A stretch of 64,000 bases of DNA from Vibrio bivalvicida. GTDB taxonomy: Bacteria > Pseudomonadota > Gammaproteobacteria > Enterobacterales > Vibrionaceae. The stretch covers positions 248,001 through 312,000 of the forward strand of contig NZ_LLEI02000032.1 of assembly GCF_001399455.2 (NCBI RefSeq), written 5' to 3'. This document shows, piece after piece, positions 1 to 64,000 of this stretch. The first letter of the stretch is position 1. The number at the start of each line of letters is the position of its first letter. A program made the translations under genes and the position numbers. The notes under the pieces were generated by a model. It did not search any database. It was given only the letters and a program-made list of their open reading frames with translations, and was not told the DNA's origin.

Positions 1-510
1 GATAGGGTTTAACGTGAGGGTATGGTGCGCCCAAGATTTGGGTAGATCATGCAGGTAAATATCGTTTTTCAGTAAACGTAAGTTATCTGGATGGGAAAAA
101 TCGACCGAGATGCTTTCTGCTTTACGCAGTTTGTTTTGCAGAACTCCTTCGATGGCCTCGATCGATGCCAGTTTCAACGGTGTATCTTCGATCGATTCAA
201 CAACAAGTTGCTCTTTATTGAAAGAAACAAAAAAACGCGTTCCTCCCATGTTGCGGATTTGATCAAGAACAATGTGGCGGTAGCGAACGGGGAGAGATTG
301 AAAAAAGGTCACCGTAGAAGAGAACATGTTCGCCATGCTCTCGGATGCATCACGTATCCCCGCTAGCTCTTTATGTTTCGATTCTGTATACCAAATGCTA
401 GTAGCAACCCCTTGCGCAAGAATCACGGCCAGTAAAGTTAAGCCTAATGTGCGGCTGACTAGTGAATTAGGCTTGAACTGCCGAAACCAGTTCCAAACAC
501 TAGCTCTCAT
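1..510 (-). CDS. sensor histidine kinase, N-terminal part (truncated by window edge)
   Basis: Only the first 170 residues are inside the window; the catalytic part lies beyond position 1. The reading starts MRASVWNWFRQFKPNSLVSR and has one clear membrane segment at about residues 21-42, followed by a periplasmic-looking sensor stretch. The ATG at 510 overlaps the end of the response regulator gene by 11 bases, so the two are translationally coupled. This order (OmpR-type regulator, then kinase) is the usual one for EnvZ/CpxA-like pairs. The signal sensed cannot be told from this fragment; the kinase identity itself is inferred from the partner and the membrane topology. Confidence 0.75.
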   Translation of the reverse strand, partial: MRASVWNWFRQFKPNSLVSRTLGLTLLAVILAQGVATSIWYTESKHKELAGIRDASESMANMFSSTVTFFQSLPVRYRHIVLDQIRNMGGTRFFVSFNKEQLVVESIEDTPLKLASIEAIEGVLQNKLRKAESISVDFSHPDNLRLLKNDIYLHDLPKSWAHHTLTLNPI

Positions 511-1222
511 AGCTCACCGGCACCGCCAACAAATAGCCATTACCACGCATGGTTTTAATATAGTGAGGGAACTTAGCGCTATCACCCAGTCGCTGTCTTA
601 ATCGACTTAACTGAACATCTATCCCACGCTCAAAAGGGAGTGCTTCGCGTCCACGAGTCGCAAAAGAGATCGTATCGCGGTCCAACACTTCATTTGGGCG
701 CTTGAGAAACAGCATCAACAAGGCGAAATCACTACCAGAGAGATCATGAGATTGATGGTTTTCTAAGTGGGTAATTCGGTGCGCTAACGGATCAAGCTGC
801 CAATCACCAAACACAATCGACTTAGCATTGGCGCTGGCTGGAATCTCTTCAGCTACATTGACGCGGCGCAAGACCGCTTTGATACGCGCATTCAGGTGGC
901 GAGGGTTAAATGGCTTAGCAATGTAGTCATCTGCACCAATCTCTAGGCCAATAATCTGGTCTGTATCATCAGACACCGCCGTCAGCATAATAATTGGCAC
1001 TGATGAGTGACGACGAACTTGTTGGCACAAGGCAAAGCCATCATCCCCGGGTAGCATCACATCGAGTAGAATCAGTTCTGGGTAGCTCTGCTGCTCCAAA
1101 TAGGTTTTCATTTGCTCGCCGTCATTGACCGCAGAGACCTGATAACCTTGCTTTGTCAGGTATTCTTCTAACAACTCACAAATTTCTTGATCATCATCAA
1201 CAACGAGAATTTTAACTGACAT
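500..1222 (-). CDS. OmpR-family response regulator
   Basis: A 240-residue two-domain transcription regulator. The N-terminal receiver has the acidic cluster DDD at residues 9-11, the phospho-acceptor Asp54 in LLDVMLP, Thr81 and Lys103 (AKPF), so it should be phosphorylatable. The C-terminal winged helix (about residues 135-235) ends with the typical RLRQRLGD and MRGNGYLLAVP motifs of the OmpR/PhoB output domain. It is the first gene of a leftward pair with the kinase whose start it overlaps. The regulon is unknown. Confidence 0.9.
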   Translation of the reverse strand: MSVKILVVDDDQEICELLEEYLTKQGYQVSAVNDGEQMKTYLEQQSYPELILLDVMLPGDDGFALCQQVRRHSSVPIIMLTAVSDDTDQIIGLEIGADDYIAKPFNPRHLNARIKAVLRRVNVAEEIPASANAKSIVFGDWQLDPLAHRITHLENHQSHDLSGSDFALLMLFLKRPNEVLDRDTISFATRGREALPFERGIDVQLSRLRQRLGDSAKFPHYIKTMRGNGYLLAVPVSYES

Positions 1223-1361
1223 ATCCCTACCTAATACTACACTAACTAGATAGAGCGAGTGTAATCACATCTATCCCTCGTTATGATTGGATAATCAGTA
1301 GAATTTGAACTTCTTGCGGACATTCATCACATCTTATTAACAAAACCAAAAGTTAACTGAA

Positions 1362-2834
1362 CTAGGATGAGCAGCTAATTTCCATCTTTTTGCCCCATTC
1401 TGGTGGTAGATTAGCGTACGCATTCATTTGAGGCTGTTCATCAAATGGCCTTTTCAGAATTTCGGCCAATCGATGTACTTCACTGAAATCTCCCTCTTCA
1501 GCTTTATCAATCGCGAGTTGGGCAAGATAGTTGCGTAAGATGTATTTCGGATTGACTTGGCGCATTTGAGCGCATCGTATCTCTACTAACAATCTTGAAC
1601 CCGTTTCATCGACTTCTTGCTCACAACGGTGCAAATATTGAGTTAACCAATGCCGAGCAGCTTCACGGTCAACAAAAAGGTCTAGCACCGCCTGTTCACC
1701 CCGCTTATCGACACAGGAAAGCTCGCGTAGGAATCGGGTATAGTCCATTTTATGTTGGTGAAGCAATTCAAACATCGCTGCAAAAAGCTGCGTGTCGTTG
1801 GCTTGCTTGCTTTTCAACCCCAGTTTCTTGCGCATGATTAGACTAAAACTTTTCGCAACTAGGGGCTCAAAACTCGATAAGGCTTGCTCTAGTTCATCAC
1901 GCTCAATGAGAGGTGACAAGCTGTGCGCTAAAGCAGATAGGTTCCATAAACCAATACGTGGTTGCTGGTCAAACGCATAACGACCTTGGTAGTCTGAGTG
2001 GTTACAAATGTAGCTTGGGTCATAATCATCTAGAAAACCGAATGGACCATAATCAAACGTGTCACCAATTATCGACATGTTATCGGTGTTCATCACGCCG
2101 TGAGCAAACCCATAGGCTTGCCACATAGCAATCATTTCAGCGGTAGCATTTACAACCTTTGTAAACATAGTCACGTAAGGCTTGTCGGTATCGAAACAAT
2201 CCGGCCAATACCACTCAATGACTTTATCAGCGAGTAGCTGTAACTCTGATAATTGATTGGTATAGAAAAAGTGCTCAAAGTGACCAAATCTAATATGACT
2301 GCGCGCCATTCTCAGCAATAAAGCACCTTGTTCGCATTTTTCGCGGTACACAGGCGTATCGCTGACTAACATACCCAACGCTCGGGTCGTCGGGATCCCC
2401 AGCCCAGCCATTGCTTCACTGCACAGATACTCGCGAATGGTTGAACGTATTCCTGCTCGACCGTCCCCCATCCGCGAATAGGGTGTCAGCCCTGCTCCTT
2501 TAATATGCAAGTCAAACACTTGATTGGAATGACTGGTTAGCTCGCCTAGTAATAGCCCGCGCCCGTCACCTAAATCGGGATTGTAAACACCAAATTGATG
2601 ACCCGCGTATTTCATAGCTATTGGAGGTGTGTCTTCTAACACCGACTCTCCAGAAAGGAGCTGCTTAAGTTCACCTAGCGGCGCATCACCAGGCAAGCCA
2701 AACTGCTTTGCCAAATCGCCATTCCAAATCCCCCAGCGACTATCGTCTAATGGTTGTGGGAGCACAGTTGAATAAAATGTTGTTGGTAATGAAGCAAAAC
2801 GATGAGACAGTGAGGATAGAGAGAGCATACACAA
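1362..2834 (-). CDS. selO: SelO/YdiU family protein adenylyltransferase
   Basis: A 490-residue protein of the SelO pseudokinase family, which transfers AMP from ATP to protein hydroxyl groups in redox homeostasis (family knowledge). Visible family motifs are [19 protein letters not shown] near residue 75, the glycine-rich [14 protein letters not shown], and the AHGVMNTDN and FGFLDDYDP region that holds metal- and nucleotide-binding residues. Length is normal for the family. ATGs at codons 1 and 3 are both possible starts. It is a single gene, with a non-coding region on its 5' side shared with the divergent chemoreceptor gene. E. coli-type members often end in a C-x-x-C; here the last residues are EISCSS. 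Confidence 0.93.
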
Positions 2835-3293
2835 ACCATTAACAATATGAGCTAAGAGGAAACTAGCATAGCGCTATGGTGAGGTCTAGAGGGTACCCTG
2901 ATTGTCAGCAAAAAACAAAGTAAGTAGTTACTAACACTTCAGGGCTTACCTCTTAATCACTTGCTCTTTTATAGAAGTGTAAAAACACTGACAATTCCGA
3001 TCAGTGAAAACAGGCAAGTACGGCTAATCAATCCAAAGTTGGAAGGTTGGATCATCTCTTGATGTTGCATAGGCATTCCCCTTTTATTACATGGTCATTA
3101 CAATATGATGAAATTCAAGACTTTTCTCAATGCATACTTAGGTTAAATTTTTATGACAACGAAACGATTAATACCATTTTCCATGATTTAAGTGAGGATA
3201 TTAATCACAATAAGTTCTCTGTCACTTAACATTTCAATCAATTCAACTATGATCGAATCATCATAATTATAAATTCGAGTCAGGAGGCCACCT
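2835..3293. other. intergenic region between divergent selO and chemoreceptor gene
   Basis: No convincing gene: a 60-codon rightward frame at 3047-3229 has no recognisable features or ribosome site. The region should hold the promoters of both flanking genes. An inverted repeat with 6-base arms (CACTGA at 2986-2991, TCAGTG at 3001-3006) could form a small hairpin. Confidence 0.5.
3144..3170 (+). promoter_or_regulatory. possible sigma-28 promoter of the chemoreceptor gene
   Basis: TAAATTTT (3144-3151) matches the FliA-type -35 element at 7 of 8 bases and is followed, at exactly 11 bases, by AACGATTA (3163-3170), which matches the -10 consensus GCCGATAA at 5 of 8. Chemoreceptor genes are commonly sigma-28 dependent. 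The -10 match is weak, so this is only a candidate. Confidence 0.3.
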
Positions 3294-5291
3294 ATGCGTT
3301 TGGTTATGCAACGCTTTTCTTTGCACCACATTTTTACTGCCCTGGCCGGGGTACCGCTTTTAATCGCACTCTTTATGGCGATTGAGCTCTCGCTGGTCAA
3401 AGGCGCTATTGTAGACCAAGCCTATAAAGATAAAGAGACCATAGAGCTTACCTTGCTGTATGACAATCTTGCCCACAACTTAGCGGTAGAGCGCGGTTTA
3501 ACAGCAGGAGTACTTGGTAGTAAAGGTGCCCAAGAGCAAGTTGCTAACCTCAGAGCTCAACGTGCGAAAGCCGACCAACACATTGCGGCTTTTAATCAGT
3601 TCCAACCAAAACATATCTCTCAAGATTTAACCGATAAACTGAAACACGATCTCTCGGCCCAGTTAGCTGAGATTAACCAAATTAGAAACCAGGTCGATCA
3701 GCTTTCACCTAAACGCTCTCCTTTTGCGTACTACTCGAACTTAAACCAGTTGGCCATAGATAATGCCGCCCTGCTGGTGTCAGGTGTCAATAATGCACAA
3801 ATTATCAGGTTAGGAAACTCTTTAACCTCTGTAATGATCATCAAGGAGCGAGCAGGCCAAGTTCGGGGGGCATTAAATGGTGCATTTGCCAGAAAGCGAT
3901 CGTCCATCGATCAATACACATCGATCGAGAACTATCTAAAGTCGGGGCAATATAGTGAGCGAGCAGCAATGCTCACCATGCCCGAAGCTTACTTGCAACA
4001 ATTTACCCAGGCTAAAAACAGCCCAACCTGGAAGCAAGTGGTCGACATCGAAAATCAGTATTTGGCTCAAAAGACCAGCCTAAGCAACCTTCAAGGCCCA
4101 TCTGCGTTAGTTTGGTTCGGCTCTGCAACCGAGCGAATTAAATTGGTTAATGCCATTCGCAACGGCCTAGTTGAAGAGATGACCAATGTGGTTTCCCGAC
4201 AGGCAAACTCTGCCCAGTGGCAGCTAAGCTTAATGGTGGCAGGCAGTATTTGCTTGGGCGCACTTCTACTAGGCGGATTAGTTGTTAGCCTTTCTAGTCT
4301 CAAACGTCGAGTTGGCGAACTGACCTCCAATCTCGCCAGTATGTCGAAATCTAACGATCTTAGTTTGGTTCTCCAAGCCGATGGAAAAAATGAATTGTCG
4401 CAAATATCTCTCAGCGTCAACGGACTGATTGCGAGTATTAAGCAGCTCTTGGTGCGCGTTACCCAAAGTAATGACCACAGCCATCAACGACTCGACCAAA
4501 TGGTGCAAGGTGCTGATGATTTGGGAGATAGTAGCCGCGCCACAGCAGATAAGTGTGGCAACATCGCAACGGCAATGACGCAGCTTTCGCAGTCTAGTCT
4601 CGAAATTGCTTCATCCTCTGAACGCTCATTGGAAGAAACAAAGCAAATGACCGACAAAGTACTCACCTGCCAACAACAGAGCCAAGATTCATATGTGATT
4701 GTAAAAGCATTAGTTAATCAAATAGAACAAACTCAAGACTGTATGCTGCAACTTGAACAAGATGCACAAAGCGTGAGCAAAATTGTCGATACAATCAATG
4801 GCATTTCTGAGCAAACAAACCTGCTCGCACTGAATGCGGCTATTGAGGCTGCACGAGCGGGTGAACATGGTCGTGGATTTGCTGTGGTTTCTTCTGAAGT
4901 ACGCGACCTAGCGCAACGCAGCAAAGAAGCGACGGAACATATATCCCAGCTACTCTCAAACATCTCTACCAATACTCAAACCGCAGTCAACAACATGAAT
5001 AAAAGTCGTGAGGCGACAGATTCAACGTTTAACTCGGTATCTGATGTGAATAACAGCGTATCTCAGCTTGAAGTTTTGATTGAGACCGTCAATGAGCACA
5101 TTACCAGCATCGCCAATTCAACCATAGAACAATCTAAAGCGAGTGAGGCTGTCGACCAAGACATCGACGTGTTAACAGAGATCGCGCAAAATACCGGTCA
5201 ACTTGCGGATACAATGAATGATATCGTGTCGAGTTATCGTGAAGAAGTTAGCGAAGTGAACGATCAACTGCTGAAGTTCAAACTCGTGTAA
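3294..5291 (+). CDS. methyl-accepting chemotaxis protein with NIT sensor domain
   Basis: A 665-residue inner-membrane chemoreceptor. Membrane helix 1 is at about residues 15-35 and helix 2 at about 304-328. Between them the periplasmic domain carries the NIT signature ([16 protein letters not shown] near residue 60, then LRAQRAKAD), a fold linked in some members to nitrate/nitrite sensing. A HAMP region follows, then the long signalling coiled coil with the hairpin tip [19 protein letters not shown] near residue 505, where CheA and CheW bind. The start is fixed by AGGAGG at 3282-3287. No C-terminal CheR-tethering pentapeptide is seen. The ligand is not known. Confidence 0.92.
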
Positions 5292-5306
5292 ATCAACCCA
5301 ACTAAA

Positions 5307-5332
5307 AACGCCAGTCACCTAGGACTGGCGTT
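5307..5332. terminator. bidirectional terminator between chemoreceptor and adhesin genes
   Basis: Perfect stem CGCCAGTC (5309-5316) / GACTGGCG (5323-5330) with a 6-base loop. It is flanked by an A-run on the left and Ts on the right, so it can end transcription of the rightward chemoreceptor gene and of the leftward adhesin gene, which converge here. Confidence 0.8.
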
Positions 5333-5403
5333 TCTATTGGTCATCATTAGCGCTTATACCCGTCGGGATAAAATAGGTATTCCGACATTTATTCTGTTTG
5401 GTA

Positions 5404-7944
5404 TTAGTCAACAATGAACTGCACTGCGTCGATATAGTCGCCCACAGCCCAAGCCTTCATATCTTCGATTTTCTTACCTTGAGGAACGTCAAATTTGCCA
5501 ACTTTCTTGGCATAAGCGTAACGTTTAGACCCATAAAACAGCACTGTGCCATCTTGATACACAAAAGTAAGCGCAACCACATGGTTACCTCCCCAATAGA
5601 AAGTACCGTATGTCACCTCAACAGATACCACGCGTTCAAGATCAACAGGAATACCTAGTACACCACCGTAACCACCAGCCATCTCATCTCCGTCAGCGCC
5701 CAACGCATCAATCATCCAACCTGAGCGAACATGAAGTTCATCATTCAGATCAAGTTCCACAGGCTGACCTGCTGGGAAACCATAGATTTCTGAGCTTTCA
5801 TTTTCGCTGGCAACATAAGTACTAGAACGGTATGTGTTGTGCGTTAACCAACTTGGTTGATACTTGGTTGGCACTGTTCCGTCTTGATTAATATTGCTGA
5901 TATAAAATGCGTGCTGGTTCCATATACGAGTCGCGTTTTGCCAAGGTTTATCATCGTCACCGGAGTTATAAACATAAACACCATGATTTAAGGCGTATCT
6001 TGCATCGTAATCATTTGCGACAACAATCAACTCAGCATCTTTGTCTCCAGCAAGATCAGCAACAATTGGGAACTCCCATAAACTCCCGGTCGAATTGTGA
6101 ATTTCAGCAAGAGCTAATCCACTTCGACCATCGAGAATGCGTACCTTGGTTTGGTCTTGAACAAGTACTTCGTCAATTCCATTGCCTGTAAAGTCAAACG
6201 CAGACACACCAATTTTGCCACTAGTTAAATCATCATTAAGTACGGTCCAAACTAATTCACCATGGCGGTTATACATATCGACAGCGTTATATCCCGCATA
6301 AACAATACCTAACGTTTCGTTGCTTGATGTTTCAGATAACTCAAACTGAAGGGCTTCAACTAGCCAGCCTTTTGACCATACATTAACAGCACTAATTTTT
6401 TGGTTCTCAGGTAGTTGGAAATGCTGAGTTTTTTGCCAAAATGCTGCTCTTTTAGAGCCAAACATCACTGACGAACCATCTGCATAATAAAACTCAAGTG
6501 CTAGCAGATGCTTTCCTCCCCAGAAGTATTTACCTGAGGTGATCGCCACTTGGGTTACTTGGCTGAGATCGATAGGCGAATTAGCGTGCCCACCGTCACC
6601 ACCAACCAAGTTAAGCTCATTAGTACCAATTGCGTCAATTGCTAGACCAGAATTGATATAAAGAAGACTATTGTCCTCAACCTTAAGCTTAACGCTGGAA
6701 CGATGTTTAAACCCATAAGTATCTGACTGAGATAGCTGCTCCGTCGATGACTTACCTAAGAAGTTCGATACCGCTTGCACACCGCCACCTGGGTTGCTGA
6801 CATTGGTCACACTCCACTTAACGGAACCATCGTGCTCTAAGACAGAAAACGAGCTCTTGTCGGGCTCGTGAGAGGTTCTTGGGATAGAAACTATCAGCTC
6901 TGGGCTCGCATCATCATCTAAATTCGCCACCGATGAAAACCAAGCGCGGTAAAGGGTCGGGTGAGTCCAGACTACAGCGCCGTTAGCATTAAAAAGTGAT
7001 GTGTCAGCAAACACTTCTTGAACGCCATCGCCATCGGTATCAACTGGAATTGGAGAAGGACTCCATGCATATGAAAATCTGAGTAAGCCTGTTTCGTAAC
7101 TATAAACGCCGTCGGCACCAAGAATTTCAACACTACCATCGTTGTCGATATCAGCAATGGCGAATTGACCTGCCGGATACCCTGTCGAAATGATTTCTAT
7201 CTGTTTTTCTTGATAACCTTGATGGTCAATCACAGTGATGTGATTCGCACCGATCGCACCAGAGACGATCTCAATTTTCCCATCACCATCTAAATCAGCG
7301 GCAGCAACAGAATAGCGCGGATCAGCCATTACTGGCCCATCTCGATAATCCCACAACTCTGAACCATCTTTACCACTTAAAGCGCGTACCACCCCATTCT
7401 CATTGTACTTGGCACCCGAAAATGTGGTTACGATAATGTCTGCGATATCTTTGTTATCAATTTTACCATCTCCATTGTCGTCATTTAATTGAACGACGAC
7501 AGGTGAGGACATAACTTGATTATATTGCGGCATAAAGTCACTGTCTTGCCATGACCAAGTCAAATCTGGTTTTACGAGAGGCTGCTTAGCAACCACTCGC
7601 ATCGAACGCGGGGTTGAGAAGTCGAGCATTTTTCCATTGTACGCCTTAACTGACTCCAATTCTTGATTTGGCGTATAGCCTTGGAATACAGCAAGTCTAT
7701 TATATGAAAGGTTGTCCCAATCACTTAACATCACCCCTGTGCCAGGTGCAGCATAGACCTCTACTTCATGCTGGTAAATAAATCCGGGCAGCGAATAGCC
7801 GGAACGCTCTCCGACTTGTAAACAATATTTTTCGCCAGTTTCTAAACTAACAATACACCCCTCTCCTTCTGCAACTTGTGCAAGAGCAGAAGTCGCAGTT
7901 AAAGACATTAACACCGAGGTTAATGAAATCAGTTTGAGCTCCAT
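5404..7944 (-). CDS. secreted beta-propeller/beta-prism protein, RbmC/Bap1-like matrix adhesin
   Basis: An 846-residue exported protein. A signal peptide (residues 1-22, ending ATSALA) is followed by a Cys-containing N-terminal domain of about 85 residues that may be beta/gamma-crystallin-like. FG-GAP/VCBS-type blades with DxDxDG calcium loops follow (LDGDGKIEIVSG, IDNDGSVEILGA, TDGDGVQEVF). A first jacalin-like beta-prism sits at about 405-535, inserted within the propeller. More blades then run to about 715 (FDFTGNGIDEVLVQD), and a second beta-prism closes the protein at 725-846. Both prisms share an IDA(I/L)G element, a WGG(K/N)H motif and a FGSKR/YGSKR turn. This order matches the V. cholerae biofilm adhesins RbmC and Bap1. 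Function as a matrix or host-glycan adhesin is inferred from architecture. A single-gene unit with an AAGGAT ribosome site. Confidence 0.8.
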   Translation of the reverse strand: MELKLISLTSVLMSLTATSALAQVAEGEGCIVSLETGEKYCLQVGERSGYSLPGFIYQHEVEVYAAPGTGVMLSDWDNLSYNRLAVFQGYTPNQELESVKAYNGKMLDFSTPRSMRVVAKQPLVKPDLTWSWQDSDFMPQYNQVMSSPVVVQLNDDNGDGKIDNKDIADIIVTTFSGAKYNENGVVRALSGKDGSELWDYRDGPVMADPRYSVAAADLDGDGKIEIVSGAIGANHITVIDHQGYQEKQIEIISTGYPAGQFAIADIDNDGSVEILGADGVYSYETGLLRFSYAWSPSPIPVDTDGDGVQEVFADTSLFNANGAVVWTHPTLYRAWFSSVANLDDDASPELIVSIPRTSHEPDKSSFSVLEHDGSVKWSVTNVSNPGGGVQAVSNFLGKSSTEQLSQSDTYGFKHRSSVKLKVEDNSLLYINSGLAIDAIGTNELNLVGGDGGHANSPIDLSQVTQVAITSGKYFWGGKHLLALEFYYADGSSVMFGSKRAAFWQKTQHFQLPENQKISAVNVWSKGWLVEALQFELSETSSNETLGIVYAGYNAVDMYNRHGELVWTVLNDDLTSGKIGVSAFDFTGNGIDEVLVQDQTKVRILDGRSGLALAEIHNSTGSLWEFPIVADLAGDKDAELIVVANDYDARYALNHGVYVYNSGDDDKPWQNATRIWNQHAFYISNINQDGTVPTKYQPSWLTHNTYRSSTYVASENESSEIYGFPAGQPVELDLNDELHVRSGWMIDALGADGDEMAGGYGGVLGIPVDLERVVSVEVTYGTFYWGGNHVVALTFVYQDGTVLFYGSKRYAYAKKVGKFDVPQGKKIEDMKAWAVGDYIDAVQFIVD

Positions 7945-8030
7945 CCTGAATTATCCTTCTAGTTATTGGAGCGGCAAATATCTTCTGTTAGATAAATTAG
8001 TTCAATAACTTACAAAGAAATCAGCTGTTC

Positions 8031-8052
8031 AATAATGAGACATCTCATAATT
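8031..8052. promoter_or_regulatory. near-perfect palindrome upstream of the RbmC-like gene
   Basis: Arms ATGAGA (8035-8040) and TCTCAT (8043-8048) around a 2-base centre, extending to 9 paired positions out of 10 over 22 bases. It lies about 90 bases upstream of the adhesin start codon. The size and symmetry fit a dimeric repressor or activator site; the binding protein is unknown. Confidence 0.4.
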
Positions 8053-8154
8053 AAAACAAGTATTAATTCGAAGACCTATTAGCAATAAAACCTAAGAAGT
8101 ATTTAAATAGTGGGAATATAAACTTTGGGACTAATAAAATGAGAGTCGCGTTGG

Positions 8155-8763
8155 TTAACGCAGAGAGAGTGTTATTCTAACGAACTCACCATCTTCAAAT
8201 TCTACATGATGGTCGAATAGGGACGAAGAATAGATAGTTCGAAGAAAAGCGTGTTTTTCTCCACGAATACCACGAAACAACATCGAAATATCTTCAACAA
8301 GACGGTTGCGATTATTAAAGTGAGTATTCAAATCTTTAGACAAAACACACAATAGGCACCCTTTGCTATTATGCTGCAGATCAACGGCTTCTGGGCTTGA
8401 GACTAAAACTGTGGTGTTTAACTCTTTCTCTAAGGTGTTAACCAATAACAAAAAACTATCTAGATGTGGTAGTTCATCTCCCGCGGCCGGAACAAGCAAA
8501 TTACTTAACATTGACTCCATATCTAGCCGCTGAGCGCGAGCATGACTCACCAAGGATTTTACTTTCTTTTTAAAGGGTTTGTACTTTTTGCTATTCGCTG
8601 CCTTATTTAACCAAGCAGAAAGAATATCATTGATTTGAGAACGAGATTGCCGTTCTAAAGCGCTAGCAGTATGGTTAGTGCGCAAGTGAAGCAAGGCATG
8701 AAGAGCGAGTTCCGCTAGCAACGGTTCGAATTCAGGTTTAATTTTGGTATGGATACTGCGCAT
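8155..8763 (-). CDS. hypothetical protein, 202 residues
   Basis: I do not recognise this family. The protein is soluble in appearance: no signal peptide or membrane helix. The N-terminal half is helical and basic (KKYKPFKKKVKSLVSHARAQR near residues 80-100). The C-terminal half alternates strands and helices (TTVLVSSPEAVDL, GCLLCVLSKDL, VRITLSLR). It lies in the same direction between the pseudo-receiver/TPR gene (135 bases upstream) and the RbmC-like adhesin (210 bases downstream), so the three could be functionally linked, but the gaps are large enough for separate promoters. The ATG at 8763 is the only good start. Confidence 0.7.
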   Translation of the reverse strand: MRSIHTKIKPEFEPLLAELALHALLHLRTNHTASALERQSRSQINDILSAWLNKAANSKKYKPFKKKVKSLVSHARAQRLDMESMLSNLLVPAAGDELPHLDSFLLLVNTLEKELNTTVLVSSPEAVDLQHNSKGCLLCVLSKDLNTHFNNRNRLVEDISMLFRGIRGEKHAFLRTIYSSSLFDHHVEFEDGEFVRITLSLR

Positions 8764-8898
8764 GTTCTCTGAACGTAAGGTGCCAAGCTCTAGCTTAGTC
8801 TATAAGGATTTATTTAAGGATCGACATGCTACCGAAAAGCATTGCGTAAGTACAGTAATCAATCAATGTCTGGTCAACCTGCTAACAAATTGATTTGT

Positions 8899-10533
8899 CT
8901 AGGCAAGAATAGGATTCTTAAGACGCTTTTGAACAATGCGCTTTGCTTTTTGGATTTGAGTTACCTTAGGGTGAAGAGGATCTTGTTTTATCAAGTTTTC
9001 AATGACTATTCCGACACTTACCGGAAACTGCTCTTTCAGTAACTCTAGATTACTATTGTCTGAAACCTCGAACTTGAGCATAGCGTTAATGAAATGTGAA
9101 TGATGATTAATAAAGTAAGGCGCTTCTTTCGCTTTTATCGCCAATTCCTCTATTACCTGACCCAATGAAGCCTTTTCTTTAGCTTCGTTCATCGCTTGCG
9201 TTTTTTGGTTCAATATCCTCTCTGCTTTATCAAGTACAATACAGCTAATCGTCATTGCGATATCTTTCCTAACCACATTAACCTGCCTCAACTCTTCCAA
9301 CCATTGCTTGGCAAGATCCAGACATCCAATATGAAGCGCGACAGCAAGCATAACGAACTTGCGGTGCTCTAATTTCGTTTGAACATACAGAACCTCAAGC
9401 CGCTTAGGTGAGCACACAGGATTGAAGCCATTGACTTGAAATAGCAACTGATACAAGCCTTTTGACAGCTTATGGCTATCAATTAAGTCATGCTCTTGAA
9501 TGGCAAGAATCACTTTCAATGAAGTTTTTAAAGTCGCAGGGTTCATCCTATTTTGCGTCTTAAGTGCTATCAGAGCTTCAAGGAATAAACGCAGCTCTTC
9601 GATCAGAATCAGTTCTCCGTCATCCAATACTGAGTCATAGTCAATCTTAGCAAGGAACACTGAGGCTTTACGATAGTCAGACTGCACAATACACAGCATC
9701 ACGCACTTTAAAGTAAGATGAACGACATGTGGGTAACGGATCGACAGCTTAATCATTACTCGAACCGCTTTATCTAAGTCACAATCGAGCAGGGAATGAC
9801 GAGCTGTGAGTTGCGCGACTAGGGGATCATCTGGATAGCCGAGCAGCTCATATTCATGAGCGAGTTCGAGTGCTTCTTCATTGTGACCAAGTTCATCATG
9901 CAAAGAAATCAGTTTCACTATTGGCCAACGATGTTTCACGCGCCGAGCGAGCAGCTTAAGAACCTGAATCGCGGAATCGTGCTTGTCTTGTTTTACATAG
10001 CATTCGACGACGACTTTGTAAAAATCCAGCCACTCTATCCCTTTCTTTTTGGATTGGAGATTACAAATTTCTATCGCATCATCGAATAAACCAATATCCA
10101 GCTTTTTGTGCACTTTTGACAGTATCGAGCGCTTAATTAAACTGCTAAAGATAAGATGTTTAAACTGATTGTAGTTAAACGGGTGACCTAGGATATTGTC
10201 CGGCTCCAACTCCTCAGCCCCTCTAAGATGTTCATCGTCACTGCTATTAACAACCACAACAAATGAACAATCATGTGAATGAGCCAGACTTTGCTGATAC
10301 AAATAATGATACTTGGGACCAACAACCCTCTTCTTACTCGCATAAGAACAAATAATCAGATCAAAGCGATACTGATTGACGAATTGCTTAAATGTCATCA
10401 CGTTTTGAGCCTTGTGCAACTTATCCTCTGCACCACCCATTTTCTTCAACATATTCTTTATCGAAGACGATAACATACTGTTTTCTTCAACAATGAGTAT
10501 CCGCTTATCGCTTAAGTCTTGTTTGTCCGCCAT
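8899..10533 (-). CDS. pseudo-receiver / TPR-like repeat protein
   Basis: A 544-residue cytoplasmic protein. Residues 10-130 follow the fold pattern of a response-regulator receiver (KRILIVEENSML, then FDLIICSYASKK). The phospho-acceptor Asp is replaced by Ser63 and the conserved Lys-Pro by His-Pro (GHPF), so it should not be a normal phosphorylation switch. From about residue 140 the sequence is all-helical with TPR-like pairs (AIQVLKLLARR, EEALELAHEYELLGYPDDP, KASVFLAKID). A similar layout is found in the gene at 35031-36398. It has no DNA-binding or enzymatic output domain, so a scaffold or protein-interaction role is likely. Confidence 0.75.
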   Translation of the reverse strand: MADKQDLSDKRILIVEENSMLSSSIKNMLKKMGGAEDKLHKAQNVMTFKQFVNQYRFDLIICSYASKKRVVGPKYHYLYQQSLAHSHDCSFVVVVNSSDDEHLRGAEELEPDNILGHPFNYNQFKHLIFSSLIKRSILSKVHKKLDIGLFDDAIEICNLQSKKKGIEWLDFYKVVVECYVKQDKHDSAIQVLKLLARRVKHRWPIVKLISLHDELGHNEEALELAHEYELLGYPDDPLVAQLTARHSLLDCDLDKAVRVMIKLSIRYPHVVHLTLKCVMLCIVQSDYRKASVFLAKIDYDSVLDDGELILIEELRLFLEALIALKTQNRMNPATLKTSLKVILAIQEHDLIDSHKLSKGLYQLLFQVNGFNPVCSPKRLEVLYVQTKLEHRKFVMLAVALHIGCLDLAKQWLEELRQVNVVRKDIAMTISCIVLDKAERILNQKTQAMNEAKEKASLGQVIEELAIKAKEAPYFINHHSHFINAMLKFEVSDNSNLELLKEQFPVSVGIVIENLIKQDPLHPKVTQIQKAKRIVQKRLKNPILA

Positions 10534-10911
10534 GTATCTACATCTATCAATTTTATTTCACTTGAGTGCTAGGTAAAGACGACATGTAAATGCTCACCAC
10601 TAGCCGAAGACCTAGATACACGAGCAGGCGAATAGTTACAAATTAATCATTATAAAAATAAAATTTCTTTTTATTTTTCAATTAAATACAAGACTTTTCA
10701 GCCACCAATAAGCATTCACAAGCTTAAACATAAAAACACAAGCATTTATAAATCAAATAATTAATGATTAAAACTTCACCAAAGGGAATTTAATTTTCCC
10801 GAAACCAGGAAGTGAGTTAATTGATTACAACAGTAGAAGCGGTGCAGAAGCGAAGAAAGACAAAAAGGTGCTGGCCTGCAAAGCCAGATGACTTTGTTTT
10901 AAAAAAGCAAA
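10534..10911. other. AT-rich intergenic region
   Basis: No gene seen. The stretch at 10640-10800 is very rich in A and T and probably holds the promoter of the leftward pseudo-receiver gene. A small hairpin CTGGC/GCCAG (10871-10887) lacks a following T-run and is not called as a terminator. Confidence 0.5.
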
Positions 10912-10940
10912 AACCCGATAACTCAATGAGTTATCGGGTT
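10912..10940 (-). terminator. terminator of tRNA-Arg
   Basis: Long stem formed by AACCCGATAACTCA and its complement, followed on the minus strand by TTTTTGCTTTTTT. It is placed just downstream of the tRNA gene. Confidence 0.85.
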
Positions 10941-10951
10941 CCTTAAATAAA

Positions 10952-11028
10952 TGGCACGCCCTGTAGGATTCGAACCTACGACCACATCCTTAGAAGGGAC
11001 GTGCTCTATCCAGCTGAGCTAAGGGCGC
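10952..11028 (-). tRNA. tRNA-Arg (UCU)
   Basis: 77 bases with CCA encoded. On the minus strand the cloverleaf reads acceptor GCGCCCT pairing with AGGGCGT (first pair G-U), D-arm with AGCTCAGCTGGATAGAGC, anticodon loop CTTCTAA with anticodon TCT, and the T-loop GGTTCGAATCC. An Arg(UCU) tRNA next to folD is also found in E. coli (argU). Confidence 0.95.
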
Positions 11029-11144
11029 GCTACAGGAAAAGGATTATACGAGTTCGAATTCTTAAAACAAGGGATTTTAGTAACATTATGATCTGACTGA
11101 CTAAAAAAAAGTCACAGAATTCTATTTTGATTAAAAACACCACA

Positions 11145-11160
11145 AAGCAAACGTTTGCTT
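11145..11160. promoter_or_regulatory. PurR-type operator upstream of folD
   Basis: AAGCAAACGTTTGCTT is a perfect 16-base palindrome that matches the PurR consensus ACGCAAACGTTTKCNT in its core. It lies 70 bases upstream of the folD start, a position suited to repression. PurR control of one-carbon genes is established in enterobacteria; here it is inferred from the site. Confidence 0.75.
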
Positions 11161-11229
11161 CTAGATGTTCGTCAAATAATTTGCGACAATGCGCTGCAAA
11201 TAATTCGCCATTCTTATTAAAGGAAAGTC

Positions 11230-12090
11230 ATGACTGCTCAAAATATTGATGGAACTCTAATTTCCCAAACTGTTCGCTCAGAAGTTGCTGCTCGTGTCAA
11301 AGCTCGTAAAGAAGCGGGTTTACGCGCGCCTGGCCTTGCAGTCGTTCTTGTCGGCGAAGATCCGGCTTCTCAAGTTTATGTCGGTAGCAAGCGTCGCGCA
11401 TGTGAAGAAGTCGGCTTTGTCTCCAAATCTTTTGACCTTCCAGCGACAACAACAGAAGAAGAACTACTCGCGCTTATTGACAAGCTCAACAGTGATACTG
11501 AGATTGACGGTATTCTTGTTCAGTTGCCGCTTCCAGCAGGTATTGATACAACACATGTACTGGAGCGCATTCACCCAGAGAAAGACGTTGATGGCTTCCA
11601 CCCTTACAACGTAGGCCGTTTAGCACAGCGAATTCCTAAGCTACGTTCTTGTACCCCAAAAGGGATTATTACTCTACTAGAGCGTTATAACATTAACCTA
11701 CGTGGCATGCATGCTGTAGTCGTCGGTGCATCAAACATTGTCGGTCGCCCCATGACGCTTGAGCTACTGCTGGCGGGCTGTACAACAACAACCTGTCACC
11801 GTTTCACCAAAGACCTTGAATCGCACATTCGCCAAGCTGATTTGGTTGTGGTAGCAGTAGGTAAACCAAACTTTATTCCTGGTAACTGGATTAAAGAAGG
11901 TGCGGTTGTGGTTGATGTCGGTATTAACCGCCTTGAGTCAGGTAAACTTGTCGGTGATGTGGACTATGACAAGGCGAAAGAGCGCGCGAGCTTTATTACT
12001 CCGGTGCCAGGAGGTGTCGGGCCAATGACCGTCGCAAGTCTAATTGAAAATACCATGCTAGCTTGTGAGCAGTTCCATACTAAGAAATAG
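11230..12090 (+). CDS. folD: bifunctional methylenetetrahydrofolate dehydrogenase/cyclohydrolase FolD
   Basis: A 286-residue enzyme that interconverts methylene-, methenyl- and formyl-tetrahydrofolate with NADP, supplying one-carbon units for purines and formyl-Met. The Y-x3-K catalytic motif is visible as YVGSKRRA near residue 52, with [10 protein letters not shown] at about 97, the VDGFHP motif at about 120, the NADP-binding GASNIVGRP near 167, and [11 protein letters not shown] near the end. Length is standard. The ATG follows AGGAAAG. A PurR-like palindrome lies upstream and a strong terminator follows. Confidence 0.97.
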
Positions 12091-12107
12091 AAGCGAGAAC
12101 AGATTGG

Positions 12108-12136
12108 AGGGTTGGCACTTAATGCCAACCCTTTTT
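12108..12136 (+). terminator. folD terminator
   Basis: Perfect 10-base stem AGGGTTGGCA (12108-12117) / TGCCAACCCT (12123-12132) with 5-base loop and a run of Ts directly after. Confidence 0.92.
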
Positions 12137-12150
12137 ATTACCATCATCCC

Positions 12151-12195
12151 CGAGAGCGAGCGTTCTCGCATCTCGAAGGACGAAGTCCGCTCTCG
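12151..12195. repeat. nested inverted-repeat element (REP-like)
   Basis: An outer stem CGAGAGCG (12151-12158) / CGCTCTCG (12188-12195) encloses two further hairpins: GCGAG/CTCGC (12156-12169) and GGAC/GTCC (12178-12188). The inner hairpins share some bases with the outer stem, so alternative folds exist. It lies between the convergent genes folD and nupC. It resembles the short intergenic palindromic elements common in Vibrio; copy number cannot be judged here, as I saw no second copy in the window. Confidence 0.6.
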
Positions 12196-12199
12196 ACTC

Positions 12200-13399
12200 C
12201 TAAAGGCTGAGAATCACACCCGCAATCGAAGCGCTCATTAAGTTTGCCATCACACCTGCCGCAATAGCACGGAAGCCATATTTTGAAATAAATGGGCGCT
12301 TTTCAGGAACTAGACTACCTAAACCACCGATTAACATTGCCATTGTTGAGATATTCGCAAAGCCACAAAGCGCAAAAGTAACAATCGCTTGAGAGTGCTC
12401 ACTTAGCTGCGCTTTTACATCCATTAACTGGATAAAGGCCACGAACTCATTAACCACAATTTTATTACCAATTAATGAGCCTGCTGTAATTGCCTCACTC
12501 CATGGAATACCGAGTAACCAAGCAACTGGGGCAAAAAGGTAACCAAGGATTAGTTCAAAGCTGAGTTCAATACCGACTAGGCCACCAAGCCAACCTAGCA
12601 TTCCGTTCAGCATCGCAATCACACTAATAAATGCCAATAAGGTTGCACCAACAGCTACCGCAATACGTAAACCAGACATTGCACCATCTGCCATCGCCTC
12701 TACCACATTGGTTGCTTTCGGCATATCTGCGTTATCGAGTTCAGTGCTTGAGCTAATGGCCTCTGTTTCTGGAACTAACATTTTCGCCATTAACAGACCT
12801 GCTGGCGCAGACATGAATGCCGCGGCAATAAGGAAGTTTAGATCAACACCTAACGACGCATAGCCGACCAAAGTACCACCAGCAACAGAAGCTAAACCAC
12901 CACACATGACGGCAAAAAACTGAGAGTCGGTCATTTGTCTAAGGTAAGGCTTAACCACTAGTGGCGCTTCTATCATGCCAACAAATATATTGGCGGTTGC
13001 AGATAGTGACTCTGCACGGCCAATACCTAGCAACTTTTGTAAGCCACCGCCAATTAGGTTAATCACCTTTGGCATTAGACCAATATGATACAAGCCTGAG
13101 ATCAGTGCCGAGAAGAAGATGATGATGCCCAATACGTTAATCGCAAATGTAAAACCACCTGTCGCCAAACCACCAAACAAGAAAGCGATGCCTTCCTGAC
13201 CATAGTTAATAAGATTTGAAACCGCACCTGTCACACTATTTAGTGCCTCTTTACCCGCAGGGACATAAAGCACCAACAGAGCAAAAGTGATTTGCAGAGC
13301 AAAAGCCAACGAAACCGTTTTTAAATTGATTTTCTTTCTATTTGTAGAAAGCAGCCATGCCGTAAACAGGATGGCGACAATGCCTAGAATTGAGTTCAT
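12200..13399 (-). CDS. nupC: NupC-family concentrative nucleoside transporter
   Basis: A 399-residue inner-membrane protein of the CNT family, which imports nucleosides with H+ or Na+. It shows the CNT order of membrane helices, with the family motifs GGLATGGFTFAINVLGIIIF, ESLSATANIFVGMIEAPLVVKPY, and the C-terminal GSLIGNKIVVNEFVAF and FALCGFANISTMAMLIGGLG that line the nucleoside site. Start MNSILGIVAILF is the natural first helix. Its 3' end lies beside the nested repeat downstream of folD. An AAACGTTT core upstream may be a purine- or CytR-type site. Confidence 0.92.
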   Translation of the reverse strand: MNSILGIVAILFTAWLLSTNRKKINLKTVSLAFALQITFALLVLYVPAGKEALNSVTGAVSNLINYGQEGIAFLFGGLATGGFTFAINVLGIIIFFSALISGLYHIGLMPKVINLIGGGLQKLLGIGRAESLSATANIFVGMIEAPLVVKPYLRQMTDSQFFAVMCGGLASVAGGTLVGYASLGVDLNFLIAAAFMSAPAGLLMAKMLVPETEAISSSTELDNADMPKATNVVEAMADGAMSGLRIAVAVGATLLAFISVIAMLNGMLGWLGGLVGIELSFELILGYLFAPVAWLLGIPWSEAITAGSLIGNKIVVNEFVAFIQLMDVKAQLSEHSQAIVTFALCGFANISTMAMLIGGLGSLVPEKRPFISKYGFRAIAAGVMANLMSASIAGVILSL

Positions 13400-13542
13400 A
13401 GATAGGATCCGACATTAAGGGAACAAGAGTGGCGTCGGAGTTTAGTGATATAAAAATGAGATGCAAATCACAGTTGTTAACCGGATGTAGTTTGGTTAGC
13501 ACAAATAACCACCAACACTTTATCTCATTGATTTTTAATCAT

Positions 13543-13558
13543 ATAAACGTTTGCTTGG
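13543..13558. promoter_or_regulatory. possible PurR/CytR-type site upstream of nupC
   Basis: ATAAACGTTTGCTTG contains the AAACGTTTGC half-palindrome of the PurR family core. It is about 150 bases upstream of the nupC start. Only one arm fits well, so the call is tentative. Confidence 0.3.
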
Positions 13559-13626
13559 GTCGATATTTTCTGTATGGAAATTATGTTTATAACCTAAGAA
13601 AAATTAACTTATTAAACCATATCCAG

Positions 13627-14568
13627 TTAAGGTTTCTGAATATAAGGATCTAGTTTCTTATCCCAGTAGCAAGGACTGCCAATTTGCTGCTTAATAAATT
13701 CGATCACGGCAACAGTCTTCTTGGGCAGATAACGTCGGCTCGGGTACACAGCGTAAAACGGCATACTTTGCGAGGCGGTCCAATCAGGAAATAGCTGGAT
13801 AAGTTGACCATTTTTAAACTCATCACCGATGAGATACGTGGCAAGATACGCAATCCCCCACCCCGCCACAGCAGCATCACGAACAGCCTCAGCTAAGTCA
13901 ACTGAATAGTTCCCTGAGACCTTAATATTGAGGAGCTCTTGTTGTTTAGCAAAAGCCCATCGAGTGTAGTCTCTCTCCCAACTCCTATAGATCAAGCAAT
14001 TATGTTCTGTCAATTCATTTGGATGACTGGGAGTTTGATGTTGGACTAAATAATCCGGAGAAGCAGCAACGACAAACTTAGAATCAGCTAAACGTTGAGC
14101 CACGTATCCTTCAGGTAAGTGCTCATTATTCGTGATCCAGAGATCTAGTCCTTCTTCTAGCATATCGACCTTATAGTCGAATAGGTGAACCTCGACTTGT
14201 AAGCTAGGATATTGTCGTCGTAATTCATCAATTGCAGGAATGATATGCAAAGTACCAAATGACTGCGATAAACCAATTTTCACTAAGCCCGCCACTTCAT
14301 CGCGCTGACTTTCAACTTCAAGCTGCGCTTCACCGATAATGGTAACCAGTTGAGCACAGTGTTCATAAAATCTCTGCCCTGCTTCTGTCGGTGTAAAACT
14401 GCGTGTAGTGCGTTGCACCAGCTTCACACCTAACGACGACTCAAGCTGAGCCAATTGCTTACTCACATGGGAAACTGATACCCCTAGGCTCTTAGCAGCC
14501 AAGGTAAAGTTCTTATGTTTTAGCAAGGCAGCAAATACCACCATTTGTGCGGCACGTTCTGAAAGCAC
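13627..14568 (-). CDS. LysR-family transcriptional regulator
   Basis: N-terminal winged helix (NFTLAAKSLGVSVSHVSKQLAQLE, residues about 20-45) and a C-terminal periplasmic-binding-type effector domain, as usual for LysR regulators of about 310 residues. I place the start at the GTG at 14568: GGAG sits 5 bases before it and the N-terminus VLSERAAQMVVF then has family length. The upstream in-frame ATG at 14598 lies in the loop of the terminator of the mltB gene and is unlikely. No divergent target gene is adjacent; the regulon is unknown. Confidence 0.85.
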   Translation of the reverse strand: MLSERAAQMVVFAALLKHKNFTLAAKSLGVSVSHVSKQLAQLESSLGVKLVQRTTRSFTPTEAGQRFYEHCAQLVTIIGEAQLEVESQRDEVAGLVKIGLSQSFGTLHIIPAIDELRRQYPSLQVEVHLFDYKVDMLEEGLDLWITNNEHLPEGYVAQRLADSKFVVAASPDYLVQHQTPSHPNELTEHNCLIYRSWERDYTRWAFAKQQELLNIKVSGNYSVDLAEAVRDAAVAGWGIAYLATYLIGDEFKNGQLIQLFPDWTASQSMPFYAVYPSRRYLPKKTVAVIEFIKQQIGSPCYWDKKLDPYIQKP

Positions 14569-14583
14569 ACTCTCTCCAAAATG

Positions 14584-14609
14584 AAAAAGGAGCTCCATTG
14601 AGCTCCTTT
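14584..14609 (-). terminator. terminator of the mltB-type gene
   Basis: Perfect stem AAAGGAGCTC / GAGCTCCTTT (14586-14609) with a 4-base loop and five Ts on the minus strand. It sits 16 bases past the stop of the transglycosylase gene and covers the extended 5' end of the LysR frame. Confidence 0.85.
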
Positions 14610-14625
14610 AGTATCAGTGGGTTAT

Positions 14626-15591
14626 CTACAGAGTAATTCTATCAGCAAGGTGGCTGACAGCTAACGCGAAGTAGTAAGAGCGATTCCACTTCATCAATAC
14701 ATTGTAGTTGTTGTAAACCAGATAGACGCGGCCATTGGCATTATCAGGGGCTGTCAACCAGGCATCCACATCGACTTGAGGCAGTGAGCTACCATCGTAA
14801 CGAGTGATGCCAAGTTGATTCCATTCGGCGAGGGTTTTCTCTTTACCTTCAATGCGCCCTTCTAGGTTCATGTCAAAACCTTGCGGTAGCTTAACCTGAC
14901 GCCCCCAAGTAAACTTGTCATCCCAACCTGACTGGCTCAAATAGTTGGCGGCTGACGCGAACACGTCCGCTTCAGTATTCCAAATGTCTTTCTTACCATC
15001 GCCGCTACCGTCAGCAGCATAAGAAAGAAACGAGCTTGGCATAAACTGGCATTGCCCCATCGCCCCAGCCCAAGAGCCTTTAAAGTCGCTGACTGAGATA
15101 TGTCCTTCTTGCAATATTTGCAGCGCGGCCATGGTCTCTTTACGGAAAAAGGCCTCTCGACGACCATCATAGGCGAGCGTCGACAGTGCATCGATCACTG
15201 GGTAGTTACCAGTGAACTTACCAAAGTTACTCTCAACTCCCCAAAGCGCTACAATAAAACGTGGCTGTACACCGTATTCTTCACCAATTCGGCCTAACTC
15301 AGCATAATGCTCTTTGTATAGCGCTTTAGCTTGCTTTACCTTCCAATCGGGTACAGCACGAGGAATGTACTCATCCAGTGTTAATTTCTTTTCCGGCTGG
15401 TTTTTATCTGCTTTTACCGCACGAGGCTTATGAGTCACATTGTCAAAAGCCTGATTAATAATCTGCTCCGAAATACCATTGCTTCGAGCTTCTTGTTTTA
15501 GGCCTTCAACATATTGTTCAAAACTCACCTCATTGGCATAAACAGAGGTGGCAAAAGTGAACCCTAGAACGACTGACAGTATTTTTTTCAC
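14626..15591 (-). CDS. mltB: MltB-type lytic murein transglycosylase
   Basis: A 321-residue exported enzyme that cleaves peptidoglycan between MurNAc and GlcNAc with formation of anhydro-MurNAc. Signal peptide MKKILSVVLGFTFATSVYA; catalytic Glu120 in ALWGVESNFGKFTG; then GAMGQCQFMPSSFLSYAADG, which is typical of the MltB family. No lipobox Cys is present, so it is periplasmic rather than a lipoprotein. The start is the GTG at 15591, preceded by AAGGAGGG at 5 bases; a TTG further upstream lacks a ribosome site. An own terminator follows. Confidence 0.9.
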   Translation of the reverse strand: MKKILSVVLGFTFATSVYANEVSFEQYVEGLKQEARSNGISEQIINQAFDNVTHKPRAVKADKNQPEKKLTLDEYIPRAVPDWKVKQAKALYKEHYAELGRIGEEYGVQPRFIVALWGVESNFGKFTGNYPVIDALSTLAYDGRREAFFRKETMAALQILQEGHISVSDFKGSWAGAMGQCQFMPSSFLSYAADGSGDGKKDIWNTEADVFASAANYLSQSGWDDKFTWGRQVKLPQGFDMNLEGRIEGKEKTLAEWNQLGITRYDGSSLPQVDVDAWLTAPDNANGRVYLVYNNYNVLMKWNRSYYFALAVSHLADRITL

Positions 15592-15634
15592 ATTGCCCTC
15601 CTTGAGCAAATGAAACCAACAATCAAATTATTTT

Positions 15635-15922
15635 TTACTCTTTAGATTGCTGACGAGCTTGTTTTTGTTCTTTATATTCATCGAGTAGGTTTTTTGGCGG
15701 CGGTGGTACTTGTAAGAAAAAACCGTCATCTTTAAGCGACTGTTTGACTTTTTCCACATCAACTTGTGCCAGTGTACGCCCTTCCAGTTTGACCACCATA
15801 ACCATAATAGGTTTGCCAAACATTTGCATTAAAGTGTCAGGAACTTGTGAAAAATCATCCTTTTTCGGGATATATAAGTAAGTGCCTTCTTTTTTAGAAC
15901 TTTTGTAAATTGCACAAAGCAT
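15635..15922 (-). CDS. ycgL: YcgL domain protein
   Basis: A 95-residue protein of the YcgL family ([20 protein letters not shown], then [15 protein letters not shown] and [10 protein letters not shown]). Its biochemical function is not settled. It lies divergent from minC, as in E. coli and other gammaproteobacteria, which supports the identification. The C-terminus is rich in Lys, Gln and Glu. Confidence 0.92.
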
Positions 15923-16083
15923 TGGAAGCCTTTTGTCCGTTTAATTCATGGAACGTCAATGTTTCGCTATTTTTTAAAGCAAAACACTCAATTGAGCGCA
16001 AGATAACTTGCTGTGCTTATTCTGGGAATATAACATGACACCCCTAGTCTCAGGCAACGCCCTTAAGAGGTTGTAAGTAAAAG

Positions 16084-16746
16084 ATGTCACAGACCCCAGA
16101 CCTAAAAGGCAGCAGCTTTACTTTGTCAGTTTTGCACCTTTCTGACAACAATGTTGATAAAACTATCCATTTCCTACAAGAAAAGGTAGAGCAAGCACCG
16201 GCATTTTTTGCTCATGCCCCTGTTGTCATTAATATTTCAAAAGTCGATGGTGACATTGACTTTGTGAGACTGAAAGAAGGCATTTCTCAAGCAGGCATGA
16301 TTCCAGTTGGTGTCACAGGGTGTAAAGACAGACGGACGCAGAATCTAGCTTCAGAAGCTAAATTCGCTGTCATGTCGGCAAGCAAATCGCCAACTCAAGC
16401 ACCCGCGACAATGGCCCCCGCTAAGGTCATTCGCACCCCCGTACGTTCTGGGCAACAAATTTATGCCAAGGACAGCGATCTAGTGGTACTTAACCATGTC
16501 AGCGAGGGGGCAGAGGTCATTGCAGATGGTTCCATTCATATTCATGGAACGTTACGCGGCCGGGCAATCGCTGGTGCTAGCGGAAATACCGGCGCAGTCA
16601 TCATCTGCAATAAGCTTAATGCCGAACTTATGTCGATTGCGGGGCACTACTGGCTCACCGAGCAATTCGCAGACGAGTTCTGGCAGCAAAAAGTTATGTT
16701 TAGTTTGAACGACGACTCACTCAAGTTCGAGTTGTTAACGATTTAA
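16084..16746 (+). CDS. minC: septum site-determining protein MinC
   Basis: A 220-residue inhibitor of FtsZ assembly. The N-terminal domain (about 1-105) acts on FtsZ. The C-terminal beta-helix (about 115-215), with the motif [23 protein letters not shown], binds MinD. It is the first gene of the minCDE operon; minD starts 18 bases after the stop, behind AAGGA. Confidence 0.97.
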
Positions 16747-16764
16747 TCTTATAAGGAACACATA

Positions 16765-17577
16765 ATGGCACGCGTTATTGTTGTCACTTCAGGTAAGGGT
16801 GGGGTGGGTAAAACCACGTCAAGCGCAGCGATCGCTTCTGGCCTTGCTTTAAAAGGAAAAAAAACCGCAGTTATCGATTTTGATATCGGTCTGCGTAACT
16901 TAGATTTGATCATGGGCTGCGAACGCCGAGTCGTATACGACTTTGTTAATGTAATCAATGGTGAAGCGACCTTGAACCAGGCAATGATCAAAGACAAGCG
17001 CACAGAGAATCTGTTCATTCTTCCTGCTTCTCAAACTCGCGATAAAGATGCATTAACCAAAGAAGGCGTTCGTCGTATTCTTGATGAGTTAGATGAAATG
17101 GGCTTCGACTTTATTATCTGTGATTCACCGGCAGGTATCGAGCAAGGTGCGCTGATGGCACTATACTTTGCAGATGAGGCCATCGTTACTACTAACCCTG
17201 AAGTCTCTTCTGTCCGCGACTCTGACCGTATTCTTGGTATCTTAGACTCTAAGTCACGCCGTGCGGAAGAAGGCTTGGAGCCAGTGAAGCAGCACCTACT
17301 GCTGACGCGTTACAACCCAACACGCGTTACACAAGGTGAAATGCTTAGCGTTGAAGACGTAGAAGAGATCCTTCATATCTCGCTACTGGGTGTTATCCCA
17401 GAGAGTCAGGCAGTACTCAATGCGTCTAACAAAGGCGTACCTGTCATTTTCGACGAGCAGTCTGACGCAGGTATGGCCTATAACGATGCTGTTGAGCGTC
17501 TGCTTGGTCAGCAAGTGGATTTCCGCTTTCTGACTGAACAGAAGAAAGGAATCTTTAAACGACTATTCGGAGGCTAA
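16765..17577 (+). CDS. minD: septum site-determining ATPase MinD
   Basis: A 270-residue membrane-associated ATPase that recruits MinC and oscillates with MinE. The deviant Walker A motif GKGGVGKTT lies at residues 10-18 with both signature lysines (Lys11, Lys16). The switch region DFDIGLRNLD and CDSPAGIEQG are present. The C-terminal amphipathic helix (KKGIFKRLFGG) is the membrane-targeting sequence. The stop codon is immediately followed by the minE start. Confidence 0.98.
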   Translation: MARVIVVTSGKGGVGKTTSSAAIASGLALKGKKTAVIDFDIGLRNLDLIMGCERRVVYDFVNVINGEATLNQAMIKDKRTENLFILPASQTRDKDALTKEGVRRILDELDEMGFDFIICDSPAGIEQGALMALYFADEAIVTTNPEVSSVRDSDRILGILDSKSRRAEEGLEPVKQHLLLTRYNPTRVTQGEMLSVEDVEEILHISLLGVIPESQAVLNASNKGVPVIFDEQSDAGMAYNDAVERLLGQQVDFRFLTEQKKGIFKRLFGG

Positions 17578-17841
17578 ATGTCACTACTTGAGTTTTTCCG
17601 TCCCCAGAAAAAAAGCTCTGCAAACTTGGCTAAAGAGCGTTTGCAAATTATTGTGGCAGAACGACGTAGCCAGGATGACCCAGCGCCCTCGTACCTGCCA
17701 CAACTGAAAGAAGATATTCTTAAAGTGATCAGCAAGTACGTCGCCATTGATCCGTCTATGGTTGATTTGTCCTTCGAGCACAAAGATGACGATATTTCCG
17801 TGTTAGAGCTTAACGTTAAGCTACCTGAAGACGAGAAGTAG
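17578..17841 (+). CDS. minE: cell division topological specificity factor MinE
   Basis: An 87-residue protein, normal length. The N-terminus [28 protein letters not shown] holds the membrane-binding and MinD-contacting segments, and the C-terminal half the dimerisation domain. It displaces MinC and stimulates MinD ATPase to place the division site at mid-cell. Its ATG directly abuts the minD stop; it is the last gene of the operon. Confidence 0.97.
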
Positions 17842-17852
17842 AACGATCCGAT

Positions 17853-17887
17853 GAATAGAACCCTCCGCATATGCGAGGGTCCTATTC
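17853..17887. terminator. hairpin between minE and the convergent LysR gene
   Basis: A long imperfect stem: GAATAG/CTATTC, CCCTC/GAGGG and CGCAT/ATGCG nest around one centre. There is no good T-run on either side, so it may be an intrinsic terminator of low strength or an mRNA end-protecting hairpin. It overlaps the LysR stop codon. Confidence 0.5.
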
Positions 17888-18770
17888 ATAATGGTCTATG
17901 ACTTTCAAACCACCTCTCGACGAAGTTAATACACTGTATAACCGCGGGTGGTACAAACTGGCGCGCAGGATATAAAGCATATAGTGTTAGCTTACTTTTC
18001 TCGCTGTCAGGCAAAACTTCAACCAGTTCACCTTTCTCCAACAGTTCGCGGCATACGAACTCGGGTAAATAACCAATCCCCAAATCGGCTTTGATTACTT
18101 GCAGCATAAACAACACGCTATTTACACGCAATGAACCAGAAGTAGCAACAAACCCATCAACAGGCCAAACGTTTTTTCCTTTAAAGTAAGCATATTCAAA
18201 ACAGTTGTGAGCCAAAAGATCTTGAGCTGATGAAATGTGAGCATGATGGTTAAAATAACCAGATCCAGCGCATAGGTGGTACTGAAATTCACATAATGCC
18301 CTGCCGATATAATTGGAATCAAATGGCTGGCTTGAGGCTCTAAAACCTAAGTCGAACCCTTCAGCAACTAAATCAATGTTTTCATCCCCTAAGTGAATGT
18401 CAATATCGACATCCGGATATGCGCGCATAAAATCGGCAAACAGCATAGACAAGTCTGTGATTCCTAGTGCCATTGGCGCATTGACCTTGATCTTCCCTCT
18501 CGGTGCTTGAGCCAACGTTTTTACAAATGCATCTGCATCACCGACCTTATTCAGAATTTCGTTGGCATATTTTAGGTACTCTTTACCGACATGAGTCAGT
18601 TGAATATTTCGTGTCGTTCTGTGCAACAGCCTCGCTCCTAGATCTTGCTCTAATCGGCTGATTTCCTTGCTTACCATAGATTTTGATGTTCTCTCCTGCT
18701 CAGCAAGACGAGTAAAGCTCCCTACTTCTACCAGACGAACAAATAGTTCGATCGCTCTTAGTTTGTTCAT
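17886..18770 (-). CDS. LysR-family transcriptional regulator
   Basis: A 294-residue regulator with the winged helix SFTRLAEQERTSKSMVSKEISRLEQ near residues 18-42, LLHRTTRNIQLT wing, and an effector domain. The start is placed at the ATG at 18770 (MNKLRAIELF), which gives the usual family N-terminus; an ATG nine codons upstream is possible. It is divergent from the GST/NTF2/tautomerase operon, the classical layout for a LysR regulator and its target. The sequence is of the CrgA/DmlR-like subgroup by its general look. Confidence 0.88.
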   Translation of the reverse strand: MNKLRAIELFVRLVEVGSFTRLAEQERTSKSMVSKEISRLEQDLGARLLHRTTRNIQLTHVGKEYLKYANEILNKVGDADAFVKTLAQAPRGKIKVNAPMALGITDLSMLFADFMRAYPDVDIDIHLGDENIDLVAEGFDLGFRASSQPFDSNYIGRALCEFQYHLCAGSGYFNHHAHISSAQDLLAHNCFEYAYFKGKNVWPVDGFVATSGSLRVNSVLFMLQVIKADLGIGYLPEFVCRELLEKGELVEVLPDSEKSKLTLYALYPARQFVPPAVIQCINFVERWFESHRPL

Positions 18771-18934
18771 ATATCGCCCTGCTCTAACTGTTCTCATTCC
18801 AGAAACACATGGTTCTCATTGTCACTATATATCTCAACAATCGTTTGCTCTATTGTTTTTCTTGCCGGCAAATGAAATTAATCGTTTTCGTCCAGTGAAC
18901 GGAAACTAAACGACTAAAGTTGGGAGTTAACATC

Positions 18935-19558
18935 ATGTATACCTTATATTTTTTACCAGAGGCTTGCTCTCTCGCTACTCAAACCGTGTTACGCGAACTT
19001 GAGCAAGAAGTGGCTTTAATTAATGTGCAAAGCTTAGAGTCGTTTTCTCAAATTAACCCAGTAGCGAACGTCCCTGTCCTTGTTGATGGCGAGCAAACCT
19101 TAACCGAAGGCGCAGCCATCATGCTTTACCTACTTGAAAAGCATCCATCAAAACTGTGGCCGAATGATGACCCAGTTGCGAAACAAGTTGCTACCCAGAA
19201 CATCATGTTTGCGAATGCCACCATGCACCCGGCTTACAGCAAGTTGTTTTTTGCAGCAAGCTCCATCTCTGAAGAGGAGCTACGCCAGCAGATTTTCGAT
19301 ACGGCAACATCAAGCATCAATAAGCTTTGGCAAGTTGTCGAACAGAAACTGGAAGACGCTCCGTTTTTGGGCGGAATCCAGATCTCTCCTGCAGACATCA
19401 TGCTGGCAGTATATTCGCGTTGGGGTGCTGCTTTTCCTGTCGATATCATCATCCCTGCTAAATCGCAGCAGATGATTGATCGAGTATTAGCGAGGCCGAG
19501 CTTCACTACTTCACTAAATGCTGAATATCAGAATGTCAGTCCAATAGCGGCTAAGTAG
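18935..19558 (+). CDS. glutathione S-transferase family protein
   Basis: A 207-residue protein with a thioredoxin-like N-terminal domain (MYTLYFLPEACSLATQTVLREL; NPVANVPVLVDGEQTLTEGAAIMLYL with the cis-Pro and the glutathione-binding E/G-A pair) and an all-helical C-terminal domain. The catalytic residue is likely Tyr or Ser near the N-terminus. The ATG at 18935 has GGGAG 9 bases upstream; a TTG 15 bases earlier was rejected. First of three rightward genes that look like a detoxification operon. The substrate is unknown. Confidence 0.88.
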   Translation: MYTLYFLPEACSLATQTVLRELEQEVALINVQSLESFSQINPVANVPVLVDGEQTLTEGAAIMLYLLEKHPSKLWPNDDPVAKQVATQNIMFANATMHPAYSKLFFAASSISEEELRQQIFDTATSSINKLWQVVEQKLEDAPFLGGIQISPADIMLAVYSRWGAAFPVDIIIPAKSQQMIDRVLARPSFTTSLNAEYQNVSPIAAK

Positions 19559-19566
19559 AGAGACAC

Positions 19567-19947
19567 ATGAAAAGTGACAACCACCTTCAAAACGACTTTG
19601 AGACCATTACAAACGTGATTGGGCAATATTTTACCGGCATACATAGCGGCGATAGCCAATTGTTAGCTCGCATCTTTCACCCCGATGCTTATCTCAAAGC
19701 CCCTGATTTGAGACGAGAACTCACCGAGTGGTTAACACTCGTAGAACAGCGACCGAAACCAATCGATCGTGGTGATTACTATGGCTATCAAATCCTATCA
19801 ATAGACATCATTGGCCATCAGGCGATGGTAAAAGTGTTATGTCCATTGTTAGGTCGGACTTACATCGATTTTCTTGGCTTATTGTATGAAAACCAACAGT
19901 GGCGAATCGTCAATAAGATGTATGCAGACTATAAAGATAAGGAGTGA
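19567..19947 (+). CDS. NTF2-like (putative lumazine-binding) family protein
   Basis: A 126-residue protein with the cone-like NTF2 fold pattern: N-terminal helices (FETITNVIGQYFTGIHSGDSQLLARIFHPDAYL) and curved strands ending GLLYENQQWRIVNKMYADY. Such proteins are often small-molecule binding or isomerase-like. It starts 8 bases after the GST gene and overlaps the extended frame of the tautomerase gene, so it is part of the same operon. Confidence 0.8.
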   Translation: MKSDNHLQNDFETITNVIGQYFTGIHSGDSQLLARIFHPDAYLKAPDLRRELTEWLTLVEQRPKPIDRGDYYGYQILSIDIIGHQAMVKVLCPLLGRTYIDFLGLLYENQQWRIVNKMYADYKDKE

Positions 19948-19949
19948 AC

Positions 19950-20162
19950 ATGCCCTATATCAACGTCAAGGTGACTGACGAACAAGTCACGTCTCAACAA
20001 AAGCACAAAATCATTAACGCGATGACCCAAGTCATGGTTGATGTATTGGGCAAAGATCCAGCAACTACTTTCGTTGTCATCGACGAAATCAATACCGACA
20101 ATTGGGGCATTGGTTTTGATCAGGTGTCCCAACTACGCGAGCAGAAATTGGCTCTTAAGTAA
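19950..20162 (+). CDS. 4-oxalocrotonate tautomerase family protein
   Basis: A 70-residue tautomerase-superfamily protein. The ATG at 19950 gives MPYINVKV, which leaves the catalytic Pro1 at the mature N-terminus; the GTG two codons upstream would bury it, so it was rejected. VVIDEINTDNWGIGF is the family's conserved C-terminal segment. Last gene of the GST-NTF2-tautomerase operon, followed by a strong terminator. The natural substrate is unknown. Confidence 0.9.
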   Translation: MPYINVKVTDEQVTSQQKHKIINAMTQVMVDVLGKDPATTFVVIDEINTDNWGIGFDQVSQLREQKLALK

Positions 20163-20164
20163 AA

Positions 20165-20192
20165 AAAGCCCCAGTCTCTCGACTGGGGCTTT
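20165..20192. terminator. bidirectional terminator between tautomerase and adhE
   Basis: Perfect 12-base stem AAAGCCCCAGTC / GACTGGGGCTTT with a TCTC loop. On the minus strand a seven-T run follows, ending adhE; on the plus strand it ends the GST operon. Confidence 0.92.
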
Positions 20193-20255
20193 GATCTTTT
20201 CCCGATTTGTAGGTTCCGTGCTAGCGAAAACCTATCTCATACTGAATCTTACTTA

Positions 20256-22955
20256 TTAAGCTTCAGTTTTTACTTTTTTAGCTTTCGCTGCTGGCTTAGA
20301 TTCTTGGTCGGCTTTCTTCTTGATAACAGTCGTACCTTCGAAAGTTTCACCTTCTACGAATGCTTTACCGTAGTAAGAAGCAAGTAGCACTTCTTTAAGC
20401 TCAGTGATTAGTGGGTAACGTGGGTTAGCACCTGTACACTGATCATCGAACGCTTCAACTGCTAACTCGTCTAGTTTCGCAACGAAGTCTGCTTCAGATA
20501 CGCCAGCTGATTGAATCGACAGTGGAATATCTAGGTCGCCTTTCAGCTCTTCCAACCATGCTAGTAGACGTTCAATCTTCTGAGCAGTGCGGTCACCAGC
20601 TTGGCTTAAGCCTAGGTGGTCAGCAACTTCAGCGTAACGACGACGTGCTTGTGGACGGTCGTATTGAGAGAACGCAGTTTGCTTAGTTGGGTTATCGTTC
20701 GCGTTGTAGCGTACAACGTTAGAGATTAGTAGTGCGTTCGCCAGACCGTGTGGTAGGTGGAACTCAGCACCAATTTTGTGCGCCATAGAGTGACAAACAC
20801 CTAGGAATGCGTTCGCAAACGCGATACCAGCGATAGTCGCAGCGTTGTGTACTTTCTCACGAGCGATTGGGTCATTAGCACCGTTCGCGTAGCTTGAAGG
20901 TAGGTACTCTTTTAGCATCTTAAGCGCTTGTAGAGCTTGACCGTCTGAGTACTCGTTAGCAAGAACAGATACGTAAGCTTCTAGAGCGTGAGTTACTGCA
21001 TCGTAACCACCGAATGCTGTTAGAGACTTAGGCATGTTCATTACTAGGTTAGCATCAACGATAGCCATGTTTGGTGTGATTTCGTAGTCAGCTAGTGGGT
21101 ACTTAGCACCAGTCTTGTCGTCAGTAACAACCGCGAATGGAGTAACTTCAGAACCAGTACCAGATGTAGTAGTGATACATACAAGCTCAGCTTTCTTGCC
21201 CATTTTAGGGAACTTGTAGATACGTTTACGGATATCCATAAAGCGCATTGCTAGTTCTTCGAAGTGAGTTTCTGGGTGCTCGTACATAACCCACATGATC
21301 TTAGCTGCATCCATTGGTGAACCACCACCTAGAGCTAGGATTACGTCAGGTTGGAAGCTCTTCATTGCTTCTGCGCCTTTCTCAACAACAGATAGTGTTG
21401 GATCAGCTTCTACGTCAAAGAAAGTTTGAACTTCGATGCCTTGTTCTTTAAGCAGTTTAACGACTTCATCAGCGTAACCGTTGTTGAATAGGAAACGGTC
21501 AGTTACTAGGAATGCGCGTTTCTTACCTTCTAGGTCGCTCATTGCGATTGGAAGGCTACCACGACGGAAGTAGATAGACTTAGGTAGTTTGTGCCACAAC
21601 ATGTTTTCAGCTCGCTTAGCTACAGTTTTCTTGTTGATAAGGTGCTTAGGACCAACGTTTTCAGAGATAGAGTTACCACCCCATGAACCACAACCAAGAG
21701 TTAGAGACGGTGCAACGTTGAAGTTGTAAAGGTCACCGATACCACCGTGAGTAGTTGGGATGTTTACAAGGATACGTGCTGTCTTCATCTTGTCACCGAA
21801 GTAACGGATGCGATCTGCGTTTACGTCTTGGTTAGTGTAAAGACCAGATGTGTGGCCGATACCACCGATTTCAACCATAGTTACCGCTTGAGCAACAGCG
21901 TCTTCGAAGTTGTCAGCGCGGAATAGACCTAGAGTTGGAGATAGTTTCTCGTGTGCAAACTCGTCGTCGTAAGAAACCTTACCTAGACCTTCACCTACAA
22001 GTACTTTTGTATCTGCAGGCACTTTAACGCCAGCCATTTCAGCGATTGCTGGAGCAGGTTGACCTACGATTTTCGCGTTTAGGTTACCGTCGATAAGAAG
22101 TACTTTACGTACTTTATCTGCGTCAGCTTTAGATAGAACGTGAGCTTTGTGAGAAGCAAAACGCTCTTTCACTTCGTCATATACTTCGCTAACTACGATA
22201 GCTGCTTGCTCAGAAGCACATACTACGCCGTTATCGAATGTTTTAGACATAAGGATAGAAGCTACAGCACGTTTGATGTCAGCAGTTTCATCGATAACTA
22301 CAGGAACGTTACCTGCACCTACACCGATTGCTGGCTTACCAGAAGAGTATGCTGCTTTAACCATGCCTGGACCACCTGTTGCAAGGATAAGTGCAATACC
22401 GTCGTGCTTCATAAGAGCGTTAGAAAGCTCTACAGATGGTTGATCAATCCAGCCGATGATGTCTTTTGGTGCGCCCGCAGCTACTGCTGCATCTAGAACT
22501 AATTTCGCTGCATCGTTAGTAGAGTTCTTGGCACGTGGGTGTGGCGAGAAGATGATGCCGTTACGCGTTTTTAGAGAGATTAGAGATTTAAAGATTGCAG
22601 TAGATGTTGGGTTAGTTGTTGGTACGATACCACAGATGATGCCCACAGGCTCAGCGATAGTCATAGTACCTAAGTTGTCATCCTCTTCTAGGATGCCACA
22701 TGTTTTTTCATCTTTGTATTTGTTGTAGATGAACTCTGAAGCAAAGTGGTTTTTGATTACTTTGTCTTCAACAATACCCATGCCAGACTCTTCAACCGCT
22801 TGTTGTGCTAGCGGGATACGAGCGTGGTTAGCTGCTAAAGATGCTGCACGGAAGATTGCATCTACTTTCTCTTGAGAGAATGTTGCAAACTCTGCTTGCG
22901 CCGCTTTAACGCGAGCAACCATTGCATCTAGTTCAGCCATATTAGTTACAGGCAT
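20256..22955 (-). CDS. adhE: bifunctional aldehyde-alcohol dehydrogenase AdhE
   Basis: An 899-residue fusion. The N-terminal CoA-acylating acetaldehyde dehydrogenase (about 1-440) carries the catalytic Cys in [10 protein letters not shown]. The C-terminal iron-dependent alcohol dehydrogenase (about 450-870) has [10 protein letters not shown] for NAD and the metal-binding His cluster [16 protein letters not shown]. Together they reduce acetyl-CoA to ethanol in fermentation; the protein forms spirosomes. Start at ATG 22955 (MPVTNMAEL) behind TAGGAG; the frame extends 10 codons further without a ribosome site. The C-terminal tail is Lys/Ala rich. The neighbouring marC gene is also its neighbour in E. 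coli. Confidence 0.97.
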
Positions 22956-23570
22956 AGTGAATCTCCTAAATTGATAAATATTCAAAACTTTTTTAGTAAG
23001 GTCACTGTGATTGTTGAAACAGAGAACTTAGTAAATCGCTTTCAGGACTGAGTATATTATTTCAGGTTATGAAAATAATTGACCCAGATCAGTTCTCAAA
23101 AACTATTTACCCACTTAGTGGTACCTAATTCTCAAAATTCACTTTAAACCCATAATAATCATAGACTTAAATCACAAAACCCTGTTGGGCAAATTTTCAG
23201 CAGTTAGCCCTTTATATTTGTCAAATGACCACATTTTGTAAAAAAGTTTCATTTTTTGACCACATACTTACATGTGATCCATAAAATTTGTGCTACTGAG
23301 AGTATATCCTAAGCGCATTATCTCTCTATATTCAGTCTCTATTTTTATTTAAAATGTGCGAATGTTAACGTTTATGTCAAACGTACCATCTTCTAACCAC
23401 ACTCTACATAACATAGTAAGTCATTAGTGTTTACGTTTTCTTCAATAATAAGATTTTCTCAGTAATGAAATAGGTTTAACGTTAGTTTTTTTCATTCGTT
23501 CATGAGTAAGATTTCGACTATATTCCGCATGTAATCTGTTCCTTCTTTTTACTTTGTTTGGACACACCGA
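22956..23570. other. long divergent regulatory region between adhE and marC
   Basis: 615 bases without a gene. It should hold the adhE leader and promoter, which in enterobacteria is long and controlled by several redox and global regulators. I see AT-rich blocks, a palindrome CCACTTAGTGG, and a hairpin GGGC/GCCC in the middle, but no site clear enough to name a regulator. Confidence 0.5.
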
Positions 23571-24209
23571 ATGCAGACCTTCGAAATCGCTATATTTTTG
23601 CAGTTTTTCCTTGGCTTGGTAGCTGCAGTTAACCCTGTTGGCATCATGCCTGTGTTCGTTTCTCTAACCGGTCATATGACTCAAGAAGAGAAGCACAAGA
23701 CTGCGGTCACTGCGAACCTTGCTGTGGCGATTATATTGGTCGTATCTCTAATGGCAGGACAGATACTGCTCGATATGTTTAGCATTTCGCTAGACTCGTT
23801 CCGAGTAGCGGGTGGTCTATTGCTTCTGAGTATCGCGTTTTCGATGATGAGCGGTAAGCTAGGTGAAGATAAACAGAACAAACAAGAGAAGTCTGAATAC
23901 GTTAGCCGCGAACAAATCGGTGTTGTACCACTCGCCATGCCCCTTATGGCTGGGCCAGGTGCAATTAGCTCGACTATCGTTTATGGCTCTCGCTATCCAG
24001 GCATGTTCGACACCGTCGGTATCGTAATTACCATCATCATTTTTGCTTTGTGTACCTGGCTACTATTCCGTTCGGCACCATTAATCGTGCGCTTCCTAGG
24101 TCAGACTGGGATCAACGTCATCACTCGTATTATGGGTTTGATTCTTGGTGCTCTGGGCATTGAATTTATTGCTAACGGCCTACGTAACCTCTTCCCAGGG
24201 TTAGCCTAA
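23571..24209 (+). CDS. MarC/YchE family membrane protein
   Basis: A 212-residue inner-membrane protein with about six helices and the family motifs AVNPVGIMPVFVSLT, RVAGGLLLLSIAFSMM, PLAMPLMAGPGAISSTIVYG and RIMGLILGALGIEFIANGL. The family has been suggested to transport small neutral amino acids, but a firm function is lacking. It is divergent from adhE, the same neighbourhood as E. coli ychE. Confidence 0.92.
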   Translation: MQTFEIAIFLQFFLGLVAAVNPVGIMPVFVSLTGHMTQEEKHKTAVTANLAVAIILVVSLMAGQILLDMFSISLDSFRVAGGLLLLSIAFSMMSGKLGEDKQNKQEKSEYVSREQIGVVPLAMPLMAGPGAISSTIVYGSRYPGMFDTVGIVITIIIFALCTWLLFRSAPLIVRFLGQTGINVITRIMGLILGALGIEFIANGLRNLFPGLA

Positions 24210-24258
24210 GCCAAATTATCGAGTATGATAGAATGACTTCACTAAATGTCGTTCTATC

Positions 24259-25107
24259 ATGCCAAGAAACTCTTTAAAACATCACCTTTACGTCATTATC
24301 TTCGGTACTCACACCAAGGCGGGCCGTACTTTCGATCTTGCGCTCATCGTGGCGATTTTGTCATCTCTACTCGTGCTAGTGTTAGAATCAATTCCTTCCG
24401 TTCGATCAAGCTGGGGAACACAACTAAGGTACATGGAATATACCTTTACCGGTTTGTTTACGATTGAGTATCTGTTGAGGATCTATTGCTCGCCAAAGCC
24501 AACAGCGTATGCAAAAAGCTTCTACGGTGTCATCGACTTGCTCGCAATACTGCCTACATATTTAGCGATATTCTTCCCATCCGCCTCGTTTATGGGCGTC
24601 ATCAGAGCACTGAGGATAATGCGTATTTTTCGCGTATTGAAACTAGTCCGTTACTTACAAGACTCCAATATCTTGTTGCGCTCTTTACTAATGGCCAAAC
24701 GCAAAATTTTTATCTTCTTTAGTACAGTCGCCATCTTGGTCACAATATTTGGTGCACTAATCTATGTCATTGAAGGGCCAAAGAATGGCTTTACCAGTAT
24801 TCCGCAAAGTATTTATTGGGCGATTGTCACTATTACTACCGTCGGCTATGGTGACTTGATTCCGCAAACAGCGCTAGGTAAAGCGATTGCATCTATGACC
24901 ATGTTACTCGGTTACTCAATACTGGCAGTGCCAACTGGCATCATTACTGCTGAGTTAAACCAAGAGATGAACTCACACAAAACTCTTGTCAAGTGCCCAA
25001 ATTGTATGCAAACAGGTCATGACTCTGACGCTCTACATTGTAAGCACTGTGGCAGCGAACTTGCCTCCCCAGATCAGCGCGTTGTACCCGTTGAGAAATC
25101 GACTTAA
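24259..25107 (+). CDS. voltage-gated-type potassium channel with C-terminal zinc ribbon
   Basis: A 282-residue channel subunit. Helices S1-S6 are visible, with an S4-like charged helix (RALRIMRIFRVLKLVRYL near residues 117-134) and the K+ selectivity filter TVGYGD at 194-199 between S5 and S6. The C-terminus carries CPNC...CKHC, a zinc-ribbon-like module at about residues 250-268. The tetrameric channel is expected in the inner membrane. The last codon nearly touches the stop of the converging small membrane protein. Confidence 0.93.
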   Translation: MPRNSLKHHLYVIIFGTHTKAGRTFDLALIVAILSSLLVLVLESIPSVRSSWGTQLRYMEYTFTGLFTIEYLLRIYCSPKPTAYAKSFYGVIDLLAILPTYLAIFFPSASFMGVIRALRIMRIFRVLKLVRYLQDSNILLRSLLMAKRKIFIFFSTVAILVTIFGALIYVIEGPKNGFTSIPQSIYWAIVTITTVGYGDLIPQTALGKAIASMTMLLGYSILAVPTGIITAELNQEMNSHKTLVKCPNCMQTGHDSDALHCKHCGSELASPDQRVVPVEKST

Positions 25108-25514
25108 CTTTTATTGTCGTATCGCTGATCCAAGCACTTAACGGTTAGCCATCCAATGACCAATGCGCTAAACCATGACGATACGACAAGCCAATTTGGC
25201 CACATGCTAACAGCAAGCCAACTCGCCACTATCATACCAATGCAATACGTCACCCTCGACACTCTTTTTCTATGACTATTCGCAGCCCAGACAGCCGCTA
25301 AGATTGTCGCACATGCGGACAGACCAACCCCGATAACATCAACGACGAATACTATATCTCTCCACCATTCCACATAACATTCACCACCGTTTGTAGATTG
25401 TTCCGGACAAAATAATATCGCGGCCAACGAAATGAGCTCACCGACTAACATATGGATAACGAGCCATGCCGCGATCGCCGCAACCACGGCTAGGAAGATA
25501 CGTAGGATACTCAT
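25104..25514 (-). CDS. hypothetical membrane protein, 136 residues
   Basis: Four predicted helices: about 4-36, 52-75, 87-108 and 111-128. A short loop between helices 1 and 2 contains CPEQ and GGECYVEWW, two cysteines that could form a disulfide on the outer side. I do not recognise the family. It overlaps the 3' end of the channel gene by four bases in opposite direction and lies downstream of the asd terminator. Confidence 0.7.
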   Translation of the reverse strand: MSILRIFLAVVAAIAAWLVIHMLVGELISLAAILFCPEQSTNGGECYVEWWRDIVFVVDVIGVGLSACATILAAVWAANSHRKRVSRVTYCIGMIVASWLAVSMWPNWLVVSSWFSALVIGWLTVKCLDQRYDNKS

Positions 25515-25534
25515 TGATTGCCTTAATAGAAAAA

Positions 25535-25555
25535 ACCCTACTAAAATAGTAGGGT
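25535..25555 (-). terminator. asd terminator
   Basis: Stem ACCCTACT (25535-25542) / AGTAGGGT (25548-25555) followed on the minus strand by TTTTTT. It lies 30 bases past the asd stop. Confidence 0.88.
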
Positions 25556-25585
25556 CTTGATTAATAAAGGCAAGTCTAATTGAGA

Positions 25586-26701
25586 TTAGGCTTTTTCACT
25601 TAAGATAATGCGTAGTGTACGACGTAACGGCTCAGCCGCCCCCCACAATAGTTGATCGCCAACAGTAAACGCATTTAAGAAGTCATCGCCCATTGCCATC
25701 TTGCGCAGACGACCGACTGGGATAGATAACGTGCCTGTCACTTTTGCTGGCGTCAGTTCTTCAGCAGTGATGTCACGATCGTTCGGAATCACTTTTACCC
25801 AATCATTGTGGGTAGCAATCATCTCTTCGATTTCATCCATTGGCACATTCTGCTTCAACTTAATCGTTAGTGCCTGAGAGTGACAACGCATCGCGCCAAT
25901 ACGAACACAGGTTCCATCAATAGGCACTGGTGCATCTTGGAAACCAAGTATCTTGTTTGCTTCAACCCCTGCTTTCCACTCTTCTTTGCTTTGACCATTG
26001 TCACGCTTAACATCAATCCATGGGATAAGCGACCCAGCTAGCGGTACACCAAACTTATCGGTTGGGAACGAGCTTCCGCGCATAGTGTCAGCGACTTTTT
26101 TATCGATATCTAAAATAGAGCTTGAAGGGTTGGCTAACTCAGAGCTAACTGAATCATTGATGACACCCATCTGCGAGATCAACTCACGCATGTTTTGAGC
26201 GCCCGCACCCGAAGCCGCTTGGTAAGTCATCGCGCTTGTCCACTCAACCAGACCTTTCTCAAATAGGCCACCTAAACCCATCAGCATCAAACTCACTGTA
26301 CAGTTACCACCAACAAAGGTATTTGTACCACCGTGGATACCTTGTTGGATCTGGCTTAGGTTGACAGGATCTAGCGTAATAATCGAATCTTGCGCCATAC
26401 GTAAAGTTGATGCGGCATCAATCCAGTATCCTTTCCAACCTGCTTGGCGTAGTGCTGGGTAGACTTTCTCCGTGTAGCTACCACCTTGACAAGTGATCAC
26501 TGCATCTAGCTGTTTTAGGCTCTCAATATCAAAAGCATCTTGAAGTAGGCCTGCCTCTTTACCTAAGTTAGGTGCAGGAATACCGATCTGAGATGTGCTG
26601 TAAAAAACTGGCTCAATAAGGTCAAAATCTTTCTCTTCAACCATTCGCTGCATTAGCACAGAACCCACCATGCCACGCCAACCGACTAAACCTACTCTCA
26701 T
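25586..26701 (-). CDS. asd: aspartate-semialdehyde dehydrogenase
   Basis: A 371-residue enzyme that reduces aspartyl phosphate to aspartate semialdehyde with NADPH, the branch point to lysine/diaminopimelate, threonine and methionine. NADP-binding [11 protein letters not shown] at the N-terminus; catalytic Cys134 in [10 protein letters not shown]; substrate-binding residues in [16 protein letters not shown]. This is the long gammaproteobacterial type, close to E. coli Asd. Start at ATG 26701 behind GGAGAG; a TTG two codons upstream is not needed. Confidence 0.96.
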
Positions 26702-27149
26702 TCTCAACTCTCCGTGTATTCAATTTTAAAAAGGGAATAGCTCAATATTCAATTTTCGCAGCAAAATCTCAAGAGAAAATTGCATCAAATCTGTAACTTT
26801 TATTTCTTATTTCGTTAATGCCGACCAGAAGCCTTGCTTTGTAGACTTTTTCACCACTTGTTATTTACCTATACAAAAACACGCCACAGACAAAACAACA
26901 ACGAAAAGCTCGTGCCACACAAAACTTACATTTAGATACAACACTTGCGACTAATTTTAACGTTTCACCACATTTTTAACTAGCAACAATTCAATCAACA
27001 GACACAAATCACACGAAGGCGACATTTTATCGAAATATTATTCCATCTAATGTAGAGTGCCCTACGTCCTTAAATTGGAGTTAACACTCCTTCGTAAACA
27101 GATTTGTTCCCCTGTTTGCATTTGCTAATAAATAATTAAGAGGCTCCGT
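26702..27149. other. divergent intergenic region asd/NhaC antiporter
   Basis: No gene. It holds the promoters for asd and for the antiporter. An inverted repeat CAATTTTC/GAAAATTG lies near the asd side, and small hairpins GGAGT/ACTCC and AAACAG/CTGTTT lie in the antiporter leader. No lysine-riboswitch core was found. Confidence 0.5.
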
Positions 27150-28586
27150 ATGACACAACATACTCCCCGTCTGCCAAGCTTGATGCAGGTTGTTGTCTCC
27201 CTTGGGTTATTCTTGCTAATGGCGTTCTCGTTCACCGCTAAGCTTGACCTACCTATTCAGCTAGCCCTGTACATTGGCTGGTTCATCATCATGGTTCTAG
27301 GTATTCGTTTAGGCCACAAATATAAAGAGTTAGAAAAAGCAGCTCTAAACGGAATATCTAACGGACTTGGTGCCGTACTTATTTTGCTAGCTGTAGGCGC
27401 ACTAGTCGGTACTTGGATTTCTGGTGGTATAGTACCAACCATTATCTATTATGGTCTGAAAGCGATTCATCCTTCGATTTTCCTTTTAGCAACAATGATC
27501 ATCTGTTCCTTAACGGCTCTTGCAACGGGTACGTCATGGGGCGCGGCTGGTACTGCTGGCATCGCTATGATGGGGATAGGCCAAGGTTTGGGTGTTCCAG
27601 CACCAATCACTGCAGGCGCGGTTCTTTCTGGTTGTTACTTTGGCGACAAGATGTCCCCACTATCAGACTCAGTGATCCTAGCCTCTTCTATGTCTAACGT
27701 TGAAGTGGTTGAACATATTAAAGGAATGCTGCCTGTCGCTCTGATTAGCTACATTATTACGGGCATTATGTTTACCGCATTTGGCTTCCACTATGCTGGT
27801 AATGTCGATATGTCTCAGGTGCAATCGGTGATCCAAGCTATGGAACAGCAGTTCTACATTACTCCGTACTCGTTTGTCCCTGTGATTATTGTGCTAGGTC
27901 TACTGGCAATGCGTATGCCTTCTTTCCCAGTGATCAGTTTTGGCTCGCTCCTCGGTATTATCTGGGCAGTGATGATTCAAGATGTCGACTTCCTCCAAGC
28001 ATTCAACACAGCTTGGGCGCCATTCGAAATTGAATCGGGTGTGGCCTTTATCGACTCAATTCTTAACCGCGGCGGTATGTCTTCAATGCTTGGCTCGGTT
28101 GCTGTGATTGTGTTTGGTCTAGGTTTTGGTGGCTTGCTAGATAAAGTCGGTGTACTAGAAACGGTTGCTAAGCTGTTTGAACGCCGTGTACAAAGCGCAG
28201 GTTCTCTGGCAACAAGTACCATCGGTACTGCATTTATGGGTAACGTGTTTGGCTCCGCGATGTATGTGTCTTTGATCTTAACACCAAAAATTTGTGCCAA
28301 AAACTACGACCGCCTAGGTTATAAGCGCAAGAACCTATCACGTAATGCAGAGTTTGGCGGTACGTTGACTTCAGGCATGGTGCCTTGGAGTGATAACGGC
28401 ATCTATATGGCAAGTATTCTTGGTGTCGCCACTCTATCTTACGCACCATTCATGTGGTTAAGCTTTGTATGCATCATTGTTACCATTATCACTTCGTACA
28501 TGGGGTGGTTCGTTGACAAGTGTGAACCAACAGCAACGGCTGAGGTTAGCGAAGAAGAAGCTGAACTCACCAAGCAAACAGCGTAA
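27150..28586 (+). CDS. nhaC: NhaC-family Na+/H+ antiporter
   Basis: A 478-residue inner-membrane protein with about 12 helices and the NhaC family segments GTSWGAAGTAGIAMMGIG, GAVLSGCYFGDKMSPLSDSVILAS and GGTLTSGMVPWSDNGIYMA, which form the ion path. Members exchange Na+ for H+, or in some cases organic ions. A helix of Glu-rich residues ends the protein. The start ATG follows AAGAGG. Single gene with its own terminator. Substrate other than Na+ cannot be excluded. Confidence 0.9.
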   Translation: MTQHTPRLPSLMQVVVSLGLFLLMAFSFTAKLDLPIQLALYIGWFIIMVLGIRLGHKYKELEKAALNGISNGLGAVLILLAVGALVGTWISGGIVPTIIYYGLKAIHPSIFLLATMIICSLTALATGTSWGAAGTAGIAMMGIGQGLGVPAPITAGAVLSGCYFGDKMSPLSDSVILASSMSNVEVVEHIKGMLPVALISYIITGIMFTAFGFHYAGNVDMSQVQSVIQAMEQQFYITPYSFVPVIIVLGLLAMRMPSFPVISFGSLLGIIWAVMIQDVDFLQAFNTAWAPFEIESGVAFIDSILNRGGMSSMLGSVAVIVFGLGFGGLLDKVGVLETVAKLFERRVQSAGSLATSTIGTAFMGNVFGSAMYVSLILTPKICAKNYDRLGYKRKNLSRNAEFGGTLTSGMVPWSDNGIYMASILGVATLSYAPFMWLSFVCIIVTIITSYMGWFVDKCEPTATAEVSEEEAELTKQTA

Positions 28587-28600
28587 AGTCAACAGATAAC

Positions 28601-28635
28601 AAAAAGCGCCTCAGCTTTAGTTGAGGCGCTTTTTT
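28601..28635. terminator. terminator downstream of the NhaC gene
   Basis: GCGCCTCA (28606-28613) / TGAGGCGC (28622-28629) with A-run before and T-run after, so it can work in both directions. The leftward HPt gene ends at 28712. Confidence 0.9.
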
Positions 28636-28711
28636 GTTGCCAATAATAACGAATCAATAGGTTTCGTTGGTTGCACTGCACTTAGCTTATACCTTAAAAG
28701 TTAGACCAAGG

Positions 28712-30016
28712 TTAACTATTGATGGTATTGTGCTCTTTCAGGAAAACCCTAGCTTCTTCTATGGCTCGTTCAAGGCGCGTTTTAAGCTCTTCAACCTTAT
28801 TTGGCTCAACTTGATTGGCCTCTTTAAGTGCCAATTCAACTTTCCCGGCCGCTTCTCTGAGTTTGGTGGCTCCAAGGTTTCCTCCTACCCCCTTCAAGCT
28901 ATGCGCAGCTCTTTGTGCTTCTTCAGGTGAATCGCTGACTAACTGTACGATTTTATCGGCGTCTCCTTTGTGATCTTCAATGAACACTTCCAGTAGCATA
29001 CAGACCGATTCCATGTCGTTGTTTAATGATTCAAGCATCTTGTCAAAATCAATTTCAACTTCATCTATCTCACCATTCGCTTCCGCTTGTTGGTACTGGG
29101 CAACAGACTCAGGAGAAGAGTGAACACCCTTTAGTATGATGGACTCTTGCGCTACATTTTCTACTGCTGATAACACAGTCTCAGCGGCTTCTGGAGCATC
29201 TATTTCACTTTCGGCAAGAATAGATGGTGAAATGCTCTCGGATTGAACGCGAGGAACCTGCTGTGCAAATCGAAGCAAAGAGATAAAGCCACCAAAGATA
29301 ACCAGAGTCAGCGCTAGTCCAGCAACAACATAACGAGCAAGCAATCGATCAAATTCACCTCGCAACATATTGATCTGTTTATGAACGTCATGCGTGCGTA
29401 GTTTCTCTACGATATAGCGCCCTTGAGCATAGCCTCCTAGTACAGAAGAGACTTGCGCAAGCACCTGTTGCAAGTCTTGACGTTCTTTGGCTGAAAGCTG
29501 GTTCGATTGAACGTAGATTTTATCAAGGTCACGATAGACCTGAGGACTAGATGCGCTATCACCAAAAACAGCTTCTAATACATTCGCACTCAAACGAAAG
29601 TAGAGGGTTTCTATAGATTCGTTGTCGTAACGTTCACGCATGGTACCAACCTGTTCAACCAAGCTAAGTAAGTCCAAGCTATTGTTAAGGTAAACTTGGG
29701 ACTGCTCAATAAAGCGGTCAGCCGTAAAAAGTAGTTGAGTAATGTCTGGAAGGAACCAACTGTCTTGGTAGTGGGTTTCAAGCTGAAGGCGTAGCGCATA
29801 AATGAGCTGTAAGTTAAGGGCTTGAGAGTCAGCCATATGAACACCGTAAGGTGAATCAAACGAGAACGAGTCGCGCAGCTCTTGAATACCGCTACCTAGT
29901 TCATAAACCTGCTGTTTGGTTGTGTCTATCGACCGGTAACTACTCGCCATAGCAGCAATACTGCCTATCCAGATTACTAGCAGCACCCAGCCGATTTTCA
30001 GCGCTTTCCCGTCCAT
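28712..30016 (-). CDS. membrane-anchored HPt (histidine phosphotransfer) protein
   Basis: A 434-residue protein with an N-terminal membrane helix (about 7-26), a periplasmic helical domain (about 27-228), a second helix (about 229-250), an acidic linker and a C-terminal HPt domain (about 325-430) with the phospho-site His372 in AAHSLKGVGGNLGA. There is no kinase, HAMP or receiver domain, so it must take its phosphate from a separate phosphorelay. The N-terminal half looks like the sensor part of TorS-type hybrid kinases. The neighbours are not two-component genes. Partner and signal unknown. Confidence 0.85.
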   Translation of the reverse strand: MDGKALKIGWVLLVIWIGSIAAMASSYRSIDTTKQQVYELGSGIQELRDSFSFDSPYGVHMADSQALNLQLIYALRLQLETHYQDSWFLPDITQLLFTADRFIEQSQVYLNNSLDLLSLVEQVGTMRERYDNESIETLYFRLSANVLEAVFGDSASSPQVYRDLDKIYVQSNQLSAKERQDLQQVLAQVSSVLGGYAQGRYIVEKLRTHDVHKQINMLRGEFDRLLARYVVAGLALTLVIFGGFISLLRFAQQVPRVQSESISPSILAESEIDAPEAAETVLSAVENVAQESIILKGVHSSPESVAQYQQAEANGEIDEVEIDFDKMLESLNNDMESVCMLLEVFIEDHKGDADKIVQLVSDSPEEAQRAAHSLKGVGGNLGATKLREAAGKVELALKEANQVEPNKVEELKTRLERAIEEARVFLKEHNTINS

Positions 30017-30121
30017 GCTCTTGCCTGTAGATAAATCCCTAGTATTACAAGAATATACACTATCAAGCAGAAGTGGAGGACTAGCTGCAAAAATGTTGCA
30101 GTCAGTCCTATTCTAGAGAGG

Positions 30122-31123
30122 TTATTTGTTGCGAGTAAGCTGATCTCGTAGGTTAGGCGGAGTGCCTTTAATAGTTAACGTATCGGTCTCTGGATCATAA
30201 AAAATGCGCTCGCCCAGTAGCAAACTATCGAAGCTTACATTCAAGCCACCACCAGCCCCGACATATTTCGTTAGCTTACGTACTGCTGTACGGTCACCAG
30301 GAAAGCTTTCTTCAAGTTCATAACCTTGTTCTTGAGTGTAATCAAGGAAGCTTGTGCCATCTTGAGAAGGAGGAAGCTCGCCAGACAACTCACGGACTTG
30401 AACCTCATCCCCTGACTTGATCTGCTCGTTGCAGTAATCCGCTACTTGTTTTTTGTAGCTAATCGCTTCATCTTTTTCCAGTTTTGAATCTGCGCAGAAG
30501 TCTTGCACCGCTTGCATTAACACTTGGTTTTGCACCTTGCTGTCTAGGCCTACTTCTGCTTGTAGGAAATCAAGGAAAAAGTCTGCAACTTTACGCCCTA
30601 CACGCCCTTTGATGTACGCTAGATAACGATTCGAGTCTTTATCCGTTTCAAAACTGGTCAAGTCGATACGCGCTGCGATATCCATCTTACTTAGATCAAG
30701 ATAGTCCGTCGCACTAATATCTAGGCCTTCAGTTACTTTAAGGCTTTGATTTGAAGGAATAATAGCAACAAATAGGTAATCTGTTGCAAGCGATTGATAC
30801 TCTGCAATGACCAAAATACCTTCGTCTGCAAACGGGTATTTTGATAACTCATCCTTAAGGCGGTTAGCGCTTAACTGCGAGAAATCATAAAAGTTTTTAT
30901 TTCCTTGACGTAGCTCTTGCAACCAGTTGTTAAAATCGCTGTCAAATTTAAAGGACCCAAAGCCTTTACCAGCTTTAGAGTTGAATACACGATGAAGTTC
31001 AGCAACTAGGTTTTCGGTCGAGTTGTCATTAGATAGAGACTCGGAACGAAAGTTAACAACTAGTTCATCTGCATCGTTTTTCTGTAATTGATGTAAGATA
31101 ACGTTAGAAAGATGAAGGCTCAT
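30122..31123 (-). CDS. yejK: nucleoid-associated protein YejK
   Basis: A 333-residue nucleoid-associated protein (NdpA family; abundant, DNA-bound, role unclear). MSLHLSNVILHQLQKND is the family N-terminus; the frame continues 42 codons upstream as ATG at 31249, but this runs across the divergent yejL start and is rejected. C-terminal motif ERIFYDPETDTLTIKGTPPNLRDQL is typical. Divergent from yejL and yejM as in E. coli. Confidence 0.95.
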   Translation of the reverse strand: MSLHLSNVILHQLQKNDADELVVNFRSESLSNDNSTENLVAELHRVFNSKAGKGFGSFKFDSDFNNWLQELRQGNKNFYDFSQLSANRLKDELSKYPFADEGILVIAEYQSLATDYLFVAIIPSNQSLKVTEGLDISATDYLDLSKMDIAARIDLTSFETDKDSNRYLAYIKGRVGRKVADFFLDFLQAEVGLDSKVQNQVLMQAVQDFCADSKLEKDEAISYKKQVADYCNEQIKSGDEVQVRELSGELPPSQDGTSFLDYTQEQGYELEESFPGDRTAVRKLTKYVGAGGGLNVSFDSLLLGERIFYDPETDTLTIKGTPPNLRDQLTRNK

Positions 31124-31207
31124 GATGAAATTTATCGCCGCGTAGGTTTCAGTTGCGTGGCATTGTAGGTTATCATAAGCCGCTTTACTATCATCATTAG
31201 AGTCTTT

Positions 31208-31432
31208 ATGCCGATTACATCCAAATACAGCGACAAACAAGTGGAACAAATCCTAACGGAAGTGGCTGCGGTACTTGAAAAACATTCAGCGGGTCCAGAG
31301 CTTGCATTAATGATTGCTGGAAATATCGCTACCAATGTCTTAAATCAAGACGTTGCTGCTTCACAACGTAAAGCAATTGCTGAAAAATTCGCAGAAGCAC
31401 TTGTTTCTTCAGTTGAAGACAAAAAACATTAA
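31208..31432 (+). CDS. yejL: YejL family protein
   Basis: A 74-residue conserved protein ([18 protein letters not shown], then [19 protein letters not shown]) of the YejL/DUF1414 family. It is a small helical protein of unknown function, here as elsewhere just upstream of yejM, with 28 bases between them. Confidence 0.94.
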
Positions 31433-31460
31433 AAATAATAACGGACAGTAGAACACTTAC

Positions 31461-33266
31461 ATGGTCGATAACGGAAATACATACGGCGAACGCGTATCGC
31501 GTTTAGTGGGATGGGGGCACTGGTTTGCCTTTTTCAACATCATCGCGGCAATGCTGATCGGAACCCGTTATATCTCTCAGTCTCCGTGGCCTGAAACTCT
31601 GCTTGGTCAATTCTATTTGATGATCTCTTGGGTCGGCCATTTTGGTTTCCTCGTATTTGCCTTGTACCTGCTGGTTCTGTTTCCGCTTACTTTTGTCATA
31701 CCGTCACGAAAACTGTTCCGTTTAGTGGCGGTTTGTTTTGCAACCGTCGGATTAACCATTTTGTTGGTCGACACGCAAGCCTACCAGACGATCAACTTGC
31801 ATCTTACCCCTGTTGTATGGGAAGTCTTGTTTAGCGATGAAAGCTCGACCATCAGTGTCGATTTACAGCACCTGTTTATTGTCTTACCGTTTATATTCCT
31901 TATTCAACTGGCATTATCTGAATGGGTGTGGCGTAAACAACGTAAGCTGTCACATAAGCATGTCGGCCGACCAATAGCAGCACTGTTTTTTGTCAGTTTT
32001 ATTGCCAGCCATCTTATCTATGTATGGGCCGATGCCTACTTCTACAATCCAATAACTGCGCAACGCGCCAACTTTCCGCTCTCTTACCCAATGACCGCGA
32101 AGTCATTTATGGAAAGGCATGGATTACTAGACCGTGAAGAGTATCTTAAACGTTTAGAGCAAAGCCAAGACAGCGTAGAATTAGTCCGCTACCCACTTGA
32201 AAAAATTGAGTTTAACCGCCGTGCGAATCCGCTCAACATATTAGTTGTTAGCGTAAATAACTTACGTGCCGATATGCTAACCGAGCAAGAAATGCCTGCA
32301 ACATACGCATTCGCTCAAGACAATTTGAACTTCACCAATCATTACAGTTCAAGTAACGACTCATTCGGCGTATTTGGTCTGTTTTACGGCCTACCAAGTA
32401 GCTATTCAAGCAGTATTAAAACCCAAGGCTCTAAGCCCATCTTGATCGACACTTTGATCAACAAGCAATACCAGTTTGGTTTGTTTAGCGCAGATAACTT
32501 TGACGAGCCTTTGTATGGTGAGACTGTCTTCCGTGGTATGAACTTCAACGGCATCGCCTTCAACGACAGTAAATCAGCAGACACGCAAGCAATTGATGCA
32601 TGGGCTGAGTGGGTTCAGCAGCAAGGCAAAAAACCTTGGTTTAGCTACATTGAGCTGACAACCGTTGATAACTTCAGCACATACAACGATAGCAACACTC
32701 AGCAATCAACAGGCGAGAAACTAAAAGCAGGCTATAAGAAGTCTGTCGCCCACGCTGACTCTGAATTAAGTCAATTACTTGAACAAGTTGCGACATTAGA
32801 ACTTGATGAATCTACTGTGATCGTAATCACTTCAAATCACGCTACCGAGTTTAACGAAACCAAAACCAATAGCTGGGGCTCAAATACCAATTACAGCCAG
32901 TACCAGCTAAAAGTACCAATGATTATCCATTGGCCAGGTAAATTAGCGGGCGAGTACCAACATAGAACTAGCCACCTAGATATGTCTGTGACGCTTCTGC
33001 AAGACTTGCTGGGTGTCTCATCTAATCCGACTGACTTCAGTAGTGGCCGCAACCTATTTGATGAACGCAAACGCCGCTGGATTCTCGCAGGAGATTCACG
33101 AGAACTAGCCTTGATTACCACAGCAGACACAACGGTGATCGACAAGTTTGGTAACTACAAACTGTACAATGCCAACTACCAACGCTTGAAAGATGAGAAC
33201 CCAACACTACCTGTGCTGATGCAAGGCTTGACTGAACTGCAACGTTTTTACGCAAAAAGTAACTAA
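31461..33266 (+). CDS. yejM: inner-membrane protein YejM/PbgA (LapC), regulator of LPS synthesis
   Basis: A 601-residue protein with five N-terminal membrane helices (to about residue 195) and a periplasmic sulfatase-like domain (about 245-590). In E. coli it senses periplasmic LPS and controls LpxC degradation through LapB. The sulfatase-like domain keeps NILVVSVNNLRADML, but the catalytic Cys/Ser of active sulfatases is not clearly placed, consistent with a non-enzymatic role. Followed by tRNA-Pro as in E. coli. Confidence 0.95.
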   Translation: MVDNGNTYGERVSRLVGWGHWFAFFNIIAAMLIGTRYISQSPWPETLLGQFYLMISWVGHFGFLVFALYLLVLFPLTFVIPSRKLFRLVAVCFATVGLTILLVDTQAYQTINLHLTPVVWEVLFSDESSTISVDLQHLFIVLPFIFLIQLALSEWVWRKQRKLSHKHVGRPIAALFFVSFIASHLIYVWADAYFYNPITAQRANFPLSYPMTAKSFMERHGLLDREEYLKRLEQSQDSVELVRYPLEKIEFNRRANPLNILVVSVNNLRADMLTEQEMPATYAFAQDNLNFTNHYSSSNDSFGVFGLFYGLPSSYSSSIKTQGSKPILIDTLINKQYQFGLFSADNFDEPLYGETVFRGMNFNGIAFNDSKSADTQAIDAWAEWVQQQGKKPWFSYIELTTVDNFSTYNDSNTQQSTGEKLKAGYKKSVAHADSELSQLLEQVATLELDESTVIVITSNHATEFNETKTNSWGSNTNYSQYQLKVPMIIHWPGKLAGEYQHRTSHLDMSVTLLQDLLGVSSNPTDFSSGRNLFDERKRRWILAGDSRELALITTADTTVIDKFGNYKLYNANYQRLKDENPTLPVLMQGLTELQRFYAKSN

Positions 33267-33320
33267 ATCATAGCGTTATATGATTGACCCCGCAGCCATT
33301 TACGATTAAATTAATGACAT

Positions 33321-33397
33321 CGGACTGTAGCGCAGCTTGGTAGCGCACCGTCATGGGGTGTCGGGGGTCGCAAGTTCAAATCTTGTCAGTCCGACCA
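33321..33397 (+). tRNA. tRNA-Pro (GGG)
   Basis: 77 bases including CCA. Acceptor CGGACTG/CAGTCCG, D-arm GCGCAGCTTGGTAGCGC, anticodon loop ATGGGGT with anticodon GGG, T-arm with GTTCAAATC. Its place directly after yejM equals proL of E. coli. A hairpin terminator follows at once. Confidence 0.95.
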
Positions 33398-33406
33398 TAC
33401 ACCTAG

Positions 33407-33430
33407 AAAGAGAGCTTCGGCTCTCTTTTT
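33407..33430 (+). terminator. tRNA-Pro terminator
   Basis: Stem AAAGAGAGC / GCTCTCTTT with a TTCG tetraloop, then Ts. About 10 bases past the tRNA end. Confidence 0.92.
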
Positions 33431-33493
33431 ATTCCCTCTTTCCTATTCCTTCTATTGATTAGCGAATCGGTACGATGGAATCCAAATGGAAAT

Positions 33494-33529
33494 AAGAAAA
33501 AGCCCAATTCGATGATTGGGCTTTTTCTT
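33494..33529. terminator. terminator downstream of the bactofilin gene
   Basis: AGAAAAAGCCCAAT / ATTGGGCTTTTTCT long stem with A and T runs on both sides. It lies 25 bases beyond the bactofilin stop and marks the left end of the flagellar-region operon. Confidence 0.9.
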
Positions 33530-33552
33530 GAATGAATCTGAGTAGTGTTGGC

Positions 33553-33993
33553 TTAAGCGCACTGCTCCACCTTCTTATCTTCAGCCTTGCTCCTCACCTT
33601 AGATGCTTTTTTTGCCGAGTCTAATGCAACCACTTCTTCGCTTTTGACGTTTTTAGAGTTGCCTAGGAATATACCACCTTTTTGGATGGTAAACTCTGAC
33701 GCAGAAACTTCACCTTCAAGATAGCCATGCTCTAGAATTTCTAGACTTTTAGTATATACATTACCTAAAAATCGCCCGTTGATAACCAAACGTTCAGAAC
33801 GAATTGAACCATCAACAGACCCGGTCGCGCTTATTGTCACTGTGTGGTCTGTTTCAATGCTGCCTTTCACTTGCCCATCGATATGGATGTTACAAGTAAG
33901 CTTGAGTTTTCCTTCGATATAGGCTCCATCGGCGATGACAGTTTGAGAGCAATGGCTATTTGATTCTCTATTTTGTTTACTAAGTAATCCCAT
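33553..33993 (-). CDS. bactofilin (polymer-forming cytoskeletal protein)
   Basis: A 146-residue bactofilin: a short disordered N-terminus, then a beta-helical core (about 17-115) with the repeating pattern VIADGAYIEGKLKLTCNIHI, DGQVKGSIET, VDGSIRSERLVINGRFLG. The C-terminal 30 residues are Lys/Glu rich. Bactofilins polymerise without nucleotide and place cell-wall or appendage machines. Its start lies 127 bases inside the end of the M23 peptidase gene, a coupling often seen for bactofilin/M23 pairs, though such a long overlap is unusual. Confidence 0.92.
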   Translation of the reverse strand: MGLLSKQNRESNSHCSQTVIADGAYIEGKLKLTCNIHIDGQVKGSIETDHTVTISATGSVDGSIRSERLVINGRFLGNVYTKSLEILEHGYLEGEVSASEFTIQKGGIFLGNSKNVKSEEVVALDSAKKASKVRSKAEDKKVEQCA

Positions 33994-34847
33994 TTTACAT
34001 CCTTATTCGATTCGAAAATCGAGTCAAAGTTATTCATTTCCCATTGGACAAACGGTAACGGGTTAAGTGAACGCCCCACCAAACGGATTTCATAATGAAG
34101 GTGAGAACCGGTCGACAGTCCAGTGTTACCAGACAATCCAATCAGATCGCCCTTTTTAACATAATCGCCTCTACTCACTTTGAACGCCTTTAAATGCGAG
34201 TAAGAAGAGCTAAATCCAAACGAATGAGAAACACGAAGGAAGTTGCCTGACCCTTTGTTGCTCTTTCTGGTCACGGCGACAACACCGTCAGCTGGTGCGT
34301 ATATTGGTGTTCCTACATTTACGGCATAGTCGATACCATGATGTATCGCGCGAATCTTTTTTACTGGGTGAAGCCGCTTGCCATAATGTGAAGACAAGTA
34401 CCCCTGCTTCACCGGGCGTCCATTTGGGATCAATTGCATGATCTGATGACGTGCTGCAACACTCAGCCCTGCATTATTTAAACGCTGTTTTAGATCCAGC
34501 GCGTCATTGGAAAGATCCAGTGCTGATTCAATGCCCTTTAATTTCTCAGAGATATAGGCAATGTCTTGCTGTTTTTGACTCAGGTTATTTTCTAAGTCAC
34601 TCTGAAATTCATGCGAACGCAGTAATTGTTTCTCTAACGAATAGGCCTTACTGACGGCTTCTTTCTTTTCTCGTTTTGAATCGGAAGCGTCATCGACAAA
34701 TATAGAAAGCAAGGCAATCAACGTACAAAATACGAGGGTGAACAAAAGTAACAGTAGCTTAATGCCCTTAATCATACGAAAAGAGAGATTAAAGAACTTT
34801 GTTCCATCAATTCCAGATACCGTTATAGTAAAACTGTTTGATTCCAT
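33867..34847 (-). CDS. M23-family peptidoglycan endopeptidase, membrane anchored
   Basis: A 326-residue protein: cytoplasmic N-terminus, one membrane helix (about 27-50), a periplasmic coiled coil (about 58-110) and a LytM/M23 domain (about 145-265). The zinc ligands are visible as the HxxxD of HHGIDYA and the HxH of HLHYE, so it should be an active endopeptidase. M23 enzymes paired with bactofilins shape the cell or local wall. After the peptidase domain a 60-residue tail overlaps the bactofilin gene. The neighbour upstream is the receiver/TPR gene. Confidence 0.92.
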   Translation of the reverse strand: MESNSFTITVSGIDGTKFFNLSFRMIKGIKLLLLLFTLVFCTLIALLSIFVDDASDSKREKKEAVSKAYSLEKQLLRSHEFQSDLENNLSQKQQDIAYISEKLKGIESALDLSNDALDLKQRLNNAGLSVAARHQIMQLIPNGRPVKQGYLSSHYGKRLHPVKKIRAIHHGIDYAVNVGTPIYAPADGVVAVTRKSNKGSGNFLRVSHSFGFSSSYSHLKAFKVSRGDYVKKGDLIGLSGNTGLSTGSHLHYEIRLVGRSLNPLPFVQWEMNNFDSIFESNKDVKWDYLVNKIENQIAIALKLSSPMEPISKENSSLLVTSISMGK

Positions 34848-35030
34848 AGTGTTAGAAAGGCACGGAGTTAAAGTTGATGAATCAGAATAGCGAGGATTTT
34901 ATCAGGCAACCTGACGGCGAAAAGAGCCAGTTTGTCAGTTCGGAAACCTTATCCCAGACATAGAAATAGAATTTAATATCAAGCTCAATAAGGTCGCTTT
35001 GCTCGAACGAGCGGCTGAAAAGAGCATAAG

Positions 35031-36398
35031 TCACTCTACCTTTTCTCGCTGGAACTGCCCCATCTCTGTCGCAAACCGGCTGAAATCCATAGATTTTGCT
35101 ATGGCGGCACAAAATGGGGGGATAGGATCGATCATAAACACACTTTCACATTGAATTAAACCTTTACGAAGTTCATAAAAATAAGTTTTGTTACCAAGTC
35201 CTGACGCCAAATACAGAGCATGTATCTTAGAAGTACAGCTTGCCTTGGTGAGTTTTTTGGTCAACCCACTGATCAATGACTCAGCATGTTGGCTGCCTAT
35301 CGTTAAACAATCGCCATGAAGCCTGATCATCGCTAGCTGTAGGTCGTCAGCCTCACTCAATTTATAACGCGATACTTCTTTCAACATTTGCTGGTACTTT
35401 TTCTCATATAGTGCTGCTCCTTCCCCTCCTTTCATCCACAGCATCAACAATGCAAACATATAGTTCAACATATGATAAGCCACGTCTCTGTTAAGCAGTT
35501 TAGCGGTGGCAAGGTTCGACGAAAAATGCTCAAGCCCTTGCTCTGTTTTACCCATGATGATTCCCATCAAGCCAATCATGGTTCGCTGAGCAAGGTTATG
35601 CCCATAACGAATACCAGATGTTGACAACATTCGATAGGCGCGCTGAAAATGACCATTCTTGAGCAACAGTAACGTGCCCATTTCATCAAATGGTTGGCCA
35701 AACTGAACTTTCGACACATCAAACTTCTCGTGTAACTCTAAAGCATCTTCTGACTGACCATTCAAACTAAGGGCATTGAGGAAAAAGCTAACTTCTAAGG
35801 AGTAATCTTTTTTGCTTGCCTCTTTAATCAAAGCTCCATAAAGCTCTGTGGCCGCTTTCAGATCTCTGTTGATCAAATACTGGTGACCCCGGTTAAGCAT
35901 TAAATCGTACTGATACTCGGGATAATGGCGTTCAAAGAACTGATAGCGCTTGGTCATCTCTTCTTCTGAAAAGTCATGCTCGCGCTGCAGCAAGGGCCAG
36001 ACTTTATTCTTCTTCTCAAATACCTTGCGAATCAGCTCGCTGATGTCCCTTTGTGTGTCTTCGGGCCTAAGGTGAATATCAGCAAGATAGTAAGACACAT
36101 CTTTTATGTTGGTCTCAAAACAATCCATGATGATGGTTGAACGCTCATCAATTGTCCGCATAACATTGAGTTCATTAAGTAAATCGCAAGCCTTGACTTG
36201 GTTACGACGATAACTTTGATCGCAAATCAAAATGTCGAAGCGATCATGAAAAGTTCGGTTCAATGGCTCATGAGGCGCATTCAAATGGATGATTTTATGC
36301 TGTTTAATGCCAAGCGAGAGCAATAAACTGGATATGCCAATACTTTTATTCGGAAATTCTTTAACGATGAGAACATTCGCATCTTTTAACTTGAGCAT
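35031..36398 (-). CDS. receiver-like / TPR-like repeat protein downstream of lateral fliJ
   Basis: A 455-residue protein with the layout of the 8899-10533 protein: an N-terminal receiver-like fold (NVLIVKEFPN, then FDILICDQSYRR with an Asp60 at the phospho-acceptor place) followed by helical TPR-like repeats (KAATELYGALIKEA, EDALELHEKFDVS). The acidic pair is reduced to one Glu14 and the conserved Lys is not seen, so the domain is probably degenerate. It starts 68 bases after fliJ without a terminator between, so it may be read with the lateral fli operon; the M23 peptidase and bactofilin follow. Confidence 0.72.
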   Translation of the reverse strand: MLKLKDANVLIVKEFPNKSIGISSLLLSLGIKQHKIIHLNAPHEPLNRTFHDRFDILICDQSYRRNQVKACDLLNELNVMRTIDERSTIIMDCFETNIKDVSYYLADIHLRPEDTQRDISELIRKVFEKKNKVWPLLQREHDFSEEEMTKRYQFFERHYPEYQYDLMLNRGHQYLINRDLKAATELYGALIKEASKKDYSLEVSFFLNALSLNGQSEDALELHEKFDVSKVQFGQPFDEMGTLLLLKNGHFQRAYRMLSTSGIRYGHNLAQRTMIGLMGIIMGKTEQGLEHFSSNLATAKLLNRDVAYHMLNYMFALLMLWMKGGEGAALYEKKYQQMLKEVSRYKLSEADDLQLAMIRLHGDCLTIGSQHAESLISGLTKKLTKASCTSKIHALYLASGLGNKTYFYELRKGLIQCESVFMIDPIPPFCAAIAKSMDFSRFATEMGQFQREKVE

Positions 36399-36466
36399 AT
36401 CGACACCATTTACTCCATTGATTTTGAGGCTTGTTGTGCCGAAATAAACAAGACCTGACGACTGTT

Positions 36467-36907
36467 TTAACGAGACTTTCGCGCAAACCGGTTATTAATC
36501 ACTTCTTCAAGAGCGATATCTTCCAAGTGCTGTTGATGTGTCCTCAGTTCCGCTTGCCAACGCTCAACCGTGTTATCTAACCCTTTCACTTGTATATGTT
36601 TATGCTGTAAGTGTTTTTGCAAAGACACGCATTGCGCTTGCTTAAGCGCTTGTTCCTGTTCCTGATGGACAATTAACTTGTTGATCATTTGGTCGACACG
36701 GCTGTGATTCACCAACATTTCACGATGGAAAAATGTCCCTGAACAAGACTTCGGCGCGCTTAGCTTTCTCAGCTCGATCAGTTGTTCTAGTTGATTCTCG
36801 GCTTGAGTCTGTTGTTGACGTACCAACTCAAGCTGCTGAGATATCAAGTCTCGTTTTTTCTGTTCGATCTTCTGAAATCTTTCTATGGCTTGGATCTTCG
36901 ACTGCAT
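36467..36907 (-). CDS. fliJ: lateral flagellar export chaperone/stalk protein FliJ
   Basis: A 146-residue, almost wholly coiled-coil protein rich in Gln, Lys and Glu, in the place of FliJ after FliI. FliJ is the stalk of the export ATPase. No sequence motif is decisive; the call rests on length, coiled-coil character and operon position. Confidence 0.85.
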   Translation of the reverse strand: MQSKIQAIERFQKIEQKKRDLISQQLELVRQQQTQAENQLEQLIELRKLSAPKSCSGTFFHREMLVNHSRVDQMINKLIVHQEQEQALKQAQCVSLQKHLQHKHIQVKGLDNTVERWQAELRTHQQHLEDIALEEVINNRFARKSR

Positions 36908-36916
36908 GTTCCCTCA

Positions 36917-38263
36917 CTATAATTGCTGAAATAGCTGCGCCAATTCACTCAGGCTTTGCTGGTAGTCGACAGAACTGTCTGCCGATTGCTGTAGATAGGC
37001 TGTCAAGCTGGGGTAAAGGGCGACCGAGCGATCTAGCTCAGGATCTTGACCTGGCTGATAGCCGCCTAAAGGCAACAGATCTTTTACTTGAAGATAGTTG
37101 GAGTACGTTTTACGAAACTCATTCGCTAATGTTAGATGAGCAGGTTGAGAGCATCCCGCCATGCAACGGCTGATAGAAGCGTTGATATCGATAGCTGGGA
37201 AATGTCCTTGCTCAGCCAGTTTACGTGATAAAACCACATGACCATCGAGGATGGCACGCGCAGAATCAACCACGGGATCTTGTTGGTCATCGCCTGCGGC
37301 CAAAATAGTATAGATCGCCGTCAAGCTTCCTTGAAGGTTTTCGCTATTACCCGCCCGCTCTAACAGTTGAGGCAATACATTGAAAACGGAAGGTGGATAA
37401 CCGCGAGTAGCTGGAGGTTCTCCTAACGAAAGCGCAATTTCACGCTGTGCCATTGCATAGCGTGTTAATGAGTCCATCATTAACAGTACATCTTTGCCTT
37501 TGTCACGAAAATACTCGGCTACGCGATGGCAAAGCAAAGTCGCCCGCAAACGCATAAGTGGAGATTCATCGGCAGGCGCGGCTATGATAACGGCTTTTTT
37601 ACGCGCTTCTTCCGTCAGATTTCGTTCAATAAACTCTCTAACTTCTCGCCCACGTTCGCCAATTAAACCAACCACTATCACGTCAGCTTCGGTGCTCTGA
37701 GAAATCATTCCCATCAAAACACTCTTACCGACACCACTACCCGCCATCAGCCCTATCCGCTGACCTTTGCCTACGGTGAGTAATCCATTAATTGCACGCA
37801 CGCCAACATTCAGTGGCGTATCAACGGGCCTGCGTTTCAATGGGTTGATTGATTTAGGGTCGAGAGAGACTCGGTCACCGCCATTTAGTTTTGGCCCGTC
37901 ATCAATGGCTTCTCCCAACCCATTCACTACACGCCCTAGCCAGGTTTCATTTAGATGCACGGTACTGTCACCATCTAAAGGGATAACTTTAGCACCCGCA
38001 AACAGCCCACCTAAACGACGAATCGGCATCAGAAACGCAATGGTATGATCAAAACCAACCACTTGGGCTTCAATCATGTCACCTTCGGCTGTTTCTACTA
38101 AACAACGTTGTTCAAGCTTAAATCGGCACCCTACCGCTTGCAACATCAGGCCATTCACCTTCACCAACCGCCCCGTTACTCGCGCCACTGGGATCGAATC
38201 AAGGGAGGCTAATGCCTCATTGGTACGTTCAGACAACAGCTCAAAAGCTAAAGTGTTACTCAT
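36917..38263 (-). CDS. fliI: lateral flagellum-specific ATPase FliI
   Basis: A 448-residue F1-beta-like ATPase energising flagellar type III export. Walker A AGSGVGKS at 174-181, Walker B VLLMMDSLTRYAMA at about 264-277, and the family segment ALSLGEPPATRGYPPSVF. The ATG overlaps the fliH stop by eight bases (ATGAGTAA), so it is translationally coupled. Confidence 0.97.
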   Translation of the reverse strand: MSNTLAFELLSERTNEALASLDSIPVARVTGRLVKVNGLMLQAVGCRFKLEQRCLVETAEGDMIEAQVVGFDHTIAFLMPIRRLGGLFAGAKVIPLDGDSTVHLNETWLGRVVNGLGEAIDDGPKLNGGDRVSLDPKSINPLKRRPVDTPLNVGVRAINGLLTVGKGQRIGLMAGSGVGKSVLMGMISQSTEADVIVVGLIGERGREVREFIERNLTEEARKKAVIIAAPADESPLMRLRATLLCHRVAEYFRDKGKDVLLMMDSLTRYAMAQREIALSLGEPPATRGYPPSVFNVLPQLLERAGNSENLQGSLTAIYTILAAGDDQQDPVVDSARAILDGHVVLSRKLAEQGHFPAIDINASISRCMAGCSQPAHLTLANEFRKTYSNYLQVKDLLPLGGYQPGQDPELDRSVALYPSLTAYLQQSADSSVDYQQSLSELAQLFQQL

Positions 38264-39008
38264 GCTCGCCTTCTACAGATGCTGGAACAACCTCATCAAG
38301 AAGGTGCTCTTTGACATTATCCATACACGCCTGTAATCGGGAGTCACAACTCGCGTCTGCCTCAGCCTCTTCTGTTACTAAATGGCAGCCCCCCGACGGC
38401 AACTCTGAATTTGCCACCAACTTCCACTCTTTGGGAAGTTCTGAGTTGATCTGCGTAATTCGGTCAAGGTCTTGCGGATTGAGGTGAACGGTGACCTTAT
38501 CTGTTTTTCCAGGCATGGCTTCTAAAGTTTCATCGACCAAGGCTAAAATCTGTTGCGGCATCAGAGTCAATTCAGCGCGAATGACTTGCTGTGCTACCTT
38601 TTGTACTAATTCACAGATGATATGGCGTTGCTGTTGCTCTCGTTCTGATTGCCAGCGCGACAAGGTTTGGTAAAGTTCATTAACAGGTTTAGCGGCTTCA
38701 ATAAAAGTTTGTTTACCAGACTGTTCACCAGAAACAAACCCCTTTTGAAATCCCTCTTTTTGCCCCTCTAACAAACCTTGCTGCTTACCCTGTGACAAGC
38801 CTTGAGTCAATCCCTCAGCATGGCCTTGTTCTAGCCCAGTTTGGAAACCTTCTTCTAGTTTCTGTTGCAGGTCTGCTTGAGCATCTTGCCACGACTCTTC
38901 CAAGTCAAACTCACCATCAGTCACTACAGGTTGTGCGAGCGGCGGAAAGCGATGAACCCGATATCCCGAGGCTGGCACGGTCAACAGCGGAGATTTAGTC
39001 AATGACAT
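38256..39008 (-). CDS. fliH: lateral flagellar assembly protein FliH
   Basis: A 250-residue regulator of FliI. It has the typical GxxxG-type repeat of FliH (EGFQTGLEQGHAEGLTQG onward, residues about 52-95: many Gly spaced by 3) and a C-terminal domain similar to the ATP-synthase delta subunit. It lies between fliG and fliI, five bases after fliG. Confidence 0.93.
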   Translation of the reverse strand: MSLTKSPLLTVPASGYRVHRFPPLAQPVVTDGEFDLEESWQDAQADLQQKLEEGFQTGLEQGHAEGLTQGLSQGKQQGLLEGQKEGFQKGFVSGEQSGKQTFIEAAKPVNELYQTLSRWQSEREQQQRHIICELVQKVAQQVIRAELTLMPQQILALVDETLEAMPGKTDKVTVHLNPQDLDRITQINSELPKEWKLVANSELPSGGCHLVTEEAEADASCDSRLQACMDNVKEHLLDEVVPASVEGEHE

Positions 39009-39013
39009 CGTAA

Positions 39014-40033
39014 TTACTCCACTGTGGGCTCTTCGTACAGAACAAGCTCAATTTCTCCAGTCTCATCCAGTTCGCGTACAATCAGCATGATATCTTGGCG
39101 CGCTCTTTCTACTCGGCTCAGTGGTACGGCGCCACGCACTTGCATATCATCTTGCAATGCTTTCACCATCCGCTGAGGCATTGAACGCTTGATGGCTTGC
39201 TGCAAGGTAATTTCTGCGCCTTTCAGTGCTGTGCCCCAAAGCTCCAACGGCACTTGTTGAACCAAACGGTCCATAGTCTCTTCGCTTTGACGGCCTAAGA
39301 CCATAAAGTCAAACATATTCTGTTCAATTGCGTGCACAACCTCTTCGTCGTGCAACTTGAGCATCTCCATTAGTGAGCCGCGGTCGCCTTCAAAGCGGTT
39401 AATAATATCAGCCACTTGTTTTACACCCGACAAGGGCGCACTTTGACTCGTCGATACCTGCTCAATACAGCGCTCAATCAAATCATTCAGATCACCAGCG
39501 ACCTTGTGGTCGATATCCTGCAACTGCGCGATTCGGTAGAGCAGTTCATCGTGATAATCTTCCGGCAGGTGTTTTAATACTACCGACGAGCTTTCTGATG
39601 GCAGGTAAGCAAGGAAAATCGCCTGCATCTGCGGGTGCTCATTGGCGATAAAACGAGCGAGAACTTCAGCCTCAACCCATTGTAGGCGCTGCATATTGTT
39701 ACGAATTTCATCGCCATACAGGTTGTTGAGCAGGCCTTTCGCAAGATCGTTGCCTAACGCCTTTCTCAAGGTGTTCGAGAGATATTCTTTGGAAGCACCA
39801 CGTATACCACTGTGCTGACGAAAATCTTCAAAGAAGCTCTGAATCACACCGTGAGCACTGTCACTTTTAATGCCATTCAACCGCGCCATTGCTTTAGTAA
39901 CACGTTGAGTCTCATCACGAGTAAAATTGCGCAGCACTTTTGCCGCTGCATCTTCGCCCATACCGAGAAGGACTAATGCGGTTTGCTCAACATGATTAAG
40001 CGTGGCTTTCTGCTTTGATTCTGCTGTGTTCAT
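39014..40033 (-). CDS. fliG: lateral flagellar motor switch protein FliG
   Basis: A 339-residue switch protein linking FliF to FliM and to the stator. The N-terminal FliF-binding domain, the middle EHPQMQAIFLAYLPSESSSVVL region (EHPQ motif) and the C-terminal torque helix are present, the latter with the charged run TLKGAEITLQQAIKRSMPQRMVKALQDDM facing the stator. The start overlaps fliF by 38 bases. Confidence 0.96.
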   Translation of the reverse strand: MNTAESKQKATLNHVEQTALVLLGMGEDAAAKVLRNFTRDETQRVTKAMARLNGIKSDSAHGVIQSFFEDFRQHSGIRGASKEYLSNTLRKALGNDLAKGLLNNLYGDEIRNNMQRLQWVEAEVLARFIANEHPQMQAIFLAYLPSESSSVVLKHLPEDYHDELLYRIAQLQDIDHKVAGDLNDLIERCIEQVSTSQSAPLSGVKQVADIINRFEGDRGSLMEMLKLHDEEVVHAIEQNMFDFMVLGRQSEETMDRLVQQVPLELWGTALKGAEITLQQAIKRSMPQRMVKALQDDMQVRGAVPLSRVERARQDIMLIVRELDETGEIELVLYEEPTVE

Positions 40034-41744
40034 TCACATTCACCCATTGTTTAAGTACTTCTGCGACACGCTCTGGCTCTTCGTTCGCGATAAGTTGTAG
40101 ATGCTTCAATTGAATTTCCAGTGGCGAACCTGCTGGCGGTAGCATGTCATTGCTGACATCGAGGCCATTTGAAGCGGCAATGCCTTTTTCAGAAAGCTTG
40201 CGATTGAGGGCTTCTTCTCTTTCGCGTTCTTCCCGTGTTTGTAGGTTGTCATACACAGACTCTTCTTGTGGCTCAGCAAACTCAAGCTCCTGCGAACGCA
40301 TGTCCGCACCGGTGAGATGCATGATAAGAGGGCGTAAAACAAAGAAGATCATCGCCATACCTAACATGCCACCAATGACGTAACGCATCGGTTGCTGAAC
40401 CGTTGGATCTTGCCACCAAGGGATAGCTGGAGGAGCATCAATAACAAGTGGCGTAAAGTTAAAACTCATCAGGCTAAAACTGTCACCTCTATCTGCGGCA
40501 ATACCTACAGCATCAGAAATCATGGTTGAGATTTGCGTTTTTTCTTCTGGTGTCCAAGCTGTACCATTGGGTGCCGCTGATTCGTTAAGCAAAACAGAGA
40601 CACTTAGTTTTTCAATTTGGCCTTGCTGGTACTGAGTACGTCGAACACTGCTACCCACCGCATATTGACGATTCACTTCAGAGCGGGCATTGGTATTCTG
40701 GCTATCTTGTGTTGGCACTTCGCCAGTAACAGGTGGTTGATTGCTTAGGGTTCCAGGAACCCCCAACGCGATTTGGTCAACGGAGTTATTAGTAATCGTG
40801 TGTTCGTTGCGCACAATCGGGGCGTTGTCTAGAATTTCCTGAGTTTCTTCTACTTGGCTGAAATCCATATCTGCCGCCACTTGCACGCGATAATTACTCG
40901 GACCAAGAATGGGGGTCAGCATGTCTGATGCGCGCTGAATTATCTGCTTTTCTACGTTTTTTTGATATTCGAGGTACTTAGCGTTAACTTTTCCCGCTTC
41001 AGATGAAGCCACATCTGCACTGAGTAAACGACCATATTGATCAACAACAGACACCAGCTCCGGTTTCATACCAGTCACGCTACCTACCACCAAGTTAATG
41101 ATGGCTTCGACCTGTGCTGGTTTAAGTTCTTCACCGGGTTTAAGTTCGAGCATGACAGAAGAAGAAGGCGCCTCACTATTTTGACGTACAAACAAGGTTT
41201 GGCGTGGAATAGCAAGGTGTACGCGAGCGTTTGACACTGCATTTAAAGAGATAATTGTTCTAACAAGCTCCCCTTCTAAGCCGTGTCGATAGCGGGCTGT
41301 TTCCATAAACTGACTGGTACCCAAAGAGCTATCCTCTTTGAGTGAGTCAAGTCCTGTAGGCAACTTGGCTTTGACTCCTTTAGCTGCCAGCAGCATACGA
41401 ATTCGCGCTACTTCTCCCTCAGGTACCAATACTTGACCGTTCTGCTCCTGAAGTCGGTAGTTAATTCCTTCCGTTTCTAATACTGAGACAATTTCGCCAG
41501 TATCAAAACGTTCTTGCTGACTATACAGAGGCCGGAAACTTTGTGTCGAACTCCAAAGAGCCACAACGATAATTGCAGCAACAATTGCCGCAAGGACGGC
41601 AGAAAGCACTAAGTTACGTTGACTATTAGACCAAAGCTGTTTGAGTTTAGCTGTGTACTCATCCATTCCTCGAATTGACGTCGACTGTGCTGGTGCCGGA
41701 TTATACGGTGCTCCTCCAGCGACTTGAGTAGTAATCTCTGACAT
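39996..41744 (-). CDS. fliF: lateral flagellar MS-ring protein FliF
   Basis: A 582-residue MS-ring subunit with two membrane helices (about 44-66 and 455-477), the ring-building motifs between them (TARYRHGLEGELVRTIISL, RVHLAIPRQTLFVRQ), and a cytoplasmic C-terminus that binds FliG. The 3' end overlaps the fliG start. It begins four bases after fliE. Confidence 0.97.
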   Translation of the reverse strand: MSEITTQVAGGAPYNPAPAQSTSIRGMDEYTAKLKQLWSNSQRNLVLSAVLAAIVAAIIVVALWSSTQSFRPLYSQQERFDTGEIVSVLETEGINYRLQEQNGQVLVPEGEVARIRMLLAAKGVKAKLPTGLDSLKEDSSLGTSQFMETARYRHGLEGELVRTIISLNAVSNARVHLAIPRQTLFVRQNSEAPSSSVMLELKPGEELKPAQVEAIINLVVGSVTGMKPELVSVVDQYGRLLSADVASSEAGKVNAKYLEYQKNVEKQIIQRASDMLTPILGPSNYRVQVAADMDFSQVEETQEILDNAPIVRNEHTITNNSVDQIALGVPGTLSNQPPVTGEVPTQDSQNTNARSEVNRQYAVGSSVRRTQYQQGQIEKLSVSVLLNESAAPNGTAWTPEEKTQISTMISDAVGIAADRGDSFSLMSFNFTPLVIDAPPAIPWWQDPTVQQPMRYVIGGMLGMAMIFFVLRPLIMHLTGADMRSQELEFAEPQEESVYDNLQTREEREREEALNRKLSEKGIAASNGLDVSNDMLPPAGSPLEIQLKHLQLIANEEPERVAEVLKQWVNVNEHSRIKAESHA

Positions 41745-41747
41745 GGC

Positions 41748-42104
41748 TTACACCGGCATCTTCATGATGTCTTCAAAAGAAGTAACAACCTTATTGCGCA
41801 CTTGCATTAAGGCATTAAACGACAAACTGGCTTTTTGACTCGCTATCATTGCACCAACAAGATCATCACTTGCCCCAGTCTCAACTGCGGTCATCTTTTG
41901 AGTGGCGATTGATTGATGAGCATTCACAGAATCAAGCACATTGGTCATCGCTGCTGAAAATGACATAGGTGAATTAGCTTTCTGAACATCAAGTGGGTTT
42001 GCAGAAACAACGAATTCTGGCTGTACTTGCGTGCGCATCACATCCATTTTGGTCAGCATTAACTGCTCTGCGGTGAATGCACTGTTGAGTGGTTGACTTG
42101 CCAT
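41748..42104 (-). CDS. fliE: lateral flagellar hook-basal body protein FliE
   Basis: A 118-residue rod/MS-ring adaptor. The C-terminal half has the family segment MIASQKASLSFNALMQVRNKVVTSFEDIMKMPV. It follows lafK closely in the same leftward operon. Confidence 0.95.
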   Translation of the reverse strand: MASQPLNSAFTAEQLMLTKMDVMRTQVQPEFVVSANPLDVQKANSPMSFSAAMTNVLDSVNAHQSIATQKMTAVETGASDDLVGAMIASQKASLSFNALMQVRNKVVTSFEDIMKMPV

Positions 42105-42117
42105 GACTTAACCTCCT

Positions 42118-43452
42118 TTATGCAGCCGAGCCTAGCGCTGACTGTAAATCAATACCTTGTTCGCGCATCGCTGCTAGCTTGTAGCGCAAAGCACGAGTGG
42201 TTACCCCAAGCGCATTTGCCGTCTTGGTACGGTTGCCGCCGAATTGGCGCAGTTTATCTAATATGTATTGGTACTCGGCTTGCTTCTTAGCCTCTACATG
42301 GCCCATTGTTTGAGTTGTTTTAGATTCTTCCTGTGGCGTTAGCAACTCTACAGGTAACATCAGATCATGAGCCGTAATGTAATCCCCATGTCTCATAACC
42401 AGCGCTCGTTGGATAACGTTTTCGAGCTCGCGGATGTTTCCCGGCCAATGATATTGACTAAGGGCAACCATGGCATCTTGAGAGAGGTGACATTGGCTAC
42501 CATCTTGATATTTACTAATGAAAAACTGACCAATGGGTAAAATGTCGTCCTTACGTTCTCTTAGAGGCGGCCAATGAAGAGGAAGCACATCAAGTCGGTA
42601 GTAAAGGTCCTCGCGGAAAGTACCATTTTTCACTTCATCTCTTAGATCTTTATTGGTTGCAGCGATCACGCGAATATCGAGCTTGACTGGCTTGTGGCTT
42701 CCCACTCGCTCAACTTCTCTCTCTTGCAACACGCGTAATAACTTTGCTTGTACCGCAGGTGACATTTCACCGATTTCGTCAAGCAAAATTGTGCCATTAT
42801 TCGCTTCTTCAAACTTACCGCTCTGTGAATTAGTCGCTCCGGTAAACGCCCCTTTAACATGGCCAAAAAGGACAGCTTCAAGCATTGATTCGGGTATTGC
42901 AGCGCAATTCACCGCAATAAAAGGGCCTTCAGAGCGCGAAGACTGTTCATGCACATAGCGAGCAAGTACTTCTTTACCCGTACCCGATTCTCCTGTGATT
43001 AATACACTCGCATTAGTACACGCCGCTCGATGGGCAAGTTGTAATACCTGCTTACTGCGCCATGACTCTGCGACAATGTTCGCCATTGGCTTGCCTACAG
43101 CCTCAACTCGGCTAAGTAAATTAACCAACTGGCTTTTTTCAAACGGTCTTAGCAAGTAATCCGTCGCGCCCGCTTTCATAGTTTCAGCCGCTAGAATACC
43201 TTGCTCCTGCTCTACGATGGCGATTGATACACCATCACCAGGCTTCTTTTGGTGACAATGTACAAACTCGCGCACACACATATCTGGAAGGTTTGAACTC
43301 ACTAACGTGATGCCCGCGGCTTGCTCTAGCAAAGCACTTCGCCCCGTTCTTGAATGGGTGATGGTGTAACCTGACTCTTCAAGTACTCTAATTACGGGTT
43401 GAGCAAGTTCGTCTTTCGGCTCAACCAACAAGATGTTTGCAGTATCTGCCAT
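42118..43452 (-). CDS. lafK: LafK, sigma-54-dependent activator of lateral flagellar genes
   Basis: A 444-residue activator: receiver-like domain (1-120), AAA+ domain with Walker A GESGTGKE at 154-161 and the sigma-54 contact loop GAFTGA at 201-206, and a Fis-type helix-turn-helix at the C-terminus (NRTKTANALGVTTRALRYKL). The receiver has Ser52 in place of the phospho-Asp and Arg in place of the switch Lys, so activity is probably not set by phosphorylation, as for FlrA/FleQ types. The ATG at 43452 follows the motY stop by two bases; a TTG two codons earlier was rejected. Confidence 0.94.
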   Translation of the reverse strand: MADTANILLVEPKDELAQPVIRVLEESGYTITHSRTGRSALLEQAAGITLVSSNLPDMCVREFVHCHQKKPGDGVSIAIVEQEQGILAAETMKAGATDYLLRPFEKSQLVNLLSRVEAVGKPMANIVAESWRSKQVLQLAHRAACTNASVLITGESGTGKEVLARYVHEQSSRSEGPFIAVNCAAIPESMLEAVLFGHVKGAFTGATNSQSGKFEEANNGTILLDEIGEMSPAVQAKLLRVLQEREVERVGSHKPVKLDIRVIAATNKDLRDEVKNGTFREDLYYRLDVLPLHWPPLRERKDDILPIGQFFISKYQDGSQCHLSQDAMVALSQYHWPGNIRELENVIQRALVMRHGDYITAHDLMLPVELLTPQEESKTTQTMGHVEAKKQAEYQYILDKLRQFGGNRTKTANALGVTTRALRYKLAAMREQGIDLQSALGSAA

Positions 43453-43454
43453 TT

Positions 43455-44360
43455 TCAAACCTTACCCTTATCGTTGTTGTCTGGTGTCATTGGAAGCACC
43501 GCTTCATCGCTGCGAACCAATCGCAAGGTGACTCGGCGATTCTTGGCCTGTCCTTGATGATTCGCATTGCTCGCAATGGGATATCGAGAGCCATGAGCAC
43601 GCACTTCGATCATGTTGCGGTCAACGCCAAGCTTTTCCATCTGGCTAGCCACCTGCTCCGCTCGTTGACGCGAAATTTTTAAATTGCCAATCTTCGAACC
43701 AACATTGTCGGCATAACCATCTATCAGCAGTTTGTCGACTCTAGAATCAACCATCAGATAACTATTCAATGCTGAAAGAGTTTTAAGCTGGTTTGCGTTA
43801 AGTGTTATCTGACCGAGCTCAAACAAAAGAGCAATATCCCTTGCTTGTGTATAAGACATTAATGGTAAAGACGACTGACAATCACGAAACCTTTTAAGTG
43901 CATTGTGAATGCGTATTGTCGGCACAAGATACGTGCTTTTGTCGGAAGGACTGTTTCCGCCGATAGTAAATTGAAGCCAATTGCCTGCTTCAATATCCAC
44001 CAACAAACCTTCGACATTTGTACTAAAAGACATGGTGCCTTTGTCTACAGAAGCAATATTGGTCACTATTCTAGGTGCGCGGCCGATATTCCACGGCGCA
44101 GGAGTACTTAAAAGCACCCCAGAATGCCCACGTTTATTTGCGCCATTCACGCTAGCTTTGAAATAAATCAACCCTTTTTCTTCCGAGCGGAAATAAAACT
44201 TCCCATAGGAAGGGTTATTATATTTCAAATCACATTTCAGATTGGTACCTTTATATTCCCAATTAACTTCATCCATTGGAATCTTAACCAAACTATTAGA
44301 CGAAGATTGAAAACTAAGAAAAAGTAAAGCCAACGAATATATTCTTGAATAAACTGCCAT
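43455..44360 (-). CDS. motY: lateral MotY-like OmpA-family T-ring protein
   Basis: A periplasmic protein with an N-terminal beta domain (EVNWEYKGTNLKCDLKYNNPSYG) typical of MotY and a C-terminal OmpA-like peptidoglycan-binding domain (LLIDGYADNVGSKIGNLKISRQRAEQV). MotY forms the T ring that holds the stator. The start at ATG 44360 gives a signal peptide (MAVYSRIYSLALLFLSF); an ATG 18 codons upstream lacks one. It is the first gene of the lafK-fli operon, as in V. parahaemolyticus. Confidence 0.85.
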   Translation of the reverse strand: MAVYSRIYSLALLFLSFQSSSNSLVKIPMDEVNWEYKGTNLKCDLKYNNPSYGKFYFRSEEKGLIYFKASVNGANKRGHSGVLLSTPAPWNIGRAPRIVTNIASVDKGTMSFSTNVEGLLVDIEAGNWLQFTIGGNSPSDKSTYLVPTIRIHNALKRFRDCQSSLPLMSYTQARDIALLFELGQITLNANQLKTLSALNSYLMVDSRVDKLLIDGYADNVGSKIGNLKISRQRAEQVASQMEKLGVDRNMIEVRAHGSRYPIASNANHQGQAKNRRVTLRLVRSDEAVLPMTPDNNDKGKV

Positions 44361-44788
44361 CGTATTTTTATTAAAATATTGGATAAATATTTGGCATTCT
44401 TTTCTAAATACCATGTGGATAGATCAAAACATACACACCAAATAGGTTTGCGAACTCTTTATTTTTGCTCACTAACCTAGCCATTTGAATAATTGTGAAC
44501 TTTAAAGATTTGACAAAAAGTCACATAAATCCAACAAAATGCAGTAACCAAATCAACAACAACACCCTTAAAAGGCCAGTTTTATATTTATCTTATAGTT
44601 GATGCGATTCGGAAATTAACCTGTTTTATTTTTGATTAGAAGCTCTAATTAGAGACTTAAATCAACATATGAACTAAAGTCACAAATTTCATAACAAACA
44701 CTTATTTAGAACTAAAACCTCTATGTAGACTTGCCACGTTTGAGGTAAAAATTAGCCATTAGCTTTGTCAGAGCACGGTAAAATATAA
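44361..44788. promoter_or_regulatory. divergent promoter region motY/fliM with overlapping palindromes
   Basis: 428 bases between the two early lateral operons. Half-sites ATTAGA, TCTAAT and TTAGAG overlap at 44634-44654, giving a perfect 12-base palindrome CTCTAATTAGAG (44643-44654) and an ATTAGA-AGC-TCTAAT repeat. I found no -24/-12 sigma-54 element with GG-N10-GC spacing in either direction. A regulator of lateral flagellar onset probably binds here. Confidence 0.45.
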
Positions 44789-45604
44789 ATGGAACCCAGA
44801 ACCAAGATGTTTATTCCAGACTATCAAGCATTAAACATAGAATCGTTGGGCAAGCCAATTCATGTTATTCGTGAAAGGTTAGAAAGTTTAATGTCTAGTT
44901 CATGCAACAACCTAACTTGCGAGCTACAAAGCTGGCTTAAAAGCAGCCTAGTACATGCCTGCATCAAGCAGGTGTCACTGCATACGATGACAGCAAATGA
45001 AATGGACAAAGCAACCACCAGCACTTTTCAACACGATGGTGGAGGAAAGGTCTATATCAACGGAGATAAGGCAACTTTGATCAAGCTTGCCGATAGTTTC
45101 TATGACGCCAAGATGAAAAGAACCAGTGAGGTTCTGAGTAACAGTGATTTAAGGCTGCAAGAAAGACTGGGACGCCAAATGACGAGTTGGCTAGCACCTC
45201 AACAGATGTGGTCAAGTTGCGAATTCGAGCCAGCGCAAGGTAATGGATTATGGGCAAAAATAGAAATTTCTTTACCTGAACATCAAGGCATGGTGCACCT
45301 TAAACTAGATGAAAAGCTCGTTACCACCTTGACCGAACAGCTAAATCTTCAAGCCAACGACGCTATGAGTGAGCCATTTTGCCGATCACTCACATCAACG
45401 CCAGTAAAGCTTAATGTCTTATTGAGCAAGAAAGAGTTACCGCTCAGCGAAATAATCTCCTTGCAGCCCAATGATGTTTTACCCATTGAGCTGCTCTCTA
45501 CTGTTCCAGTCAGTATTGGCGACGAACACCTCTTTAACGGACGAGTTGCAGAGAAAGATGGGCAGCTTGTTTTGATCATCAACCATGATAAGGAGTCACT
45601 ATAA
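44789..45604 (+). CDS. fliM: lateral flagellar motor switch protein FliM
   Basis: A 271-residue C-ring protein, shorter than the usual 320-340. The middle domain and C-terminal SpoA domain (LPLSEIISLQPNDVLPIELL...VPVSIGDEHLFNGRVAEKDG) are present. The N-terminal CheY-P-binding segment (LSQxEIDxLL in polar FliM) is missing; the protein begins MEPRTKMFIPDYQALN. This fits the lateral motor, which does not reverse in the same way as polar ones. fliN starts on the last base of its stop. Confidence 0.88.
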   Translation: MEPRTKMFIPDYQALNIESLGKPIHVIRERLESLMSSSCNNLTCELQSWLKSSLVHACIKQVSLHTMTANEMDKATTSTFQHDGGGKVYINGDKATLIKLADSFYDAKMKRTSEVLSNSDLRLQERLGRQMTSWLAPQQMWSSCEFEPAQGNGLWAKIEISLPEHQGMVHLKLDEKLVTTLTEQLNLQANDAMSEPFCRSLTSTPVKLNVLLSKKELPLSEIISLQPNDVLPIELLSTVPVSIGDEHLFNGRVAEKDGQLVLIINHDKESL

Positions 45605-45972
45605 TGAGTGAGCCTACCGAAACAACGACCTTCAATGGTGAAGAACTGAACTTTGACGATTTTCAACTTGAGGGTTCTCAATCAGATCGTCTAGAAAGCT
45701 CTATCCCCACTCCAGAGCGAGATCTGAGTTTTTTTAGGAACATCCCCGTAACAGTAACGCTTGAAGTGGCTAGCAAAGACATCGCACTTGGTGACTTGAT
45801 GAAGGCGGGAGAAGGTAGCGTCATCGAATTAGACAAACTAAACGGCGAACCACTTGATGTTAAAGTCAATGGCTCTCTGATGGGCCATGCAGAAGTCGTA
45901 GTGGTTAACGAAAAGTATGGCTTGCGCTTAATTGATGTTGTGGATTCAGCATTAGCAACAGCCGTTCAGTAA
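45604..45972 (+). CDS. fliN: lateral flagellar motor switch protein FliN
   Basis: A 122-residue C-ring protein with the SpoA domain in the C-terminal 75 residues ([49 protein letters not shown]). The start overlaps the fliM stop by one base, so the two are coupled. Confidence 0.95.
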
Positions 45973-45985
45973 GGTTTACACAAGC

Positions 45986-46744
45986 ATGGCGAATGTACGT
46001 TCACTGCAAAGCTGGGTAACACTGATTGGCTTGACAAGCTTAATGCTCGCCTTCCCTTTATCTGCGAGCGAAACTGGCCTGACGATTCTGTCTGTCAGTG
46101 ATGGAGCTAGCCAACAAGAGTACAGTGTAAAGCTCCAAATTCTGCTGTTGATGACGGCTTTAAGCTTCCTACCCGCATTTATTTTAATGGCGACCAGTTT
46201 CACCCGTATTATTGTGGTGTTAACAATTTTAAGACAAGCACTTGGCTTACAACAAAGCCCACCTAATCGAGTGTTAGTCGGTATTGCCTTAGCGCTTTCC
46301 CTACTCATTATGCGCCCCGTTTGGACTGATATTTACCATAATGCTTTCCAACCATACGATAATGGCGAAATCACTTTGATGCAGGCTTTCTCAATCGCCG
46401 AAAAACCTGTTCGTAACTTCATGCTTGCCCAAACTCAACAAACCGCATTGGAACAGATGCTGCGTATTGCCAATGAACCTCTGGACACCCAAATTGAAGA
46501 TATTTCATTTGCTGTCGTTCTCCCTGCATTTGTAATCAGTGAGTTGAAAACCGCATTTCAAATTGGCTTTATGCTGTTCATCCCATTTCTGATTATTGAC
46601 CTTGTTGTCGCCAGTGTTTTGATGGCGATGGGTATGATGATGCTTTCTCCTCTCATCATCTCATTACCTTTTAAACTTGTCGTGTTTGTACTCGTCGACG
46701 GCTGGGCAATGACGGTCGGTACGCTCTCAGCAAGCTTCGGATAG
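45986..46744 (+). CDS. fliP: lateral flagellar export gate protein FliP
   Basis: A 252-residue export-gate subunit with a cleavable signal peptide (about 1-28), as in other FliP, and four membrane helices. Family motifs: [27 protein letters not shown] and [13 protein letters not shown]-like [24 protein letters not shown]. Confidence 0.96.
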
Positions 46745-46755
46745 TAGGAAACCTA

Positions 46756-47025
46756 ATGACTCCGGAAATGACCGTTACCCTATTCTCTAATGCTGTTTGG
46801 CTTATCATTTCCATGGTTGCCGTTCTCGTTGTTCCTGGCCTAATCGTTGGTCTTGGCATCGCAATTTTCCAAGCGGCGACTCAAATCAACGAACAAACCT
46901 TAAGTTTCTTACCGCGACTATTAGTCACGCTGTTGATGGTGATTTTTGCAGGGCACTGGATGCTGAGAAAAATTATGGATCTATTCGACTATCTGTTTCA
47001 CAGCATTCCGGGAATGATCGGCTAA
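46756..47025 (+). CDS. fliQ: lateral flagellar export gate protein FliQ
   Basis: An 89-residue protein with two membrane helices and the family pattern ALWLIIS-like AVWLIISMVAVLVVPGLIVG and QAATQINEQTLSFLPRLL. The stop shares a base with the fliR start. Confidence 0.95.
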   Translation: MTPEMTVTLFSNAVWLIISMVAVLVVPGLIVGLGIAIFQAATQINEQTLSFLPRLLVTLLMVIFAGHWMLRKIMDLFDYLFHSIPGMIG

Positions 47026-47801
47026 TGAGCATATCGTTTGCTGACATCTCGCAGTTACTGGGCCAACTCTGGTGGCCCTTTTTCCGTATCGGTGCAGTGT
47101 TTATCTCTATGCCGTTTTTTGGCGATGCCCTTATCCCAGTTTGGGTAAGAAGCCTACTCGCCCTATCTATTGTAGTAATTTCTGCCCCTTTGATGCCAAC
47201 CATGCCTACGGTTGATCTGTTTTCAATGAGTTCACTGTACCTTGCTTTCGAGCAAGCGATATGGGGGTTGTTTTTTGGCTTGATACTGCACATGTTGTTT
47301 ACCATTTTCACCACCCTTGGCCAGATTGTTTCGATGCAAATGGGTCTGGGTATGGCGATGATGAACGACCCCGTCAATGGGATGTCCGTCGCGATCCTTG
47401 GTCGAATCTTTCTGATCTTCAGTACGCTACTCTTTCTATCGCTAGAAGGTCATTTGGTGATCATTGATATTTTAATCCAAAGCTTTGTCGTGTGGCCGGT
47501 TGGATCTGGGCTTTCACTTGCTTCATTGCAAGGCATTGTCAATCTGTTCAGTTGGATGTTCGCTGCTTCTTTGGCTCTGGCTTTACCCGCTATCGTTTCC
47601 ATGCTACTTGCCAACATCAGCTTTGGTGTTATGAATAGAGCAGCCCCGTCACTCAACGTTTATGCTCTTGGTTTTCCTATGACGATGCTACTTGGTCTAT
47701 TCAGTGTATTAATTTCAGTCTCGGGCGTGCCAAGTCGGTATACCATTTTGGTCAACGATACTTTGCGTTTCCTTAACCAATATATGGCGGGGGGCGCATG
47801 A
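47025..47801 (+). CDS. fliR: lateral flagellar export gate protein FliR
   Basis: 258 residues, about six membrane helices (FFRIGAVFISMPFFGDALIP, FGLILHMLFTIFTTLGQIVSMQMGLGMAMM, RAAPSLNVYALGFPMTMLLGL). The ATG at 47025 overlaps the fliQ stop by one base; an open frame beginning 228 bases earlier is only a chance extension. FlhB starts within its last four bases. Confidence 0.95.
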   Translation: MSISFADISQLLGQLWWPFFRIGAVFISMPFFGDALIPVWVRSLLALSIVVISAPLMPTMPTVDLFSMSSLYLAFEQAIWGLFFGLILHMLFTIFTTLGQIVSMQMGLGMAMMNDPVNGMSVAILGRIFLIFSTLLFLSLEGHLVIIDILIQSFVVWPVGSGLSLASLQGIVNLFSWMFAASLALALPAIVSMLLANISFGVMNRAAPSLNVYALGFPMTMLLGLFSVLISVSGVPSRYTILVNDTLRFLNQYMAGGA

Positions 47802-48925
47802 GCGAACAATCTTCTCAAGATAAAACCGAAAAAGCCTCCCCCCAGAAAGTAAAGAAGGCACGTCAGGAAGGCCAAATTCCACGAGCCAAAGAGTTCACCA
47901 CAGCAGCCATATTTCTCGCAGTCGCGGTTTACTTCTACAGTCAAGTGACTGAAATTTGGGACAGTGTCGCCGGGGTTTTTCGCTACAACATGGCTCTGAC
48001 TAAAGAAGACCTCGAAAACCCAATACAGATGATCGAGCAACTTGGTCATAGCCTTGGTGTCCTCATTGCGCTTCTTGCACCTATGTTTGTTGTCATCATA
48101 GGCGTAACCGTTGCCAGTACACTCATTCTTGGCGGATGGATGTTCCGGCCTGCCAACGCCATGCCCAAAATGAGCAAGCTAAATCCGTTAAGTGGCATCA
48201 AAAGGATGTTCTCTACTCGCTCAGTGGTCGAACTTATTAAATCAACTTTGAAAGTGGCGGTAATATTTGGCTTTCTTTACAGCTATCTAGACAATCACCT
48301 CCAACCACTGCTTGGTATGCAGAGACTGTCTCTTGAGCAAGGTGTGGTTAAAGTTATGGCGATCCTGTTTGATGGATTGCTATTGATGGGGTTCGCGTTG
48401 CTGCTTTTTGGTGTGATTGATATTCCTTATCAACGTTGGGAACACTTAAAAGAACTCAAGATGACCAAACAAGAACTCAAAGAAGAGTACAAAAACAATG
48501 AAGGTCGACCAGAAGTTAAACAGCGCATAAGACAAATCCAACAACAGTTTGCTCGCCGTAAGATAGACAAAATGGTTCCGACTGCAGACGTCATCATTAC
48601 TAACCCAACCCACTATGCCGTTGCGGTTAAATATGACCCTAGCTTATCTGATGCGCCATTTGTGGTCGCGAAAGGTGTCGATGAAACAGCAATGCATATT
48701 CAGCGTATTGGCCGTGAAAACCAAATCGAGATCATTAACTCGCCACCACTAACGCGTTCTATTTACTACACCACCGCCATTGAACAAGCAGTTCCTAGTC
48801 AGCTCTACATCGCTGTGGCGCACATTCTTACTTATGTTATGCAATTGAAATCGTTTCGAACTGGGGGAGGCGAAAAGCCGATGCCACTTCCTCACTTTGT
48901 GATTCCAAAACACCTGCAACACTAA
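47798..48925 (+). CDS. flhB: lateral flagellar export switch protein FlhB
   Basis: 375 residues: N-terminal basic SSQDKTEKASPQKVKKARQEG, four membrane helices, and a cytoplasmic domain with the self-cleavage site NPTH at 269-272. FlhB switches export from rod/hook to filament substrates. ATG overlaps the fliR stop by four bases. Confidence 0.96.
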   Translation: MSEQSSQDKTEKASPQKVKKARQEGQIPRAKEFTTAAIFLAVAVYFYSQVTEIWDSVAGVFRYNMALTKEDLENPIQMIEQLGHSLGVLIALLAPMFVVIIGVTVASTLILGGWMFRPANAMPKMSKLNPLSGIKRMFSTRSVVELIKSTLKVAVIFGFLYSYLDNHLQPLLGMQRLSLEQGVVKVMAILFDGLLLMGFALLLFGVIDIPYQRWEHLKELKMTKQELKEEYKNNEGRPEVKQRIRQIQQQFARRKIDKMVPTADVIITNPTHYAVAVKYDPSLSDAPFVVAKGVDETAMHIQRIGRENQIEIINSPPLTRSIYYTTAIEQAVPSQLYIAVAHILTYVMQLKSFRTGGGEKPMPLPHFVIPKHLQH

Positions 48926-48956
48926 CTACCTAGATTTAATCCAAGGACACCAACCT

Positions 48957-51047
48957 ATGCTCAATCGGTTAAAACAATTACAGACTTCTGCCAAAGGCTT
49001 TGTCGGGATTCCGCTGGTCTTATTGATGGTACTCGCAATGGTTATTCTACCTTTGCCACCATTACTGCTCGATGCGCTGTTCACCTTTAACATTGTGCTC
49101 GCGATTCTTGTTCTTCTGGTCAGTACAACGGCAAAACGTCCGCTCGATTTTTCGATTTTTCCGACCATATTGCTGATCGCAACCTTACTACGTCTCACTC
49201 TAAACGTTGCCTCAACGCGGGTGGTGCTGCTTGAAGGTCATAATGGTGGTGACGCAGCGGGTAAGGTTATCCAAGCATTTGGTGAGGTTGTCATCGGCGG
49301 TAACTACGTAGTTGGTATGGTGATATTCGTTATCTTAATGATCATCAACTTTGTGGTTATTACCAAGGGTGGTGAGCGCATTTCAGAAGTATCGGCTCGC
49401 TTTACCCTTGATGCCTTACCCGGTAAACAGATGGCGATTGACGCTGACCTTAACGCCGGTCTGATAGATCAAGAAGCAGCTCGCCAACGTCGCCGTGAAG
49501 TGGCAAACGAAGCGGATTTTCATGGTTCGATGGACGGTGCCTCTAAGTTTGTTCGCGGGGATGCCGTTGCTGGCTTGTTGATCCTGTTTATTAACATCAC
49601 TGGCGGTATTAGCATCGGTGTGTTCGAGCACGGTTTATCCGCCACTGAAGCATTTAAAACCTACGCACTTCTCACCATTGGTGATGGCCTTGTCGCACAA
49701 ATCCCATCGTTACTATTAGCCACAGCCGCCGCCATTATCGTTACTCGCATCAATGATAGCGACAACGGTATGTCTGAGACGATGCACAAACAGTTGCTCG
49801 CCTCGCCTACAACCTTGTTCACCGTCGCTACAGTGATGTTGGTCATCGGTCTTGTCCCTGGCATGCCGCACCTTGCGTTTTTCACTTTCGCTGCCGTGGT
49901 TGCTTTTGCTGGCTGGCGACAGGCTAAAAATCCCGCCCATGAGGCGCAACTTGACGATGTAGAAGTGATCAGTCAGGCGATGCAGCATGAAGAGGCACCA
50001 CTTAGTTGGCAAGACATTCCCCATGTCCATACACTGTCACTGGCTTTAGGGTATCGGCTTGTCCACTTAGTGAACAAGGAGCAAGGTGCGCCGCTGACGC
50101 AACGAATTCGCGGTTTACGTCGCAACCTGTCAGAGCAAGTGGGTTTTCTGTTACCCGAAGTTCGTATCCGCGACAACCTTAGCCTTAAACCCAACCAGTA
50201 CACGATTTCACTCAACGGGGAATTGATAGACCAAGGGTTTATCGAGCCAGATCGCCTCATGGCGATTGCTGTGGGAGAAACCTATGGCGAAATCGATGGT
50301 ATTTTGGGCAGCGATCCCGCTTATCAACTTCCAGCAGTTTGGATTGAACATCCAGATAAAGCGAAAGCACTCAATATGGGCTATCAGGTCGTTGATGATG
50401 CCACAGTAATCGCAACTCACATCAGCAAAGTAATAAAGACTCACCTAGCAGAGCTGTTCAACCATGATGACGTAGAGGCAATGACACAAAGGCTGACTCA
50501 GCAAGCGCCAAAACTTGCCGAGGCACTGACAGCAGCACTTAACCCAGCGCAGCAATTAAAAGTGTTTCGGCAACTGCTATTGGATCAAGTCCCACTTCAA
50601 GACATTCGCACTATTGCCAATACCATGTTGGAGTCTTCAGAGAACACTAAAGATCCGATCTTACTGGCAGCAGATGTACGCTGCGCCCTACGCCGGACTT
50701 TGGTCAATTTAGTCGCAGGACCAAAGACCGAACTTAAAGTATATGCACTGTCTGACGAGTTAGAGCAGATGTTGTTGACTTCGATGCAGCAAGCGCAATC
50801 AAGTGGCACCATTATGCTAGACAGCTTTCCGATCGAGCCAAACATCCTCGCTCAATTCCAACAAAACCTGCCATTAATTAAGCAGCAGCTTAAGCAACAA
50901 GGGCTGGCACCCATTCTGTTGGTAATGCCTCAGCTTAGGCCATTAATTGCCCGTTATGCGCGAACATTCTCGCAAGGTCTAGCGGTGCTTTCTTATAACG
51001 AAATTCCTGAAACAAAACAGATCAACGTGGTAGGTAACCTTGGGTAA
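48957..51047 (+). CDS. flhA: lateral flagellar export gate protein FlhA
   Basis: 696 residues: eight membrane helices (about 15-310), the conserved FHIPEP-like loop region (DFSIFPTILLIATLLRLTLNVASTR; VVITKGGERISEVSARFTLDALPGKQMAIDADL), and the large cytoplasmic domain that binds chaperone-substrate complexes. The 3' end overlaps the next gene by eight bases. Confidence 0.97.
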   Translation: MLNRLKQLQTSAKGFVGIPLVLLMVLAMVILPLPPLLLDALFTFNIVLAILVLLVSTTAKRPLDFSIFPTILLIATLLRLTLNVASTRVVLLEGHNGGDAAGKVIQAFGEVVIGGNYVVGMVIFVILMIINFVVITKGGERISEVSARFTLDALPGKQMAIDADLNAGLIDQEAARQRRREVANEADFHGSMDGASKFVRGDAVAGLLILFINITGGISIGVFEHGLSATEAFKTYALLTIGDGLVAQIPSLLLATAAAIIVTRINDSDNGMSETMHKQLLASPTTLFTVATVMLVIGLVPGMPHLAFFTFAAVVAFAGWRQAKNPAHEAQLDDVEVISQAMQHEEAPLSWQDIPHVHTLSLALGYRLVHLVNKEQGAPLTQRIRGLRRNLSEQVGFLLPEVRIRDNLSLKPNQYTISLNGELIDQGFIEPDRLMAIAVGETYGEIDGILGSDPAYQLPAVWIEHPDKAKALNMGYQVVDDATVIATHISKVIKTHLAELFNHDDVEAMTQRLTQQAPKLAEALTAALNPAQQLKVFRQLLLDQVPLQDIRTIANTMLESSENTKDPILLAADVRCALRRTLVNLVAGPKTELKVYALSDELEQMLLTSMQQAQSSGTIMLDSFPIEPNILAQFQQNLPLIKQQLKQQGLAPILLVMPQLRPLIARYARTFSQGLAVLSYNEIPETKQINVVGNLG

Positions 51048-51849
51048 TCTAAATTCACATCAAGCCATGTACGGCTACATCATTAAACTCATGGAAGAGT
51101 ATGTTGAGACTGAGGACGATATGCTCCTTTTTGAGGCACTCAAACACAATGACATCAAACATGCATGTCAGGCGATACGCGAAACGCGATCGGGAGAGGT
51201 CGAATTCCAGCATCTGACACTTCGCTTTGGCGGAGATGGGGAGCAAAGCGTGTATCAGTTTGATCTGTCGCAAAACATCAAATATTGCCTCGATCTGTTT
51301 AGTCTGTATTTGGCTCTACGCCAGACCCGCTTTCAACTCGAAACTTTCCACCCAGATTTGATCAGCAATGTGGTGGTACCACTGCAAGTTGAAGCCCTGA
51401 CATGGCAACCTGGAAACGAATTTTTTGAACAAGTGATTCAATGCCACAAACAAGCGTTTGCCCATGTCATCCCTTCATTGCAGTTGGGCAATAAATCCAG
51501 TTCATCCTCCGTAATGGCCCATCTAGTCGAAAAAATTGAAGAATTTGCCTATGCTTTGTGGTTTGAAGTGACACCACCCTGTCCGCTGTTTGAGCGAATT
51601 GCTCAATTTAAACCGTCAATGCTCAAGATCTCGATATCGCTAGAAGACAAAGAAAATCGCCAAGCCTTTTTGCCGATTGTGCGATTGCTCAAGAAGCATA
51701 AGCTGAAATGGGTAGCAAGCCGTGTCGCGAGCCAAAAAGAACTCAATCAATACAAGTTGCTGGGTGCCAGTTACTATTTTGGCTACTTTAGCGACATTCC
51801 AACATCACTTTCCTTTAAAACATTTGAAAACGAAAATGAGGTTTGGTGA
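51040..51849 (+). CDS. degenerate EAL-domain protein coupled to lateral flhA
   Basis: A 269-residue protein. From about residue 50 it follows the c-di-GMP phosphodiesterase (EAL) fold: the EALLRW strand appears as FQHLTLRF; the VNLS segment as NVVVPLQVEAL with GNEFFEQVI; LKIDRSF as MLKISISL (195-202); and GLKVVAEGVE...LGCDYVQGY as KLKWVASRVASQKELNQYKL and LGASYYFGYF. The catalytic E of EAL, the DDFG loop, the LKID aspartate and the VAEGVE glutamates are all lost, so it cannot be an active enzyme. It resembles YdiV-type EAL proteins that regulate flagella by protein contact. The start is TTG 51040 (AGGT 5 bases upstream) or ATG 51067. Confidence 0.72.
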   Translation: MGNLNSHQAMYGYIIKLMEEYVETEDDMLLFEALKHNDIKHACQAIRETRSGEVEFQHLTLRFGGDGEQSVYQFDLSQNIKYCLDLFSLYLALRQTRFQLETFHPDLISNVVVPLQVEALTWQPGNEFFEQVIQCHKQAFAHVIPSLQLGNKSSSSSVMAHLVEKIEEFAYALWFEVTPPCPLFERIAQFKPSMLKISISLEDKENRQAFLPIVRLLKKHKLKWVASRVASQKELNQYKLLGASYYFGYFSDIPTSLSFKTFENENEVW

Positions 51850-51861
51850 CCCACAAAAGGG

Positions 51862-51892
51862 CCAAATAGTGGAATCAACATCTCCTATTTGG
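51862..51892 (+). terminator. possible terminator or attenuator after the flhA operon
   Basis: Stem CCAAATAG (51862-51869) / CTATTTGG (51885-51892) with a 15-base loop, followed by a T-rich stretch. Weak as an intrinsic terminator, but it lies between the fli-flhBA operon and lafA. Confidence 0.45.
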
Positions 51893-51987
51893 TCTGATTT
51901 TGCTTATTTTTATCATTATTTAAACTTTTTAGTTAATCTTTGCCAGCCGTCGTCCGCCTCTTGTTAGTGACCAGGGGAAATCCTGAA

Positions 51988-51995
51988 GCCGAAAT
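51988..51995 (+). promoter_or_regulatory. possible sigma-28 -10 element of lafA
   Basis: GCCGAAAT resembles the FliA-type -10 GCCGATAA and lies 31 bases upstream of the lafA start. A matching -35 at the normal distance is not evident; TAAACTTT occurs further upstream at 51921. lafA is known to be sigma-28 (LafS) dependent in V. parahaemolyticus. Confidence 0.35.
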
Positions 51996-52026
51996 CTGAG
52001 TATTGAGAGAAACGAAGGAGACTAAG

Positions 52027-52866
52027 ATGGCTTTATCAATGCACACTAACTACGCATCACTAGTAACGCAAAATACACTAAGCAGCACTAATGACCTACT
52101 CACCACAGCGATGGAACGCCTAAGTACTGGTATGCGTATCAATTCTGCAGCTGACGACGCAGCAGGTCTTACTATCGCCAACAAACTTGAAGCACAAACT
52201 CGCGGCATGTCTGTTGCGATGCGTAACTCTCAAGATGCTATCTCGATGCTGCAAACAGCAGACGGCGCACTTGAAGAGCTAACCAACATTGCTTACCGCA
52301 TGAAAGACCTTGCAACTCAAGGCGCGAACGGCACTAACGGTGCGACTGAACTTGCTGCGCTAGATGCAGAATATCAAGAGCTTGAGAAAGAAGCTGGACG
52401 CATTATCAACGAAACGACCTACGGTGCAGGACAGAAACTGCTTGAGACTACAAATGGTAAATTAGCAGCAGCAGTTACTTTCCAAATTGGGGCATCAACA
52501 GGTGAAAAACTTGACGTGGATGTTTCTACTTTGGTTAAAGCCATCGAAACAGACCTAGCCGCAACAGGACCTCTTGATAACAACGCTAACTCTAACGGCG
52601 AAATTGCTAAAGTTGATGCGTTATTCGACAAAATCAACACCGTGCGTTCTTCTTTAGGTGCAAACATCAACCGTCTAGACCACACGATCAACAACCTAGC
52701 GAACATCTCTGAAAACACAGCCGCAGCAAAAGGCCGTATCACAGACGCAGACTTCGCGATTGAATCTTCAAACATGACGAAGAACCAAATGCTGATGCAA
52801 GCAGGTACAACGGTTCTTTCTCAGACTAACCAGCTACCTGGCATGGCAATGTCTCTGCTTCGCTAA
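52027..52866 (+). CDS. lafA: lateral flagellin LafA
   Basis: 279-residue flagellin: conserved D0/D1 helices at both ends ([45 protein letters not shown] at the N-terminus; [22 protein letters not shown] and [18 protein letters not shown] at the C-terminus) and a short central part, as for lateral flagellins. The ATG at 52027 follows AAGGAGA; an in-frame start 8 codons upstream was rejected. It stands alone between its own promoter region and a strong terminator, the usual arrangement for a highly expressed filament gene. Confidence 0.96.
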
Positions 52867-52909
52867 GCATTCTAAGACAAGTAACAATTTAAGTTACTCT
52901 AGTGATTTT

Positions 52910-52937
52910 GCCCCCTTTTCAATAGGGGGCTTTTTTT
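52910..52937 (+). terminator. lafA terminator
   Basis: Stem GCCCCCT (52910-52916) / AGGGGGC (52924-52930) followed by seven Ts. Confidence 0.93.
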
Positions 52938-53205
52938 ATCCGATTCAGTTCGCGTGAATTTTAAACTTAATCTTTGCTCCTTTTTGGTCGCCTCTATTTT
53001 ATAAGGAACAATCCGCTTCACGCAGGAAATGGCGGAATTCCTATCATGGAAGGCTCTCTTCCGTTTTTTAGAAAAAACAAGAACAAGCCATTGATAAATA
53101 AAAATATTTACATTGGCACTCATATTGCAATTTACTCAAACCGAATAGATTGGTGATGTGTGACTTCTGCCACTTGGCGAGACACTTAGTAAAGGGAGTA
53201 CTCTG
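52938..53205. other. non-coding region upstream of lateral fliD
   Basis: No gene seen; short frames in this stretch have no recognisable features. It carries the sigma-54-type element described separately. Confidence 0.5.
53113..53130 (+). promoter_or_regulatory. sigma-54 promoter of the fliD-motB operon
   Basis: TTGGCAC-N5-TTGCAA with the GG and GC pairs separated by exactly 10 bases, matching the -24/-12 consensus TGGCAC-N5-TTGCW. It lies 76 bases upstream of the fliD start. The LafK activator encoded in the same cluster is the obvious partner. Confidence 0.75.
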
Positions 53206-54546
53206 ATGAGCTCAATAGATCCAGCAACGATGGCCAAACAACTGGCCACTTTCGATGTTCAGTCATTTAGACAGCGTTATTCAACGCAAGCATCACAGTA
53301 CCAGTCTCAGCTAGATGCACTTGGTAAAGTCGAATCGGCACTACGCGAATTTAGAACGGCTGTGACTGAAATGAACGGCAGTACCGCTGGTATTATTAAA
53401 AACAGCGCAACCATTTCCGAAGACGGTTTTTTCAGTGCTACGGCTAACTCAAAAGCTTTGACAGGTAGCTACCAGATATTTGTAGAACAAGTCGCTACCG
53501 CTCATCAAGTCTCAACCAATATGCCAGCAAGCTTAGACGCCACCACCGAAGTTCCCCTGACTGGAACGCTTGAATTTACTGTCGATAGTAAAACCATGAC
53601 GCTCGATCTGTCTGCCCTAGATAGTGATGGCGATGGCAAAGCGACCATTGCAGATCTAACTTCAGCAATTAACAACGACCCAAATAATCCTGGCGTAAAC
53701 GCAACACTGGTTCGATCAGATGGTCAGACGCATTTCATGCTATCGAGTGAAGAAACTGGCACCACGAAAGCACTAACGAAAGTAGAGGCTACGGGTACAG
53801 GTCAAGCTTGGTTTGAAAATGCATTTTCTACCTTGACCGACATCACTGCTGCGAAAGATGCGGTTGTCTGGCTAGGTGCACAAGGCTCGGGTCTAAAGCT
53901 AACTGGCAGTAGCAATACATTTAGCAACGCTATTGATGGCGTTGACATCACTGTAAACAAGGCTCAGGCGAGCGCTGATTCACCGCTAACGATGAAGGTA
54001 GGCGGTGATAAAGAGGCCACGAAAGAACAAGTCACTAAATTTATTGACGCCTATAACAGTTTAATGTCAACCGTGAGCGAACACTCGAAAATCGATAGTG
54101 AGAACAACAAGCGCCCTGCTCTCGCTAGCGATCCAACCCTGCGTTCGATTGAAAGCCAGGTCAAGTCCGCGGTTCGTGGCGAATTTGGCGGCTTACGCCT
54201 GAGTCAAGTAGGCATAGACATCGACCGTGATGGCAAAATGAAGCTAGATTCAGAAAAGTTCGATAAAGCTCAGTTAAACAATAGCGCAGGGCTTGAAGCC
54301 ATGTTCAATGATGATGGTGCACTACTAGATTCTGTCGAAGCACTTATCGAGCCTTACCTGCAATTCTCGTCTGGATTATTCAAATCTCGCAAGGACGCGC
54401 TCAAACAAAACATTGATCGAATCAATGATAAGCAAGTCGTTTTAGACCGTAAATATGATATGGCCTACGACCGCTACCTCAAACAATTTACCCAAATGAA
54501 CACCATTATGCGCCAGATGAATCAAACCATGTCGTTGTTTGGTTAA
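53206..54546 (+). CDS. fliD: lateral flagellar filament cap protein FliD
   Basis: 446 residues (LafB in other systems). N-terminal coiled region (ATMAKQLATFDVQSFRQRYSTQ), the FliD_N domain (ANSKALTGSYQIFVEQVATAHQVST), central DSDGDGK loop, and the FliD_C domain (KEQVTKFIDAYNSLMSTV) ending in a coiled coil. It caps the filament and adds flagellin subunits. Ribosome site AAGGGAG. Confidence 0.95.
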   Translation: MSSIDPATMAKQLATFDVQSFRQRYSTQASQYQSQLDALGKVESALREFRTAVTEMNGSTAGIIKNSATISEDGFFSATANSKALTGSYQIFVEQVATAHQVSTNMPASLDATTEVPLTGTLEFTVDSKTMTLDLSALDSDGDGKATIADLTSAINNDPNNPGVNATLVRSDGQTHFMLSSEETGTTKALTKVEATGTGQAWFENAFSTLTDITAAKDAVVWLGAQGSGLKLTGSSNTFSNAIDGVDITVNKAQASADSPLTMKVGGDKEATKEQVTKFIDAYNSLMSTVSEHSKIDSENNKRPALASDPTLRSIESQVKSAVRGEFGGLRLSQVGIDIDRDGKMKLDSEKFDKAQLNNSAGLEAMFNDDGALLDSVEALIEPYLQFSSGLFKSRKDALKQNIDRINDKQVVLDRKYDMAYDRYLKQFTQMNTIMRQMNQTMSLFG

Positions 54547-54566
54547 CGGTCACTAGGAGACGTTTT

Positions 54567-54953
54567 ATGTTAATGGATTCTGGATACAATTCGTATCAGC
54601 AAGTCGACTTAGATGCTCAAGCTGCTGCCGCCAATCCTCACCAATTGGTGGTGATGCTTATTGACGGCCTGCTTAATGAAATTGAACGTGTCCGCGGTCA
54701 CATGTCTGCCGGACGCCTTGCCGAAAAAGGTTCCGGTATCAATAAGTGCATGAACATTTTGGTCGGTTTAGACAGCGCTCTTGACGCAGAGAGCGGGGGA
54801 GAAGTTGCCCAGGGTCTGCACCAACTGTATGACTTCTGCCAAGTAGAACTGTATCAGGCCAGTGTCCAAAACAATCTGGATAAGTTGACGAGTGTAGAGC
54901 ATGTCATGAACAACATTCGAGAAGGGTGGATGAATTTTGGTCAGCAAGCATAG
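54567..54953 (+). CDS. fliS: lateral flagellin chaperone FliS
   Basis: 128-residue helical protein with the FliS segment AAAANPHQLVVMLIDGLLNEIERVRGHM and LVGLDSALDAESGGEVAQGLHQLYDFCQVEL. It keeps lateral flagellin unfolded for export (LafC in other systems). RBS TAGGAGA. The end overlaps the next gene. Confidence 0.94.
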   Translation: MLMDSGYNSYQQVDLDAQAAAANPHQLVVMLIDGLLNEIERVRGHMSAGRLAEKGSGINKCMNILVGLDSALDAESGGEVAQGLHQLYDFCQVELYQASVQNNLDKLTSVEHVMNNIREGWMNFGQQA

Positions 54954-55251
54954 AGTTTCACCTGAGCGATTCCGTCACCTATCTAAGCTGATTCAAATCG
55001 CGACAAAAACCCAAGATTGGCCAGGGCTTAAACGCTACGACTTACAACTTCGCGAGCTATTGGAAAGCCATCAACCCTACCTTAAAGATCCTCGACTCGC
55101 ACCAGTGATCAAGGAAGTCAGGGCAGTTCATCACGAAGCCTTTACTGTGTTAGAGAAAGCCATCAGTGAACTGGAAGCCGACATTAATGTTGTCGACGCG
55201 CAGCACGAACGAGCTAAAGCGTATCAGCTTGCAATGACCATGGAGCATTAG
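54937..55251 (+). CDS. lateral FliT-like chaperone
   Basis: A 104-residue helical protein at the place of fliT (lafD) in lateral clusters. It reads TTG at 54937, overlapping the fliS end by 17 bases, with GGGTGG upstream; no better start exists. Sequence similarity to FliT is not obvious by eye; the call rests on position, size and helical character. Confidence 0.7.
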   Translation: MVSKHRVSPERFRHLSKLIQIATKTQDWPGLKRYDLQLRELLESHQPYLKDPRLAPVIKEVRAVHHEAFTVLEKAISELEADINVVDAQHERAKAYQLAMTMEH

Positions 55252-56283
55252 ATGATTGACACCTCTTCAGTGCAAACTCAACCAGCCAAAACGGTGGGGA
55301 AATCCAACTCAATTGGTGGTATTCACCAAGCTCGCTCTTTTGGCCAAAGTACAGACACTCATCGCTTTGAACTAGGCGGCGCTCTAGCGATGGAGCAGAA
55401 TTCAGCCCTATTATGGAACGTGGCGCAGCCAGAACACAGCGAACAGGCGGCGGAGCGAAACAGCGACCAAGAACCACCATTGCTAGCCTATAGCCCTAAT
55501 GGTTCGCCAACAGATATAGAACCACTTGAAGAAACACTAGCTGCTCTTCAATCAGTCGCGACAGCTCAGCAAAACCAACCTAGGTTTATTGAGTCAAAAT
55601 ACCCACAAACAACGGCTAAGACAATCAGTGAAGTCAGTGCAAGCACTCAGTCTCGCCAACAAAATGATCTTGCACTACTGAAAGCGCCAACAAGCACTCA
55701 GGCCAAAGAGTTACTGAGTTCTCCTTCAGTTAATCAATCATTGCAAAACGTTTTGCAAACGATCTCTCACACCGCAAGCCAACCTCAACTGGCCACAGCG
55801 ACTCAACCCAATGCACTAGTGACGCAATCGCAAGGTTCAGAATGGGCTGCAGTTAAGGTTGATACCCACGCAGGGAAGTGGGGAGAGCAGATGATGCAGG
55901 TTCTCCATGATCGAGTCTCCTTACAAGCTCAACAAAGCATGCAAGAAGCAAAAATCCGCCTAGACCCACCAGAGCTTGGCAAACTTGACTTATTAGTTAG
56001 AGTCGAAGGTGACCGCCTTAGTGTGCAGATTAATGCCAATGCTACCGCTACCCGTGAGGCGTTGATGCAAGTCTCAGATCGTCTACGTGCAGAGCTACAG
56101 AATCAGAACTTTGTTCACGTCGATGTCAATGTTGGCTCAGGTGATTCGGATCAATATCGGTCGCCTCACCAGCAAGAACAAGAGAAGCATATTTTATCTT
56201 CCGCAACCTTTTCCGATACAGGCACAACTACATCGGATAGTTCTAATACCCATTCAGAGCACTGGCTCAGCACACACGCATAA
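55252..56283 (+). CDS. fliK: lateral flagellar hook-length control protein FliK
   Basis: 343 residues: a long Gln/Ser/Thr-rich disordered N-terminal part that acts as the ruler, and a C-terminal Flg_hook domain (LHDRVSLQAQQSMQEAKIRLDPPELGKLDLLVRVEGDRLSVQ) that contacts FlhB. LafE in other systems. The ATG directly follows the stop of the fliT-like gene. Confidence 0.92.
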   Translation: MIDTSSVQTQPAKTVGKSNSIGGIHQARSFGQSTDTHRFELGGALAMEQNSALLWNVAQPEHSEQAAERNSDQEPPLLAYSPNGSPTDIEPLEETLAALQSVATAQQNQPRFIESKYPQTTAKTISEVSASTQSRQQNDLALLKAPTSTQAKELLSSPSVNQSLQNVLQTISHTASQPQLATATQPNALVTQSQGSEWAAVKVDTHAGKWGEQMMQVLHDRVSLQAQQSMQEAKIRLDPPELGKLDLLVRVEGDRLSVQINANATATREALMQVSDRLRAELQNQNFVHVDVNVGSGDSDQYRSPHQQEQEKHILSSATFSDTGTTTSDSSNTHSEHWLSTHA

Positions 56284-56301
56284 CAAACTAGGAACAGAGT
56301 T

Positions 56302-56799
56302 ATGACTAAACAACAAATGATCGCAATTTTTGCTGCAATGATCTTCACCAGCGCTCTGGTCTCCGCTGCAACTGTTGTTGGCGGAATTTGGTTTTTGAAA
56401 CAATCAGGGAACGAATCAAGTTCGGAAAATTTTTTCGCTGATTCACCCCTTTCATTCCTTACCAAAGAACCAGTTCCTGTTCGGACACCTAGTTTTCATG
56501 AACTTGAAAAAATCGTTCTTAGCGTGAAAGGAAAAAGACAGACCCACTTTGTGATGCTAGAAGTTGCTATTGAAACTCGCCGACCAGAGAAAATTCAGAA
56601 CATTGATGACTATATGCCTATTGTTCGTAATTCGCTGCTCAAGCTGTTTAGCGATAAAACTTACGATGATTTACGTCAAGATGGCGCCGTCAACCTGTTA
56701 CAAAACCAAGTGAAACAAACCGTTCTGCTCGCCTTTGAAGATACCGAACTCGTTCGAGAAATCGATGATGTATTGCTGACCAAATACGTTGTGCAATAA
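56302..56799 (+). CDS. fliL: lateral flagellar basal body protein FliL
   Basis: 165 residues: short cytoplasmic start, one membrane helix (about 6-29) and a periplasmic stomatin-like domain (VRTPSFHELEKIVLSVKG, HFVMLEVAIETR, MPIVRNSLLKLFSDKTYDDLR). FliL supports stator assembly and is important in swarming of several species. LafF in other systems. Confidence 0.92.
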   Translation: MTKQQMIAIFAAMIFTSALVSAATVVGGIWFLKQSGNESSSENFFADSPLSFLTKEPVPVRTPSFHELEKIVLSVKGKRQTHFVMLEVAIETRRPEKIQNIDDYMPIVRNSLLKLFSDKTYDDLRQDGAVNLLQNQVKQTVLLAFEDTELVREIDDVLLTKYVVQ

Positions 56800-56810
56800 G
56801 GAGCACAACT

Positions 56811-57539
56811 ATGCTGGATATGAACTTTCAGGAAGAGTACAGCATGGAGGGTGAAATCAGTTCACCTTCCGTTCCTATTGATGAAAACAAGCTACTTTCC
56901 AAACATCAGATACTGGTTAAGCGCATCGTCAATCAACTCAGAGCCCATGCAACGCCCCATTGCAGCATCGAAGATATGCAGCAAATTGGCTTAATTGGCT
57001 TACTCGAAGCCGGGCGACGCTACGGCAACATTGAAGACCCAAACTTCCCTGCTTTTGCAGTATGTCGGATTCGTGGTTCCATTCTCGATGAACTACGCCG
57101 GCTTGATTGGCGTTCGCGAAAAACACGTCAAGAGGCTCACGAACTCAATGACGTCACACGTGACCTGATGCGAACTTTGGGTCGACAGCCAACAGATTCA
57201 GAAATCATCGAAGCTCTGGGCACGACTGAAAAAGACTACCTTGCGCGCCAAAACGCAGTACTCGCTGGTGAGATGCAGAGCCTAGACCAACTGATTGAAA
57301 ATGGCATCGAAACCAATGTTGAGGCCATTTATGACGGTATGGCCCATGAACAGACTCGTCGCAGTCTCGAAGTAGCATTGGAAAAACTCCCCAAACGAGA
57401 CCAGCTATTGCTGACCTTGTTCTATCAACATGAACTCAACCTTCATGAAATTGCATTGGTACTGGATTTGACGCCTCCGCGCATCTGCCAGTTGCATAAA
57501 CAAGCCCTTAAACAACTTAATCACTACTTATCCTCCTAG
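56811..57539 (+). CDS. lafS: lateral flagellar sigma-28 factor (LafS/FliA-L)
   Basis: 242 residues: regions 2 (CSIEDMQQIGLIGLLEAGRRYG; FPAFAVCRIRGSILDELRRLDWRSR), 3 and 4 (LPKRDQLLLTLFYQHELNLHEIALVLDLTPPRICQLHKQAL) of the FliA family. It should drive late lateral genes such as lafA and possibly chemoreceptors. RBS AAGGAGC. Confidence 0.96.
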   Translation: MLDMNFQEEYSMEGEISSPSVPIDENKLLSKHQILVKRIVNQLRAHATPHCSIEDMQQIGLIGLLEAGRRYGNIEDPNFPAFAVCRIRGSILDELRRLDWRSRKTRQEAHELNDVTRDLMRTLGRQPTDSEIIEALGTTEKDYLARQNAVLAGEMQSLDQLIENGIETNVEAIYDGMAHEQTRRSLEVALEKLPKRDQLLLTLFYQHELNLHEIALVLDLTPPRICQLHKQALKQLNHYLSS

Positions 57540-57548
57540 GAGTCACTC

Positions 57549-58406
57549 ATGCAAAAGTTTTTTGGAGCCATCACCGTCTTACTCTGTGTCTTTGGCGGAT
57601 ATATGTGGGCAGGTGGCAACCTTGGTGCGATTTGGCAGCCAGCTGAGTTTCTTATCATTATCGGCGCAGCCGCCGGGTCATTGATCATTGGCAACCCACC
57701 ACAAGTTCTTAAAGAAATGCGCCGCCAGGTGGGCATGACCATCTCAGGTCCAAAGGAAGAACGTGAATACTGCATGGAGCTAATGGCACTACTGCAAGTA
57801 TTATTGGAAACAGTGCGTAGTGGCGGGTTTAAGTCGCTTGATAAACATATTGAAAACCCAGAACAAAGCCCTTTGTTTAGTCGTTATCCACTGGTTGCAA
57901 AAGATTATCGCTTGGTGTCATTCATTACTGACAATCTGCGCTTAATGGCAATGGGACAAATGTCGCCTCATGAATTAGAGGGGTTGTTAGAACAAGAAAT
58001 TGATGCCATCCAAACCGACCTACTTCTGCCTTCTCGCTCAATGCAGCGTACCGCAGAAGCACTGCCTGGCTTTGGTATTTTGGCCGCAGTTGGCGGCATC
58101 ATTATCACCATGTCTGCCATTGATGGCTCAATTGCACTGATTGGCTACCACGTTGCAGCTGCGTTAGTGGGCACCTTTGTTGGCATCTTCGGCTGTTACT
58201 GCTGCCTAGATCCACTCAGTAATGCTATGGCACAGCGTGTTAAACGTGACATGACGGCATTCGAATGTGTTCGCGCAACCCTAGTCGCGTATGTTGCTAA
58301 AAAGCCAACACTGTTAGCAATTGACGCTGGTCGTAAACACATTCAGCTCGACATCAAACCCACCTTCAATCAAATGGAGAAATGGCTGGCTGAGCAGGAG
58401 GGATAA
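57549..58406 (+). CDS. lafT: lateral flagellar stator protein MotA (LafT)
   Basis: 285 residues, four membrane helices and the MotA loop between helices 2 and 3. Motifs: [24 protein letters not shown] and the C-terminal pair with [18 protein letters not shown]. The charged cytoplasmic residues that push FliG lie in the loop ([12 protein letters not shown]...). Proton-driven type by its MotB partner. The stop overlaps the motB start by one base. Confidence 0.96.
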
Positions 58407-59398
58407 TGCAAAGACAAGAACATGTTGTGTTTAAACGGGCCAAAACCCATGACCACGACCTACACCACGGTGGGGCCTGGAAAGTGGCATTTGCTGACTT
58501 TATGATCGCATTAATGGCCCTTTTCTTGGTTCTTTGGGTAATGCAGGTTGTTGATCAGGAAGAGCGAAAAGCGATCGTTGCTCATCTGCATAGCTCAAGT
58601 GTGTTTGATAAGAGCTATGGTAACCCTTTTGATACATCGCAGAGTATCTCTCCTATCGATCTGGCATCTGATTCATCAGTGCCAAGCCGACACAACTCGA
58701 CACATACTGTAAACTCATTTTTTGATGGTGACGGTGACGGACCAGAAACCGACTCACTGATCCCGGGGACATTTGATACACAAGAACGCTTGGCGGCGTT
58801 AGCAAAAGTGATTCAAGAGGCCGTTCGTCAAAGTAGCGCACAAGGCAACGTTAATGTAACCGTAACACCCCAAGGGCTACGAATCGTATTGCAAGATGAC
58901 TATAAACAGCACATGTTTGGTCGCGGTGGCTCAGAACTGACACCCTTCTTTGAAGACTTACTCATCGCCCTCGCACCTGTATTTAAGCGCGTTGCCAACC
59001 CCATCATTATAAGTGGTCACACCGACGCGACACGCTTTCGCAGCCGATTTAACAGCAAATCAAATTGGGAGCTTTCGGCGTCAAGGGCCAATATGGCTAG
59101 GCATACCTTAGTCGCCGGTGGTATGCCAGACGAGCGAGTGTTACAAGTCACTGGCATGTCTGACAGGGCGTTACTCAACGACAACAACCCTGAATCAAGT
59201 GAAAATCGACGCATAGAGTTGTTTGTTTTAACAACGCCCGCAGCAGAAGTATTGGAAACGTTCTTTGGCAACAAAAACGACAGTGAACTGCAAAAGGCAA
59301 AACAAAAAGCCCAGTTCAACAAACCCGTCATTAGGCAGGAAGTGATTAATTATACTCCGACTGCTGATGGCAGCGATAAAACGCTGCAAGACCTTTAA
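58406..59398 (+). CDS. lafU: lateral flagellar stator protein MotB (LafU)
   Basis: 330 residues: short N-terminus, one membrane helix with the proton-carrying Asp31 ([21 protein letters not shown]), a plug/linker, and an OmpA-like peptidoglycan-binding domain ([35 protein letters not shown]). The helix and Asp place fit the H+-type motor known for lateral flagella, in contrast to the Na+ polar motor. Coupled to lafT. Confidence 0.96.
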
Positions 59399-59462
59399 CC
59401 CCCCTGTCTCAGGCTCAGATCACTAAAGAACTGAGCTTGGGGCAACACAGTACGATACGCTC

Positions 59463-59750
59463 ATGCCTCAACATAAAGTCAGTCATGCAAAAAAAGATGG
59501 CCTACAAAAAGCATTTCTGTGGCTCATCATCATCGACTACGTGTTGCTGTCGTTATTTCTCAGTCAACTCTACAACCTGACTCTTAACGGCGGTACGGCA
59601 ATTAGTACCTTGTTGCTCCTATACAACGTTTTACTGACATCCCTTTGCTTTCAGCGAACCGACAAACGAGATGCTCATATTATTTATCCGACACTGTCTG
59701 CGACTCTGCTCGCCTTTGTCTGTTTCCTGTATTTCTTTTTCTTGGTGTAG
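59463..59750 (+). CDS. hypothetical small membrane protein, 95 residues
   Basis: A Lys/His-rich N-terminus followed by three membrane helices (about 17-38, 45-60 and 72-95). I do not recognise the family. It starts 65 bases after motB and ends before the terminator of this operon, so it may be the last gene of the fliD-motB unit. No clear ribosome site precedes the ATG at 59463. Confidence 0.6.
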   Translation: MPQHKVSHAKKDGLQKAFLWLIIIDYVLLSLFLSQLYNLTLNGGTAISTLLLLYNVLLTSLCFQRTDKRDAHIIYPTLSATLLAFVCFLYFFFLV

Positions 59751-59760
59751 TGGGTACAAA

Positions 59761-59785
59761 AAACTCTCCACTTTAGGGAGAGTTT
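59761..59785. terminator. bidirectional terminator between the two converging lateral operons
   Basis: Stem AAACTCTCC (59761-59769) / GGAGAGTTT (59777-59785) with A and T flanks. The flagellin-like gene on the other strand ends at 59812. Confidence 0.85.
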
Positions 59786-59811
59786 GAAATCAATTACCTG
59801 ATGCGTAGACA

Positions 59812-60852
59812 CTATCTTATCAAGGCAACGACCGAATGACGTTTCACGTTCGCTTGCGCGTTAAGTGCCTGAAATGCCGTAGCGAACATGCCATCATTTT
59901 GTGTAAGACTCGCAAGCTTTTCATTAACTTCATTGGCTGATAGTAGGTTGGATTGGCTATGGATAAGTGTCATTTGTGCACTGAGTTCAGAGCCGAAAGA
60001 ACTAGCCTGCTCTAACCCTTTTTGCACCTGTCTAAGGTGTTGATTTACTTTAGCAATGGTCTGCTTGATCCCTTCACGCGACGACAAATCAAAACTCAGT
60101 TCTGAGATACCTTCCGGCTCGGGTTTGAGGGTCATGACATTAGACTGGCCAGCAGGAAAGCGATGCCCTTGTCCAGTCACCATAACTTTCTGCTGCATCT
60201 GCTGGTAAGCCACTTCAGAAGATTCAAACAATATAGTGCCATCGTCTGCCATCGATGCCCTTAAACCCAAAGGGACGAGACTGCGATCCAGCATCTTCAC
60301 CGTCTGTTTACCATCGGCTCGACCATCAAACTGAATCATTACTGAATGTCCTTGAGGGAAATCCAAACGAATTTGTTCCGCTTTGTCGCTCAATCGATGA
60401 ACATTGAGTCCTGGAATGGAAAAGCGCCGCATATCTGCTTTATCAATTTTCAAAGTTAACTGATTATCAACCACTTTGTTACCATCGAAGCGCGCAGATT
60501 CTAATACATGTTCAATATTTGCTTTAGAGCGCGACAAACCCTCTTTCAGCCCGGCAATGTTATTCGCACCACTGGTTAACGCTCGTGTTAACCCCTGTTT
60601 GATCATTGACAACTCGCTACCAATCGCCTGTAAGGAGCGCTGAGCAATTTGTACCGATGTTGCATTCTGCTGCCCCTGAGTAAGCAAAACACCAGACACC
60701 GAAAACAATGCTGGTGCTGGATTATGGTCCGCAGATTTTAGCTGACGATTATCAACCTGGGTGTCTGAAGAACGTGGCGGAGAAATGGTCGCCCGCTCAG
60801 AGCCAGCCAGTCGGACGTTATGGGGGCGAACTTCTACCGTACTCATAACCAT
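59812..60852 (-). CDS. flagellin/hook-associated-like protein (LafW-like) after flgL
   Basis: 346 residues. The N-terminal 60 are low-complexity. Residues about 65-135 have the flagellin D1-type pattern (AQRSLQAIGSELSMIKQGL; SKANIEHVLESARFDGNKVV), and 265-345 a C-terminal helical part (IKQTIAKVNQHLRQVQKGLEQASSFGSELSAQM), with a beta-rich middle. It lacks the first D0 helix of true flagellins. In E. coli Flag-2 a gene called lafW (putative hook-associated protein) sits in the same place after lfgL. It starts 17 bases after flgL. Role not known. Confidence 0.65.
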   Translation of the reverse strand: MVMSTVEVRPHNVRLAGSERATISPPRSSDTQVDNRQLKSADHNPAPALFSVSGVLLTQGQQNATSVQIAQRSLQAIGSELSMIKQGLTRALTSGANNIAGLKEGLSRSKANIEHVLESARFDGNKVVDNQLTLKIDKADMRRFSIPGLNVHRLSDKAEQIRLDFPQGHSVMIQFDGRADGKQTVKMLDRSLVPLGLRASMADDGTILFESSEVAYQQMQQKVMVTGQGHRFPAGQSNVMTLKPEPEGISELSFDLSSREGIKQTIAKVNQHLRQVQKGLEQASSFGSELSAQMTLIHSQSNLLSANEVNEKLASLTQNDGMFATAFQALNAQANVKRHSVVALIR

Positions 60853-60868
60853 GGATGAAGACTACCTC

Positions 60869-61765
60869 TTAGATTCGGTTGAACAAACTCAGATCGTTGA
60901 TCTTAACGTAACTCGCCTGAGTTGCTTGAAGCGCTGCCATGTAATTGCTCAGGCGCACTGAAGCCTCACCATAATCAAGTGCAGAAAGGTCACCTGTCAC
61001 CTTATCAACAAACAGCTTATTCTCGCTATGAGCGCTATCCATCAGATCAAGGTTATTGTGGCGCCCACCTAGCTCCGTCATCGCCCCTAGTACATTCGCA
61101 GACGTGTTTTCGATTGCGGTTAAGGTTGATTCAACTGTGGTACGAAACGCGGCTGTTGGTGCCTTAAACTCAGTGATCACCGCTTCGAGATCATTGAGTA
61201 AGTTTGTTCCGCCGAGATCAAGGATCTCTTGCGCTGTCATATTGGCTTCCATCGAAACACCTTTGGCTACTGTCACAACTCGCTTGTCATTGTTACCATC
61301 AATGGTGTACGTGCCTGCGGTATTTGACAACGCTGGTGTATCAGTTTGTGTGCCAGAAAATAAGAAACGGCCTTCTTCATCTTGGGCATTAAAAGAAGAC
61401 ACCACCGAGGCACGGAGGCTTTCCAATTCGGTAACAATGCCTTCTCTGTCGTCATCGGTGAGTGTGCCGTTTGCCCCCCAAAGCACTAACTCATTCATAC
61501 GCTTAATACTGTCATTGACTGAATCTAGATGAACTTCCTGACTTGAGAGCGCGGTTTTTACGTTGGCGATATTGGATTTGTATTGATTAATCGCAGACCC
61601 TTCTCTACCTAAGTTCAGCAGTTGAATTGATGCCATCGGGTCATCAGAAAGCTTAGTTAAGCGCTCACCTGTCGACATCTGCTGCAGCACCTGCCCTAAA
61701 CCTGCATTGTTAACTTGCAAGCTTTGCAGCATCATCTGACTAAATTGAGTATCACTGATTCGCAT
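60869..61765 (-). CDS. flgL: lateral flagellar hook-filament junction protein FlgL
   Basis: 298 residues with the flagellin-like ends of FlgL (MRISDTQFSQMMLQSLQ; GERLTKLSDDPMASIQLLNLGREGSAI; MAALQATQASYVKINDLSLFNRI). It joins FlgK to the filament. Follows flgK by 16 bases in the same leftward operon. Confidence 0.95.
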   Translation of the reverse strand: MRISDTQFSQMMLQSLQVNNAGLGQVLQQMSTGERLTKLSDDPMASIQLLNLGREGSAINQYKSNIANVKTALSSQEVHLDSVNDSIKRMNELVLWGANGTLTDDDREGIVTELESLRASVVSSFNAQDEEGRFLFSGTQTDTPALSNTAGTYTIDGNNDKRVVTVAKGVSMEANMTAQEILDLGGTNLLNDLEAVITEFKAPTAAFRTTVESTLTAIENTSANVLGAMTELGGRHNNLDLMDSAHSENKLFVDKVTGDLSALDYGEASVRLSNYMAALQATQASYVKINDLSLFNRI

Positions 61766-61781
61766 TTAGGCTCTCCCACTT

Positions 61782-63155
61782 TTAAAATAATTTGAGTACA
61801 GAGTCGAACAATTGATTCGCGGTACTGATCACTTTCATATTGGCATTGTGCGCGTTAGCGAAAGTCATCAGGTTTGCCGCTTCTTCATCACTGTTCACCG
61901 CGCTTATATTGTCGCGAGCGGCAATGGCCTGTTCATTGATCGCCACCTTAGCTTTGTAGTCTGCATCTGCCTGACGCGCTTTAATTGCCGTCTCGCCGAC
62001 CATTGCGGCGAAAGCATCATTAAGACTTAAAGAACCAAAACCACTGATCGCAACCGATTTATTACTGATCGCCACAAGCTGGTCCAATACACCTGCATTA
62101 CCTGGTGTTCCATCAGAAGACAGTGCCAATTGATCAGGTTTTAAATCAGTCGTGGTTAAACTGGCTGCTGGGTTAGCAGGGTCGTAGCTAAACAATGCAC
62201 CACCAGCATTCCCATTAAGATCTTTCCCCGTTGCCAGTACTGTGTTGAACTCGTCAGCTAATGCTTTGGCCATATCGTCAATCGCTGTTCGGTATGGGCT
62301 TAAGACTTGGGTTTGGTAATCGTTTAACGCGCCAATTTTCCCACCTGTTGAACCCGTTACAGCAAAGTTTTGCGTGCCAAACTCTACTTGCATGTTTGCT
62401 AAGTAAGGATCACTCGGATCTGGAATTGCTTTGAGCTTACCCGCGTCACTGCCCATCACCAGTGGCTGCCCTGAAACCAAAGTCACTTGCAAGCTACCGT
62501 CGTGCTGAGCGGTGGTTTTCACTTCAACCACTTTGGAAAGCTCACCAATCAATGCATCCCGCTCGTCCATCAAGGTTGCAGGATTGCCACCCGTACCCTG
62601 CATCTCAACAATCTGCTTATTCACATTGGCGATATTGTTCATCAGACTATTGGCATGAGTGACCGCCGCACTTCTCTGGTCACTCATATCTTTGTGTTGA
62701 TTGTAGAGCGACTCCGTAAGAGTATTGAATCGGCGCGAAATTGCTTCTGCTTCATTGATAATTTGTTGGCGATAAGGGACCGATTCTGGTTTTACTGTCG
62801 CGTCGTTCAACGCCGAGAATAAGGTATCTAGTCCTGCAGATAGGCTAAAACCATCTGCACCTAGCATATTCTCTAACTGGCCGAAGTTGGTGGTATAACG
62901 AGTCGCATAAGACGATAAACTGTTGGTTGACCAAGTCTGCTTGACAAGGAATTCATCCGTCACGCGACGAATACTGGTCACTTCAACCCCAGAACCAGCG
63001 CTTAACTTGTCGTGCTTACCACCACCAACCGATGCCAGTAAAGCTTGTTGGCGACTATAGCCAGGAGTATTAATGTTTGAAACGTTCTGCGCTGTTACGT
63101 CAAGCGCCACACGGTTTGCATTCAGGCCCGATAATGCAATATTGACCAAACTCAT
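61782..63155 (-). CDS. flgK: lateral flagellar hook-associated protein FlgK
   Basis: 457 residues. Conserved N-terminus (LVNIALSGLNANRVALDVTAQNVSNINTPGYSRQ) and C-terminus (SAVNSDEEAANLMTFANAHNANMKVISTANQLFDSVLKLF) as in FlgK; the middle is shorter than in polar FlgK. It joins hook and filament. The ATG follows the flgJ stop directly. Confidence 0.96.
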   Translation of the reverse strand: MSLVNIALSGLNANRVALDVTAQNVSNINTPGYSRQQALLASVGGGKHDKLSAGSGVEVTSIRRVTDEFLVKQTWSTNSLSSYATRYTTNFGQLENMLGADGFSLSAGLDTLFSALNDATVKPESVPYRQQIINEAEAISRRFNTLTESLYNQHKDMSDQRSAAVTHANSLMNNIANVNKQIVEMQGTGGNPATLMDERDALIGELSKVVEVKTTAQHDGSLQVTLVSGQPLVMGSDAGKLKAIPDPSDPYLANMQVEFGTQNFAVTGSTGGKIGALNDYQTQVLSPYRTAIDDMAKALADEFNTVLATGKDLNGNAGGALFSYDPANPAASLTTTDLKPDQLALSSDGTPGNAGVLDQLVAISNKSVAISGFGSLSLNDAFAAMVGETAIKARQADADYKAKVAINEQAIAARDNISAVNSDEEAANLMTFANAHNANMKVISTANQLFDSVLKLF

Positions 63156-63701
63156 TTATAGCTCCATTTTTCGAATTAGTGGCTGAGCAAAAGCCGTTGT
63201 AACGCCTGCTTCACCCAGAATCTCTCTTACAGAGGCGACCGACTGGCCTGTAGAATGTAGAGGCGCCTGCACATTGACAGGTGCATCACTTGGAAGTTGT
63301 GAGCTTGGTTCCACAGCAGTAAGAGCATCATTGGCCGAAGCGCCTATCGAGTGAGTTTCGAACTCGACTTCCGCCATTGAAGGACTTAGCTGTTTAATCA
63401 ACATGTCTGCAATGCCCGAGTTTTGTTTTCTCGCCATTTCAATCGCAAGCTGACCATCGTACATGTCGCGAAAAACCCCATATTGCTGACTTGAAAATGG
63501 GCTGTCTTTATCCGCAAGGGCATCACTACTACTGCGCATCTGACGCAGAACTAGCTGCAAAAACATGGCTTCAAACTGCCCTGCCACTGCCTCTAAAGCA
63601 GCACCTTGTTGGTTACTGTTTTTGATATTCATCAGCGCGCTATTATCGTGGTAGAGCACTGAGTTCATTTTTGCTTGCTCGTTAAGTCCGTCAAACTTCA
63701 T
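63156..63701 (-). CDS. flgJ: lateral flagellar rod-binding protein FlgJ, without muramidase domain
   Basis: 181 residues. The rod-capping domain (about 35-105: EAVAGQFEAMFLQLVLRQMRSSSDAL, YGVFRDMYDGQLAIEMARKQNSGIADMLIKQL) is complete. The C-terminal glucosaminidase domain of FlgJ from enterics and polar Vibrio systems is absent; a short Ser/Ala-rich tail replaces it. A separate enzyme must open the wall for the lateral rod. RBS GGAG. Confidence 0.93.
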   Translation of the reverse strand: MKFDGLNEQAKMNSVLYHDNSALMNIKNSNQQGAALEAVAGQFEAMFLQLVLRQMRSSSDALADKDSPFSSQQYGVFRDMYDGQLAIEMARKQNSGIADMLIKQLSPSMAEVEFETHSIGASANDALTAVEPSSQLPSDAPVNVQAPLHSTGQSVASVREILGEAGVTTAFAQPLIRKMEL

Positions 63702-63710
63702 ACTGGCTCC

Positions 63711-64000
63711 TTAAATCACCACCAGCTCTGCATTAAGGGCACCCGCCTCATGTAGCGCTTGCAAGATAGACATTAAATCGGTCGGTGTGGCACCTAAGCT
63801 ATTGACGGCATTAACTATCGTATTGAGTTCAGTTCCCGGAGGCCAAATTGCCATTTGCGCCTGCTCTTCTTGGACATCAAGTAAAGATTGGTCGATAACC
63901 TTAGTTTCTCCGTCAGCAAATGCGTTAGGCTGACTGACTTGTTGTGACTCTGCGATGGTCACAGTTAGGTTACCGTGACTCACCGCAGCCTCGCTCACTT
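63711..64000 (-). CDS. flgI: lateral flagellar P-ring protein FlgI, C-terminal part (truncated by window edge)
   Basis: Only the last 96 residues are in the window. The segment ends TELNTIVNAVNSLGATPTDLMSILQALHEAGALNAELVVI, which is the typical FlgI C-terminus. It lies just upstream of flgJ in the leftward operon and continues past position 64000. Confidence 0.93.
   Translation of the reverse strand, partial: VSEAAVSHGNLTVTIAESQQVSQPNAFADGETKVIDQSLLDVQEEQAQMAIWPPGTELNTIVNAVNSLGATPTDLMSILQALHEAGALNAELVVI

Follow-up and report, generated by a model that had tools for sequence, protein, structure and literature searches.

What is the role of a gene that encodes a degenerate EAL domain, closes an operon for the lateral flagellar export apparatus, and begins inside the coding sequence of the export gate that precedes it? 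Such a gene occurs in a 64,000-nucleotide stretch of Vibrio bivalvicida DNA (contig NZ_LLEI02000032.1, positions 248,001 to 312,000), referred to here as the window. The gene and its neighbours are as follows.

44789..48925, plus strand: fliM, fliN, fliP, fliQ, fliR, and flhB, named from NCBIfam and Pfam models, nearly touching and all on one strand
48957..51047, plus strand: lateral flhA, the export gate, which precedes lafV (NCBIfam FlhA 776.5 bits, cut-off 772.1)
51040..51849, plus strand: lafV, a degenerate EAL-domain protein of 269 aa with a TTG start (Pfam EAL E 1.1e-6, EAL fold, 62 orthologues)
52027..52866, plus strand: lafA, the lateral flagellin, which follows lafV (NCBIfam NF038071 410.4 bits, cut-off 365)
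42118..43458, minus strand: lafK, a sigma-54-dependent activator and the proposed target of LafV (Pfam Sigma54_activat 242 bits, plus HTH_8)

The flagellar system is identified as lateral because lafA passes the NCBIfam model for lateral LafA and FlhA passes its own. FliM scores below its own NCBIfam cut-off and passes the Pfam FliMN_C model. The name LafK for the product of 42118..43458 is taken from its position in the laf cluster, and an NCBIfam search matched it to no LafK-specific model. The gene lafV is the closing gene of the operon fliM-fliN-fliP-fliQ-fliR-flhB-flhA. A chance open reading frame can be rejected, since the gene has 62 orthologues and pairwise dN/dS is low (0.02–0.09 in nine of the 11 orthologue pairs tried, dS being saturated in the other two).

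The product has its orthologue in LafV (VPA1547) of V. parahaemolyticus. The two come from different species and were matched by fold, degenerate motif, and position in the order flhA-lafV-lafA rather than by sequence identity. In a passage of PMC9303241, LafV is described as a degenerate EAL protein which, together with LafK, exerts repression on the surface-sensing regulon, and its gene is placed last in a lateral flagellar operon. In the numbering found in part of PMC4481668, FlhA is VPA1546 and LafA is VPA1548, so that VPA1547 occupies the same slot as the window gene. Similarly, an excerpt of PMC8215210 states that swarming is negatively influenced by lafV. A further example is VA3641 of V. 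alginolyticus HN08155, an EAL-only protein known from a table entry in PMC10552763. Its HLT motif and 265 aa correspond to those of orthologues such as L014, and it is very likely the same protein. The suggestion in the original prediction that the gene is missing from the described laf gene sets is therefore not borne out; the kind of gene and its role are already known from a related Vibrio. Its suggestion of a flagellar regulator resembling YdiV fared better, as the published repression needs LafK and extends to swarming. That the gene belongs to the swarming control circuit as a conserved component can be regarded as settled. What is new here is the residue map across 62 orthologues, the conserved start inside flhA with its natural control, and the repeated losses.

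The relationship of LafV to EAL domains is faint in single-sequence searches. The Pfam EAL match is confined to residues 184–250 (E 1.1e-6, 28.6 bits, below the curated cut-off of 31.3) and scores lowest among the 24 EAL matches of its own genome; the same model is matched at E ≤ 0.01 by 60 of the 62 orthologues. LafV matched no NCBIfam model and, using phmmer up to E 10, no PDB sequence. A PDB search with the LafV profile returned three weak matches, including the EAL domain of LapD at E 0.012. Alignment of the 62-orthologue profile with a profile of EAL domains from the same genome covered residues 27–258 at E 1.2e-8, and a control with the EAL profile reversed gave E 0.039 over 17 columns. 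The EAL profile was built from 15 of the genome's 23 other EAL matches, leaving out two partial matches and six missed by the motif filter. An AlphaFold2 model built from the 62-orthologue alignment (mean pLDDT 88.4, pTM 0.88) yielded 101 Foldseek matches in the PDB at E ≤ 0.001, and the 50 listed are all EAL-domain proteins. The best structural match among those listed, by VIA-align, is the LapD EAL domain (3pjt_A), with Z 21.1 and 3.0 Å over 225 residues, spanning model residues 23–257. Although its Pfam score is under the cut-off, LafV belongs to the TIM-barrel EAL fold, and the expectation of such a fold over about 200 residues is borne out by both the predicted structure and the profile alignment.

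The active-site motifs of this fold are extensively altered: EAL has become HLT, LKID has become LKIS, VAEGVE has become VASRVA, and DDFG is absent. Across the 62 orthologues, the EAL glutamate (position 58) is replaced by H in 58 and Y in four; the ELTE glutamate (position 148) by Q in 55, I in three, Y in three, and H in one; and the VAEG glutamate (position 227) by G in 53 and S in nine. At position 230, the GVE glutamate is likewise found in none, and the QGY glutamine is F in all 62. Three residues are retained in every orthologue, namely Q44 (the QP glutamine), R62 (the ExLxR arginine), and K196 (the LKID lysine). Position 176, aligned with the first D of DDFG, is divided evenly between E and D, with 31 orthologues each. 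The position of the metal-binding Asn is ambiguous by two residues, with N at 114–117 in ten of the 62. The claim that all catalytic and metal-binding motifs had been lost thus described the changes correctly, but went slightly too far in respect of Q44, R62, K196, and the acidic position 176.

These replacements bear on whether LafV might be an active or weakly active phosphodiesterase. PMC12405303 says that a phosphodiesterase function has been demonstrated for LafV, and PMC10562556 counts it among the proteins that c-di-GMP metabolism requires. However, not one of the 62 orthologues has a glutamate at position 58, 148, 227, or 230, and the V. alginolyticus inventory in PMC10552763 predicts phosphodiesterase activity for ten of its 11 EAL-only proteins. 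The eleventh is unnamed in the accessible text of that source, where the HLT protein is the sole entry of the 11 without the motif glutamate. Catalysis by LafV is consequently judged very unlikely, and an active phosphodiesterase is rejected because the glutamates are missing throughout the orthologues. The residue map therefore argues against the activity assumed in some papers.

A related proposal is that LafV binds c-di-GMP or another nucleotide without degrading it, and signals to LafK or the motor in the manner of LapD or FimX. The best structural matches, among those listed, include the LapD EAL domain bound to c-di-GMP (Z 21.1), and Q44, R62, and K196 are invariant in the 62 orthologues. 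In addition, the seven catalytic-site equivalents have a mean conservation of 0.83, compared with 0.62 for all positions; 1.7% of random sets of equal size score as high as these sites, which were chosen post hoc. The remaining ligand and metal positions, including those of the EAL, ELTE, and VAEG glutamates and the QGY glutamine, are nevertheless occupied by other residues. The EAL domain of LapD, which is degenerate like LafV, is part of a larger GGDEF-EAL c-di-GMP receptor, whereas LafV is a lone EAL domain whose binding residues are largely replaced. In their abstract, Kimbrough and McCarter are reported to state that mutating the EAL motif made little difference and that the c-di-GMP reporter cps was unaffected by lafV, the latter also speaking against a receptor. 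According to part of PMC3510510, YdiV has lost eight of ten catalytic residues, does not bind c-di-GMP, and binds the master activator directly. A c-di-GMP receptor, as first suggested, is weakened by the replaced positions, despite the persistence of Q44, R62, and K196, and is considered unlikely.

To judge from the residues themselves, the former active site is not simply decayed, as the replacements are unusually conserved. It is conceivable, albeit speculative, that Q44, H58, T60, R62, Q148, K196, and F247 form a rebuilt pocket for a small molecule other than c-di-GMP, whose binding would switch the grip of LafV on LafK. If this were true, a metabolite sensed by a dead enzyme would give the licence to swarm. 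In YdiV, phosphate and glycerol have been observed in the old active site.

YdiV (RflP) of E. coli resembles LafV in being a dead EAL fold and a repressor of flagellar genes. The target of YdiV is FlhDC, while the proposed target of LafV is a sigma-54 activator, and ydiV lies outside any flagellar operon in K-12, unlike lafV. Against the LafV profile, YdiV scored −1.2 bits with hmmsearch, the lowest of 16 sequences, and E 0.24 with hhalign; the general EAL profile aligned with YdiV at E 3.7e-7. No YdiV chain appears among the 50 VIA-align matches listed, which proves nothing either way. Membership of LafV in the YdiV family is rejected on the lack of specific sequence kinship, and similar roles therefore seem to have arisen twice. 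The likeness looks convergent, and the parallel drawn originally stands for function and falls for sequence family. A second pseudo-EAL route to flagellar braking, independent of YdiV, offers a useful comparison. The ‘LafV’ of Enterobacterales flag-2 systems has only its name in common with the present protein, being an N-lysine methylase related to FliB according to a section of PMC6993521; homology to it is rejected as a name clash.

The start of lafV lies within the end of flhA, in the following element.

51030..51047, plus strand: the junction GTAGGTAACCTTGGGTAA, in which a ribosome-site-like GTAGG, the TTG start of lafV, and the flhA stop form one motif

The open reading frame coordinates confirm an overlap of 8 nt at the flhA stop. 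The motif GTAGGnAAYCTTGGnTAR is present in 56 of the 62 loci with lafV and in none of 14 lateral flhA loci without it; among the 48 named loci, 43 have it exactly. In the six exceptions with lafV, the gene starts at an ATG 31–32 nt past the flhA stop, and the end of flhA resembles that of genomes lacking lafV. Seven genomes with a closely related lateral system and no lafV still encode NLG at the end of flhA using other codons, which indicates that the junction motif is kept for lafV and not for FlhA. The predicted translational coupling of flhA and lafV is accordingly conserved, and the overlap and junction motif together support the earlier claim that the laf operon contains a pseudo-EAL gene coupled to lateral flhA. 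The conserved motif inside flhA also provides a further handle for bench work.

Among 296 Vibrionaceae genomes, 73 match LafV at E ≤ 1e-3, and 64 were retained after nine weak matches, with E between 6e-5 and 1e-3, were left out as different EAL genes or partial ones. The alignment of 62 omits from these a fragment in G046 (L063) and a solitary gene in G084 (L061). An order-wide sample of 394 genomes contains six with a match at E ≤ 1e-8, and all are Vibrio, one of 114 genera. A scan of named genomes found at least 48 loci in Vibrio, Photobacterium, Enterovibrio, Grimontia, and one bin named only Vibrionaceae; the gene-family searches included a pattern step and are non-exhaustive. In all 48 named Vibrionaceae loci, flhA lies upstream and lafA downstream.

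The distribution of LafV follows that of LafK. A close lateral LafK (71% identity or more) occurs in 67 of the 296 genomes; 60 have both proteins, seven have LafK only, and four have LafV only. The co-occurrence has a p value of 1e-49, from a test that ignores the relatedness of genomes. The LafK threshold, about 660 bits, was chosen once the scores had been seen to drop from 667.5 to 519.6 bits with none in between, and the search scored five candidates per genome, so that a LafK may be missed. The four genomes with LafV and without a close LafK speak against action through LafK. G001 has a LafK at 57%, G284 has an interrupted lateral cluster, G046 has a LafV fragment in a decayed lateral cluster, and G084, a genome 87% complete, has a solitary, altered lafV with no lateral genes in 19.9 kb.

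Several details of these loci can be recorded. The lateral flhA of G001, a 2.6 Mb genome (L139 and L064), seems to carry a frameshift around residue 590; the lafV gene after it is open, with its start motif intact. In G284 (L179), flhB matches from residue 137 only and flhA and lafV are intact; fliM to fliQ and lafK were not found in the 15 kb stretch. The G046 locus (L181) holds the ruins of a lateral cluster, with fragments of lafV, lafA, fliG, and fliH, and a 32% LafK-like gene between them. The relative in G084 (L180:9840-10598, minus strand) has alterations at positions that are otherwise nearly invariant, such as HLTLRFG to HAALRFG and YFGY to YFEY. Loss of the lateral cluster has probably left this gene to decay, and such altered residues are as expected if LafV works only with a lateral system. 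Lastly, seven genomes of Vibrio and another genus (G118, G269, G121, G133, G135, G139, G148) carry a divergent second lateral-type system, with FlhA at 66–69% and LafK at 59–61%. None of the seven has lafV, and they were counted as lacking a close LafK.

Seven other genomes have a close lateral lafK and flhA and no lafV. In six of these, flhA is followed by lafA after 199–496 nt with no lafV in between; in the seventh (G027), lafA was not found adjoining flhA. The genes lafB and lafT are retained in all seven, some at a distance. In one genome without lafV (G189, L131), the lateral flhA match loses frame near residues 650–670. A tree of FlhA with 77 rows (63 with LafV, G001 appearing twice as L064 and L139, and 14 without) requires five changes of the LafV label, at least four of which are forced by well-supported branches. 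One loss clade, of four genomes, is nested within the clade of the window itself. With the distant flhA type as outgroup (seven rows), from which the direction is inferred, the tree would be explained by one gain of lafV and about four losses. These separate loss events in lateral-flagellated Vibrionaceae represent natural lafV knock-outs.

The losses are also relevant to the suggestion that LafV serves the export gate by partnering or stabilising FlhA, and affects transcription indirectly through FlgM export. Such a role would accord with the coupling to flhA in 56 of 62 loci. Yet the seven genomes retain lateral flhA, lafB, and lafT without lafV, and the published repression needs LafK (as excerpted from PMC9303241), which is not required by the FlgM route. 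A partnership with FlhA, as envisaged in the original prediction, is left with gene order in its favour, and action at the export gate appears distinctly improbable. The gene lafV is dispensable; in six genomes it is cleanly missing from the interval between flhA and lafA, which suits an accessory regulator better than a structural component.

Taken with the published repression, these observations suggest that LafV is probably a dead EAL brake on lateral flagellar gene expression, acting through LafK, most likely by protein contact and without degradation of c-di-GMP, and providing feedback through its coupling to flhA. The TTG start inside the end of flhA would couple LafV synthesis to flhA translation, and LafV would then accumulate while the lateral export gate is made. 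By damping LafK-dependent transcription, it would exert negative feedback. We infer this feedback role, and likewise take direct contact between LafV and LafK as the likeliest mechanism. Feedback would require LafK control of the fliM operon, which is presumed here; a scan allowing up to three mismatches found no sigma-54 site upstream of fliM. An exact sigma-54 consensus, TGGCAC-N5-TTGCA, occurs at 53114–53129, just before the fliD-like lafB (53206), and the best sigma-28 matches before lafA all have four mismatches. In four of the loci (L043, L057, L058, and L060), LafV is extended at its C-terminus by about 70 residues, which are charged and helix-like.
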